Shown piece after piece: positions 1 through 47,111 of a DNA stretch of 47,111 nt (positions are counted from its first letter, which is position 1; every line of letters starts with the position of its first letter). This stretch comes from an uncultured Candidatus Actinomarina sp. (GTDB lineage Bacteria > Actinomycetota > Acidimicrobiia > Actinomarinales > Actinomarinaceae). Below the pieces are notes generated by a model. It was not told where the DNA came from. It saw nothing but the letters and a program-made list of their open reading frames with translations, and searched no databases. Position numbers and translations under genes: made by a program. The stretch covers positions 1 through 47,111 of the forward strand of contig CACLXG010000005.1 in assembly GCA_902610815.1 (NCBI GenBank). Direction: 5' to 3'.

Positions 1-1735
1 GTCCATCAACAACAACTGCTACTTTACGACTAAGGTTCTTCATCCCGGAGACAAAGAAAAGATTTCCAAATTTATTTAAATACAATACATTTGAAGAAAG
101 GTCTTTAACTAGATTGATAGGACTTTCAAGTTTAAATTTTTTCAAATCAATTCTTTTATGTAGCTCCATTCCAAATAAGAGAAAAGCAATAATCAGTCCA
201 GTAAAACCTGCGCCAATAGAAAGTACTGCTAGAACAACTAATGTAATACCTTTTGGTAGATGTGTTACTTCAACATTCTCTAGAGTTACATGTAAAACTT
301 TTTCTAAACCATGAAAAAATGGTGTATTTATGAATCCAATAAATATTGAAAATATACCTAAAAGTAATAGAGGTCTTGTCATTGCTTTTGGTGCTTCATC
401 AACATCTGTATGTTCAAAACCATTATCTTTTTCAAAAATTAGTAACCAATGTCTTCCCATATAAAATGCTGTTAGAAAAGCTGCACCTAAAGCTAAAGCC
501 CAAAAAATATAGTAGATACCACCATTTACAAAAACAGAAGCAAGTATTTCGTCTTTTGACCAAAAACCTGCAAGAGGAGGGATTCCAGATATAGCAAGAG
601 TTCCAATTCCCATCATTGATGCAGTAATTGGCATTTTTTTTCTAAGTCCCCCCATCTTTCTAATATCCTGTTCGTGGTGCATAGAGTGAATTACAGCACC
701 AGCACCAAGAAACAATAGTGCTTTAAAAAATGCATGAGTGACTAAATGAAATATTGCAGCAACGTATGCACCTGCCCCAATTGCTATAAACATAAACCCA
801 AGCTGGGAAATTGTTGAATAGGCAAGTACTTTTTTAATATCAAATTGATTTATGGCTGCAAAAGCAGCAATGAGCGCTGTTAATAGTCCAAAAACTATTA
901 TCAATAAGCTAGCTATTTTTGAGTGTTGTAATAAGGGAGATATCCTAACAAGCATAAATACTCCAGCCGTAACCATTGTGGCTGCATGAATAAGAGCACT
1001 AGCAGGGGTTGGGCCCTCCATGGCATCTGGAAGCCAGCTAAAAAGAGGAAATTGAGCGGATTTACCAAAAGCGCCAAGTAATAAAAAGAGTGAAATAGCT
1101 GTAATGGTTGATTCAGCTATTCCATCAGTATTTTGTAAAATTTGATAAAAATCAAAAGTATTAAAGGTATCCAAAATTATCATTAATCCAATTAAAAATC
1201 CAAAATCCCCAACTCTATTTAAAACAAATGCTTTATTACCTGCTTTAGCAGCAGCTGGTTTTTTTGACCAAAATGAAATTAAAAGGTATGAACTCAAACC
1301 AACTAACTCCCACCCAAAAAACATTACTAAGAAGTTTGATGACATTACTAGTAGCAACATTGAAAAGACAAAAAAATTAAAATACACAAAATAATTACAA
1401 TGTTTTTCATCTTTTTCCATATAAGAAGTGGAAAAAAGTTGAATCACAAAAGATAGTCCAGTCACTAAGATCAACATAATTCCAGATAGTCCATCAAGGG
1501 TGAAGCCAATACTTATATCAGGATTAGAAATCCATTGGAACAACTCAACATTCACTGGCTTAAATTTATTAAGCGATAAGGCAATAAATGAATACGCAGC
1601 AATTACGAATGATAATAATGCACTATTTAAAGTAAAAAAGTTAGTAATTAATTCACTGAATAATTTTTTATTTAAAAAAAGGAAAATAGCAGTTAGGAAT
1701 GGTAGAAAGATTGGGAGTAGAAAAATTAATTCCAA
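1..1735 (-). CDS. nuoL: NADH-quinone oxidoreductase subunit L (partial, 3' end off window)
   Basis: Antiporter-like membrane subunit of complex I, carrying part of proton pumping. The frame is open from a TTG at 1735 to the left edge, giving about 578 residues. Family members run 600-650, so roughly 40-60 C-terminal residues lie outside. Typical NuoL stretches are visible: FFGWELVGLSSYLLISFW, LPDAMEGPTPASALIHAATM, THAFFKALLFLGAGAVIH and GIPPLAGFWSKDEIL. The last in-window residues (KVAVVDG) match the usual C-terminal region. The TTG start is supported by AGAGGT 4 bases upstream, inside the end of nuoK; the first in-frame ATG comes too late to leave a full N-terminus. nuoM and nuoN are expected beyond the edge. 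Confidence 0.95.
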   Translation of the reverse strand, partial: MELIFLLPIFLPFLTAIFLFLNKKLFSELITNFFTLNSALLSFVIAAYSFIALSLNKFKPVNVELFQWISNPDISIGFTLDGLSGIMLILVTGLSFVIQLFSTSYMEKDEKHCNYFVYFNFFVFSMLLLVMSSNFLVMFFGWELVGLSSYLLISFWSKKPAAAKAGNKAFVLNRVGDFGFLIGLMIILDTFNTFDFYQILQNTDGIAESTITAISLFLLLGAFGKSAQFPLFSWLPDAMEGPTPASALIHAATMVTAGVFMLVRISPLLQHSKIASLLIIVFGLLTALIAAFAAINQFDIKKVLAYSTISQLGFMFIAIGAGAYVAAIFHLVTHAFFKALLFLGAGAVIHSMHHEQDIRKMGGLRKKMPITASMMGIGTLAISGIPPLAGFWSKDEILASVFVNGGIYYIFWALALGAAFLTAFYMGRHWLLIFEKDNGFEHTDVDEAPKAMTRPLLLLGIFSIFIGFINTPFFHGLEKVLHVTLENVEVTHLPKGITLVVLAVLSIGAGFTGLIIAFLLFGMELHKRIDLKKFKLESPINLVKDLSSNVLYLNKFGNLFFVSGMKNLSRKVAVVVDG

Positions 1736-1736
1736 T

Positions 1737-2045
1737 TTAACCTCTTGATACATTCAGTACATCTACTGATGCAGAGGACTGCTTTCTAAAAATAGAAACA
1801 ATAATTGCAAGGCCAACAACTACTTCAGCTGCTGCTACCACAAGAACAAAAAATACAAATACCTGACCATGAATCTGTCCAAAATGTTTAGATGCTGATA
1901 TAAATGTTAAGTTAACTGCATTTAGCATTAATTCGATGCACATAAACATTATTAGGGCATTTTTTCTAATCATCATACCTAAAAACCCAATCGAAAAGAG
2001 AATTGCTGCAAGTGTAAGGTACCAGTCAGTGGTTACTTCAAGCAT
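1737..2045 (-). CDS. nuoK: NADH-quinone oxidoreductase subunit K
   Basis: Small three-helix membrane subunit of complex I (MrpC-like), 102 residues against about 100 in E. coli. The sequence holds the characteristic segment [13 protein letters not shown], with the membrane glutamates used in proton transfer. The frame extends upstream to 2069, but the ATG at 2045 gives the family's normal length and follows a purine-rich GAAGAGA. This start overlaps the nuoJ stop by 8 bases, which fits translational coupling. The nuoL start follows 1 base after the stop. Confidence 0.95.
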
Positions 2046-2565
2046 TATTATTTCTCTTCTTTGTATCATACGCTAAGGCAATTGCTGCAGCGGTTGCAAC
2101 AATTAGGAGTAAAGAAATGATTTCAAATGGAAATATCCACTCTGTAAAGAGAGTACCTGCAATTAATTGAGGTGTTCCTTCAGCGTCAAACTCAACAGGA
2201 GGAAACCAGAGATCCCATTTAAAATCTGAACTTATAGCAACATATGCTAAAAGAGAAATAAGAATTAAAAATACTCCGCTAACTAAAAACGTTTGACCTT
2301 TTAAAGAATCCGTAGTTTGTTCTTTTTTATCAACCCCAATCATCATTATTACAAACAAAAATAAAGTCATTACTGCTCCTGCGTAAACTAACATTTGAAC
2401 CATTGCAACAAAAGTTGCATTTAAAGTTATGTAAATTATTGCTAAGGAAACTAGTGTCATAACTAAACCCATTGCATTATGTACAGGGTTTTTAGCAAAT
2501 ATAACGATGAGTGCGCCTATGATTATTAAACTAGCTGGAGCAAAGAATAAAAGCGCTTCGACCAA
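2038..2565 (-). CDS. nuoJ: NADH-quinone oxidoreductase subunit J
   Basis: Membrane subunit of complex I, 175 residues with five predicted helices. Recognisable features are the N-terminal [17 protein letters not shown] and the segment [21 protein letters not shown], which holds the pi-bulge helix of the family. The start is TTG at 2565, one base after the nuoI stop, preceded by GGAGGAAGAG within the end of nuoI. The C-terminus overlaps the nuoK start. Confidence 0.95.
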
Positions 2566-2566
2566 T

Positions 2567-3181
2567 TTACTCTTCCTCCAATGATTGTCCTTCTTCAGGT
2601 GGCTTCTTTCCTACACCAAGTGAACCTGACCAATTTACTACATTTTGAAAATTCGGATTTCCATTAGGAGAGGTTGCTCTCATCCAACCATCAGATGTAT
2701 TTAAATCATCAATATTAGTTAACTTAGTTTGGTGTTCATGGGTATTAGGTGTTCCATCATCTTTTACGACCAAGACCTCTTTATCAAATATTGCTTCAGA
2801 CCTATTCGCAACGCTCATCTCAAAAAGAGAAGTCATTGTAATAGCTTCAGTAGGACATGCTTCGACACATAGTGCACAGTAAATACATCTCAGCATATTT
2901 ATTTCATAAATAAATCCATACCTTTCGCCTGGACTTACAGGATTCTCTTCTGGATTATCCTCTCCTCGAACATAAATACATTGTGCTGGGCAAACTCCTG
3001 CACACAACTCACAGCCAATACATTTTTCCATTCCGTCTTCATATTTGTTTAAAACGTGACGACCGTGAAATCTTTGAGGCTTTTCTCTGAATTCTTTTGG
3101 ATATTTGTCAGTTACTGATTTTCTAAAAAGTTCTTTGAAAGTAACTTTCAATCCTTTTATTAAACCAAAGCTGTCACTCAT
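2567..3181 (-). CDS. nuoI: NADH-quinone oxidoreductase subunit I (two 4Fe-4S clusters)
   Basis: Peripheral-arm ferredoxin-like subunit carrying clusters N6a and N6b toward NuoB. 204 residues. Two CxxCxxCxxxCP motifs are visible: C54, C57, C60, C64 and C99, C102, C105, C109. The acidic C-terminal tail after the second cluster is long, as in actinobacterial NuoI. It lies between nuoH (3 bases downstream) and nuoJ. Confidence 0.97.
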   Translation of the reverse strand: MSDSFGLIKGLKVTFKELFRKSVTDKYPKEFREKPQRFHGRHVLNKYEDGMEKCIGCELCAGVCPAQCIYVRGEDNPEENPVSPGERYGFIYEINMLRCIYCALCVEACPTEAITMTSLFEMSVANRSEAIFDKEVLVVKDDGTPNTHEHQTKLTNIDDLNTSDGWMRATSPNGNPNFQNVVNWSGSLGVGKKPPEEGQSLEEE

Positions 3182-3184
3182 AAC

Positions 3185-4282
3185 TTAACTCCAAGGTAAA
3201 CCAAACTCTCTTAATCCTAAAACAATTGCGGACAATATAAGCCAAATAAGAGAAGCTGGTATAAGTCTTTTCCACCCAAGCTCCATCAATTGATCATATC
3301 TGAGCCTTGGTAATGTTGCTCTTATCCAAACAAATATAAATAAAAGTGCAAATGTTTTAACTCCTAACCAAATTATTGGCATAATTGCTGATAATACCGG
3401 AGGCAAAAAGCCGTCAAAAGTAGGACCAAGCCATCCTCCTAAGAAAAAAGTTGCAGTTATTGCACACATATTGAACATGTTTATATATTCCGCTAGGAAA
3501 AACATTGCAAACCTGAATCCAGAGTATTCAGTATGAAATCCTCCTACCAGTTCTTGCTCTGCTTCTACCAAGTCAAAAGGAGCTCTGTTTACTTCAGCAA
3601 CAGCTGCTATAAAAAATATTGCAAATGCAATAAATTGCGGAAAAATATTCCATTTAGGAATAAATGAGACAATTGAGCTAAGAATTGGAATAGTGGTTGA
3701 CAAATTTCCTGATTGGCTACTGACTATGTCTACAAGAGAGAGTGAACCAGAATATAAAATTACCGGTACTAGAGACAATCCCATAGCTGCTTCATAGGAA
3801 ATCATTTGTGCAGATGCTCTAACACCACCAAGAAGTGGGTATTTGGACCCAGAAGACCACCCAGCTAACACTACGCTATATACAGCAATAGAAGACAAAG
3901 CTAAGAAATAAAGTACTCCTACATTTAAATCTGCACCAACAAAGTCAACAATATAGTCTTTTCCACCTATTTCAATATTTAAATCTGGACCCAATGGAAT
4001 GATCATAAAAATTAAAAATGATGGAACTAAAGCAATAATTGGTGCCAGAAGATACATTGCTCTATCAGCCTTTAGAGGCATAATTTGTTCTTTTAGTAAT
4101 AATTTGATTGCATCTGCCACAGTTTGTAATATTCCAAAGGGGCCAGCTCTGTCAGGCCCTACCCTTGACTGCATTCCAGCAACCAATTTCCTTTCAAGCC
4201 ATATCAACAATATTGTGTTGGTCAACAAAACTGCCAAAACAACATTTGATTTAATTAATGCAATTATTAGCTCAGTTGACAT
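3185..4282 (-). CDS. nuoH: NADH-quinone oxidoreductase subunit H
   Basis: Membrane subunit at the junction of the two arms; it forms much of the quinone chamber. 365 residues with about eight to nine helices. Family signatures are QSRVGPDRAGPFG near residue 40, ASAQMISYEAAMGLSLVPV, and the acidic loop AEVNRAPFDLVEAEQELVGG, which contacts the quinone path. The ATG overlaps the end of nuoG by 11 bases. Confidence 0.97.
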   Translation of the reverse strand: MSTELIIALIKSNVVLAVLLTNTILLIWLERKLVAGMQSRVGPDRAGPFGILQTVADAIKLLLKEQIMPLKADRAMYLLAPIIALVPSFLIFMIIPLGPDLNIEIGGKDYIVDFVGADLNVGVLYFLALSSIAVYSVVLAGWSSGSKYPLLGGVRASAQMISYEAAMGLSLVPVILYSGSLSLVDIVSSQSGNLSTTIPILSSIVSFIPKWNIFPQFIAFAIFFIAAVAEVNRAPFDLVEAEQELVGGFHTEYSGFRFAMFFLAEYINMFNMCAITATFFLGGWLGPTFDGFLPPVLSAIMPIIWLGVKTFALLFIFVWIRATLPRLRYDQLMELGWKRLIPASLIWLILSAIVLGLREFGLPWS

Positions 4283-6584
4283 TCAGCGCTTCTTTCACTT
4301 GACTAGGTATGATCATTATCTCTCTTGAGAAATCAAATTTATTTAACTCTCTTCTGTTTGTTGGAATATAAACTAAGTCATTAGGAAAACTATTATTAAC
4401 TTCATAACTTACAGTAACTTCTAATTCATCTTGCGCTAATATACAACTACCAGAAGTTAAATTGTACTTTTCAGCTACGCTCTCACTTACTTCAATAAAT
4501 TTTTTTGATCCTAGCATAGAGATACTGTCAGAATGTCTTTCAGTAGCAGAATCTCCATAAAGTTTTTCACCAGTAAAAAACATGGTCTTATTTAATTTAT
4601 TTTCTGAAGCAGCAATTTTTGGATTAAAGATATTTATCATTCCATCTAAATTTGATGGTTTATCTAAATTATCAAATACTGGACTTAAAGAAGAATCAAG
4701 ATTTTCATATGCTTTTCTATTGAGATCTTCTAAGCTATTTGTTTCAACTGTAAGACCTGCAAAATTCATTAAACTTGTTATAAATTCCCAATCACTGAGA
4801 GTTTGGCCGGGAGATGGAACAAGTTTGTCTATACGAGATGTTCTAAATTCGATATTTGTAAAAGTTCCTTCTTTTTCACCCAATGTTGAACTTATTGGTA
4901 CGACATAGTCAGAAAGTTCTGAAGTTTCGTGATTGAAATTATCTAATGTTACAACTGTATCTATGCTTTTGATAATTGATTTTATTTGATTTGAATAAAC
5001 AGAACGACCAATAGGATCTGCACCCACAATAAATAATAGATCTGTATTATCTTTTGATATATCATTAACAAAATCATTGAGTCCTTTTAGGTTTTCTAAA
5101 GTTTGAAAAGCACCATAAGTATTACCTTTTGAGTAAGCATTTAATACTTTTGAATTTGCATTTGAATTTAAAAATTCAAATAATTTTGTAACACTTTCAT
5201 CAGACTGATAAGGTGTGGATTTACCCAAAATAGCTGTAATATTTTTACCCGCTACTAAATTGTTTATTTCTTTCATTTTTGAAAGATCTTTTAAAATTTC
5301 AAAGTTTTCTGAAACCATATCTTTACCGTAAAATACATCCGCAATATCACTTAATGTCTCATTTGTATGGCCAAAAACTACTAACTTAACTCCATTTTTT
5401 ACAGCCTGGCGAATTCTCAAATAAAGTACGGGAAGTTTTTCTTTCAAATCTTCAGCCCATACAACTATTGCATCAGAAGAGTTTAAATCATCAATCTTTG
5501 CTAATTCGATATTTTCACCAAAAAAACCTTTATAAAGTAAATCATCATTTAAATAAAAACTTCTTTCAGATTTAGAAATGGTATTTGAAAATTCTCTGAA
5601 TGCAACATAGTCCTCATTTGTTAAATTTGAACCGAGTAAAAAGTTAACTTTTGTTTGTCTGTCTTTAATAAATTCTGCAAGTTCAGAATATACATCCTGA
5701 ATTTCGATTTCTACTAATTCATTATCCGTCATTTTAAGTGGAGTTTTTAATCTTGAATCAGAATTTAAATACTCAAAATTGTAACGTCCTTTATCGCACA
5801 TCCATCCTTGATTAACAGCATCATTATCGACACCAAGAATTCTTAACATCTTATTTTGTGATGAATTCAACTCTATTGAACAACCCGTAGGACAACCGTT
5901 GCAAGTTGATCTTATAGATTTTAGGTCCCAAGGCCTTGCTTTAAACCTATAGGATGTAGAAGTTAAAGCACCAACAGGACAAATCTGAACAGTATTGCCT
6001 GAAAAGTATGACTTGAAAGGTTCATTTGGAAAAGTATTAACTTCTGTTTTGTTTCCTCTTTGGATAAACTCAATTAACGGATCGCCTGAAATTTCATCTG
6101 AGAACCTTGTACATCTTGCGCATAAAATACATCTCTCTCGATCAAGCAATATTATTTCAGATATATTAATTGGTTTTTCAAAATGTCTTTTTTCTTCAAC
6201 AAAACGACTCTCTCCTGGGCCGTAAGCCATTGTTTGATCTTGAAGCGGACACTCTCCAGCTTTATCGCATATAGGACAATCAAGAGGGTGGTTGATCAAT
6301 AAAAATTCTAAGACTCCCTCTTGAGCTTTTTTTACGACATCCGATTCTGTGTCAACAACCATTTCATCACTGACTTCAGTTGTACAAGATGGTACCAACA
6401 TTTTACCTCTTGGTGTTTCAACTTCAACTAGACACATTCTGCACATGCCAACTGGATCTAAGCGTTTGTGCCAACAAAATCTTGGAATGTGAATACCAGA
6501 GTCTTCACATGCTTCAATTAATAACTTATTAGGATCAGACTCAATTTCTAAACCGTTAACATTTAAATTAACTTTTTCACTCAT
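4272..6584 (-). CDS. nuoG: NADH-quinone oxidoreductase subunit G
   Basis: Largest peripheral-arm subunit; it carries the 2Fe-2S cluster N1b and several 4Fe-4S clusters. 770 residues. The N-terminal ferredoxin domain has C37, C48, C51 and C67. A His-Cys cluster region follows (DCPICDKAGECPLQDQ), then CILCARCTRF with CPVGAL. A molybdopterin-oxidoreductase-type domain starts with CNGCPTGC and WMCDKGRYN. The second half is the degenerate, cofactor-free molybdopterin-enzyme fold. Start and stop overlap nuoF and nuoH by 4 and 11 bases. Confidence 0.96.
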   Translation of the reverse strand: MSEKVNLNVNGLEIESDPNKLLIEACEDSGIHIPRFCWHKRLDPVGMCRMCLVEVETPRGKMLVPSCTTEVSDEMVVDTESDVVKKAQEGVLEFLLINHPLDCPICDKAGECPLQDQTMAYGPGESRFVEEKRHFEKPINISEIILLDRERCILCARCTRFSDEISGDPLIEFIQRGNKTEVNTFPNEPFKSYFSGNTVQICPVGALTSTSYRFKARPWDLKSIRSTCNGCPTGCSIELNSSQNKMLRILGVDNDAVNQGWMCDKGRYNFEYLNSDSRLKTPLKMTDNELVEIEIQDVYSELAEFIKDRQTKVNFLLGSNLTNEDYVAFREFSNTISKSERSFYLNDDLLYKGFFGENIELAKIDDLNSSDAIVVWAEDLKEKLPVLYLRIRQAVKNGVKLVVFGHTNETLSDIADVFYGKDMVSENFEILKDLSKMKEINNLVAGKNITAILGKSTPYQSDESVTKLFEFLNSNANSKVLNAYSKGNTYGAFQTLENLKGLNDFVNDISKDNTDLLFIVGADPIGRSVYSNQIKSIIKSIDTVVTLDNFNHETSELSDYVVPISSTLGEKEGTFTNIEFRTSRIDKLVPSPGQTLSDWEFITSLMNFAGLTVETNSLEDLNRKAYENLDSSLSPVFDNLDKPSNLDGMINIFNPKIAASENKLNKTMFFTGEKLYGDSATERHSDSISMLGSKKFIEVSESVAEKYNLTSGSCILAQDELEVTVSYEVNNSFPNDLVYIPTNRRELNKFDFSREIMIIPSQVKEALNVN

Positions 6585-7870
6585 AAAAGAACTTTCGTAG
6601 GAATTAAACTCTCTACCTCATCTCTAAAATCATTCATTAGTGAAGTAATTGGAGAAACTGCAGATGGACCAAGTGGGCAAATTGTGGTCATTTTAGGTGG
6701 CCATGACAAGCCTGGAGAGATGTTATCGCAAACATCAAGTAGTAAATTCATATCAGAAGTTCTTCCTCTACCACTAGCTATCCTATCTAGTATCATTTCA
6801 AGCCACGTGGTTCCTTCACGACAAGGAGTGCATTGACCACATGATTCATGTGCAAAAAAACTGACTATGCTTTTTGCCGCACTTACAAGATTTGTATCTT
6901 CATCCATCATTACCACAGCACCTGAGCCAAGCATTGAATTGTTATTAGCTACATCATCGATCGTCATTTTTATGTCTAGTTGATCACCTCTAAACCATGG
7001 AGCAGAAGCTCCTCCAGGTATATAAGCTTTAACTTTTTTATTATTTTTTATACCCCCACCAAGTGTTTCTACAAATTCACCAAAAGAACTACCCATTTCA
7101 ATTTCATAGTTGCCTGGGTTATTTACATGTCCGGACAAACTAAAAATCCTAGTGCCTGTAGAACCTTCAACTCCCAACTTGTTGTACTCTTTACCACCAT
7201 TCTCAATTATCCAAGGCACAGAGGAAATTGTTTCAACGTTATTCACCAAAGTTGGTTTCATATATAAACCTTTTACTGCTGGGAAGTAAGGAGGTTTTAG
7301 TCTTGGTTCTCCTCTTCTGCCTTCGAGTGAATTTAGCAGTGCGGTTTCTTCACCACAAATATATGCCCCTGCTCCTAAATGAACAACTATGTCAAGATTG
7401 ACATCGGAACCAAAAATATTCTTTCCCAAATAACCTTTTTGATATGCTTGTTCTACTGCTTGCTGAACTCTTCTAGCAGGCTTCGCATACTCACCTCTTA
7501 TATATATAAAAGCTTCTTTAATGTTTGCTGAAAAACAAGTAATGATAATGCCCTCAATGAGTTGGTGAGGGTCTCTTTCCAATAAAATTCTATCCTTGAA
7601 TGTACCTGGTTCTGACTCGTCTGCATTGATTACTAGATATCGATCTTCATCTTCAGCCAAAAATCCCCACTTAACTCCAGTTGGGAACCCTGCACCACCT
7701 CTTCCTCTTATATTTGATGCTTTAATTTCTTCTAATATTTTTTCAGGAGAGCTTTCTAAGATTGTTTTTTTTGCAGTAGAGTACCCATTGTTTTTTTCAT
7801 AACTATCAATTAAATGACTGTCTTCTGGGTTGTCTCGCATGTTTTTTGTAAGAAGAAGAGTTTCTTTCAT
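6581..7870 (-). CDS. nuoF: NADH-quinone oxidoreductase subunit F (NADH/FMN subunit)
   Basis: Binds NADH and FMN and passes electrons to cluster N3. 429 residues. The glycine-rich GRGGAGFPTGVKWG at residues 56-69 binds nucleotide. ADESEPGTFKDR and GAGAYICGEETALLNSLEG are standard family blocks. N3 ligands are the CGQCTPC block at 344-350 and C398. It overlaps nuoE and nuoG by ATGA, a coupled-translation arrangement repeated through the operon. Confidence 0.97.
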   Translation of the reverse strand: MKETLLLTKNMRDNPEDSHLIDSYEKNNGYSTAKKTILESSPEKILEEIKASNIRGRGGAGFPTGVKWGFLAEDEDRYLVINADESEPGTFKDRILLERDPHQLIEGIIITCFSANIKEAFIYIRGEYAKPARRVQQAVEQAYQKGYLGKNIFGSDVNLDIVVHLGAGAYICGEETALLNSLEGRRGEPRLKPPYFPAVKGLYMKPTLVNNVETISSVPWIIENGGKEYNKLGVEGSTGTRIFSLSGHVNNPGNYEIEMGSSFGEFVETLGGGIKNNKKVKAYIPGGASAPWFRGDQLDIKMTIDDVANNNSMLGSGAVVMMDEDTNLVSAAKSIVSFFAHESCGQCTPCREGTTWLEMILDRIASGRGRTSDMNLLLDVCDNISPGLSWPPKMTTICPLGPSAVSPITSLMNDFRDEVESLIPTKVLL

Positions 7871-8481
7871 TTTTTTACCTTTGTTGTATTCAAAGTTTGA
7901 AAGCCTGGAGCGGTGGAGGTAGAACCAGAGTTATCTTGAATAGCCCAATCGAAGGATTTAACACCTCCAAAATTTTCTTGCATTTCATCAGCAACAACAA
8001 CATCTGGCTTTGTTTCTTTTAACCATTTACACATATTTATTGCATTTTCAGGTGTTACACCTTCAACTGTCTCGTAATTAACTTGTACTGCTGGGGCACC
8101 ACCGCAGGCACCAATACATTCCACAGCCTCAAAAGTAAATAATTCGTCTTCATCAGTTTCATTGTTATTTAAACCTGTGAACTCTTGAACTTTATTTATT
8201 ACTTCACTTGAATTATTTATCTCACATGATATTGATTTACAAACACTCAATAAGTATTTTCCGGTAGGTTCTTGTTTGTACATTGAGTAAAACGTTGAGA
8301 CTGATTTAACTTGTACTTCAGTTATACCTACTAAGTCACTAATTACAGATATAGAATCATCAGATATATAGCCGTCCTTACTTTGAGCTAAATGCAATAG
8401 GGGGCCTAATGCGGATCTTTTTTGAGGATAAAGCTTAATTATTTTTTTTGCCTGTTTTAATAATTTATCATCCCAACTCAT
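7867..8481 (-). CDS. nuoE: NADH-quinone oxidoreductase subunit E (2Fe-2S)
   Basis: 24-kDa-type subunit with a thioredoxin-like 2Fe-2S domain (cluster N1a). 204 residues. Cluster ligands are C81, C86, C122 and C126, the last two in ECIGACGGAP. About 60 residues follow the domain, ending in a Ser/Thr-rich tail; such tails are common in actinobacterial NuoE. It overlaps nuoD and nuoF by 4 bases each. Confidence 0.96.
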   Translation of the reverse strand: MSWDDKLLKQAKKIIKLYPQKRSALGPLLHLAQSKDGYISDDSISVISDLVGITEVQVKSVSTFYSMYKQEPTGKYLLSVCKSISCEINNSSEVINKVQEFTGLNNNETDEDELFTFEAVECIGACGGAPAVQVNYETVEGVTPENAINMCKWLKETKPDVVVADEMQENFGGVKSFDWAIQDNSGSTSTAPGFQTLNTTKVKK

Positions 8482-9854
8482 CTATCTACATCTCCTATCA
8501 CAGGATCTAATGAAGCTATTGCAGCTACAGCATCTGCAATTGGGCTATCTGTCATGATGACAGGAAGTGCTTGAAGATTACAAAATGAAGGACCTCTGAC
8601 ATGCATTCTGTAAGGCTTAGCTGAACCATCAGAAACTATATAACAACCTAGCTCTCCTCTGGGTGACTCAACGGCAACATATGCATCGCCTTCTGGAACT
8701 TTAAAACCCTCCGTATAAATTTTAAAATGATGAATTAGAGCTTCCATTGATTCATCTAATCTTTTGCGTGGGGGTGGTGTAATTTTTTTATCTTGTACTT
8801 TATAAGGGCCCTTTGGCATGTTGTGCATTGCTTGTTCAATGATTTTTAAACTTTCAAAAATTTCTAATACTTTTACTCTCCATCTAGCAAACACGTCTCC
8901 TTCAGTTAAAGTTGGGATATCAAATTCATAATTTTCAATTCCCGAGTAAGGTTGGGACTTTCTTAAATCCCAAGAATACCCAGAAGCTCTTAGGCTCGGT
9001 CCAGTTACACCATAAGCAAAACACTCCTCTGTTGTGAGGATTCCAACATTTTGTAATCTTCCTTTCCAAATAGGATTGTCCAGGAGCATGTCATCGTAAT
9101 CTTGTAGTTTCTCTGGTATTATTTTTAAAATTTCTTCAACATCTTTTTGCCACCCATCAGGTAAATCTGCTGCTACTCCACCAGGCCTTATATAGTTATG
9201 GTTCATTCTTAGCCCTGTTGTTTTTTCAAAGAAATTTAAAATTAACTCTCTTTCTCTGAAGCCAAATATCATCATGGATAATGCTCCTATATCCATTCCG
9301 CCAGTTGCAAGGGCAACTAAATGTGACGAAACCCTATTAAGCTCAGTCATCAAGATTCTTATTGTTTCTGCCCTTTTAGGCACTTCAATACCAATAAGCT
9401 TTTCAGTTGTGAGAGAGAAAACTAACTCGTTAAATAACGGGGAAAGATAATCCATTCTTGTTGTGTTGGTTGGACCTTGAAAATAATTTAACTCTTCGCC
9501 AGTTTTTTCCATACCTGTATGTAAATATCCAATAATTGGCTTAACACGCCTTACAACCTCTCCCTCAAGCTCTGCCTGAAGTCTTAAAACACCATGGGTT
9601 GAAGGATGCTGAGGTCCCATATTTACTATCATTCTTTCATCGTCAGACGTATCCTCGTCAATAACAAAATCATCAACAACTTCAGTTCCTGTCTGAATTT
9701 TTATTTGCTTTTCATTTTCATTTTCAAGCATTTTTTGAGAACCTTCATCAGTTGAAGATATATTCCAACCACCCTCTTCCGAGTTTGTTGCCCAAAAATC
9801 TAATTTATTTTTAAAATTACTTAGCTTACTTTTTTTAATTTTATTATTTTTCAC
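8478..9854 (-). CDS. nuoD: NADH-quinone oxidoreductase subunit D
   Basis: 49-kDa-type subunit that forms the quinone-binding site with NuoB. 458 residues. The hallmark NMGPQHPSTHGVLRL lies at about 78-92. GYLHTGMEK, NHNYIRPGGVA and SPRGELGCY follow, and the end CNLQALPVIM..DPVIGDVDR is intact. The chosen start is GTG at 9854, directly after the nuoC stop, with AAAGG upstream; this gives a 77-residue polar N-terminal extension. An ATG at 9731 would give a more usual extension of about 36 residues, with GAAGG 10 bases upstream. I prefer the coupled GTG because every other junction in this operon is tight. Confidence 0.93.
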   Translation of the reverse strand: MKNNKIKKSKLSNFKNKLDFWATNSEEGGWNISSTDEGSQKMLENENEKQIKIQTGTEVVDDFVIDEDTSDDERMIVNMGPQHPSTHGVLRLQAELEGEVVRRVKPIIGYLHTGMEKTGEELNYFQGPTNTTRMDYLSPLFNELVFSLTTEKLIGIEVPKRAETIRILMTELNRVSSHLVALATGGMDIGALSMMIFGFRERELILNFFEKTTGLRMNHNYIRPGGVAADLPDGWQKDVEEILKIIPEKLQDYDDMLLDNPIWKGRLQNVGILTTEECFAYGVTGPSLRASGYSWDLRKSQPYSGIENYEFDIPTLTEGDVFARWRVKVLEIFESLKIIEQAMHNMPKGPYKVQDKKITPPPRKRLDESMEALIHHFKIYTEGFKVPEGDAYVAVESPRGELGCYIVSDGSAKPYRMHVRGPSFCNLQALPVIMTDSPIADAVAAIASLDPVIGDVDR

Positions 9855-10268
9855 TTAATCAACCTTTGGCGCATTTTTAAACTGGACTGGTATTCTTCCA
9901 GAACCGTAATTTTTTCTTAAGGGATGCCCTTCCCAATCATCAGGCATTAAGATTCTTGTTAGGTCTGGATGATTTTCAAAAACAATACCGAACATGTCAA
10001 AGGCTTCTCTTTCATAAAAATTTGCACTAGGGTAAACATCAGTAATTGAGGGAATTGTTAAGTCTTCATCATTAACAAATACTTTTACTGTCTTTCGTGA
10101 ATTTTTTGAAGTTGATAAAAATTGAACAACTATTTCAAATCTAGGTTCTTTTTTTCTAAACCAATCAACTACTGTTAGGTCTACCATCATCTCAAATCCA
10201 TCTTTTTTTAAGGATTCGATTAGTTCTTTATATTCTTCTGTTGAAGTACTAATAATTTCAGGGTTCAT
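9855..10268 (-). CDS. nuoC: NADH-quinone oxidoreductase subunit C
   Basis: 30-kDa-type subunit bridging NuoD and NuoB. 137 residues, shorter than the usual 150-200, so the N-terminus is trimmed. The conserved end is present: [22 protein letters not shown], then [14 protein letters not shown]. It overlaps nuoB by 4 bases (ATGA), and its stop abuts the nuoD GTG. Confidence 0.95.
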
Positions 10269-10726
10269 CTATTTATCTCTCCATCCATTATTTTGTCGTG
10301 TAAAGTTAAAATTCCATGCATAAGTGACTGTGGTCCCGGTGGACATCCTGGAACATAAATATCAACTGGAACTATGTGATCTACACCCTGTACTAAAGCA
10401 TAGTTGTTGAACATACCACCAGTTGAAGAGCAAGCGCCCATAGCAATTACCCATTTAGGATCAGCCATTTGATCATAAACTTGTCTTAATACTGGTGCCA
10501 TTTTTTGAGATACTCTTCCAGCTACAATCATCAAGTCTGCTTGTCGGGGTGATGCTCTAAAAACTTCCATTCCATATCTTGCTAGGTCATATTTAGCACT
10601 TCCAGCTGCCATCATTTCAATAGCACAGCATGCTAGACCAAATGTGACTGGCCACATTGACTGAGTCCTTGACCATCTGACAGCTTTATCTATAGTTGTA
10701 GTAAAAATATTGTCAGGAGTGTACAT
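10265..10726 (-). CDS. nuoB: NADH-quinone oxidoreductase subunit B (cluster N2)
   Basis: Carries the terminal 4Fe-4S cluster N2 that reduces the quinone. 153 residues. N2 ligands are the adjacent C33 and C34 ([10 protein letters not shown]), C99 ([10 protein letters not shown]) and C128 (VPGCPPGP). The ATG shares one base with the nuoA stop (TAATG). Confidence 0.97.
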
Positions 10727-11127
10727 TATGCTACTTCCTGTAATTCTTCTTTGAAATATCTCTCTCTACGTGGAATATTCCAATCTAATACACCTTTTTT
10801 CCATACATAATAAAGAGTCTCTAAAACAAAAAATGTAAATATTGATATGGCAGCAATCCCAAACCATCCCAAATCATTGAATCTTGTAGCCCATGCAAAT
10901 AAAAATATTATTTCAATATCAAAAACAATGTAAAGCATTGCAACCATATAAAATTTGACTGGAAATCTTTGAGATGGTTCAACTTCTGGAAAAATCCCAC
11001 ATTCATAGGGTGCAAGTTTTTCAGGTGTTGCTTTTTTTGGGGATAATATATATGAAACACCAAGTGAAGCCAAAGCAAAACCAACAGCAACAACAAGCAT
11101 AACCAATACCGGAAGCCAATCTAACAT
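10726..11127 (-). CDS. nuoA: NADH-quinone oxidoreductase subunit A
   Basis: Three-helix membrane subunit and first gene of the nuo operon. 133 residues. The loop [11 protein letters not shown] and the segment [17 protein letters not shown] are diagnostic. The ATG at 11127 follows a strong GGAGGG (11131-11136). A Rex operator lies 13 bases upstream of the start codon. Confidence 0.97.
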
Positions 11128-11130
11128 GTT

Positions 11131-11136
11131 CCCTCC
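11131..11136 (-). promoter_or_regulatory. Ribosome binding site of nuoA
   Basis: GGAGGG on the minus strand, 3 bases before the ATG. It is one of the strongest Shine-Dalgarno sites in the window and fixes the nuoA start. Confidence 0.85.
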
Positions 11137-11140
11137 ATAT

Positions 11141-11158
11141 TTGTGAAATTTTTCACAA
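11141..11158. promoter_or_regulatory. Rex operator upstream of nuoA
   Basis: TTGTGAAATTTTTCACAA is an exact match to the actinobacterial Rex operator TTGTGAA-N4-TTCACAA: two perfect 7-base arms with spacer ATTT. It lies in the nuoA 5' region, just downstream of a possible -10 (11170-11175), where a bound repressor would block initiation. The rex gene itself is only about 1.4 kb away. The site is seen directly; Rex binding is inferred from the match. Confidence 0.88.
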
Positions 11159-11169
11159 GCTATGTTCTT

Positions 11170-11175
11170 ATTGTA
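11170..11175 (-). promoter_or_regulatory. Candidate -10 element for the nuo operon
   Basis: TACAAT on the minus strand, about 12 bases upstream of the Rex operator. A transcript would start near 11162. The best -35 in position is a weak TTATTT 16 bases further upstream. The placement fits repression by Rex bound at 11141-11158. Confidence 0.45.
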
Positions 11176-11206
11176 GTACCAAAAATATGTTAAATAATTT
11201 CGGTAA

Positions 11207-12472
11207 TTAGTTTTTTGAACTAATTTTCAATAGTTTTGTAGGAATGATAAATTTATATGCTATTTTTAAGACTTCTTTTAAAGTTAGATAGGCTTCATCG
11301 AATAACAATTCCACAACAAAGTCAATTGTATCTTGATCGTTTGAGGCAACCCTCAACAATCTTTTGGTCATAAATGGGCTCTGTAAAATTAGTCTTGCCA
11401 AAGCACAGCTTAAAAAGTGTTTCCTGAACCTTTTACTAAATTCTTTTTCATATAAGTTAATTCCATCACTTAATTTTTCAGAATGAATTATTTCATGTGT
11501 ATTTTTAGCTAATAAATAGCCTGCTTCCATGCCGTAGAATATTCCCTCCCCACTCATCGGATTTATCATAGAGCTAGCATCTCCAATTAATGCAATATTT
11601 AGATCTTTATTTCGTTTTGGTCTCGATGAAGCAAAAGGAAGTAAATATGATTTTTGTTTTCTTATATTTTCTACAATTACTCCTCTGCTTTCAAGTTCAG
11701 AAACAAAATTATCTAGCAGTACATTAATGTCTAGTTTTTCTTTTTTAAATATGCTTACAGGAACGCCTATTCCTATATTTAACAAATTACCCTTGCTTGG
11801 AAATGCCCAAGCATAACCTTTGTCTGCTGAAACATTAATTTCAAACATAAGCGTTCTCTCATTAAATATCTCTAAGTAATTAGGACTATCAATGTATGCT
11901 CTTATAGCTATCGCTTTATGCCAGTCAGAATTAGATTTATAATTTAATTTTTTTCTTATTCTTGAATTTGCTCCATCAGCACCTACAAGAATCTTTGTTA
12001 TAAATTCTCGGTTTTCATTTTCGTTCTTGATTTGTACATTTAAACTTTTGTCTAAATTAGAAGTGAAGTCTACAAAACTGTACCCTTCATAAACATCAAC
12101 TCCGCATTCCTTAGCTAAATCCAATATTCTATTATCTAGGTCTACTCGAGGAATAACATATACAATTGAATCTTCCTTATTTTTTACTTGGGGAATATAA
12201 TTTTGAATACCAATGTTGTCTGGGCCATAAAGAGTTGTTGAAACAACTTGTGGCTCGCCATCTAAAATGTGTTCATTGTTAAATCTTTTTAATGCGCTTA
12301 TTACTCCAGGACCAATTGCATCCCCACAAGATTTATCTCTTGGAAATATTGCTTTATCTATTAATCCAACTGTTAAGTTGGGATTTAAGTTTCGATACGA
12401 AATAGCCGCATTTGCACCAGCAGGGCCGGCACCAATGATTAAAACGTCATAATTTTTATGGCTTTTTTCCAT
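11207..12472 (-). CDS. Geranylgeranyl reductase family FAD-dependent oxidoreductase (probable menaquinone side-chain reductase)
   Basis: 421-residue flavoprotein. The N-terminal FAD-binding motif GAGPAGANAA lies near residue 14, followed by the family motif PRDKSCGDAIGP. The second FAD motif is ALIGDASSMINPMSGEGI. These are the signatures of geranylgeranyl reductases, which saturate isoprenoid double bonds. In many actinobacteria such a gene sits directly upstream of nuoA and is related to MenJ, which hydrogenates the menaquinone tail. The same position here suggests that role, though the substrate is inferred. No Shine-Dalgarno is visible before the ATG; a TACAAT at 12488-12493 could be its -10, giving a very short leader. 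It may be transcribed into nuo, but the Rex site lies between. Confidence 0.85.
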   Translation of the reverse strand: MEKSHKNYDVLIIGAGPAGANAAISYRNLNPNLTVGLIDKAIFPRDKSCGDAIGPGVISALKRFNNEHILDGEPQVVSTTLYGPDNIGIQNYIPQVKNKEDSIVYVIPRVDLDNRILDLAKECGVDVYEGYSFVDFTSNLDKSLNVQIKNENENREFITKILVGADGANSRIRKKLNYKSNSDWHKAIAIRAYIDSPNYLEIFNERTLMFEINVSADKGYAWAFPSKGNLLNIGIGVPVSIFKKEKLDINVLLDNFVSELESRGVIVENIRKQKSYLLPFASSRPKRNKDLNIALIGDASSMINPMSGEGIFYGMEAGYLLAKNTHEIIHSEKLSDGINLYEKEFSKRFRKHFLSCALARLILQSPFMTKRLLRVASNDQDTIDFVVELLFDEAYLTLKEVLKIAYKFIIPTKLLKISSKN

Positions 12473-12546
12473 ATTTTATTAACTTACATTGTATTTTCAT
12501 TAATAAGAAACTAAATAAAGCTAATAAATAATTTGAAATAATTACA

Positions 12547-12552
12547 TATAAT
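12547..12552 (+). promoter_or_regulatory. Candidate -10 element for rex
   Basis: A consensus TATAAT, 27 bases before the rex GTG. No convincing -35 is seen at 16-18 bases. The same intergenic region must also hold the promoter of the divergent flavoprotein gene. No second Rex operator is present here. Confidence 0.5.
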
Positions 12553-12579
12553 TTCAGTATCTAATTAGATTGTGCATTA

Positions 12580-13224
12580 GTGAAAGAAAATAAAAAAATT
12601 CCACCAGCTACAGTAAAGAGGTTACCACTTTATCTACAGTGCCTTGACCAAATTAGTAATGATGATGTAGGTATATCATCAAGTAAATTAGCTGAACTAG
12701 CAAAAGTAAATGATGCTCAAGTTAGAAGAGATTTGTCTTATCTTGGTACATTAGGGACAAGAGGTGTTGGTTATGATATTTCTACTCTTAGAAATCAACT
12801 TCAACTTGAACTCGGACTTGTTGAAGGTTGGAGTGCTGTAATTGTTGGAATCGGTAATTTGGGTTCCGCTTTGGCACATTATGGTGGATTTAGAGAAAAA
12901 GGTTTTGGAATCGTTGGACTATTTGATGATGATGCTAAAAAGATCAATAGTCAAGTTGCTGGTTTAGTAATCAAACCTTTAAGTGATTTAGAAAAGTACT
13001 GTGAAAAATTCAATGTTGCAATTGGAATAATTGCGACTCCTGGCGAATATGCTCAAGGTGTTGCAGACCAATTAATTGGATGTGGGGTAAGATCAATTCT
13101 TAACTTTGCGCCAGTACTCCTCAAAAATGTACCGGATGTTCAGATAAGGTCTGTTGACCTGTCTCAAGAATTACAAATTTTGAGCTATTATTTAGATAGA
13201 CCAGTTCTAAAAGCAGTTGACTAG
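12580..13224 (+). CDS. rex: Redox-sensing transcriptional repressor Rex
   Basis: NADH/NAD+-ratio sensor that represses respiratory genes when NADH is low. 214 residues, normal for the family. The N-terminal winged helix (about 1-80) contains the DNA-recognition segment VNDAQVRRDLSYLG. The Rossmann domain has VGIGNLGSALAHY (GxGxxG) for NAD(H), and a C-terminal swap helix ends in LSYYLDRP. The start is GTG; no alternative ATG lies near. It is divergent from the flavoprotein gene, and its likely target operator lies upstream of nuoA. Confidence 0.95.
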   Translation: MKENKKIPPATVKRLPLYLQCLDQISNDDVGISSSKLAELAKVNDAQVRRDLSYLGTLGTRGVGYDISTLRNQLQLELGLVEGWSAVIVGIGNLGSALAHYGGFREKGFGIVGLFDDDAKKINSQVAGLVIKPLSDLEKYCEKFNVAIGIIATPGEYAQGVADQLIGCGVRSILNFAPVLLKNVPDVQIRSVDLSQELQILSYYLDRPVLKAVD

Positions 13225-13225
13225 A

Positions 13226-14506
13226 TTATTTTTGATATACGTATCCTAACACTGACCTAACTACCAAACTAATATTCAAACTAAACCAAAGAGTTGATAT
13301 ATTATTTTCAGTTCTAAGAAGATAACTACAAATTAAAAATCCTGAAATAGAAGATATCACAGTTAGCAGTGAGAATTCTTTTGACTTATCGAGTCCCAAC
13401 AAAATTCCATCCCAAAGAAATGCAAAACAACCAATAAATAAACTAGCAGCAACCATAAATTTTAAATTAGTATTGAGTAATAAATCAAAATTATTGCTAC
13501 CAAATAGCTGTATAAAATCTTCTAGAAAAATAAATGTTGCCATGGCAAGGAAAATTGAAATAAGAGTAGTTACAGATATAAGTTCTCTTTGTAATATAGA
13601 TTGCTGATATTTTTCCTTTTTTGAAATTAATTCAGAAATTAAAGTTTGTGAGGCTATTGCAACTGCATCAACAAAAATATAACCGACAGACCAAAGTTGT
13701 AAAAGAATATGCTGAAGAGCAATTTCTTGCATTGACATTAATGAAGACCTATTTCTCAAGTAAGCCATGAAAAGAGTCAAGAATAATGACCGAATGAGAA
13801 TGTAAACACCCACACTGAAAAATTTTTTTCTCATACTGACTTTGTCAACACTTTCAGTTGTAGAGGAAAGTTTATTTTGATGCTTTTTTAATACAATTGT
13901 TGAATAAATCGATGCACAAAAGAACGCAAGTGAACTTGCAAAACCAATTCCAGCAGCGCCATAATCTAGGTATAAACCAAAGAACAAGCTAAAAACTATA
14001 TTAAAAGATGAAACTATAAAAGCACTATAAAAAGTGATCTTGGCAATTTTTAGACCCCTCAAAACTGCTGTTGAGTGCATGTTTACTAGGTAAAATGGCA
14101 ATCCAACACATCTAAAAATTAAATAGTCAGATGACAAAACTCTTATCTTTTCTGTTGGCTCAAATATAGAAATTAAATAGTCGTTACTCAAATAAAGAAT
14201 TAAAAATGAAATTAAACCCAATAAAATAGATACATTTCTACCAAACTTTATAAAATAATTTAATTTATTTAACTCATTTTTAGTATTTAGTGATGACACA
14301 AATGGTGTCGTTCCATACGCTAAAAATATAAATACCCAAATGAAAACAAAATAAATTGTTTCACCAATTCCAATTGAAGAAAGTGTATCTAAATTTATAA
14401 TACTTGCTATTTTTGAATCAATTAATCCAACTATTGGCTCTAATGCAAGCCACAGAAATATTGGATAAGAATTAAGCCATATATCTTTTCTGACAGAATT
14501 AATCAT
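13226..14506 (-). CDS. MATE family efflux transporter (DinF-like)
   Basis: 426 residues with about twelve hydrophobic helices in two similar halves, as in MATE cation/drug antiporters. The N-terminal part (WLALEPIVGLIDSKIAS) and GIGETIYFVFIWVFIFLAYG resemble the DinF subgroup, where the first helix carries a conserved acidic residue near a Pro. Substrate unknown. It is convergent with rex, with one base between the stops, and overlaps the upstream 99-residue gene by 8 bases. Confidence 0.82.
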   Translation of the reverse strand: MINSVRKDIWLNSYPIFLWLALEPIVGLIDSKIASIINLDTLSSIGIGETIYFVFIWVFIFLAYGTTPFVSSLNTKNELNKLNYFIKFGRNVSILLGLISFLILYLSNDYLISIFEPTEKIRVLSSDYLIFRCVGLPFYLVNMHSTAVLRGLKIAKITFYSAFIVSSFNIVFSLFFGLYLDYGAAGIGFASSLAFFCASIYSTIVLKKHQNKLSSTTESVDKVSMRKKFFSVGVYILIRSLFLTLFMAYLRNRSSLMSMQEIALQHILLQLWSVGYIFVDAVAIASQTLISELISKKEKYQQSILQRELISVTTLISIFLAMATFIFLEDFIQLFGSNNFDLLLNTNLKFMVAASLFIGCFAFLWDGILLGLDKSKEFSLLTVISSISGFLICSYLLRTENNISTLWFSLNISLVVRSVLGYVYQK

Positions 14507-14798
14507 TCAAATTCTTTGCTTTAATAAGACCCCATAACATGATTTGTTCATGTGCATCATGTCCTAAATTTTGTGGTGTTATAATTTTTTCAATACCATA
14601 TTTTTTTCTTACAAACTTGCTTACTATTTGGGTTGGGGTTTGTGTTTGGTCGACATACGGAAGAGAAAATTCAGAAATTAATTCATTCTCCAAAATTTGA
14701 AAATCAGATTCTGTTGTTCTAACTTTTTCATTTTTTAAATAAAACTTTAAACCATTAGATAAAGTTCCTGCAAAAGAATTTATATCAATACTGCTCAT
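14499..14798 (-). CDS. Hypothetical 99-residue protein
   Basis: Not recognised. A soluble, charged protein without signal peptide or membrane segment. The C-terminal half (QNLGHDAHEQIMLWGLIKAKNL) looks helical. It overlaps the CvpA-CAP gene upstream by 4 bases (ATGA) and the MATE gene downstream by 8, so it is probably translated as part of a three-gene unit. The overlaps on both sides are the main reason to believe it is a real gene. Confidence 0.6.
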   Translation of the reverse strand: MSSIDINSFAGTLSNGLKFYLKNEKVRTTESDFQILENELISEFSLPYVDQTQTPTQIVSKFVRKKYGIEKIITPQNLGHDAHEQIMLWGLIKAKNLND

Positions 14799-15805
14799 GA
14801 GAAAACTTGGACAATTATTAGTCCAATAGGTCCAGATACTACTCCGATACCTACCCTTCGAAACTCATTATCTAAAATAGTATTTCTATGTGAATCTGAT
14901 TGCATTAAGCTTTGATGTCCTGACCTAACAGTCGATGCAATTGCTAAGTTTTCCCCAACAGTTGTGAAAGGAAAGCCAACTTTTGAGAGTCTTTCATTTA
15001 CGCTTTCACCATTATTGGGATTTTGATGACACCAAAAACCACCAACATACATTTCATATGCATAAGCTTGTGCAACATTAGATAATATTTGATTTAACTC
15101 TAGTCCATCAATATTTTCATTTTGTCTCTCCAGAGAAAGTAAGTTATAAATCTCAATAGAAAAATCTTGTCGTGACTGTAAATTCGATTCATTATATCTT
15201 GGAATTTCTAAACAGCCGTCATCATCAACAACTACAGAAGACTTTCCAGTTAAATAATTAATCCTGTTGACAACTTTTAATAAATCAGTTCCAATAATTA
15301 CTTCTAAAGTTTGTTGGGGCGACCCTTCTGGGCTTACATAAAAATTTACGAGATTTGATTCTTTGACTGAGTTTTCAAATAAGGCCGGAAGATTTAAAAT
15401 ATTTAATCCAGTAAAAATTAAAGTCAAAATTAAATTACTTACTAAAAGTGATATTGCTGCTCCTAAAGTTTTGCTTCCTAAATCAGAGGTCTTTATACGA
15501 TTATTTAATAAATTTTGTAAAAATGATGCAATAGTAAAGACTGCAACAAAAATTATTATTCCTCCAAACACTTCTGACAACTGTAAATTTGAATTTAACC
15601 AACTACTTATATATGCGCCAATCTCATCTGAATATCTGAAACTTAAAGAAACTGCAATTAAAAGAGAAAATAGATAAAATATTTGAAAAACTGCCCCTTT
15701 TTTCCATCCTAAATAAAGAAAAAATATCATGAAAATATACATAAATATGTCCAAATATTGTTGATTTGATAAATCAATTAGTAAATTTTCAATTATTTCA
15801 CTCAT
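14795..15805 (-). CDS. CvpA-like membrane domain fused to an extracytoplasmic CAP (SCP/PR1) domain
   Basis: 336 residues. The N-terminal part (about 18-137) has four hydrophobic helices and the GWKKGAVF turn typical of CvpA/colicin V production proteins. A linker (140-215) leads to a CAP-superfamily domain (about 218-336). Its metal-cavity residues are present: H260, E285 in the GEN motif, and H306 in SDSHRNTI, followed by RRVGIGV. MarP of mycobacteria has the same plan with a serine protease in place of the CAP domain. Function unknown; a cell-envelope role is inferred. First gene of a unit with the 99-residue protein and the MATE exporter. Confidence 0.78.
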   Translation of the reverse strand: MSEIIENLLIDLSNQQYLDIFMYIFMIFFLYLGWKKGAVFQIFYLFSLLIAVSLSFRYSDEIGAYISSWLNSNLQLSEVFGGIIIFVAVFTIASFLQNLLNNRIKTSDLGSKTLGAAISLLVSNLILTLIFTGLNILNLPALFENSVKESNLVNFYVSPEGSPQQTLEVIIGTDLLKVVNRINYLTGKSSVVVDDDGCLEIPRYNESNLQSRQDFSIEIYNLLSLERQNENIDGLELNQILSNVAQAYAYEMYVGGFWCHQNPNNGESVNERLSKVGFPFTTVGENLAIASTVRSGHQSLMQSDSHRNTILDNEFRRVGIGVVSGPIGLIIVQVFS

Positions 15806-15843
15806 TATTATTCATTTTATTTCTAAATTATTTAATTCTGCTA

Positions 15844-15871
15844 TTGAATAGTACTAAATATCCGCTATTGT
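15844..15871 (+). promoter_or_regulatory. Candidate promoter of the branched-chain substrate-binding protein gene
   Basis: TTGAAT (15844-15849) and TATTGT (15866-15871) are separated by 16 bases. The predicted start falls near 15878, at the left edge of an inverted repeat. Matches to consensus are moderate. Confidence 0.4.
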
Positions 15872-15876
15872 TTAAT

Positions 15877-15920
15877 AATTCCTACAAATTAGTAGGATTT
15901 TTTAATTTCAGTGACTGAAA
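15877..15920 (+). promoter_or_regulatory. Leader with two hairpins before the substrate-binding protein gene
   Basis: First inverted repeat: arms 15877-15885 and 15892-15900 (core CCTAC/GTAGG, 8 of 9 paired), followed by six T (15898-15903), like a weak terminator. Second: TTTCAG-TGA-CTGAAA at 15906-15920, a perfect 6-base stem that touches the ribosome binding site AAGGA at 15919-15923. Either could regulate expression, or the first could be a repressor operator at the transcription start. The regulator is unknown. Confidence 0.45.
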
Positions 15921-15929
15921 GGAAATTAT

Positions 15930-17228
15930 ATGAAGAATCGCAAAGCTTTGGCTTTGATTGCGATTTTAGCACTTGTTGCTGCGGCTTGTGGCGGTAGTGA
16001 TGGTGGAAGTGATGATGCAGTAGTGGAAGTTGAAACAACTGAAGCACCTGCAACAACTGAAGCCCCTACAACTACAGCTGCTCCTGCGCCTGCTAGCGAT
16101 CCATTAATTTTGGCATCTTTAATGCCATTATCTGGTGACCTTGCATCGTTAGGACCTGGTATTGCACTAGGTGCGGCTCTTGCTGTTGAGCAAATCAATG
16201 CTGCTGGCGGTATAAACGGACAACCAGTTCAACTTATTGAAGGTGATAGTGGTTGTGATGGAGCTGTAGCTCTTACAAGTTTAAATGATGTAATTGCCCA
16301 AGGTGCTCAAGGTGTTATGGGAGCTGCATGTAGCGGTACCTCACTAGCTATTCTTGACACAGCAATTGCAGCTGAAGTTGTAATGGTATCTCCATCAAAT
16401 ACAAGTCCTCAATTTACCAAAATGGATAAAAAAGGATTTTACGCAAGAACTGCTCCTTCCGATCTTTTACAAGGTGATGTTTTAGCATCATTACTTATTG
16501 AAGACGGTGTAAGCACAGTTTCAATTATTTCAAGAGCAGACGCTTATGGTAGAGGTTTAGCTGAAGCTACTGCTGCTGCATTTGAAGCTGCAGGAGGAAC
16601 AGTTAAAACAATTGTTTATCATGCTCCTGATGCGACAGAATTTACTGCTGAAGTAACAGCTGTCGGTAAAGGTGCTTCTGATGCTATTGTTGGAATCTTA
16701 TTCCCAGAAACTGGTTGTGGAGTATTGCAACCTGCTTTTGAGCAAGGATTATTAGATACACCATGGTATATGACTGATGGTGTAAAAGATGCTGGTCTTG
16801 CATCATTGTGTGGACTTGGTACCGCACTTGATGGATTTAAAGGTACTGCACCTGGTTCTGCAGCTGGAGAAGCAAAAGATGCTTTTGAAGCTGCTTATGC
16901 TGGAGTAAGTGCTGATGGATCACCAACATTTATATTTGCTCCACAAGCATATGATGCTGTCATGTTAATGGCAATATCAGCTGCTGCAAATGGTGTTACT
17001 GGACCTGAAATAGCTTCAGGACTAGTCGAAGCATCATCTGGTGGAGAAAAGTGTATTGGAGTTAGCTGTATAGCACTAGCTGCTGACGGCGTTGACGTAG
17101 ACTATGTTGGAGCTTCTGGTGAGATTGAATTAAATCAAGCTGGTGACCCAACTGCTGCTACATACGATATTTGGACAACAGAGGGCGACACAAACCCTGT
17201 TCTTAAATCAGTAGACTTCGGTTCATAA
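15930..17228 (+). CDS. Branched-chain amino acid-type ABC transporter substrate-binding lipoprotein
   Basis: 432 residues. The lipoprotein signal peptide has a lipobox ending at C20 (LVAAAC). A Thr/Ala/Pro-rich linker (about 33-58) follows, typical of actinobacterial surface lipoproteins. The rest is a LivJ-type periplasmic-binding fold: LASLMPLSGDLASLGPGIALGA, GVMGAACSGTSLAI, VMVSPSNTSPQF. It is convergent with livFGMH, which encode the matching transporter. The ligand may be branched-chain amino acids, but this family also binds amides, urea and others. AAGGA 6 bases before the ATG supports the start. Confidence 0.9.
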   Translation: MKNRKALALIAILALVAAACGGSDGGSDDAVVEVETTEAPATTEAPTTTAAPAPASDPLILASLMPLSGDLASLGPGIALGAALAVEQINAAGGINGQPVQLIEGDSGCDGAVALTSLNDVIAQGAQGVMGAACSGTSLAILDTAIAAEVVMVSPSNTSPQFTKMDKKGFYARTAPSDLLQGDVLASLLIEDGVSTVSIISRADAYGRGLAEATAAAFEAAGGTVKTIVYHAPDATEFTAEVTAVGKGASDAIVGILFPETGCGVLQPAFEQGLLDTPWYMTDGVKDAGLASLCGLGTALDGFKGTAPGSAAGEAKDAFEAAYAGVSADGSPTFIFAPQAYDAVMLMAISAAANGVTGPEIASGLVEASSGGEKCIGVSCIALAADGVDVDYVGASGEIELNQAGDPTAATYDIWTTEGDTNPVLKSVDFGS

Positions 17229-17243
17229 TCTTTAATTAGATTT

Positions 17244-17276
17244 AAAAAAAGGCCTGAGAAATCAGGCCTTTTTTTT
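17244..17276. terminator. Bidirectional intrinsic terminator
   Basis: GGCCTGA-GAAA-TCAGGCC (17251-17268) is a perfect 7-base GC-rich stem with a 4-base loop, flanked by seven A on the left and eight T on the right. It ends the binding-protein transcript on plus and, because of the A run, also the livHMGF transcript on minus. It overlaps the last bases of livF. Confidence 0.93.
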
Positions 17277-17988
17277 ATAGTTTTCCTAAATATAAATCAA
17301 TAACTCTAGGATCGTTAAGTAGCTCTTCACCACTGCCCTGGTAGGCGTTTCGACCCTGATCTAAAACATAACCTCTATCACTAAATCCAAGTGCTCTTTT
17401 AGCATTTTGCTCAACTAGTAATATAGAAACTCCTGATTCATTTATTTCTTTTATTGAAGTAAAAACCTCACTGATAGCTACAGGTGATAAGCCTGCTGAG
17501 GGCTCATCAAGTAATAAAAGTTTTGGTGAAGTTATTAAAGCTCTTCCTAAAGCGAGTATTTGACGTTGTCCACCTGACAGGTTTCCAGCTTTGTCTTTTT
17601 TTCTATCTGACAACAAAGGAAAATCGGAATAGATTTTTTTTAATGCTTCTTTTTTTTGCTTTATACTCCATGATCCAATTTCTAGATTTTCTTCAATTGT
17701 TAATGATGGAAATACATTTGCTACCTGAGGAACATAGCCTATACCTTCCAAAACAATTTTATGAGTTGATAAATTAGTTTTTTCAATTCCATTTATGTAA
17801 AACCTACCTGCAGAAACTTTTATTAAACTCATTATTGCTTTTAATAAAGTTGATTTTCCTGCCCCATTTGGTCCAATAATTGAAACTATTTCGCCATCAT
17901 TAACCACTAGGTCAATACCTTGTAGAATATTTAGACCTTTTACATATCCGGCTGCAATTCCGTTACATTCCAAAATTGCTTTATTCAT
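17275..17988 (-). CDS. livF: Branched-chain amino acid-type ABC transporter ATP-binding protein LivF
   Basis: One of the two cytoplasmic ATPases of the transporter. 237 residues. Walker A is GPNGAGKS near residue 39, signature motif LSGGQRQ, Walker B LLLLDEPSAGL, and the switch region is LLVEQNAKRAL. The length and the C-terminal DPRVIDLYLG match LivF. It overlaps livG by 8 bases. Confidence 0.92.
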   Translation of the reverse strand: MNKAILECNGIAAGYVKGLNILQGIDLVVNDGEIVSIIGPNGAGKSTLLKAIMSLIKVSAGRFYINGIEKTNLSTHKIVLEGIGYVPQVANVFPSLTIEENLEIGSWSIKQKKEALKKIYSDFPLLSDRKKDKAGNLSGGQRQILALGRALITSPKLLLLDEPSAGLSPVAISEVFTSIKEINESGVSILLVEQNAKRALGFSDRGYVLDQGRNAYQGSGEELLNDPRVIDLYLGKL

Positions 17989-18751
17989 CTGATTTTCCTA
18001 GATAAGCTTCAATTACATTATTATTAGTTCTAATTTCACTAGGGCTACCATCAGCAATCAATGAACCCTCAGCAAGTACAACAATTCTCTCAGAAATCTT
18101 CATTACAGCTTCTATATTGTGCTCAACCATGATTACTGTGATTCCATCTTCAGACAATTTTTTAATAAGTGATAAAATATCTTCTGCTAATTTTGGATTA
18201 ACCCCTGCTAGTGGTTCGTCTAAAAGCAAAATTTCAGGGTCATTAATTATTGCTCTTGCAAGCTCAAGCAGTTTTTTCTGTCCACCAGAAAGTTCTCGTG
18301 CATAAGAATCAGCCATATGTCCAATATTTAAATTGTTCATAATTTCATTGGCCTTATCTTTAAGGCTTTTTTCATATACTTTTTGTGAATTTAATTTAAA
18401 AATTGACCTTAAGAAAGAATCATTGTTTACATTTGAACCAGAAAAAAGTAAATTTTCCATAACCGTCATTCTGTCAAATACTTTTGTTAATTGAAAAGTT
18501 CTAACCATGCCCATTCTTGCAATCTTATATGGTTGTGAATTTGATATATTATTTGCTTTCAAAAAAACATCTCCACTGTCTGCATTTTGAAATCCTGAAA
18601 TTAAATCAAAAAAAGTAGTTTTGCCAGCGCCATTCGGACCAATTATTGAAGTAAGCTCACCTTCTATAAATGACAACTCTTGTACATCAACAGCTTTAAT
18701 ACCACCAAAGGATTTTTTAAGATTTTTTACAGAAATTAAATTATTTAACAT
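17981..18751 (-). CDS. livG: Branched-chain amino acid-type ABC transporter ATP-binding protein LivG
   Basis: Second ATPase of the transporter. 256 residues. Walker A GPNGAGKT, signature LSGGQKKLLELARA, Walker B ILLLDEPLAGVNP, then the LivG-typical MVEHNIEAVM. The insert between Walker A and the signature (about 85-130) is longer than in LivF, as expected. The start overlaps livM by 11 bases. Confidence 0.92.
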   Translation of the reverse strand: MLNNLISVKNLKKSFGGIKAVDVQELSFIEGELTSIIGPNGAGKTTFFDLISGFQNADSGDVFLKANNISNSQPYKIARMGMVRTFQLTKVFDRMTVMENLLFSGSNVNNDSFLRSIFKLNSQKVYEKSLKDKANEIMNNLNIGHMADSYARELSGGQKKLLELARAIINDPEILLLDEPLAGVNPKLAEDILSLIKKLSEDGITVIMVEHNIEAVMKISERIVVLAEGSLIADGSPSEIRTNNNVIEAYLGKSDE

Positions 18752-19805
18752 CTAAAAGTAACTCTTCTTTCTTACCCAATAGCCCATTTGGTCTAAATAT
18801 CATTAGAAACATAATTAATACTCCAACTAAAAGAAACCTGACTCCAGCTAATTGTTGGCCATTTGCATTTTCAAACAAGATGTATGCTAACCGATCAGTT
18901 TCAGATATTATTACCCAAAAAATTATTGAACCAAAAATTGGACCCGTAATTGTACCGACACCACCCAATATCATGATTGCCCATACGTAAAAAGTTAATA
19001 AAGGTATAAAAACTGTTGATTCAAGCGATCCGTAATTAAATGCTAAGAGAACTCCCGATAAGCCTGCTATACCCGCTCCAAGCATAAAACTTTGAAGCTT
19101 GAGCCATACAGCATTTTTACCCATTGCCCTTACAGCATCTTCATCTTCCCTAACAGCTCTTAATGCACGTCCCCAAGGTGAATTATTTAGGCGTTTTAAA
19201 AATAAAACTATAAACAAGATTGATATCCAAGCTGCAATACAGACCCAACCCTGAGAAGCAGAAAAATCTAAATTATCTGAAAGATCGTCAATAAAACTGG
19301 GTCTATATCTTTGAAAGTTTTCAGTGTAGTTAATTATGCCATAAACTCCACCTGTTATTGACTCTAGATCTCTAACGAGAAGTCTAAATATTTCTGCGGC
19401 AGCAATTGTGACAATTGCCAAATAATCACCTCGTAACCTTATCGCTGGTAGTCCCAACAATAGACCAAATAAAGATGCAGCTATAATCCCTATTGTCAAT
19501 GCAGCAAAGAAAGGTAATCCAGTTGTAATTACAACACCCTCTCTACCCGCTGCATGAGGCATCAAAAGTAATGTAACATAAGCGCCAACTCCCATAAATG
19601 AAGCATGGCCAAAATTTAATAGTCCAGTCCAACCAAAGTGAACATTTAATCCAATTGCACTTAGTCCATAAATTCCTGCAAATGTAAATAGGTTTAAAAC
19701 AATTCTAGGAGCACCTTCGGGATTTAAGAAAAATACTAAATAAATTGAAAATATAGTCAAAGAAAAAGCAAAAATATATTGTAGTGAAAATCTTTTTGTT
19801 ATCAT
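18741..19805 (-). CDS. livM: Branched-chain amino acid-type ABC transporter permease LivM
   Basis: Inner-membrane permease, 354 residues with about eight to ten helices. Diagnostic blocks are LNVHFGWTGLLNFGHASFMGVGAY, RLRGDYLAIVTIAAAEI and GRALRAVREDEDAVRAMG, the last being the coupling helix that contacts the ATPase. It overlaps livH by 4 bases. Confidence 0.92.
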   Translation of the reverse strand: MITKRFSLQYIFAFSLTIFSIYLVFFLNPEGAPRIVLNLFTFAGIYGLSAIGLNVHFGWTGLLNFGHASFMGVGAYVTLLLMPHAAGREGVVITTGLPFFAALTIGIIAASLFGLLLGLPAIRLRGDYLAIVTIAAAEIFRLLVRDLESITGGVYGIINYTENFQRYRPSFIDDLSDNLDFSASQGWVCIAAWISILFIVLFLKRLNNSPWGRALRAVREDEDAVRAMGKNAVWLKLQSFMLGAGIAGLSGVLLAFNYGSLESTVFIPLLTFYVWAIMILGGVGTITGPIFGSIIFWVIISETDRLAYILFENANGQQLAGVRFLLVGVLIMFLMIFRPNGLLGKKEELLLDVK

Positions 19806-20719
19806 GAAATTCTTTCTTTTTGACCAAATATTCCCTGAGGTCTAAATAATAGAATTAAAATCATTATTCCGAGTGCTACAGCATTTTTAGCTTCAGCATG
19901 TCCTTCCATAAATGGTAATCCGACTGAAACTTGAACTAAAATTCCAATCATGAATCCTCCTACCATTGCACCAAAAGAAGTTCCTATACCACCCAAGACT
20001 GTTCCAGCGAAAATAAGAAGCAAAATTAAAAATCCCATATTCCACCTAACATCATTAATCGTTGCTTGAAATATACCAGCTAAACCTGCCAACATACTTG
20101 ACGCTACCCAAGTAAGCAAAATAATATTGTCTGAATTTATACCAGAAACACTTGATAGTTCTTCCGAGTCTCTTACCGCTCTCATCGCTTTTCCTAAACG
20201 AGTGTAAGTTAATAAAAGCCCAACAATAATCATTACAATTATTCCAGCAATCAAAACATTAAAATTTCTAGGAGTCATATCAAAAAATAAGTAAGTTTGT
20301 CTTCTTTGTAACTCAAGAGGGAAATTCTGTACCTTACCAGTTGCAAATAATAAATATAAATGCCTTACCAGTATGGAAAGGCCAATAGTTACAACTAATA
20401 CAGCAATATTTCCAACATCATTTTTTCTTAAAGGTCTAAATAAAAATACCTCTAATAATCCCCCAAATAAACCACAAACTAATATTGCCAAAAAACACGA
20501 TATTACAAAATTTAGTCCCAGCGGTGAAAATTTTTCTAAGAATAATACTCTGTAATCTAGTGGGCTTGAGAAAAATAAGGTAGCAATTGCACCTAATGCA
20601 ATGATTTCTCCATGAGCAAAATTAACTATTCTTGTGACACCATATAACAAAGATAACGCAACAGAAGCTACAGAAATGATTATTCCTAATAGAAGCCCAT
20701 TACCAAGTTGATCTAACAA
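19802..20719 (-). CDS. livH: Branched-chain amino acid-type ABC transporter permease LivH
   Basis: Second permease, 305 residues. LLYGVTRIVNFAHGEIIALGA and GKAMRAVRDSEELSSVSGI are LivH landmarks. The start is TTG at 20719, directly after the stop of the upstream gene, with GAGGG about 8 bases before it. It heads the four-gene livHMGF series. Confidence 0.92.
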   Translation of the reverse strand: MLDQLGNGLLLGIIISVASVALSLLYGVTRIVNFAHGEIIALGAIATLFFSSPLDYRVLFLEKFSPLGLNFVISCFLAILVCGLFGGLLEVFLFRPLRKNDVGNIAVLVVTIGLSILVRHLYLLFATGKVQNFPLELQRRQTYLFFDMTPRNFNVLIAGIIVMIIVGLLLTYTRLGKAMRAVRDSEELSSVSGINSDNIILLTWVASSMLAGLAGIFQATINDVRWNMGFLILLLIFAGTVLGGIGTSFGAMVGGFMIGILVQVSVGLPFMEGHAEAKNAVALGIMILILLFRPQGIFGQKERIS

Positions 20720-21577
20720 TTAGGAACCCTCTTTTTGATCATAAAACTTAACATCAGAACCATCCTCAACAATTATTTTTAATTTATATACTTCATCAGC
20801 TTGGTTTAAATATCCTATTGTAGCACCTATCCATGAGGCTGGGGTCTCTACTTTTCCTGTAACTACAACTGCCAAGTCTTCAGATACCCTTATTTCAAAA
20901 TTTCCATTTATCTTTAATTCTTCAAGTTCTAATCCCTCACCAAGAAAAATATTTCCAGTACCTGCAATTCTTGAATTGTTTAATTTAATATTGTCTAAAT
21001 TTAATTCAGAATTAAAAGAAACTAAATTCAATTTCCAAATGTTTTTATTTCCAATATTTATATTCCACCCTGCGACTTTTAGTAAACTTGATGTTTCAAT
21101 TTCTCGAAATAAAACAGCTTTAGGTTCCCCAACTAATGTTTCAACCGCCTCTGGGTAGCCTATATTTCCAGGTTTATCGATTACATCGGCAGTGTAACCA
21201 GTTTCATTAAATGTATTTAAATTTACACTTCCACTAGTGTCAATAACCAAAAGATATTCTGAATCCTTATTGAGTTCTCTATTTTCTAAATATGACGGGA
21301 AGTTATATGTTGTAAGAAAGTTTGCATCAAAAATTTGTGCGATTGGGAAAAATATTAAAATTAGTAAGAGATATATTGATAAATAAAAGTAAAACCTATT
21401 AGTAATTCTTTTAATGTTTAAATAAAAATAAACAATTGCAGGAAAAAAAGTAAAAGGGAAAAAATCAATATAATCATAAATAATTGAAGGCCTAAGATAT
21501 CCAGAAAAATAAAAGGCAATTTGAACGGCGATTATCAAAAATAGTAAAATTTTAAAAGAATTTACATACTTAATCAC
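20720..21577 (-). CDS. Hypothetical membrane protein with a beta-rich extracytoplasmic domain
   Basis: Not recognised. 285 residues. Three hydrophobic helices at about 8-25, 38-54 and 62-82 are followed by a roughly 200-residue region of short alternating strands (for example LNLDNIKLNNSRIAGTG, then LEELKINGNFEIRV). The repeating strand-turn pattern recalls the beta-solenoid C-terminal domains of LiaF/YvqF-like membrane proteins, but this is only a resemblance. It follows tRNA-Thr and abuts livH, so it is probably co-transcribed with the transporter. It starts at an ATG with no clear ribosome binding site. Confidence 0.65.
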   Translation of the reverse strand: MIKYVNSFKILLFLIIAVQIAFYFSGYLRPSIIYDYIDFFPFTFFPAIVYFYLNIKRITNRFYFYLSIYLLLILIFFPIAQIFDANFLTTYNFPSYLENRELNKDSEYLLVIDTSGSVNLNTFNETGYTADVIDKPGNIGYPEAVETLVGEPKAVLFREIETSSLLKVAGWNINIGNKNIWKLNLVSFNSELNLDNIKLNNSRIAGTGNIFLGEGLELEELKINGNFEIRVSEDLAVVVTGKVETPASWIGATIGYLNQADEVYKLKIIVEDGSDVKFYDQKEGS

Positions 21578-21581
21578 TCAG

Positions 21582-21654
21582 AGCCGGAGAGGGGAGTCGA
21601 ACCCCTGACCTGCCGATTACAAGTCGGCTGCTCTGGCCACTGAGCTACTCCGGC
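21582..21654 (-). tRNA. tRNA-Thr (anticodon UGU)
   Basis: A full cloverleaf of 73 bases. The acceptor stem is GCCGGAG/CTCCGGC (21648-21654 with 21583-21589), the D arm is GCTCAGTGGCCAGAGC, the anticodon stem is GCCGA/TCGGC around loop CTTGTAA, and the T arm is AGGGG-TTCGACT-CCCCT. The discriminator base is T and CCA is not encoded. It lies just downstream of rlmB. Confidence 0.97.
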
Positions 21655-21687
21655 AAACAGTAAAATAATAGCAAAATCATTATTGAA

Positions 21688-22416
21688 TCAGCTACTTTTT
21701 TTAAAAAAATGATTCATTGCTATAGCAGCAGCAACCGAGGCATTGAGAGATTCAACTGAATTATTCATATCAATTTTTACCATTAAATCTAATTTGTTTT
21801 GTATCTCCTTACTTAAACCGTTTTCTTCAGAACCAATAAATAGTGCAATTTTTTGGTTATTTAAGTCCACATTCAATAAATTATCTTTGGTATTCATTTC
21901 CATACCAACAGTCCAATACTCAAGCGACTTTAATTTCTTGATTAGGGAAAAAATAGAATTATAAAAAACAATATTTACATTTTCAAGACCACCTGAAGAA
22001 ATTCCAAAGGTTCTTTCTGTTATATTTACTGACCTTTTTTTAGGAAGACAGACTATATTAAAGTCAAATGCTGATGCAGTTCTAGTAATAGCACCAAAAT
22101 TATTTGTATCTTGAATATGATCTAAAACAACAATATTGCAAAGCTTTAGTTGATCTAAAGTTTTTTCATCATATGTCTTTTTGGGAATACAAAGTGCAAC
22201 AACCGAATGTCTATTGTTATATTTCCAGTTTTCTTTTTTACTAATTTTTTCAACTATTAATCCTTTCTTTTTTGCTTTCCCAATTAATTGCTCCAACCGA
22301 TTTGATATAGTTTTATCAGATTCTAAGAAAAAAATTTTTTCAACTCGATTTGAATCAATAGCACTATTTACTGAATTAATACCTTCAACTATTTTCCCAA
22401 TACCAGCCACTGTCAT
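21688..22416 (-). CDS. rlmB: 23S rRNA 2'-O-methyltransferase, TrmH/SpoU family (RlmB-like)
   Basis: SPOUT-class methyltransferase acting on rRNA, probably at the G2251-equivalent. N-terminal substrate-binding domain (about 1-75), then the knotted catalytic domain with VVLDHIQDTNNFGAITRTA (motif 1), IALFIGSEENGLS (motif 2) and SVESLNASVAAAIAMNHFF (motif 3). The frame opens earlier, at 22440, but ATG 22416 is preceded by AAGGA at a good distance and gives 242 residues, normal for RlmB. It overlaps cysS by 32 bases. The cysS-rlmB order is common in actinobacteria. Confidence 0.9.
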   Translation of the reverse strand: MTVAGIGKIVEGINSVNSAIDSNRVEKIFFLESDKTISNRLEQLIGKAKKKGLIVEKISKKENWKYNNRHSVVALCIPKKTYDEKTLDQLKLCNIVVLDHIQDTNNFGAITRTASAFDFNIVCLPKKRSVNITERTFGISSGGLENVNIVFYNSIFSLIKKLKSLEYWTVGMEMNTKDNLLNVDLNNQKIALFIGSEENGLSKEIQNKLDLMVKIDMNNSVESLNASVAAAIAMNHFFKKSS

Positions 22417-23782
22417 CACCATCCTTAATGAACAAACCAATTTCTTTTAATTTGTCTCTCATGAGATCCGCTTGACTAAAATTTTTTTTGCTTCTTAACT
22501 TTTCTCTTTTTGTGAGAAACTCTTCCATTGCTTGTTCTAAATTATCATATTTTATTTGAAATGCGTTGAAGAATTTTGAAAGGTCTTCGTGATTTATTTT
22601 TACACTATCATTGATATCGAAGTTAAAACCTAAGACTTCAAATATAAATTTGATAGTTTCTTTAAAATTTTTCTCTTCATTTTCGTCCAAATTGCTTAGA
22701 TTATTCATTTTTTCGAAGATTTCCCCTAAAAACTTCGGTGAATTTAAATCATCATTCATAGAATTTTTAAATATTTCAATAACTGATAAATCTGAAGCTT
22801 TAGCCTCAACACTTCTAGTGAAATCCTGTATTCTTTTAAATGTTGTTTTTGACTCTTCTAATAAGTCTTCAGAAAAATCTTGTGGTTTTCGATAATGTGA
22901 TCTTAAAAAGAAAAATCTAATAACGTTTCCCCCAAACTTATCTATGTATTCATTAAGGAGTTTTATATTGCCTTCAGATTTAGACATTTTTTGGCCGGAA
23001 AGGTTAACCATACCGTTGTGTAGCCAGAATTTAACAAATTCTTGATTTTCAAATGCAGCAGAAGATTGTGCAAGCTCATTTTCATGGTGGGGAAAAATTA
23101 AATCATTACCACCACAGTGAATATCAATACCTGAATCGAATATTTTATTTATCATAGCAGAGCATTCAATATGCCACCCAGGTCTCCCGTCACCCCAAGG
23201 TGAATTCCATGAAGGTTCGTTTTCCTTTGATATCTTCCATAGAACAAAATCTTCTGTATTTTTCTTATCAGATTCTAAGTCAACTCTGGTGCCAGAAATG
23301 ACTTGTTCTTTATTTCTACCCGATAATTTCAAATAATCTTTAAATTTAGCGACTTCAAAATAAACACCTGATTGTGTTGCATATGCATATCCATTTTCAA
23401 TTAGGATTTCAATAAAATTTATAATATGATCTATTGTCTCAGTAGCCTTAGGTTCATTATCTGGAGTTAAGCAATTTAGGCTTGAATAGGAATCTTGAAA
23501 TTCTTTTGTAACTCGATCAGCTAATTCCTTTGTAGTGATTCCTTCTTCTACTGCCCTTTCAATTATTTTGTCATCAATATCAGTGATATTTCTAACAAAA
23601 TTAACTTCATAGTCTAAATAAACCAAATATCTAATTAAAAAATCAAAAACTACTGCAGATCGTCCATGCCCAATATGTGGTGAAGATTGTACTGTTGGGC
23701 CACAAAGATAAATTTTTACATTATCTGAAGTTGGTTTAAACTCCTCAACAGTCTTGGAGTGAGTATTATGTAGCTTAAGCAT
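22385..23782 (-). CDS. cysS: Cysteinyl-tRNA synthetase
   Basis: Class I synthetase charging tRNA-Cys. 465 residues. Zinc ligand C27 in CGPTVQ, HIGH-type signature HIGHG at 36-40, GWHIECSAM and HCGGNDLIFPHHENE in the catalytic core, and KMSKS in GQKMSKSEGN. The full C-terminal anticodon-binding part argues against the shorter mycothiol ligase MshC. It overlaps ispF by 8 bases. Confidence 0.96.
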   Translation of the reverse strand: MLKLHNTHSKTVEEFKPTSDNVKIYLCGPTVQSSPHIGHGRSAVVFDFLIRYLVYLDYEVNFVRNITDIDDKIIERAVEEGITTKELADRVTKEFQDSYSSLNCLTPDNEPKATETIDHIINFIEILIENGYAYATQSGVYFEVAKFKDYLKLSGRNKEQVISGTRVDLESDKKNTEDFVLWKISKENEPSWNSPWGDGRPGWHIECSAMINKIFDSGIDIHCGGNDLIFPHHENELAQSSAAFENQEFVKFWLHNGMVNLSGQKMSKSEGNIKLLNEYIDKFGGNVIRFFFLRSHYRKPQDFSEDLLEESKTTFKRIQDFTRSVEAKASDLSVIEIFKNSMNDDLNSPKFLGEIFEKMNNLSNLDENEEKNFKETIKFIFEVLGFNFDINDSVKINHEDLSKFFNAFQIKYDNLEQAMEEFLTKREKLRSKKNFSQADLMRDKLKEIGLFIKDGDDSGWYWENS

Positions 23783-24245
23783 CTTTCACCGAAACTAGTG
23801 CAATACAAGCTGACGCTTTACCATCTCCAATCACACCAAGATTATCAAATGACTTACCCTTTACATTTATTAGATTTTTATCAACCCTTAGCAAATCAGC
23901 GAGGTTAGAAATTATAGGCTCAGATATTTTTGAAATATTTATAACCTGTGAAAGAATAGTAATATCAATATTGTTTATCACTATTTTGTCATACTCAATG
24001 ATTTCTAAAACTTTATTTAACATATCTACACTCGATATATTTTTCGGTGTCGTTTCATTAGATGGAAAATAAAAACCCAGATCTTTTTTTGCTTTAGATC
24101 CAAGCAAAGCATCGCTTAGAGAATGAAGAATTATATCTCCATCCGAATGAGCTTCAAAACCGGGTCCTTTTACAGTTATTCCTCCCAGAACTAATTTTTC
24201 ATCATTTGAATGTTTGTGTATATCAAACCCGTTACCTACAAGCAT
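23775..24245 (-). CDS. ispF: 2-C-methyl-D-erythritol 2,4-cyclodiphosphate synthase
   Basis: MEP-pathway enzyme making the cyclic diphosphate for isoprenoids. 156 residues. Metal ligands D8 and H10 (GFDIH) and H41 (ILHSLSDALLG) are present, as is HSDGD. The TTE-type block of the nucleotide site reads SFD here. ispD, often the neighbour before ispF, is not between carD and ispF. Confidence 0.94.
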   Translation of the reverse strand: MLVGNGFDIHKHSNDEKLVLGGITVKGPGFEAHSDGDIILHSLSDALLGSKAKKDLGFYFPSNETTPKNISSVDMLNKVLEIIEYDKIVINNIDITILSQVINISKISEPIISNLADLLRVDKNLINVKGKSFDNLGVIGDGKASACIALVSVKDA

Positions 24246-24271
24246 TATGCCTCTTTTGATTTATATATGAA

Positions 24272-24829
24272 TTATAAACCGTCGTCAGGGTCTTCTTCTG
24301 GAAGATATTGGTTAATTTTTTCTACAGCTGCTTCTTCATCAATACTTAATGCACATGCTATTTCGCTGGCTAGGGTTGTTCTTGCTTTTGCGAGCATTCT
24401 TTTAAGTGCAGGAGAAATACCTTTATTGATTTGAGCATGCGTCAGATCTCTAACCACTTCAGCAACTTGTATAACATCTCCAGAAGTCATTTTTTCTGTC
24501 AGAACCTTGTACCACCTACTCCAATTAGTTCCAGCTTCTTCTGGTTTTTCTTTAAAAATAGGAAACACTTTTCGTGAAACTGCATTTTTTGAAATAACAG
24601 GCCTTATAACTTCGTCTACATTTTCCACTGGCACCATTACAAGCAGACCATCTGTAAGGACTTCAATCTCGAAATACTGTCTTCGTTTTGATTTTACTTC
24701 ACCATTTTCATCAAAAATTTCCACATTCTTGTTAACTTTTCTAACAACTTTTGCAGCACCATGGTGAGGATGAACTACAAATTGGTTAGGTTTATATTTA
24801 TCAGTAGATTTCTTTGTTTTTGTTGCCAT
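24272..24829 (-). CDS. carD: CarD family transcription regulator
   Basis: RNA-polymerase-binding protein that stabilises the open promoter complex, notably at rRNA promoters. 185 residues from ATG 24829. The N-terminal Tudor-like RNAP-interaction domain includes FVVHPHHGAAKV; the helical C-terminal domain contains the conserved W-S-R-W of TNWSRWYKVL, which contacts promoter DNA. A TTG at 24841 would add four residues; I prefer the ATG. It lies between disA and ispF. Confidence 0.93.
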   Translation of the reverse strand: MATKTKKSTDKYKPNQFVVHPHHGAAKVVRKVNKNVEIFDENGEVKSKRRQYFEIEVLTDGLLVMVPVENVDEVIRPVISKNAVSRKVFPIFKEKPEEAGTNWSRWYKVLTEKMTSGDVIQVAEVVRDLTHAQINKGISPALKRMLAKARTTLASEIACALSIDEEAAVEKINQYLPEEDPDDGL

Positions 24830-24861
24830 AGATGTCAACAATACTATATATTGAGAACTAT

Positions 24862-25914
24862 TTAATGTCCATTTATATATGAAAAACCTATATTTTTAAG
24901 CAATGTATCGAAATAATCTCTTAATTGTTGTGCCCTACTTCTTCCAATGCCCTCGACTTCAAACAATTTTTCTGGTGAAGCAGTAAGTAGTTTTGGTAAA
25001 GTTTTAAATTTGTGAATTAATTGATCATGAAGATTTTCAGGTAATCCGGGTAACCTAGCAAGAACCCTGTATCCTTTTGGTACTGATATATCATCAAGAG
25101 GAAGCTTGAACAAAACACCGCCGAGATGGTCTACTGAATTCAGTTCATCATATGACATTTTGCTAATCTCATTAATAGCTTTAGAGGTTGTTCTAAATTG
25201 CCTTGAAGGAAGGTGGTCCTTTAAAACTAGGTTTAATGTATTCAAAACCCCTGATTCTAAAGAATCTATCTGAATCATAATCAATCCAGCATCCTCACCA
25301 AGTTTTAAAGCTTCTGTTTTTACTTGATTAGCCAATCGAGTAAGAAGCTCTCCTCTTTGAATAACTTCCAAGACTTCCTGATTTGTTAATGTGTTTTCAA
25401 TCTCGAGTTCTCCCAAATTTGTAACTGCATCATCAAACCTTCTCCTCATCCTGTCTACTGACTGCAAAGATTCATTGACTCTACCCAAAATTGCTGAAGA
25501 CTCTTCAAGTTCAATAGTTTCAAGGTTTTCAAAAACTTTAATCAAGGAGGTTTCTTCTGATACGGCGATGACTGTTAGGCCTGTAGTTGCCGAGGTTCGC
25601 TCTGCAGTTCTATGTCTTGTTCCAGTTTGAGTTGTAGATATTGAGTCACTTGGATTTAAGTGAACGTTTGCTTTTAGAATTTTTGTGACACTGTCGTTTA
25701 CAATAATTGCACCATCCATTTTGGACAATTCTGAGAGCATCTCTGGTGAAAATTCACATTCATTTAAAGTGAGTCCGCCTGAAGAAATTTTTTCCAATTT
25801 TGTTGTTGAACCTATAACAATTAATGCTCCAGATTTTTTATCAGCTATTAAATCAACACCAACCCTTAAGGGTTGACCTGGCAGTAACTGACTAGAGCTT
25901 TTGTTTAAATTCAT
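24862..25914 (-). CDS. disA: DNA integrity scanning diadenylate cyclase DisA
   Basis: Makes c-di-AMP from two ATP and scans DNA. 350 residues. The DAC domain has DGA at 67-69 and RHR at 100-102, the two catalytic motifs (context TGTRHRTAERTS). A helical linker follows, then a C-terminal helix-hairpin-helix DNA-binding domain (LFEVEGIGRSRAQQLRDYF). AGAGGA just before the ATG supports the start. disA next to carD is a usual actinobacterial arrangement. Confidence 0.95.
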   Translation of the reverse strand: MNLNKSSSQLLPGQPLRVGVDLIADKKSGALIVIGSTTKLEKISSGGLTLNECEFSPEMLSELSKMDGAIIVNDSVTKILKANVHLNPSDSISTTQTGTRHRTAERTSATTGLTVIAVSEETSLIKVFENLETIELEESSAILGRVNESLQSVDRMRRRFDDAVTNLGELEIENTLTNQEVLEVIQRGELLTRLANQVKTEALKLGEDAGLIMIQIDSLESGVLNTLNLVLKDHLPSRQFRTTSKAINEISKMSYDELNSVDHLGGVLFKLPLDDISVPKGYRVLARLPGLPENLHDQLIHKFKTLPKLLTASPEKLFEVEGIGRSRAQQLRDYFDTLLKNIGFSYINGH

Positions 25915-25994
25915 ATTCCTCTTTATTATTTGAACAATATTGTTATTTGAATGTTACTGTATTATTTTATAAATAGGAACAATAGGCTAATTAA

Positions 25995-26810
25995 ATGGAA
26001 AAAATAGAATGTAAAGCTTGCTCAGCTTCCGTTGATAAATCAATTGAGTTCTGTTCAAGTTGTGGCGAATGGCTTGGCTTGAGCATAAAAGACGTGGAAG
26101 ATTCTGACAATAATGCCCAGCCAGAAATTACTAGAAGAATTAGACCTCCTGAAGAACTTTTATCACAACCTCTATCAAATTATGGTGCAACTTCCCTTCC
26201 AACAAGAAATGAAGTCCCTGGTATTAGAGCAGTGTTTTTTCTAGCAATAATTATTCCCCTGATTGCTGCAGCTAGTTATTATTACAATCAAAATATGGCT
26301 GAAGAAGTAATAGAAGAAATTCAAGTTATTGAACAGTCAACCACAACAAGTACTTCCACTACAGTTCAAAGCTTACTTCAGCTTCAATACCCATTTAGCT
26401 GTTCAGCTTCAAGCAGTCTTGGCGAGGGATGGTCTTGTGAAAAAATATATGATGATGAACCATCTTCTTGGCAAGATAACAGTTTAGAATGTGCAGATGC
26501 TACTTTAGAATTTACTTTCTCAAAAGATATATATTTTCAGTTTCTCACTTATGAAAATATAGAAGACACTAAGTCATATTCTAGAAATTTTAAACCACGT
26601 GACATATTAATAACCTCTGAGGAAGAAGGTTTTTCTATAGAATATGAACTTCAAAATCAAAACAGTAGCTCCCAGTGGATTGATCTAAACACTACTTCTT
26701 CAATAATTACCATACAGATATTGAGCGCTTATCCTGGTGAGGAAATAAATGGTGCAGAGCCATTTCAAGAATGTGCAATACAAGAAATTACTTTTTACGG
26801 GAGAGGCTAG
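25995..26810 (+). CDS. Zinc-ribbon, single-helix membrane protein with C-terminal discoidin-like domain
   Basis: 271 residues. An N-terminal zinc ribbon (C6, C9, C20, C23), a polar stretch and one membrane helix (79-96) precede a Ser/Thr-rich linker and a domain from about 130. The C-terminal pattern (SCSASSS, DDEPSSWQDNS, FKPRDILIT, ITIQILSAYPGEE, AIQEITFYG) follows the actinobacterial NADase-type glycan-binding/discoidin-like jelly roll found on similar zinc-ribbon proteins. Probably a cytoplasmic zinc ribbon with an outward-facing binding domain. Ligand unknown. Confidence 0.72.
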   Translation: MEKIECKACSASVDKSIEFCSSCGEWLGLSIKDVEDSDNNAQPEITRRIRPPEELLSQPLSNYGATSLPTRNEVPGIRAVFFLAIIIPLIAAASYYYNQNMAEEVIEEIQVIEQSTTTSTSTTVQSLLQLQYPFSCSASSSLGEGWSCEKIYDDEPSSWQDNSLECADATLEFTFSKDIYFQFLTYENIEDTKSYSRNFKPRDILITSEEEGFSIEYELQNQNSSSQWIDLNTTSSIITIQILSAYPGEEINGAEPFQECAIQEITFYGRG

Positions 26811-26884
26811 TTAGCTTCACACTTTGTAAGCAACTCCGATTTTTTTAAGCAGTTTAATTCTTTGATTGGCAAAAGATGAGAAAA

Positions 26885-27817
26885 TTAAATTTTTGAAGCA
26901 GTGTTTTTTATAATCTCAAATAATTTATTATCATCAACTTTGTTCATCCAAAATACATTTTTATTTCTTCCAGAAATATGATTTGTATCAACCACTGTTT
27001 GTCCAAGTGTTAAATCAGAATCAACTTCTACTTCAACATTTGTTAACTCGCCTGTAGTCAAGGTGTTGTCTACCAAATATGCAGTTACAAAGGCGTCATG
27101 TACTGGTGTGCCATCAGGAAACTTTTCTTTTACTACATCTAATTCCGCTAATGAACTCATAAGTCCAACAATATGTTGACCCGTTACTGTACCTGTTTCG
27201 AGAATTTTGTTAAGTCTTTCCTTAGTTGAAATTGCCTGATGAGTTACATCTAGTCCCATCATTACCAACTTTACCCCTGAATTTAATACAATTTTTGCAG
27301 CTTCAGGATCCACTAATACATTAAACTCCGCAACTGGAGTATGGTTTCCAAATCCCGCTCCACCGCCCATAAAAATTATTTTTTCAATATTTTCAGCTAA
27401 TTCAGGATTCTGGATTAAAACTTTTCCAATATTTGTCATTGGACCTAAAACACAAATGGTTATTTTTTCTTGACTATTTTTTTGTAATAGATGAGTGATG
27501 TAGTCTACAGCCCCCAAAGGTTCTTCACTTTTTGAAGGTTCTGGAAATTCTACACCATTTAATCCATCTGTTCCGTGAACCCACTCTGCAGTAAGTAAGT
27601 CTCTGCTTAATGGTGTAGCTTCTCCCTTATAAACAGGAATATTGTTTCTGTTTGAATGCTCTAAGATTCTTAATGCGTTTCTTGTTCCTACATCTACGTT
27701 TACATTTCCTGAGACAGTTGTTAATGCTAGAAGCTCATCATCAGTAAAATGAGCTAGAGCAATAAGAATTGCAACAGCATCATCTGTACCAGGATCGGTA
27801 TCAATAATGAATTTCAT
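26885..27817 (-). CDS. Inosine/uridine-preferring nucleoside hydrolase
   Basis: Cleaves the N-glycosidic bond of ribonucleosides to give base plus ribose. 310 residues, family length. The N-terminal calcium-binding DTDPGTDDA (7-15), GPMTNIGKVL, MGGGAG and PVAEFNVLVDPEAA are hallmark blocks; the distal Asp of the metal site is in TPVHDAFVTAYL. Which nucleosides it takes cannot be told from sequence. It sits alone between the zinc-ribbon gene (convergent) and clpC. Confidence 0.9.
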   Translation of the reverse strand: MKFIIDTDPGTDDAVAILIALAHFTDDELLALTTVSGNVNVDVGTRNALRILEHSNRNNIPVYKGEATPLSRDLLTAEWVHGTDGLNGVEFPEPSKSEEPLGAVDYITHLLQKNSQEKITICVLGPMTNIGKVLIQNPELAENIEKIIFMGGGAGFGNHTPVAEFNVLVDPEAAKIVLNSGVKLVMMGLDVTHQAISTKERLNKILETGTVTGQHIVGLMSSLAELDVVKEKFPDGTPVHDAFVTAYLVDNTLTTGELTNVEVEVDSDLTLGQTVVDTNHISGRNKNVFWMNKVDDNKLFEIIKNTASKI

Positions 27818-27835
27818 TAGTCTATTGTATTAGTT

Positions 27836-30316
27836 TTATGATTCAGAATCTACAAAATCGACAGGTGGTTCATCAGGAGCTTCAACTGACTCAAATTCTA
27901 GATTGCCTTCTTCTTTATTAAGAGAAATAATTATTGTTGAACCGGCTTTATACTTTCCTTGCAAAAGTTCTTCTGATAAAGGATCTTCTAATAGCCTCTG
28001 TATCGAACGTCTTAATGGTCTAGCACCAAATTCTTTATCATAACCTTCTGTTGCTAGATATTCTTTAGCTTCATCTGAAAGAACGATTTCCAAATCTGAA
28101 TTCTTAAGTTGGCTGTGTACTCTATCAAGCATTAAATCAACGATTTCTTTTACTTCTTCAACTGTTAGTTCGTGGAAGACAATGGTTTCATCAATACGAT
28201 TTAAGAACTCTGGTCTAAAATATCTTTTTAACTCTTCTCCTACTTTTGATTTCATTTTTTCATAATTGTCGAGTTCATCAAGTGAGCTAAATCCAATATT
28301 TTTTGCAATGTCTTTGGTACCTAAGTTTGAAGTCATAATAATTATTGTGTTTTTAAAGTCAACAGTTCTACCTTGAGCGTCTGTAAGTCTTCCATCTTCT
28401 AAAATTTGTAACAATGTATTAAAGACATCTGGATGAGCTTTCTCGACTTCATCTAAAAGAACGACACTAAACGGTTTCCTTCTTACAGCTTCCGTTAGCT
28501 GCCCCCCCTCATCATAGCCAACATAACCTGGTGGAGAGCCTATTAGCCTACTAACTGTGTGCTTTTCCATATATTCAGACATATCTATCTGAATCAAAGA
28601 TTCTTCATCTCCAAAAAGAAATTCAGCTAAAGCTTTTGCTGTTTCTGTTTTTCCAACACCAGATGGGCCCAAAAATATAAAAGATCCTGAAGGTCTTTTT
28701 GGATCTTTTAATCCTGACCTAGTTCTTCTTATTGCTTTAGATACAGCTGAAATTGCTTCGTTTTGTCCAATAATTCTTTTGTGTAATTCAGTTTCCATCT
28801 CTAATAGTCTTGCAGTTTCTTCTTGCGTTAATCTATGCACAGGAATACCTGTCCATTGAGCTAGGACTTCAGCTATTTCCTCTTCATCTATAACCATCTC
28901 GATTTCAGTTGCTGCTGAGGCATCTGTTGCGTTAACTTCATCTAGTAAAAGCTTTTCTTGATCCCTTATTTGAGCTGCTTTTTCATACAACTGTGATTGG
29001 ACAGCATCTATTTTTTGTTCTCTAAGGTTTTTAAGCTTATCAGCAATTTCTTGTTTTTCCTGACCTAGTGGTTTTTTATAAACTCTCATTCGGCTTCCAG
29101 CTTCATCAATTAAATCAATGGCCTTATCAGGTAAAAATCTATCTGAAATATATCTATCGGCCATATTCACTGCAGATGCTATTGCTTGGTCGGTAAAACG
29201 TACTCCATGATGAACTTCATACCTATCTTTTAGACCGTCTAAAATTTCTATAGCATCGGATAATTTTGGCTCATCTACTTGAACTGATTGAAATCTTCTT
29301 TCCAATGCTGCGTCTTTTTCGAAGTGTTTTCTAAATTCTTCAAGAGTTGTTGCACCAACAGTTTGTAACTCCCCTCTAGCTAGCATTGGTTTTAAAATTG
29401 AAGCCGCGTCAATAGCACCTTCCGCTGCACCAGCACCTACTAACGTGTGTATCTCATCGATAAATAAAACTATGTCTCCTCTTGTTTTTATTTCTTTAAG
29501 AACTTTTTTTAAGCGCTCTTCAAAATCACCTCTATATCGAGATCCAGCAACAAGTGCTGATAAATCTAATGTGTAGATTTGTTTACCTTCAAGGGTTACT
29601 GGAACATCTCCTGAAACTACTTTTTGAGCAAGTCCTTCAACAATTGCTGTTTTACCTACTCCAGGTTCTCCGATTAAGACAGGATTATTTTTTGTTCTTC
29701 TAGAAAGAATTTGCATGACTCGTTCAATTTCAGTAATTCTTCCAATTACCGGATCAAGTTTTCCTTCTTTTGCCATCCTTGTCAAATTTCTTCCAAATTG
29801 ATCTAATATTGCTGAACCAGTACCTGATCCAGGTCTTTCTCTTCCCCCAGTTGATGCTGCTTGCTGTTTTTTGCTTTCGCCTGCAGATGATATTAATTTA
29901 ATTACAGTCTGTCGCACTTGAGATAATTCTGCACCTAATTTTTTCAGCACTTGAGCTGCTACTCCTTCTCCTTCACGAATTAAACCAAGAAGTATATGTT
30001 CAGTGCCAATATAGTTGTGTCCCAGTTGCAAAGCTTCTCTTAATGAAAGTTCCAATACTTTTTTCGCTCTTGGAGTAAAAGGTATATGGCCACTAGGTGA
30101 TTGTTGGCCTTCGCCAATAATTTCAACAACTTCCGATCTGACACTATCAATATTGATATTTAATTCTTCTAAGGCTTTTGCAGCATGACCTTCACCTTCC
30201 TGTATTAAACCAAGAAGTATATGTTCTGTTCCAATGTAGTTATGATTTAGCCTTCTAGCTTCTTCCTGTGCTAAAACTACAACTCTTCTAGCTCTATCTG
30301 TAAATCTTTCAAACAT
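27836..30316 (-). CDS. clpC: ATP-dependent Clp protease ATP-binding subunit ClpC
   Basis: AAA+ unfoldase that feeds ClpP. 826 residues. Clp-N repeats at 1-145 (two copies of [14 protein letters not shown]), first AAA+ with Walker A GEPGVGKT and Walker [14 protein letters not shown] coiled-coil region at about 425-460, second AAA+ with GPSGVGKT and [12 protein letters not shown], and a C-terminal D2-small domain. No CtsR or HrcA/CIRCE-type site is seen upstream. Confidence 0.96.
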
Positions 30317-30395
30317 ATATTTATATTACCAATAGTCTGTTTATACACTTAAATGAAAATTACAACTATTTATACATTTACTTTATTCTTTAGTT

Positions 30396-31379
30396 ATGGA
30401 AAGCAATGAAATTAAAAAAATAATACCTTTTGCTGATATTTGGGAAAATTTAAATGTATTGGAAAAAAGGCTTTTAGAAATTTCTAGCTCTTCAAATAAT
30501 TACCTTACATCAATTTCTCAATATCTTATAAATGCTGGGGGGAAAAGATTTCGTCCAATAGTAACCTCTCTTGCCGGAAAGTTTGGAAATGAAATTGAAA
30601 ATATTAACAAGATTATCGATGCCGGTGTTTGTGTAGAGCTGATACATATTGGAAGTTTATATCATGACGACGTTATGGACAATGCTACAACAAGAAGAGG
30701 TGTTGAAAGTTCAAATTCAAAATGGAACTCAACCCTTTCAATACTCGCTGGAGATTATTTGCTTGCAAGATCTTCCGAGCTTGCAGCAGAAAGTCTTGGA
30801 TTAGAATCCGTCAAACTGCTAGCTTCAACTTATGCCGAATTGGTTGAGGGTCAAACAAAAGAGTTGAATTTAGCTTTTGACCTTGATCAGAAGATTGATG
30901 ATTATTTAACAGTAATTGAAGGAAAGACTGCAAGTCTTATTAGAACAAGTGCTAGATTGGGTTCTCTTGCTAGCGCTGCAGATAGTGAAGTGGTTGATGC
31001 TTTGAGCAATTGGGGTTGGAACTGTGGAATAATTTTTCAAATTTCTGATGATTTACTAGATTTGACTTCTGACTCAGAAACTTTAGGGAAACCCGCGGGT
31101 AACGATATTTTAGAAGGAACATACACATTGCCGGTCTTAATTGCATTGACTAAAGATAAGGGTAAGTACCAAGAAATCTTGACTGAAATAAAAGAAGAGA
31201 ACATCGATATTGAAAACGTACTTAATGAATTTATTACAAAGGAAATAATTGACGACTCAAAAGAAATAATTAATGGGTACTTGAATGAGAGCATAAGGGC
31301 AATATTTACTTTGAAAAATCATGAACTTTTTCCAGTTTTAGAAAATATAAACAATTATCTGATTAATCGAACTAATTAA
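30396..31379 (+). CDS. Polyprenyl diphosphate synthase (trans-type, menaquinone-chain class)
   Basis: Head-to-tail prenyltransferase condensing isopentenyl diphosphate units. 327 residues. Substrate motifs are GGKRFRP (48-54), the first Asp-rich motif DDVMD at 91-95 and the second DDLLD at about 218. The residues before DDVMD (IHIGSLYH) are small to medium, in line with a long product, as in hepta-, octa- or nonaprenyl synthases for menaquinone. Exact chain length is not predictable. Its stop overlaps the lysS stop by 4 bases, tail to tail. Confidence 0.9.
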   Translation: MESNEIKKIIPFADIWENLNVLEKRLLEISSSSNNYLTSISQYLINAGGKRFRPIVTSLAGKFGNEIENINKIIDAGVCVELIHIGSLYHDDVMDNATTRRGVESSNSKWNSTLSILAGDYLLARSSELAAESLGLESVKLLASTYAELVEGQTKELNLAFDLDQKIDDYLTVIEGKTASLIRTSARLGSLASAADSEVVDALSNWGWNCGIIFQISDDLLDLTSDSETLGKPAGNDILEGTYTLPVLIALTKDKGKYQEILTEIKEENIDIENVLNEFITKEIIDDSKEIINGYLNESIRAIFTLKNHELFPVLENINNYLINRTN

Positions 31380-32863
31380 TTTTCAGGTTTTAAATGAGGA
31401 AAGGCAATAACTTCTCTAATTGATTCATTATTTGTAAGCATCATTACAAATCTATCTACACCAAAACCAAGTCCCCCGGTTGGAGGCAGACCGTATTCTA
31501 AAGCTTCAATGTAATCTTTATCTTCTACATGTGCCTCTTCATCTCCTTGAGCTTTTTTTTGTGCTTGTTCTTTTAATCTCGCCTCCTGATCAACTGGATC
31601 GATAAGTTCAGAAAAACCATTGGCTAATTCACTACCAAAAGCAAATAATTCAAATCTTTCAGTGACTCCATTCTGCTCTTTACATTCTCTAGCAAATGGT
31701 GAGGCTTCTTTGGGATAGTCTGTTACAAATGTTGGATTAACAATGCTGTCTTCAATATATTTTTCAAACAAATCGTAAACTAACATTCCTATACTTGAAG
31801 ATTCATTCTCGATATTATGTTTATTTAATAATTCCTCTTTAAGCTTTTTTAAATCTGAATTATATGTTATTTCAGTTTCAAAATGGCTACTGACCATATC
31901 AAACATACTTATTCTTTTCCAGGGAAAACTAAAATCTGCTTCTTTATCCATAAATTCAATATTTAAATCATGATTTAATTGACTCAATATGTACTCACAC
32001 ATCTTTTCGACCATATCCATCACACCATTTACATCTGTATAAGCTTCATAACTTTCCATCATTGTGAACTCTGGTGAGTGTGTTTGGTCAATTCCTTCAT
32101 TTCTAAAAACTTTTCCAACTTCAAAAACCTTTTCATAACCACCGATAATTAATCTTTTTAAATATAACTCTGGAGCAATTCGAAGAAACATATCAATACT
32201 CATTGCGTTATGGTGTGTCACAAAAGGTTTTGCAATAGCACCGCCTGCTTTTGGTTGGAGTGTGGGAGTTTCAACTTCTACAAACCCATCACTATCCATA
32301 AACTCTCTTAATAATTTGAGTACTTTAAATCTTGTGTCTATGGTTTTCTTTGCTTCATCATTAACAATTAAATCAAGATACCTTTGTCTAAATCTAGTTT
32401 CTTTATCTTTCAATCCATGCCACTTTTCTGGAAGTGTTCTCAAAGACTTGCTCAACAACATTAAATTGGAGATTTTTATCGAAAGCTCTCCTTTTTTTGT
32501 TTTCATTATTATTCCAGAAGTACCTACTATGTCTCCTACATCGAGTAATTCAATGTATTCTTTTAATATTTCATCTAAATCATCTTTAGAAGCAAGTAAT
32601 TGTATTTTGCCAGTTGAATCTTTAACATCTATAAATGTTAATTTTCCAAAAGACCTAATACTAAGTATCCGCCCTCTCACGACAACGCTAATATCTGTTT
32701 GATCCCCATCACTCAAGCTTTGATGATTGGCATGGATGTCGCTAATAAAACTAGCATTTTTAAAGTATGTAGGAAAAGACTCTATTCCTTTATCTATTAA
32801 TTTTTTAACCTTCTCGCGTCTAAGGTCATATATTTCTTTTTCAGATTTCGATAATTCAGTCAC
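31376..32863 (-). CDS. lysS: Lysyl-tRNA synthetase (class II)
   Basis: Charges tRNA-Lys. 495 residues (E. coli 505). OB-fold anticodon-binding domain at about 55-140. Class II motif 2 is FRNEGIDQTHSPEFTMMES and motif 3 is GGLGFGVDRFVMML. The start is GTG at 32863 with AGGA 7 bases upstream. It is followed in the operon direction only by the convergent prenyl synthase. Confidence 0.96.
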   Translation of the reverse strand: MTELSKSEKEIYDLRREKVKKLIDKGIESFPTYFKNASFISDIHANHQSLSDGDQTDISVVVRGRILSIRSFGKLTFIDVKDSTGKIQLLASKDDLDEILKEYIELLDVGDIVGTSGIIMKTKKGELSIKISNLMLLSKSLRTLPEKWHGLKDKETRFRQRYLDLIVNDEAKKTIDTRFKVLKLLREFMDSDGFVEVETPTLQPKAGGAIAKPFVTHHNAMSIDMFLRIAPELYLKRLIIGGYEKVFEVGKVFRNEGIDQTHSPEFTMMESYEAYTDVNGVMDMVEKMCEYILSQLNHDLNIEFMDKEADFSFPWKRISMFDMVSSHFETEITYNSDLKKLKEELLNKHNIENESSSIGMLVYDLFEKYIEDSIVNPTFVTDYPKEASPFARECKEQNGVTERFELFAFGSELANGFSELIDPVDQEARLKEQAQKKAQGDEEAHVEDKDYIEALEYGLPPTGGLGFGVDRFVMMLTNNESIREVIAFPHLKPEN

Positions 32864-32872
32864 ATTTATATC

Positions 32873-33640
32873 CTAATTATTTAAGTTAAATATTTCTTCT
32901 AACCCTACTAATGTTAAATCTTCTACATAATGTGCATTTATATTAAGTGCTGGTTGAATAATTGGGCTTAAACCTCCAGTTAGAATAATTTTTGGTTTTG
33001 TACCCAATTCTTGCAAAAGCTTTTCAATCATAGAATCTATCATTGATGCATGCCCAAAAATTAATCCGCTCTGTATAGCTTCATAAGTATTTTTACCTAC
33101 AACTTTTTTTGGAAGGTCTAGTTCAACAGATTTTAAAGATGCAGTCTTTGATGTTAAGGCGTCCAAACTAATTTTTATACCTGGTGCAATAGCTCCACCT
33201 AGATATTCTTTTTTATTGTTTACAACATCAAAAGTAGTAGCTGTGCCTAAATCAACTATTATTACATCTGACTCAGCAACTTTATAACCGGCTACAGAAT
33301 TTGCTATCCTGTCAGGTCCTAATTCTTTTGGATTATCAATATTTACTTTTAAACCTGTTTTAATTCCAGGTCCCACAATGATGGGTGGGGAATCTAAATA
33401 TTTCTCAACCGCTTGAACCATATTATTAGTTACTTGAGGAACAACTGAGCAGACTATTGAACCTTCTATCTCATTTTTTTTATCATCTATTAAATTAAAT
33501 GTAGAATTAAAAAGTGCTAATAATTCGTCTGGAGTGTTTGCGTCTCTTGTGGTAAACCTATAAGAATCCCAGCCATCTTTGTTACCAATTCCAACTGTTG
33601 TTTCAGTATTTCCAATATCAATTGCTATTATTTTTTTCAT
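32873..33640 (-). CDS. coaX: Type III pantothenate kinase
   Basis: First step of CoA synthesis from pantothenate. 255 residues, ASKHA-fold. The phosphate-1 motif is AIDIGNTETTVGIG at the N-terminus, the phosphate-2 motif is VVDLGTATTFDVV, and the adenosine motif is LTGGLSP near the C-terminus. GPDRIANSVAGY is the pantothenate-side motif. It overlaps panC by 4 bases, so pantothenate production and activation are coupled. Confidence 0.94.
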   Translation of the reverse strand: MKKIIAIDIGNTETTVGIGNKDGWDSYRFTTRDANTPDELLALFNSTFNLIDDKKNEIEGSIVCSVVPQVTNNMVQAVEKYLDSPPIIVGPGIKTGLKVNIDNPKELGPDRIANSVAGYKVAESDVIIVDLGTATTFDVVNNKKEYLGGAIAPGIKISLDALTSKTASLKSVELDLPKKVVGKNTYEAIQSGLIFGHASMIDSMIEKLLQELGTKPKIILTGGLSPIIQPALNINAHYVEDLTLVGLEEIFNLNN

Positions 33641-34455
33641 ATTTTTATATCAATGTTGTCAATCAGCCTTATATTTTCAATATAAACTGCAGTTAATAAC
33701 TTTAATTTCTTTGAATATTTATTTGGATATTTAAAATTTTCTTCATCCACTATTTCAAGATAGTCCAAGTCTATTTCGTTTTGATTAAATAAATTAATCC
33801 CTAGTTCAACAGATTCTTCAAAACTTTTACCAAAATTTATTTCTTTAGCTACATTTTGCAAAGATTTAAAAATATTTGCTGCATTTAATTTAGCATCTTG
33901 CGATAGATGCTTATTTCGGCTACTCAAAGCAAGACCATTTATATCTCGAAATATTTCGCCTTCTATTATTTCAATATTCAAATCTAACCGATTAACCATA
34001 TCTTTAATTAAAAATAATTGTTGCGCATCTTTTTTTCCAAAGACAGCATGACTTGGCTTTATTAAATCAAAAAGTCTATTTACAACAGTTAAAACCCCTT
34101 CGAAATGGCCAGGCCTTGAAACTCCCTCAAGAATAGATCCCACTTTACTAGGAACAATAGAAGGAATTCCTTCACTAGGATAAATGTAGCTTTCCTGGGG
34201 CAAAAAAATATAATCAACACCCTTACTTTCCAAAAATTGAATATCTTGTTCAAGCTTGATAGGATAATTTTTGAAATCATCATCATTGTTGAATTGTCTT
34301 CTGTTTAAAAATATAGATACTAAAGTTTTTAAATTAGTTTCTTTTCCAATATCTACAAGTGAAAGGTGACCTTCATGTATTGCTCCCATTGTGGGAATAA
34401 AACAAATGTCTTTAGACAGGATGTCTTCATTTATTGTATTTATAACTTTTGTCAT
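33637..34455 (-). CDS. panC: Pantothenate synthetase (pantoate-beta-alanine ligase)
   Basis: Joins pantoate and beta-alanine using ATP. 272 residues. HIGH-type motif PTMGAIHEGHLSLV, then VSIFLNRRQFN (family FVNPxQF), VFGKKDAQQLFLI and LALSSRNKHLS for nucleotide and pantoate. In the usual FVNPxQF block the Asn-Pro reads Asn-Arg here. No panB or panD is in the window. Confidence 0.93.
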   Translation of the reverse strand: MTKVINTINEDILSKDICFIPTMGAIHEGHLSLVDIGKETNLKTLVSIFLNRRQFNNDDDFKNYPIKLEQDIQFLESKGVDYIFLPQESYIYPSEGIPSIVPSKVGSILEGVSRPGHFEGVLTVVNRLFDLIKPSHAVFGKKDAQQLFLIKDMVNRLDLNIEIIEGEIFRDINGLALSSRNKHLSQDAKLNAANIFKSLQNVAKEINFGKSFEESVELGINLFNQNEIDLDYLEIVDEENFKYPNKYSKKLKLLTAVYIENIRLIDNIDIKI

Positions 34456-34482
34456 TATCGTGCCCTAAAATGGTGCCCGTAC

Positions 34483-34956
34483 TTAAGTTTTCATTTTACC
34501 AATATTAGTTATTTTTTGATCAAAAATTTTAAAACTAGATTTGTCTAAAGGCTCATCTAAAACCTCATATAAAGGCTCTACAACAAAGAGTCTATTTTGC
34601 CAATCGTAGTGCGGGATTATTAAATCTTCTTCATCAATCTCTTCACCTTTAAAAAATATAATGTCTATATCTATCAACCTTGGTCCGTATCTAAAATTAT
34701 CTTTGCGCCCCATTTGAGTTTCTACATCTTTAATTTTTAACAGTAAATTTCTAGCTGTTTTTTGATAATCAATTTCAATAACAATGTTGAAAAAATCATC
34801 TTGTTCTTTATAAAGTAATGGTTCCGTTTTGTAGACTGATGAGATTTGAAGTATTTTGGCAAAATTAGAAATGAACCTCACTGCATCAATTAAATTGTTT
34901 TCTTTATCACCAATATTTGAGCCCAAGGAGAGAAAAATACTATTTGAATTCTTCAC
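34483..34956 (-). CDS. folK: 6-hydroxymethyl-dihydropterin pyrophosphokinase
   Basis: Folate pathway: transfers pyrophosphate to hydroxymethyl-dihydropterin. 157 residues. LSLGSNIGDKENNL at the N-terminus and the diagnostic GRKDNFRYGPRLIDIDIIFF with metal-binding Asp residues. The start is GTG at 34956, overlapping folB by 17 bases. Confidence 0.94.
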   Translation of the reverse strand: MKNSNSIFLSLGSNIGDKENNLIDAVRFISNFAKILQISSVYKTEPLLYKEQDDFFNIVIEIDYQKTARNLLLKIKDVETQMGRKDNFRYGPRLIDIDIIFFKGEEIDEEDLIIPHYDWQNRLFVVEPLYEVLDEPLDKSSFKIFDQKITNIGKMKT

Positions 34957-35308
34957 AATAAGAAACCGAAATGCCCTCTGTCCTATCTTTTAAAATTGTA
35001 TCTGGTTTATAAACTGTAACCTTAATTTCTTGTAACGTAGCTTCATTTTTTGCATATTTAAATACAATTTGTTGAGAAATTTGTTTTGCCAAAGTTTCAA
35101 TTAAATCATAACTTTCTGTGTTTACGATTTTTATAACTAAATCAACAATTTCCTCATAATTAAGTGTTTTGTTAATATCATCTTCAGAAAAATCAGAAAT
35201 ATTAATATGAATATCTACCAGAAATTCTTGATCATTTTGTTTTTCGTGATCATAAATTCCATGTTTTCCAGAACACTTAATTTTAGAAATATTTATGCCG
35301 AATGACAT
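34940..35308 (-). CDS. folB: Dihydroneopterin aldolase
   Basis: Converts dihydroneopterin to hydroxymethyl-dihydropterin. 122 residues, family length. GKHGIYDHEKQNDQ contains the substrate-binding block, YDLIETLAKQI carries the conserved Glu, and KVTVYKP the C-terminal strand. Followed by folK with a 17-base overlap. Confidence 0.93.
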   Translation of the reverse strand: MSFGINISKIKCSGKHGIYDHEKQNDQEFLVDIHINISDFSEDDINKTLNYEEIVDLVIKIVNTESYDLIETLAKQISQQIVFKYAKNEATLQEIKVTVYKPDTILKDRTEGISVSYCEEFK

Positions 35309-35311
35309 TAT

Positions 35312-35782
35312 TTATATTGTAGGAATAAGAGCTATAGCTTTTGGTGAAAGTGGTTTTTCTAATATTTTTTCTAGTATGGTTCTTGCCAAAATGGGATCGT
35401 CCAGAAGCTTGGAGTAAATTAAATAACCAGCGAGAATTCCTGGTACTTGTTCATCTAATAATTCGCGATGAATTAAAAGTTTTCTATCTTTATCTGATAA
35501 AGCTTCCTTTATTGCATCAAAAATAACATTAAGAGATTCTTTTGGAATATCATCATTTAGAGGATAATGATAAGTTCTAAAACCTACTTCTTGATAGTTT
35601 TTAAGATTAAAGTCTGAATCAAGTAAAGAAAAAATTGCATTTATTCCCTGTCCTTTTAACCATTGAATTTCCTCTTCTCTCCTGATTTTACGAGGAGTAA
35701 GACCTCCACCTCCAATGCATTCGGAGACAGCTAGTTTTCCTTCTATTATCCAATGAAAATCATTGGGTTTCAAACCAGCCAT
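35312..35782 (-). CDS. Dual-specificity-phosphatase-like protein lacking catalytic residues
   Basis: 156 residues. The layout matches small DSP/tyrosine phosphatases: FHWIIEGKLAVSE, a leucine-rich segment with GINAIFSLLDSD, GFRTYHYPLNDD, then KLLIHRELLDEQVPGILAGYL where HCxxGxxR is expected. H105 is kept, but the nucleophile Cys is R106, the loop Gly is L109 and the Arg is Q112. It should therefore be catalytically dead, if the fold assignment is right. GGAGG 5 bases before the ATG is a strong start. It lies between folP and folB, with 3 bases to folB. Confidence 0.7.
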   Translation of the reverse strand: MAGLKPNDFHWIIEGKLAVSECIGGGGLTPRKIRREEEIQWLKGQGINAIFSLLDSDFNLKNYQEVGFRTYHYPLNDDIPKESLNVIFDAIKEALSDKDRKLLIHRELLDEQVPGILAGYLIYSKLLDDPILARTILEKILEKPLSPKAIALIPTI

Positions 35783-35821
35783 TTTATCCTCCGTAAATTA
35801 CATAGTAGCTTAAATATAAAA

Positions 35822-36565
35822 CTAAGAAGCTATGTGTAGCCTTACCAGTGAAACACCAGAGTCTATACAATAGTTATAAAGTTCTTCATCTGTCATATCT
35901 AAATTTTGAGCAAATTTTTTCTTTGAATAACCCACAATTAATGGGAACCCAAAGCAAAAACTTTCTAGATTTTTAAATAATTTTTGAGAGTCCTCCATTG
36001 ATTTGCCAAATCCTAATCCTGGATCAATAGAAATTCTATTTTTATCAACTCCAAGAGAAATTAATTTTTCAATTTTTTCTTCTAAATGATCTCTTACTTC
36101 TTTTACTACATCTTTGTAATTCATCTTTTCTTGAATATCAGATGAGTTTGGGTGGCTATGAACAAGAATAATTTTTGGAGCTTTTTCAACAATTAATTGA
36201 ATCATTTTTAAATCATTGAAACCGCTAACATCGTTAACAATTTCAAAATTATTCTCTAAAGCATACCTGGCAATTTCATAATTCATCGTATCGACCGATA
36301 ATTTAAACTTTCCAAAATAATTTGAAACAAAAAAATTGAGCCTTTTTAATTCTTGTTCATAACTTACCTGTTTGAAGCCCGGTTTAGTAGAAACTCCACC
36401 AACATCAAGAATTTTTATTTCTTTTGCTTCTGCTGTTTTTAATAAAAATTGCAGTCTCTCATTATTTTCAAAAACCCCGTCACCAGTAAATGAGTCATTT
36501 GTAGCATTAATAATTCCAATTACATTTTTGTTTACTGAATTTAAAAGACTATTCCAATCTGTCAA
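35822..36565 (-). CDS. folP: Dihydropteroate synthase
   Basis: Joins p-aminobenzoate to hydroxymethyl-dihydropterin diphosphate; the sulfonamide target. 247 residues, slightly short. GIINATNDSFTGDG corresponds to the usual N-V-T-P-D-S-F-S-D-G block, followed by ILDVGGVSTKPGF, NDVSGF, IDPGLGFGKS and a C-terminal VRLHI. The conserved Pro-Asp is Asn-Asp here. Two bases separate it from folE. Confidence 0.92.
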   Translation of the reverse strand: MTDWNSLLNSVNKNVIGIINATNDSFTGDGVFENNERLQFLLKTAEAKEIKILDVGGVSTKPGFKQVSYEQELKRLNFFVSNYFGKFKLSVDTMNYEIARYALENNFEIVNDVSGFNDLKMIQLIVEKAPKIILVHSHPNSSDIQEKMNYKDVVKEVRDHLEEKIEKLISLGVDKNRISIDPGLGFGKSMEDSQKLFKNLESFCFGFPLIVGYSKKKFAQNLDMTDEELYNYCIDSGVSLVRLHIAS

Positions 36566-36567
36566 TT

Positions 36568-37128
36568 TTAAGAAAAGTTAAGAAGTGCTTCGTTTCTTAA
36601 AGAAAAGTCTAATTCATACACACCTGTTGAGTATGTAGTTATGACTTCCTCTGATGAATTTTGAGAATTCAATAAATCAGAGCATAGATGCTTTGCAGAC
36701 ATTTTAACAAATACGCCGTCAGCATCTAAAGTTTTGTGTATGAACAAGGCAATTTTTTCAGTTAACTTTTCCTGTAATGTTAAGTCATTTGAAAAATGTC
36801 CAACAAGATTACTAAATTTTGAAATTCCCAATATCTTTTTCTTTGGAAAAACAGCAATACTTGCTGTGCCATGAAAGGGTAGCATATGATGTTCACACAA
36901 GCTTATATATGAAATTCCGTTTATATAAATTGGCTGATTGTGTGAAACTTCTTTGAGAGATTCCATAATCAAAGTCTCATCACCTTTATTAGATAATTTT
37001 TTTTGAACTTGATCTAAAAACTTAATAGATAAATTTTCTATTTCTTCATCACTTTTATCAGTTATTTCCTTTAAAAAGGAAGTTAAAGATTCTTGAGCTT
37101 TAATCAGATTAGTTTGAACTTCACTCAT
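36568..37128 (-). CDS. folE: GTP cyclohydrolase I, divergent
   Basis: First step of folate synthesis (GTP to dihydroneopterin triphosphate). 186 residues. Zinc-site residues are present: C78 and H81 in SLCEHHMLPFHG, H147 and C149 in AKHLCS. The S-K pair (103-104) and the QE pair at 119-120 are kept. The usual Arg after S-K is replaced by N106, and the conserved arginine in the R-G that follows the last Cys is missing (DLLN at 151-154). In E. coli FolE these Arg (139 and 185) hold the triphosphate. Activity is therefore uncertain. It overlaps ftsH by one base. Confidence 0.85.
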   Translation of the reverse strand: MSEVQTNLIKAQESLTSFLKEITDKSDEEIENLSIKFLDQVQKKLSNKGDETLIMESLKEVSHNQPIYINGISYISLCEHHMLPFHGTASIAVFPKKKILGISKFSNLVGHFSNDLTLQEKLTEKIALFIHKTLDADGVFVKMSAKHLCSDLLNSQNSSEEVITTYSTGVYELDFSLRNEALLNFS

Positions 37129-38993
37129 CAGGCAAGCCTCAAGCTTTTACCAGTACCTTGAATTTTTACTTTTTTTATGGTTTTAAATACTTCAGCTACT
37201 TCATCTTTATTAATGGTCTCTTTCTCCATTAATAAATTAACCATTGCATCCATTTGTTTTTTAAACTTCTTTAATATTTTTCCAGCAATTATGTGAGCAT
37301 CATTCAATAAGTTTCTGACCTCGTCATCTATAGATGAAGCAACTTCGTCAGAATAATCTTGCTGTCTTCCATAATCTCTTCCCAGGAATACTTCGTTTGA
37401 ACCTTTTCCGTAAAGCATTGGTCCAAGCTTTTCACTCATACCAAATTCCATCACCATTCTTCTCGCAATATCTGTTGCTTTTTCGATATCGTTTGATGCT
37501 CCTGTAGTTGGGTCTGCAAATATTAACTCTTCTGCAACCCTACCCCCCATAAGCATTGCTAGTCTATCTTTTAATTCAGCCTTAGAAGAAAGATACTTTT
37601 CACTATCAGGCAGTGCCTGAGTATAACCAAGCGCTCTACCTCTAGGGATAATGGTAACTTTATGAATTGGATCTGCATTTGGAAGTGCCCAGCCTACCAA
37701 AGCATGGCCTGTTTCATGATAAGCAATAATTAACTTTTCTTCATCAGTCATAACTTGACTTTTCTTTTCTGGACCAGCCATAACCCTATCAATTGAGTTC
37801 TCAATATCAGATATACCAATGGTTTTTTTATTTTTTCTTGCAGCAAGTAAGGCTGCTTCATTTAATAAATTAGCAAGATCAGCACCAGTAAACCCTGGTG
37901 TTTGTTTAGCTAAAGTTTCAAAATTAACATTTTTTGCCATTGGTTTATCTTTGGAATGAACTTTTAGTATTTGTGTTCTGCCTGCCAAATCAGGCCTTCC
38001 AACTATAACCTGTCGATCAAATCTCCCTGGTCTTAATAAAGCTGGGTCAAGAACGTCTGGCCTGTTTGTAGCTGCCATAAGTATTACTCCTTGATTAGCT
38101 TCAAAGCCATCCATTTCAACTAGTAGTTGATTTAATGTTTGTTCTCTCTCATCGTGGCCACCACCAAGACCAGCACCCCTCATTCTTCCAACTGCATCAA
38201 TTTCGTCTATGAATATGATTGCTGGTGCCGACTCTTTAGCTTTTTTAAACAAATCTCTAACCCTACTTGCTCCAACTCCTACAAACATCTCAACAAAATC
38301 AGATCCTGAAATGCTAAAAAATGGTACCCCGGCTTCACCAGCAACTGCTTTTGCGAGTAGTGTCTTACCTGTTCCTGGAGGTCCAACAAGTAAAACTCCT
38401 TTGGGAATTTTTGCACCTAGTATATTAAATTTTTCAGGAGATTTTAAAAACTCTTTTATCTCTTCTAGCTCTTCTTTGGCTTCCTCAACACCTGCTACAT
38501 CTTGAAATGTGACCTTTGGTGCTTCTTCATCAAGCTCCTTTGCCTTAGATTTACCAAATTGCATAATCTGATTTCCATTTGATCTAACTTGTGAAAACAT
38601 ATAGAACATAAATGCCGCAATAAATAGCCAAGGCAAAAATGCAAAAATATAATCCTGGATTCCTGCAGGCTCTGTGTCGGTATTTAAGACTATGTCTTGA
38701 TCTACCAAGAGTTGAAATACTTCACCTTCAAAACCCTCTGGATATTCTGTTTGATACAGGGTTTCATCATTTGCTATTTTGAATTCAACCATATTTGATT
38801 GCTCTTTTATTGTTGCTTCTATTACAGAACCAGAGGTAATTTCATTTTTGAACATTGTAAAAGATTTGCTTTCAGGTGCGCTGACTGTTGAGTTGTACTG
38901 CTGAACTCCAAGGAAGATTAGAAGTCCTAAGGCAAAATATATAAAAAATGACTTATTGTTATTTTTTTTATTATTTTCTTTTTTCTTGTCCAT
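37128..38993 (-). CDS. ftsH: ATP-dependent zinc metalloprotease FtsH
   Basis: Membrane-anchored AAA+ protease for quality control. 621 residues. Membrane helices at about 15-30 and 115-133 enclose a periplasmic-side domain. Walker A GPPGTGKT at 204-211, Walker [12 protein letters not shown], pore motif FVG, second region of homology RPGRFDRQ, and the zinc-protease motif HETGH at about 428. ftsH next to folE and hpt-tilS is a common gene order. Confidence 0.97.
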
Positions 38994-39036
38994 CTTATTA
39001 ATTTAATACTCTTCAGTTTAAAAGCAATACTGACAT

Positions 39037-39549
39037 TTAAGACAAGACCGCCAAGTAAGGTAATTCTCTATATTTACCGTTGTAATCAAGACCATAACCC
39101 ACTACAAAGTCAGGGCCAATTTCGAATCCACTATAATCAATTTCAATTGAATTTTTTGAAACTCCTTTTTTAACAAACATACAAAATATTTCAATACTTT
39201 TAGGATTCCTTGATTTAAGTAATTTTATTAAGTTTGAGAGGGTTAATCCTGTATCGAAGATGTCTTCTACAATCAAAATATTTTTGTTAGAAATATCGTA
39301 CTCTAAATCTTTAACAATCTTAATTTGTCCGGAGGATTCAGATCCATAATAAGATTTGATACTCATGAAGTCAAAAGTAACATCAAGCTCCAATTTCTTG
39401 GCAAGATCACTTACAACTATAAAAGCTCCTTTTAGAATTCCAACAACTACGAGCTCTTCTCCTTTATATTTGCTGTTTATTAAATCTGCAATTTCCGAAA
39501 TTTTATTTTCTATCTCTTCTTGCGATATTAAAGTTTTAGAAATTTTCAA
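39037..39549 (-). CDS. hpt: Hypoxanthine phosphoribosyltransferase
   Basis: Purine salvage, base plus PRPP to IMP/GMP. 170 residues from TTG 39549. The PRPP-binding motif is ILIVEDIFDTGLTL; VVGILKGAFIVVSDL and DFVVGYGLDYNGKYRELPYLAVL are standard. A GTG at 39573 would add eight residues but has no ribosome binding site; the TTG follows AAAAGAG and gives the usual distance to LISQEEI. It overlaps tilS by 14 bases. Confidence 0.9.
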   Translation of the reverse strand: MKISKTLISQEEIENKISEIADLINSKYKGEELVVVGILKGAFIVVSDLAKKLELDVTFDFMSIKSYYGSESSGQIKIVKDLEYDISNKNILIVEDIFDTGLTLSNLIKLLKSRNPKSIEIFCMFVKKGVSKNSIEIDYSGFEIGPDFVVGYGLDYNGKYRELPYLAVLS

Positions 39550-40801
39550 TATTACTCTTTTCTGTAGAAGCACTTATTATAAATTTATCTTTTTGCGTTT
39601 CCAACCAGTTTCCCTCACTAGATTTTCTTATCCCAGGTATCCATAAAATAGTATCTTTCAATTTAAGAACTGGCCAGACCTCTCTGAGTGATCTATTTAC
39701 TCCATATGAACGAAATAATTCAGTAACTTTTTGAGTATGACTACCTACTTTAAATAAATCTCCATCAGAAATTTCAGTAAAATAAATTTCATTCTCAAGG
39801 TATTTTGGTAAAGATACTGACCAATTATTTAAAATTTTAATAGAATCATGTTTTTTGAAATTAAAATATCCCTGAGGTTCTAATAAATCTCCGCTTGACA
39901 ACCATTTTTCTTTATTTATAAACAAAAGAAGCCCACTTTGAGTTGAAACTTCCCAATTTTCGTAATAACTTTTTCTATTATTTTCTTGAATAATTGAAAA
40001 TATTTTGTGAAGATCAGAATTTTGTAATCCACTTTGTCCAATATGTTTAGATATTGTCGATAATAAATAATATGATGCTGAATTATGATTATCAATGAGT
40101 GAAATTGGGACCTCTACGTACCCTTTTGCAATTTTTATGTAAGAGATAAGATCATTATCATTTTGAGTTAATTCATCTATTTCGTAAATTAAACCCTGAA
40201 TTTTTTTGTTTAAATCTCCTTTGAAATTTTTTTCGATACTTGGAATAATTTCATTCCTTAACCAATTACGTAAAATTGAATTATCTTTATTTGTAATGTC
40301 TTCTGAAAAATTGATTTTTTTATCGAGAGCATATTGAATGATTGAAGATTTTTTAATATCAATTAATGGTCTTACAATACTTTTTGACTCTAGATGTATA
40401 GAAAGAAGCCCTTTTAGCCTTGTCCCTCTAAACAGGTTGATTAAAAAAGTCTCTACTTTATCATCGTTGTGATGTGCAAGCAAAAGAACTTCATTCTGTT
40501 GCAAATTATCAAATAAAGCTTTATACCGTGCTTCTCTCATTTTTGTTTCTGACGAACCAGAATCTAATTCAGTATCTATGTTTGAGTGATCAATATCTAA
40601 ATCCTTAGCAATATTCTCCGCTGATTTTTGAAGTTTATTGGAATCTTTTTGATTGTGATTAACAAAAATACTCCTTACATTTGAAGTATGAGAACGAACT
40701 GAATGAAGCAATACTGAACTATCAACGCCCCCACTTAAAGCAACAACATAATTTTGATTTGGATTAAGTAGATTACTAATTTTATTTTCAATTTCAGTCA
40801 T
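39536..40801 (-). CDS. tilS: tRNA(Ile)-lysidine synthase
   Basis: Modifies C34 of the tRNA-Ile that reads AUA. 421 residues. PP-loop ALSGGVDSSVLLHSV near residue 20, LAHHNDDKVETFLINLFRGTRLKGL and RPLID are family landmarks. The C-terminal half is divergent and contains the TilS-C substrate domain near LFRSYGVNRSLREVWPVL. tilS-hpt-ftsH is a widespread order. Confidence 0.94.
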   Translation of the reverse strand: MTEIENKISNLLNPNQNYVVALSGGVDSSVLLHSVRSHTSNVRSIFVNHNQKDSNKLQKSAENIAKDLDIDHSNIDTELDSGSSETKMREARYKALFDNLQQNEVLLLAHHNDDKVETFLINLFRGTRLKGLLSIHLESKSIVRPLIDIKKSSIIQYALDKKINFSEDITNKDNSILRNWLRNEIIPSIEKNFKGDLNKKIQGLIYEIDELTQNDNDLISYIKIAKGYVEVPISLIDNHNSASYYLLSTISKHIGQSGLQNSDLHKIFSIIQENNRKSYYENWEVSTQSGLLLFINKEKWLSSGDLLEPQGYFNFKKHDSIKILNNWSVSLPKYLENEIYFTEISDGDLFKVGSHTQKVTELFRSYGVNRSLREVWPVLKLKDTILWIPGIRKSSEGNWLETQKDKFIISASTEKSNIENF

Positions 40802-40816
40802 TACAAAAAGACTAAT

Positions 40817-41110
40817 TTATTTTTCTATAACTTTGTATCTTTTTCTTGTTACTTGTCTGAAGTATTGAATGACATTACCAAGAATCACCAGAGTAGCTAT
40901 CGCAACGGTTGTTGGAATTAAAAACCTATAAGTCCAAGCTACATCTTCTATTTGTTCTGGTGGTTCCTCTATAACAATTGCAGGTACTGGTAAGTTCTCA
41001 TTCATTGATCCCTGTTGGGTCTCACCTTCTTCAACATGATCATCAGCTAACACAGAAGTAGCTGGTGCCATTATTAAAAATAAACCAAGTACAAATAAAA
41101 ATTTTTTCAC
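40817..41110 (-). CDS. Small exported membrane protein, function unknown
   Basis: Not recognised. 97 residues: signal peptide (1-22, ending SVLA), an acidic outer segment (DDHVEEGETQQG) with a Pro-rich stretch, one membrane helix (about 65-85), and a basic cytoplasmic tail (RQVTRKRYKVIEK). It lies between the exonuclease gene and tilS, 15 bases before tilS. The clean topology and operon position argue that it is real. Confidence 0.65.
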   Translation of the reverse strand: MKKFLFVLGLFLIMAPATSVLADDHVEEGETQQGSMNENLPVPAIVIEEPPEQIEDVAWTYRFLIPTTVAIATLVILGNVIQYFRQVTRKRYKVIEK

Positions 41111-41149
41111 ATTATGAGACTAGTAAAAGTTTTAAAAAATATAAAGATT

Positions 41150-41989
41150 TTAAAAATTAATATTGAGTTGATACTTTTCAGAAAATTTATTTAATTCATC
41201 AGTTTTGAGTTGTAGTAATGAATATTCTTCTATTTTTTTTGGTACTTTGACATCCAACCTCAAAGTAGTAAGGCTTTTAAATAGTTGAAGTAGTTCATAG
41301 TTTTCAAGAATTGTATTTGCGTGTCTTTCTCCACTTCTAATATTATTTTTCCAGATATTTAAATTTTGATAAATATTTTCAATGTTTTCATACTTTTTAA
41401 GTAGCACTGATGCAGTCTTTTCACCAATACCATTCATACCTGGAATTCCATCAGAAGAATCACCAACAAGTGCCAGAAAATCTGGTATTTGATAAGGATG
41501 AACTCCAAATTTTTTATAAACATCATCTCCTGTTGTAAAAGATTTATACCTAGTGGAGTACATTGAAATATTTTTAACATTTAGACATTGCATTAGATCT
41601 TTATCTAATGATCCAATAATAATTTCTACATTTTCATTTTTAAATAACTCACATACAGTCGCAATAGCATCATCTGCTTCGTAATAATCCATTGGTATTA
41701 AAGTAAGTCCAAGTAGTTCTGTAGCTTTTTCAGCCAAGGGGAATTGATCTAATATTTCTTTATCAATATTTTTACTAGATTTGTATTCGTTATAAATTTC
41801 ATTTCTAAAAGATTCAACCTTTGAATCGAATGCAACACCTATATATTCATATTTTTTTCTTAAGGATTGCAGGTGGTTTATGTATCCTTTTAATGCACCT
41901 ACTTCTTTTCCCTGTTTTGTCTTCCTGCTTGGATAACCAAAATGTGCTCTAAAAAGCTCGTAAGTACCATCAACTAGGTAGATTTCCAT
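41150..41989 (-). CDS. 5'-3' exonuclease (DNA polymerase I N-terminal type)
   Basis: Stand-alone flap/5'-nuclease. 279 residues. Metal-binding acidic sites include the N-terminal VDGTYELFRAHFG, YEADDAIATV and IIGSLDKDLMQ. The H3TH DNA-binding motif is LVGDSSDGIPGMNGIGEKTA. There is no polymerase domain, so it resembles YpcP/ExoIX. No Shine-Dalgarno is seen at the ATG. A candidate structured RNA with a terminator lies directly upstream, so transcription may be attenuated there. Confidence 0.9.
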   Translation of the reverse strand: MEIYLVDGTYELFRAHFGYPSRKTKQGKEVGALKGYINHLQSLRKKYEYIGVAFDSKVESFRNEIYNEYKSSKNIDKEILDQFPLAEKATELLGLTLIPMDYYEADDAIATVCELFKNENVEIIIGSLDKDLMQCLNVKNISMYSTRYKSFTTGDDVYKKFGVHPYQIPDFLALVGDSSDGIPGMNGIGEKTASVLLKKYENIENIYQNLNIWKNNIRSGERHANTILENYELLQLFKSLTTLRLDVKVPKKIEEYSLLQLKTDELNKFSEKYQLNINF

Positions 41990-42020
41990 ATTTGAATTTT
42001 AATTTCGATTTCATTTCGCT

Positions 42021-42066
42021 GCAAAAAGCAAAAATCCCGATTGATCTTGCGACCCTTCGGGATTTT
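42021..42066 (-). terminator. Intrinsic terminator / 3' hairpin of the candidate small RNA
   Basis: Perfect 10-base arms AAAATCCCGA (42057-42066) and TCGGGATTTT (42031-42040), with a 16-base loop that folds into a GCAA-capped mini-stem. On minus it is followed by TGCTTTTTGC. It also lies downstream of metX and would end that transcript. Confidence 0.75.
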
Positions 42067-42112
42067 CTGTTCTATCTTCTTTTCCATCTTGCGATTTCTT
42101 TTCCGATAGTGT
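42021..42112 (-). ncRNA. Candidate structured small RNA or attenuating leader
   Basis: On minus, hairpin 1 is CUAUC (42105-42109) paired with GAUAG (42072-42076); inside, identical strands GGAAAAGAA lie on both sides of AUC-GCAA-GAU. Hairpin 2 is AUCCCGA/UCGGGAU enclosing GUC-GCAA-GAU. So both hairpins end in the same GNRA-capped tip, sharing TCGCAAGAT. Hairpin 2 is followed by a U-rich tail and serves as terminator. A promoter with 17-base spacing lies at 42119-42147. Length about 90 bases. It could be an independent small RNA or the 5' leader of the exonuclease gene. I do not recognise the family. Confidence 0.6.
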
Positions 42113-42118
42113 TCTATA

Positions 42119-42147
42119 AATATACGTTAGTTTTTGTTCTTATGCAA
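42119..42147 (-). promoter_or_regulatory. Promoter of the candidate small RNA
   Basis: On minus, TTGCAT (42142-42147) and TATATT (42119-42124) are separated by exactly 17 bases. Transcription should start near 42112. It lies in the gap after metX. Confidence 0.6.
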
Positions 42148-42175
42148 GAAAATTACTAAGGTATTTTTCGCGAAG

Positions 42176-43255
42176 TTATAAGAAGTTTTTAAGAGTATCT
42201 TCGAACAATTCAGGTTCTAGTAAAAATGAATCGTGTCCTTTCGTTGAATTGATAGTTGTATATGTGGTTTTAATTTCTTGATTACTTAATATTTCTATAA
42301 ACTCTTTTTGTTCTTCAGGATAAAAACAAACATCTGAGTCTACTGATATTACTAATGTTTCAATATCTTTTAATTTACTTAAATCCTCTTGTTTAATTTT
42401 ATAATTTTGCCAACCCTTAATAATCGAAAGGTATGATTCTGGTGTAAACCTCTCTATAAACTTTTCACCTTGATGCATCATATATGACTCTTGAGGTGTA
42501 GAAAGAAATCCTTTTATTAAATCATCACCATATAAGGTTTCACTTTTTGCTCTATTGGAAAGTAACTCTAGAGATATATATGTTTTATGAGCAACCATTC
42601 TCGCAAGTGATAAATATTCAATATTGCGATTATTTGATTCTCTTCCTAAATCTAAAATATATGCTTGTTCAAGATTGTGAAGAGTTTGGAGTGTAGAAAG
42701 CTTATATCCACTTGAAATAGAAATAAGTTTTTTTACATATTCTGGATACATTGTGCAAAACTCAAGTGCCATTAACCCACCTATAGAGGGACCTATAACA
42801 GCTTCTAAAGATTTAACATTTAAATAATCTAAAAGTAATTTTTGTGATATCTCAATATCTTTAAATGAAACTAATGGAAATTCATAACCATACTTTTCAT
42901 TTGTGCTTTTATTAATAGAACTTGGACCGGTGGAACCGTAACAACCTCCTAAATAATTTGCACAAACAACAAAATATCTGTTTGTATCAATTATTTTATT
43001 TGGCCCGACAAAGCCATCCCACCACCCTGTTTCTAATTCTTCATTCCAGGGTATATCGGGATTGTCTAGTTGTTGATAGCTACCAGCCAACATGTGACTT
43101 CCAGTAAGTGCATGAAAGACAAGTATTGTGTTATCTCTGCTCTCTGAGAGTCTTCCCTCGGTTGTATATGCAATCTCTACATTCTCTAATAATTCCCCTG
43201 AATCAAGTTTGAATTTTGGAATGTAAAACTTGCCTGAATTACTTTGTACTTTCAA
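42176..43255 (-). CDS. metX: Homoserine O-acetyltransferase
   Basis: Alpha/beta-hydrolase acyltransferase that activates homoserine for direct sulfhydrylation. 359 residues. FHALTGSHMLAG near the N-terminus, GPNKIIDTNRYFVVCANYLGG and GSTGPSSIN are MetX blocks. Nucleophile Ser is in GPSIGGLMALE; the catalytic Asp is in SVDSDVCFYP and His in KGHDSFLLE. Whether it uses acetyl- or succinyl-CoA cannot be settled by eye. It overlaps metY by 17 bases and shares its SAM riboswitch. Confidence 0.93.
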   Translation of the reverse strand: MKVQSNSGKFYIPKFKLDSGELLENVEIAYTTEGRLSESRDNTILVFHALTGSHMLAGSYQQLDNPDIPWNEELETGWWDGFVGPNKIIDTNRYFVVCANYLGGCYGSTGPSSINKSTNEKYGYEFPLVSFKDIEISQKLLLDYLNVKSLEAVIGPSIGGLMALEFCTMYPEYVKKLISISSGYKLSTLQTLHNLEQAYILDLGRESNNRNIEYLSLARMVAHKTYISLELLSNRAKSETLYGDDLIKGFLSTPQESYMMHQGEKFIERFTPESYLSIIKGWQNYKIKQEDLSKLKDIETLVISVDSDVCFYPEEQKEFIEILSNQEIKTTYTTINSTKGHDSFLLEPELFEDTLKNFL

Positions 43256-44519
43256 GTGCTTGGGTTAAGTCTTCAATGATATCCTCAATGTCTTCAATAC
43301 CAATTGATAACCTAACAAGTTCAGGTGGTGCGCCTGCTGCAACAAGTTGCTCATCGTCAAGTTGTGAGTGTGTAGTAGAAGCCGGATGTATAGCTAGAGA
43401 TCTAGTATCTCCTACATTTGCCACGTGTCTGAACATTTTAAGGTTGTCTATAAACTTCTGACCAGCATCTTTTCCACCTTTAATACCAAACACAACCATT
43501 GTTCCTCCTGTGCCTTTGAGATATTTTTCTGATAATTCATAAGCAGGATCATCTTTTAATCCTGGAAACCTTACCCATTCAACTAGTTCATGGTTAGATA
43601 AATACTCTGCTGCTTTTATTGCATTTTCACAGTGTCGTTCCATTCTTAGACCTAATGTTTCAAGACCACTCAAAACTTCAAAAGCAGTTTCAGGACCCAT
43701 GTTTGCTCCAAGGTTTCTTAGAGGAACTGTTCTCAGCCTTAATGAATAAGCAACATTTCCTAAATCACCTAAGTCATGACCCCATCTCATGCCACCGTAA
43801 CTGGTATCTGGCTTATCATACAATGGAAAGTTTCCATTGCCCCAGTCAAAACCTCCCTTTTCAATTACTGCACCCGCAATAACCCTTCCATGGCCGGACA
43901 TCCATTTTGTTAATGAGTAAACAACAATATCTGCTCCATATTCAAAGGGCTTTAATATAGCTGAAGTAGTAAATGTTGCATCAACAATTAATGGTATTCC
44001 TTTCGAATGTGCGATCTCAGATAGAGCTGATATGTCAGCAACAACTAAACCTGGATTTGTTATTGTTTCACAATATATTGCTCTAGTTTTATCATCGATT
44101 GCATTTTCGACTGCTGCTAAATCAGTAATATCTACTTTTTTTGAATCAATACCGTATTCAGGAAGAATATTGTCAAACATTGTATAAGTTCCACCATAAA
44201 GTTGATTAGCAGTAACAAAATTATCTCCTTGACTCATAATATTTATAAGTGAATACATTACTGCAGATGTTCCTGATGAAAGAGCAACACACATAGCGCC
44301 CTCTTCTAATGCGGTTAGCCTTGCTTCAAGTGCTCCAACTGTAGGATTGCCTAGTCTGGAATATATATTTCCAAACTCTTTCAAACCAAATAAATTTGCA
44401 GCATGCTCTGTATTGTTAAATTGATATGCTGTTGTTTTATATATAGGAACAGTTATGGAACCTTCTGCATCTGCATCTGAATCCCAGCCTGCATGTATTA
44501 GCTTTGAATTAAATTTCAT
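43239..44519 (-). CDS. metY: O-acetylhomoserine sulfhydrylase
   Basis: PLP enzyme making homocysteine from O-acetylhomoserine and sulfide. 426 residues, the MetY length (cystathionine gamma-synthases are about 380). YSRLGNPTVGALEARLTALE, ALSSGTSAVMY, the PLP lysine in YSLTKWMSGHG and IHPASTTHSQL are landmarks. The ATG follows GGAGAA, which is part of a riboswitch-controlled hairpin. Downstream metX overlaps, so the pair is regulated together. Confidence 0.95.
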   Translation of the reverse strand: MKFNSKLIHAGWDSDADAEGSITVPIYKTTAYQFNNTEHAANLFGLKEFGNIYSRLGNPTVGALEARLTALEEGAMCVALSSGTSAVMYSLINIMSQGDNFVTANQLYGGTYTMFDNILPEYGIDSKKVDITDLAAVENAIDDKTRAIYCETITNPGLVVADISALSEIAHSKGIPLIVDATFTTSAILKPFEYGADIVVYSLTKWMSGHGRVIAGAVIEKGGFDWGNGNFPLYDKPDTSYGGMRWGHDLGDLGNVAYSLRLRTVPLRNLGANMGPETAFEVLSGLETLGLRMERHCENAIKAAEYLSNHELVEWVRFPGLKDDPAYELSEKYLKGTGGTMVVFGIKGGKDAGQKFIDNLKMFRHVANVGDTRSLAIHPASTTHSQLDDEQLVAAGAPPELVRLSIGIEDIEDIIEDLTQALESTK

Positions 44520-44522
44520 TGT

Positions 44523-44546
44523 TTCTCCTTTTATTTGGAGAAGGAG
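44523..44546 (-). promoter_or_regulatory. Ribosome-binding-site sequestering hairpin of metY
   Basis: On minus, TTCTCC (44537-44542) pairs perfectly with GGAGAA (44523-44528), the Shine-Dalgarno 3 bases before the ATG. The same strand extended (CCTTCTC, 44538-44544) can instead pair over 7 bases with GAGAAGG (44620-44626) at the 5' side of the aptamer, which would free the ribosome binding site. Confidence 0.7.
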
Positions 44547-44561
44547 TTTGACTACTTAGTT

Positions 44562-44633
44562 GCATTGCTGCCACATTTTCAAGCACCTTGGATAGTCATC
44601 CAGGTTGCCGAGGTCTTAACCTTCTCTTTATGC
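44562..44633 (-). ncRNA. SAM riboswitch (SAM-I/SAM-IV superfamily, compact) upstream of metY-metX
   Basis: On minus it has the conserved core GCAACCT...AGGTGCT of SAM-I-type aptamers, 5' GCATAAAGAG and 3' ATGTGG. The element before metK shares all of these (GCATATAGAG, CTCAGCAACCT, AAGGTGCTT, GATGTGG). The P3 arms CCTGGAT/ATCCAAGG are visible. The P2 region is much shorter than in classic SAM-I and lacks the long k-turn arm, which points to SAM-IV or the SAM-I/IV variant. Closing pair GCAT/ATGC spans 44630-44633 with 44562-44565. Confidence 0.85.
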
Positions 44634-44640
44634 TTCTCAA

Positions 44641-44649
44641 ATTATATCA
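44641..44649 (-). promoter_or_regulatory. Extended -10 promoter of the metY riboswitch
   Basis: TGATATAAT on minus: consensus TATAAT with the extended TG. The predicted start near 44634 coincides with the 5' end of the aptamer. No good -35 is seen, usual for extended -10 promoters. It lies just after the metK stop. Confidence 0.65.
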
Positions 44650-44665
44650 AATGATTTAAATTTGA

Positions 44666-45754
44666 CTAAATGTTTTCTATTTTTTCCCAATTCCTATCAG
44701 CATGTCCGAAATGAGAAAATAATGTATCTTTTCTGTAATCTACACTCGTTAGATTTAATCTTTCAATAATTGCTCCTGGTTTCATGTCGAACTTATCAAC
44801 AAAATCATCTAATTTGTTTTGTTCAACTTTAAGTGTGTCAAAAGTCTCTATTGTAAGCTCATACGGATCAGCTTTGCCTATTGCATACGAAACTCTTACT
44901 AAACAATCGTGTGCTAATTTGTGTGCAACAATATTTTTTGCTAAATGTCTGGCAGCATAAGCAGCTGACCTATCAACTTTACTTGGGTCTTTTCCTGAAA
45001 ATGCTCCTCCACCTACTGGTACAGAGGGGCCATAAGCATCGACTACTATTTTCCTTCCAGTAAGTCCTGTATCGCCAGCTGGACCTCCTTTAACGAATGA
45101 TCCCGATGGATTCAAATCTAACTCAAATTCAGATTCAACATTATTAGCAACAATATCAGAAACTTCTTCAAATAATTTCTCCATATCAATATCTTTATTG
45201 TGCTGAGTTGATACTACGACTTTTGTTTTATCTCCTCCACTAGTTACCTGAACTTTTGAATCAAGATCAAGCATCTCATCTGAGTTTTGAAGATCCCATA
45301 GCGATTTCTGTATATTTCTGGACATATCAAATGTTGGTGGCATAAATGATTTTGTTTTGTTAGTTGCAAACCCTACCATTATTCCTTGATCTCCAGCACC
45401 TTGGTCCTCATCATCTTCAACAGCAGCACGAATTTCTTCAGATTGTGGTGTTAATTCGTTATGTATTGAAAGATTATCTAAATCAAAATCTTCAAAGCTA
45501 GTCTTGATAGTTATTTTTAGTGCTTCTTTGACAATTTCAATAACATCATCAGTAGATATTGCTGCGATTTCACTAATTTCTCCTCCTACAAGTACTAAAC
45601 CACCATTCTTAGTTCCTGTAAGAAAAGTCTCCACTGCTACTCTTGACGAACTGTTGTTTTGTAAAGCTTTTGTTAAAACATAATCAGATATTAAGTCCGC
45701 AATTTTATCTGGGTGCCCTGGAGACACAGTTTCAGCTGTTACGTGTTTTGACAA
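44666..45754 (-). CDS. metK: S-adenosylmethionine synthetase
   Basis: Makes SAM from methionine and ATP. 362 residues, slightly short. TAETVSPGHPDKIADLISD at the N-terminus, DDEDQGAGDQGIMVGFA (ATP/methionine loop), NPSGSFVKGGPAGDTGLTGRK and GGGAFSGKDPSKVDRSAAYAARH are hallmark blocks. The start is TTG at 45754 with AGGAGG 6 bases upstream. The residues between blocks are more divergent than in most MetK. Confidence 0.96.
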   Translation of the reverse strand: MSKHVTAETVSPGHPDKIADLISDYVLTKALQNNSSSRVAVETFLTGTKNGGLVLVGGEISEIAAISTDDVIEIVKEALKITIKTSFEDFDLDNLSIHNELTPQSEEIRAAVEDDEDQGAGDQGIMVGFATNKTKSFMPPTFDMSRNIQKSLWDLQNSDEMLDLDSKVQVTSGGDKTKVVVSTQHNKDIDMEKLFEEVSDIVANNVESEFELDLNPSGSFVKGGPAGDTGLTGRKIVVDAYGPSVPVGGGAFSGKDPSKVDRSAAYAARHLAKNIVAHKLAHDCLVRVSYAIGKADPYELTIETFDTLKVEQNKLDDFVDKFDMKPGAIIERLNLTSVDYRKDTLFSHFGHADRNWEKIENI

Positions 45755-45757
45755 TTA

Positions 45758-45786
45758 AATCCTCCTAATTTGCAAACGCAAGGATT
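45758..45786 (-). promoter_or_regulatory. Ribosome-binding-site hairpin of metK
   Basis: On minus, AATCC (45782-45786) can pair with GGATT (45758-45762), whose GG is the end of the Shine-Dalgarno AGGAGG (45761-45766). An inner stem TTGC-GTTT-GCAA (45770-45781) supports the fold. This resembles the metY arrangement and suggests translational control by SAM. Confidence 0.55.
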
Positions 45787-45810
45787 GGAACGCCATTTTT
45801 TGTTGTATAA

Positions 45811-45869
45811 CCACATCAAAAAGCACCTTAGTTGGCAACTAGGTTGCTGAGGTATTCCTCTCTATATGC
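45811..45869 (-). ncRNA. SAM riboswitch (SAM-I/SAM-IV superfamily, compact) upstream of metK
   Basis: On minus: GCATATAGAG, a short hairpin GAGG-AATA-CCTC, the core AGCAACCTAGTT...AACTAAGGTGCT (P3 arms CCTAGTT/AACTAAGG), then TTTTTGATGTGG. The same order and spacing occur before metY. The 5' leader of metK from here to the TTG is about 55 bases. The boundaries are approximate. Confidence 0.85.
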
Positions 45870-45926
45870 ACTCAATATGCTAATTAAAATAAAATGTTTT
45901 TCAATCAGTAAACAAAAAAAACTTTA

Positions 45927-45932
45927 TATAAT
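45927..45932 (+). promoter_or_regulatory. Candidate -10 element of the MFS transporter gene
   Basis: Consensus TATAAT, 20 bases before the ATG. No clear -35 and no Shine-Dalgarno, so the leader would be short. Confidence 0.45.
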
Positions 45933-45952
45933 TCTCTAGCTAACCTTTAACT

Positions 45953-47111
45953 ATGATTACTGATGCTAAAAAAATATTTGGTCTTTTACTATCAGTTGGT
46001 TTTTCATCGATTGGTTTCATAGCTGCAATCACTGTAACTGTTTTGGCTGCAAGAGAAGTGTCAAACAATCCGTTATTTCTTGGATTCCCAAACGCTGTAG
46101 GTGTTGGTGGTGCGTTTATTGGAACCCAAATGTTTTATAAAATTTCAAAAAAATATTCCAGACTTGCTGCATTGTCAATGACATTTTTTGTGGGAGCAAT
46201 TGGGAGTGTTGTGTTGTTTTACAGTCTTATTGTTGACTCGTTCATTTTATTGATGATTGGCGCATTAATACTCGGATTTGGACAATCTGCAACACTTCAA
46301 TCAAGATATGCTGCATCATTTGTTGCAAGTGAAAAATTTAAAGCTACAGCATTATCCCTTGCAGTTTGGTTTTCTGTGTTTGGATCAGTTTTTGGACCAA
46401 GATTAGTAAGTGTCTACTCTGATTATTTTGATAATCTATTTAACTCTGAATTAATTGTTGGTTATATAGTCGCAATGGTTGGTATGCTTTTTGCTTCTGC
46501 GTCAGTTTTGACGTTTACTTCTTCAAACAGTTCACTTCGAGAACCAGCAGAAGTAGAGGAAGTTGCAGAGAAAGCAGTTGAATCAAAAAAAGATGGAAAT
46601 ATTTTGACACTTCTTCTAGTTCTAAATCATTTCACAATGGTCGTAATTATGTCAGCAACACCCCTCCATGTTCAAGATATTGGTGAAACAGTTGAATTAG
46701 TTGGAGTAATTATTAGTTACCACACACTTGGAATGTTTTTGCTTTCACCTATATTAGGAAATTATGTTGACAAATACGGATACAAAAATTTTACCTATGT
46801 CGGAACTGCAATTTTATTCATAAGTTGTTTAACTACATTTATTAATTCTGGACCACTTGCACTAAAAATAGGTCTTTATTTGCTTGGATTAGGTTGGAAC
46901 TTCAATTACGTAGCAATCAGTGCAGCTATTTCAAAATTTTCAATCAAATTTAAGACACCTTTAAATATTCGAAGCGATTCTTATGTGTTCCTCGGAAGTT
47001 TTGCAGCTCACACAACCTTAGGACTCTCTTATTTGTTGATTGGATATAGAGGGTTAGTGACTGTAGGAATGCTTGTGAGTATATATTTATTCTTAAATTT
47101 AAAGAAGTTAA
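45953..47111 (+). CDS. Major facilitator superfamily transporter (partial, 3' end off window)
   Basis: The frame is open from ATG 45953 to the right edge, 386 codons, with no stop. About eleven to twelve hydrophobic helices in two halves, separated by a charged loop (EPAEVEEVAEKAVESKKDG). The loop after helix 8 has the MFS-like GNYVDKYGYKN. The N-terminal half resembles drug- or metabolite-export MFS proteins with the block GLLLSVGFSSIGFIAAITV. Substrate unknown. Family members are about 400 residues, so only a few residues should be missing. Confidence 0.82.
   Translation, partial: MITDAKKIFGLLLSVGFSSIGFIAAITVTVLAAREVSNNPLFLGFPNAVGVGGAFIGTQMFYKISKKYSRLAALSMTFFVGAIGSVVLFYSLIVDSFILLMIGALILGFGQSATLQSRYAASFVASEKFKATALSLAVWFSVFGSVFGPRLVSVYSDYFDNLFNSELIVGYIVAMVGMLFASASVLTFTSSNSSLREPAEVEEVAEKAVESKKDGNILTLLLVLNHFTMVVIMSATPLHVQDIGETVELVGVIISYHTLGMFLLSPILGNYVDKYGYKNFTYVGTAILFISCLTTFINSGPLALKIGLYLLGLGWNFNYVAISAAISKFSIKFKTPLNIRSDSYVFLGSFAAHTTLGLSYLLIGYRGLVTVGMLVSIYLFLNLKKL

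Follow-up and report, generated by a model that had tools for sequence, protein, structure and literature searches.

What stands between metX and a 5'-3' exonuclease gene on the minus strand of this Candidatus Actinomarina contig: a gene in its own right, or a regulatory appendage of one of its neighbors? A first-pass annotation of the window, by which we mean the whole 47,111-nucleotide stretch analyzed, had described a promoter followed by two hairpins that share a GCAA-capped tip. It offered three readings: the element could be a small RNA terminated by its second hairpin, a leader that attenuates the exonuclease gene, or a pair of tandem ligand sensors. Comparison of the locus with its relatives favors the small RNA and speaks against the other two.

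The predicted small RNA gene, delimited by sequence comparison, covers about 90 nt (42022 to 42113, minus strand, as are all the elements that follow). Transcription would start near 42112-42113, judging from the position of the -10 element, and would end at the T-rich tail. The -35 element TTGCAT (42142 to 42147) is conserved among copies and is separated by a 17-nt spacer from the -10 element TATATT (42119 to 42124). Hairpin 1 (42072 to 42109) consists of a CUAUC/GAUAG stem, a 9x9 A-rich internal loop and an AUC-GCAA-GAU tip. Hairpin 2 (42030 to 42067) has a terminator stem, a 2x2 internal loop (AG/AA) and a GGUC-GCAA-GAUC tip, and it runs into a U-rich tail (42021 to 42034) whose first T residues also close its stem. 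Thus, the two hairpins, their GCAA tips, the tail and the promoter all lie where they had first been placed. Just beyond the coordinates considered at that time, 20 nt ahead of the -35 element, we found a TTCGCGAAAAA box (42164 to 42174) that may be a regulator site, with the core TCGCGAAAA at 42173-42165.

The predicted fold of the RNA had a free energy of -28 kcal/mol, compared with -17.1 +/- 3.1 for dinucleotide shuffles (z = -3.5; 1 of 200 shuffles was as good). A generic consensus scan listed neither the promoter nor a terminator for the RNA, and both calls are therefore based on conservation across copies. The 9 nt located 3' of the hairpin-2 core read TTTTGCTTT in 62 of 81 copies and TTTCACTTT in 17.

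Three copies of the RNA are present in the home genome, an assembly of 1.10 Mb in 7 contigs with 93.7% completeness. In addition to the window copy, one at C3:15356-15481 is identical over 126 nt, and a third, 84% alike, is found about 0.2 kb from the C3 copy. BLAST searches returned matches in 31 of 59 genomes, the home genome included, corresponding to 31 of the 35 genomes of the same genus and none of the 24 others of the class. With a covariance model we retrieved 81 copies from 36 of the 42 genomes of the genus, at 1 to 4 per genome. In a sample of 296 genomes of the class that included these 42, the same 36 genomes were recovered together with six weak matches among the 254 others. Among 396 genomes of the phylum, only the home genome was matched at E <= 0.001 and the 395 others gave nothing; the class and phylum runs used stricter filters, with which weak matches are lost. 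The six genus genomes devoid of a covariance match are 51 to 87% complete, and one of them (G001) has the promoter of a copy at a contig end, although some may truly have lost the RNA. For the exonuclease protein, the nearest relatives, at 91 to 93% identity, are six records labeled Candidatus Actinomarina or Actinomarinales, which places the window in that lineage. Across the genomes sampled, the RNA family thus appears restricted to the genus, with its copies mostly at two chromosomal loci.

We analyzed conservation of the structure in an alignment of 58 distinct sequences, obtained from 70 copies in 31 genomes by omitting one N-containing row and collapsing identical rows. Standard pairs occupied 99.1% of the pair cells, a value reached by none of 500 shuffles, whose mean was 96.4. 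Changes on both sides were found at 6 of the 23 pairs and in 44 cells, whereas the shuffle means were 2.8 and 15.1, and again no shuffle out of 500 reached either value. The number of further pair types was that of the shuffles (12 versus a mean of 11.9; 378 of 500 as high). When the 3' partners were slid by 1 to 3 columns, 30 to 52% of the cells were paired. The strongest single covariation was at the outermost pair of the hairpin-1 tip, which is A-U in 33 sequences and G-C in 25. Two positions count against the structure: stem 1 fails to pair at its innermost base pair in 10 of the 58 sequences and at the next one in 2.

In the full set of copies, hairpin 1 has a 3-bp paired tip capped by GCAA in 69 cases and GAAA in 12. 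The loop of hairpin 2 is of the GNRA type in all 81 (GCAA in 79, GGAA and GAGA in 1 each), and the tip stem of the GAGA copy is altered to GGCC/GGTC. Both hairpins are kept in 81/81 copies and compensatory changes back their stems, so that conservation in close relatives, the check by which the structure was to stand or fall, is borne out. The tip common to both hairpins is likewise real and conserved. The other striking feature initially singled out, the identity of the two internal-loop strands of hairpin 1, is incidental, as it occurs in only 7 of the 58 distinct sequences; the loop is kept A-rich (67% A) but its sequence varies.

The limits of the conserved unit were apparent among the 14 orthologues of the window locus. 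The box is conserved at an identity of 0.93, the -35 element at 0.86, the -10 element at 0.90, the RNA with its tail at 0.89 to 0.94 and the two spacers at about 0.75. Identity falls to 0.49 and 0.52 in the flanks, some of which are not homologous. Given the sharp drop at both edges, the conserved unit extends from the box to the tail. A small protein gene was considered and rejected, as the three frames are open across the RNA in 22, 1 and 38 of the 81 copies and none is kept open.

The conserved promoter, the further copies, the compensatory changes and the sharp edges argue for a small RNA terminated at hairpin 2. Comparison of the copies defines the boundaries of the gene, its structure, its copy number, its independence from its neighbors and the box common to all copies. 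We propose, with a probability of roughly three in four, that it represents a new, multicopy family of trans-acting sRNAs that belongs to a growth- and replication-linked regulon, with a putative regulator and a putative partner.

The conservation of the individual parts bears on the nature of that partner. Identity is highest in the tip stem of hairpin 2 (0.99; 0.98 to 0.99 over the tip) and is 0.91 in the outer stem. The tip-1 stem (0.83) and the 5' internal-loop strand (0.82) are about equally conserved. Leaving aside the 5' leader and the tail, conservation is lowest in the 3' internal-loop strand (0.74) and the linker (0.59). Bacterial trans-acting sRNAs most often work by base pairing, and the same independent RNA could be antisense, its A/G-rich internal-loop strands and linker pairing with U/C-rich stretches of mRNAs. 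The fairly good conservation of the 5' strand would fit such a mode, but the 3' strand and the linker vary most and the hairpin-2 tip hardly at all. We thus regard antisense pairing as a credible but minority reading. A protein partner is slightly favored for two reasons: hairpin 2 and the twin UC-GNRA-GA tips are better conserved than the linker and the 3' loop strand, and the several near-identical gene copies point to dosage. A terminator needs no fixed tip, yet no part of the RNA is better conserved than the tip stem of hairpin 2, and this also shifts the balance slightly toward a structural or protein-binding role.

Could the element instead belong to one of its neighbors? The window copy has the same orientation as metX and lies about 60 nt beyond it; about 31 nt separate the tail from the start of the exonuclease gene. 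Among the 14 genomes with the window locus, the metX frame is present upstream in 8 and absent in 6. The exonuclease gene follows in 12 and is replaced in 2 by a tRNA gene, identified by an Rfam match in one of these and by the same sequence in the other. The remaining 56 of the 70 copies are located elsewhere with other neighbors, most of them at a second locus, next to a conserved gene that has no Pfam match. The downstream gene varies both between and within loci, and the constant position before one class of genes that would mark a cis-regulatory leader or a riboswitch was not found. As the RNA occurs without either neighbor and at a second locus, it is neither the 3' end of metX nor a leader of the exonuclease gene.

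In view of these arrangements, we consider it very unlikely that the element is a mere terminator or the 3' end of the metY-metX operon. Its distance from metX, its orientation and the terminator-like hairpin 2 would suit that role, but six orthologues lack the metX frame, metX is separated from the RNA by a conserved promoter and box, and copies exist elsewhere. The RNA may in addition stop the transcription of metYX. The attenuating exonuclease leader envisaged at first is slightly less probable still. It has in its favor the short distance to the exonuclease gene and the association in 12 of 14 genomes, but neither the two loci with a tRNA gene in that place nor the many copies elsewhere agree with it. 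The tandem ligand sensors of the same annotation, and tandem riboswitches in general, were set aside, since the downstream gene is not constant and no Rfam family matched at the gathering threshold. Least probable of all is a mobile or REP-like repeat devoid of a function of its own, suggested by the several copies and the variable genes (none, cytochrome P450 or others) between second-locus pairs, but opposed by a distribution over mostly two syntenic loci rather than scatter, a conserved promoter, compensatory changes and no match in viral contigs or in phage or plasmid records.

The multicopy loci were inspected further. At the 26 loci with at least two copies, the gap between neighboring copies holds no gene in 10 cases, a cytochrome P450 gene (by Pfam) in 11, a putative acetyltransferase gene (our own reading) in 4 and another gene in 1. 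The gene between second-locus copies differs among loci (L069-L072, L075-L078, L080, L081, L084, L086, L087, L090, L097 and L099). The repeats there look as if they were marking or driving a gene-exchange hot spot, and second-locus copies could be persisting substrates for recombination. Separately, a second conserved element follows the last RNA copy at one locus (L033, about 5035-5115, minus strand) and at 25 further loci. It reads AAGACUCCC...GUGGCU...GCAC(GAAAGGAAGUC), its ends could pair, and the L033 element gave no convincing Rfam match; it may be another structured RNA or a leader.

Eight genomes have copies of type A at both loci. The units are identical over about 149 nt in four of them, and identity ranges from 0.886 to 0.98 in the other four. 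For comparison, orthologues at the window locus have median identities of 0.92 to 0.95 (about 94% alike). In genome G023, the two loci (0.886) are less alike than the orthologues of other species. This pattern points to gene conversion between the loci in some lineages.

The box adds a further dimension to the locus. TCGCGAAAA is present in 81/81 copies, 106 to 110 nt before the hairpin-2 core. In 68 of the 70 rows, 20 nt separate the box from the TTG of the -35 motif; in the remaining 2, the spacing is 19 nt. The home genome contains 8 TCGCGAAAA sites, compared with 9 for the reversed control: the three RNA copies, one site each at whiB and nrdJ, two at dnaA-rpmH and one inside a coding frame. 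The longer form TTCGCGAA occurs 5 times (14 for the reversed control), at the three RNA copies, before whiB and between dnaA and rpmH. Over 39 genus genomes, there are 2 to 10 TTCGCGAA sites per genome, compared with 2 to 14 for the control. As the counts do not exceed those of the control, only the placement of the box is special. WhiB and the class II ribonucleotide reductase encoded by nrdJ were identified by Pfam.

We inspected 25 TTCGCGAA sites in the home genome and six relatives. Ten belong to dnaA-rpmH (7 loci in 7 genomes), 5 to whiB, 2 to RNA copies and 1 to the reductase gene, and 7 are inside open reading frames; the further TTCGCGAA sites of these seven genomes are RNA copies already retrieved and stand outside the 25. 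At all seven dnaA-rpmH loci, two TCGCGA motifs are 20 bp apart. When all exact TTCGCGAA sites of the six relatives are taken, the dnaA-rpmH pair is present in 6/6 and the whiB site in 4/6, none being seen at whiB in G022 and G027. The whiB site lies 51 nt before the start codon in five genomes, including the home genome.

The box before nrdJ is 121 nt from the gene in the home genome. Of the 27 distinct sites inspected, 23 have the nrdJ start 120 to 122 nt downstream (24 of 28 rows, with one site represented twice). A loose 18-mer had matches in 38 of the 42 genomes of the genus, but many were matched by its reversed control as well; by our count, the exact stretch TCGCGAAAATTTTAC is listed for 35 of the 42. 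The distance between the box and a plausible -35 element is, by our own reading, 20 nt at the RNA gene, 10 nt at whiB and 19 nt at nrdJ, which would amount to a difference of about one helical turn. Between the TCGCGAAAA box and the reductase gene, about 45-61 nt before its start, one inspected locus (L247) also has a ACACTACATTTAGTGT palindrome, similar in many relatives, which we take to resemble an NrdR box. The likeness of the RNA 5' end, ACACTA, to an arm of such an NrdR-type palindrome before nrdJ was set aside as coincidence.

We then considered 22 genomes from other genera of the class, over at most 220 nt before the gene. Paired TCGCGA motifs 20 bp apart were present at 2 of 22 rpmH loci, which belong to two other families of the class (L217 and L227), and a single TCGCGA at one more (L232). 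Among the whiB-like loci of these genomes, 29 of 30 were readable; TCGCGA occurred at 1, and none adjoined AAA or TTT. Four whiB loci of the genus g51 carry GCGCGAAAA or ACGCGAAAA instead.

That same genus accounts for five of the six weak covariance matches in the class, with E values of 0.002 to 0.009 per genome. The sixth and best, in genome G168 (E 8e-4), is a plain terminator hairpin, and thus matches of such strength can arise by chance. The g51 candidate is a conserved, strongly structured intergenic stretch of about 420 nt (1330-1840 in locus L170, also in four further loci), present in 8 of the 296 class genomes, all of them members of g51. Upstream of it, TCGCGAAA and GCGCGAAA are located 20 bp apart at all five aligned loci. 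No Rfam family matched at threshold at three of these loci, one of which, L170, was also scanned permissively. The g51 RNA has the same terminator plan, CCCGA, 2 nt, a 4-bp tip with GCAA, 2 nt and UCGGG, but it is far longer, and nothing in it convincingly matches hairpin 1. Over hundreds of genomes, such E values are within chance, and it is only the boxes that make homology with the Actinomarina RNA suggestive.

We compared the RNA with known families. In the window, Rfam 15 gave no family at gathering threshold for it and reported only a tRNA and two SAM-I-IV riboswitches. The latter, at 44547-44638 and 45786-45874 on the minus strand, precede genes that we read as metY and metK. A permissive scan of 41950-42250 gave low scores only, the best being 25.6 bits against a cutoff of 83, and at eight loci with further copies only a tRNA and a SAM-I-IV riboswitch were reported. 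Among the matches listed in searches of the open-licence literature, none was presented as a description of the RNA or of the box.

In its own promoter and terminator, its independence from neighboring genes and its compensatory changes, the RNA resembles free-standing bacterial sRNAs, of which it probably forms a new family. The 6C RNA of Actinobacteria is also short, two-hairpinned and free-standing, but its loops are C-rich, whereas those of the Actinomarina RNA are GNRA, and Rfam reported no match to the RNA in the window. CsrB- and Qrr-type sRNAs are encoded by several near-identical gene copies under one regulator, an organization shared here if the proposed regulator exists; GGA is present in the home copy but not preserved across copies, and the likeness is one of features. 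The free-standing, structured nature of the RNA and its open internal loop resemble those of Ms1 and 6S RNA, which bind RNA polymerase as core or holoenzyme. In the portions of PMC9130861 that describe them, Ms1 is an actinobacterial RNA of about 300 nt tied to growth phase, and 6S RNA is about 180 nt long with a central bubble. By that description, the Actinomarina RNA differs from both, having about 90 nt and two separate short hairpins rather than 180 to 300 nt and a long hairpin with a central bubble.

Taken from the sequences, the following course of events would account for the arrangement. A putative regulator would bind TCGCGAAAA, some 20 bp ahead of the -35 element, and set the transcription of the RNA together with that of whiB, the class II nrdJ and the dnaA-rpmH region. 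RNA polymerase would start near 42112 and stop at hairpin 2, yielding an RNA of about 90 nt with two hairpins, which would act in trans, in a role linked to growth and replication. A bolder version, which we offer as a doubtful extension, makes it the RNA arm of a new regulon for growth and replication in this actinobacterial lineage. One TCGCGA-box regulator would set dnaA-rpmH, ribonucleotide reductase, whiB and the multicopy RNA, and the RNA, at high dosage and homogenized by gene conversion, would titrate or modulate a core machine, be it the regulator itself, RNA polymerase or a ribosome-associated protein, via its twin GNRA tips. The longer g51 RNA would then be an ancestor or an analogue.

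Candidatus Actinomarina is reportedly an ultra-small, low-GC marine actinobacterium (Ghai et al. 2013). The presence of up to four copies, homogenized in several species, in a genome of about 1.1 Mb argues for a real and possibly dosage-sensitive job for this RNA. The covariance model could be used on existing ocean metatranscriptomes to seek the transcript. By tying the RNA to dnaA, ribonucleotide reductase and whiB, the box may provide a handle on how growth, nucleotide supply and replication are coupled in a very small genome.
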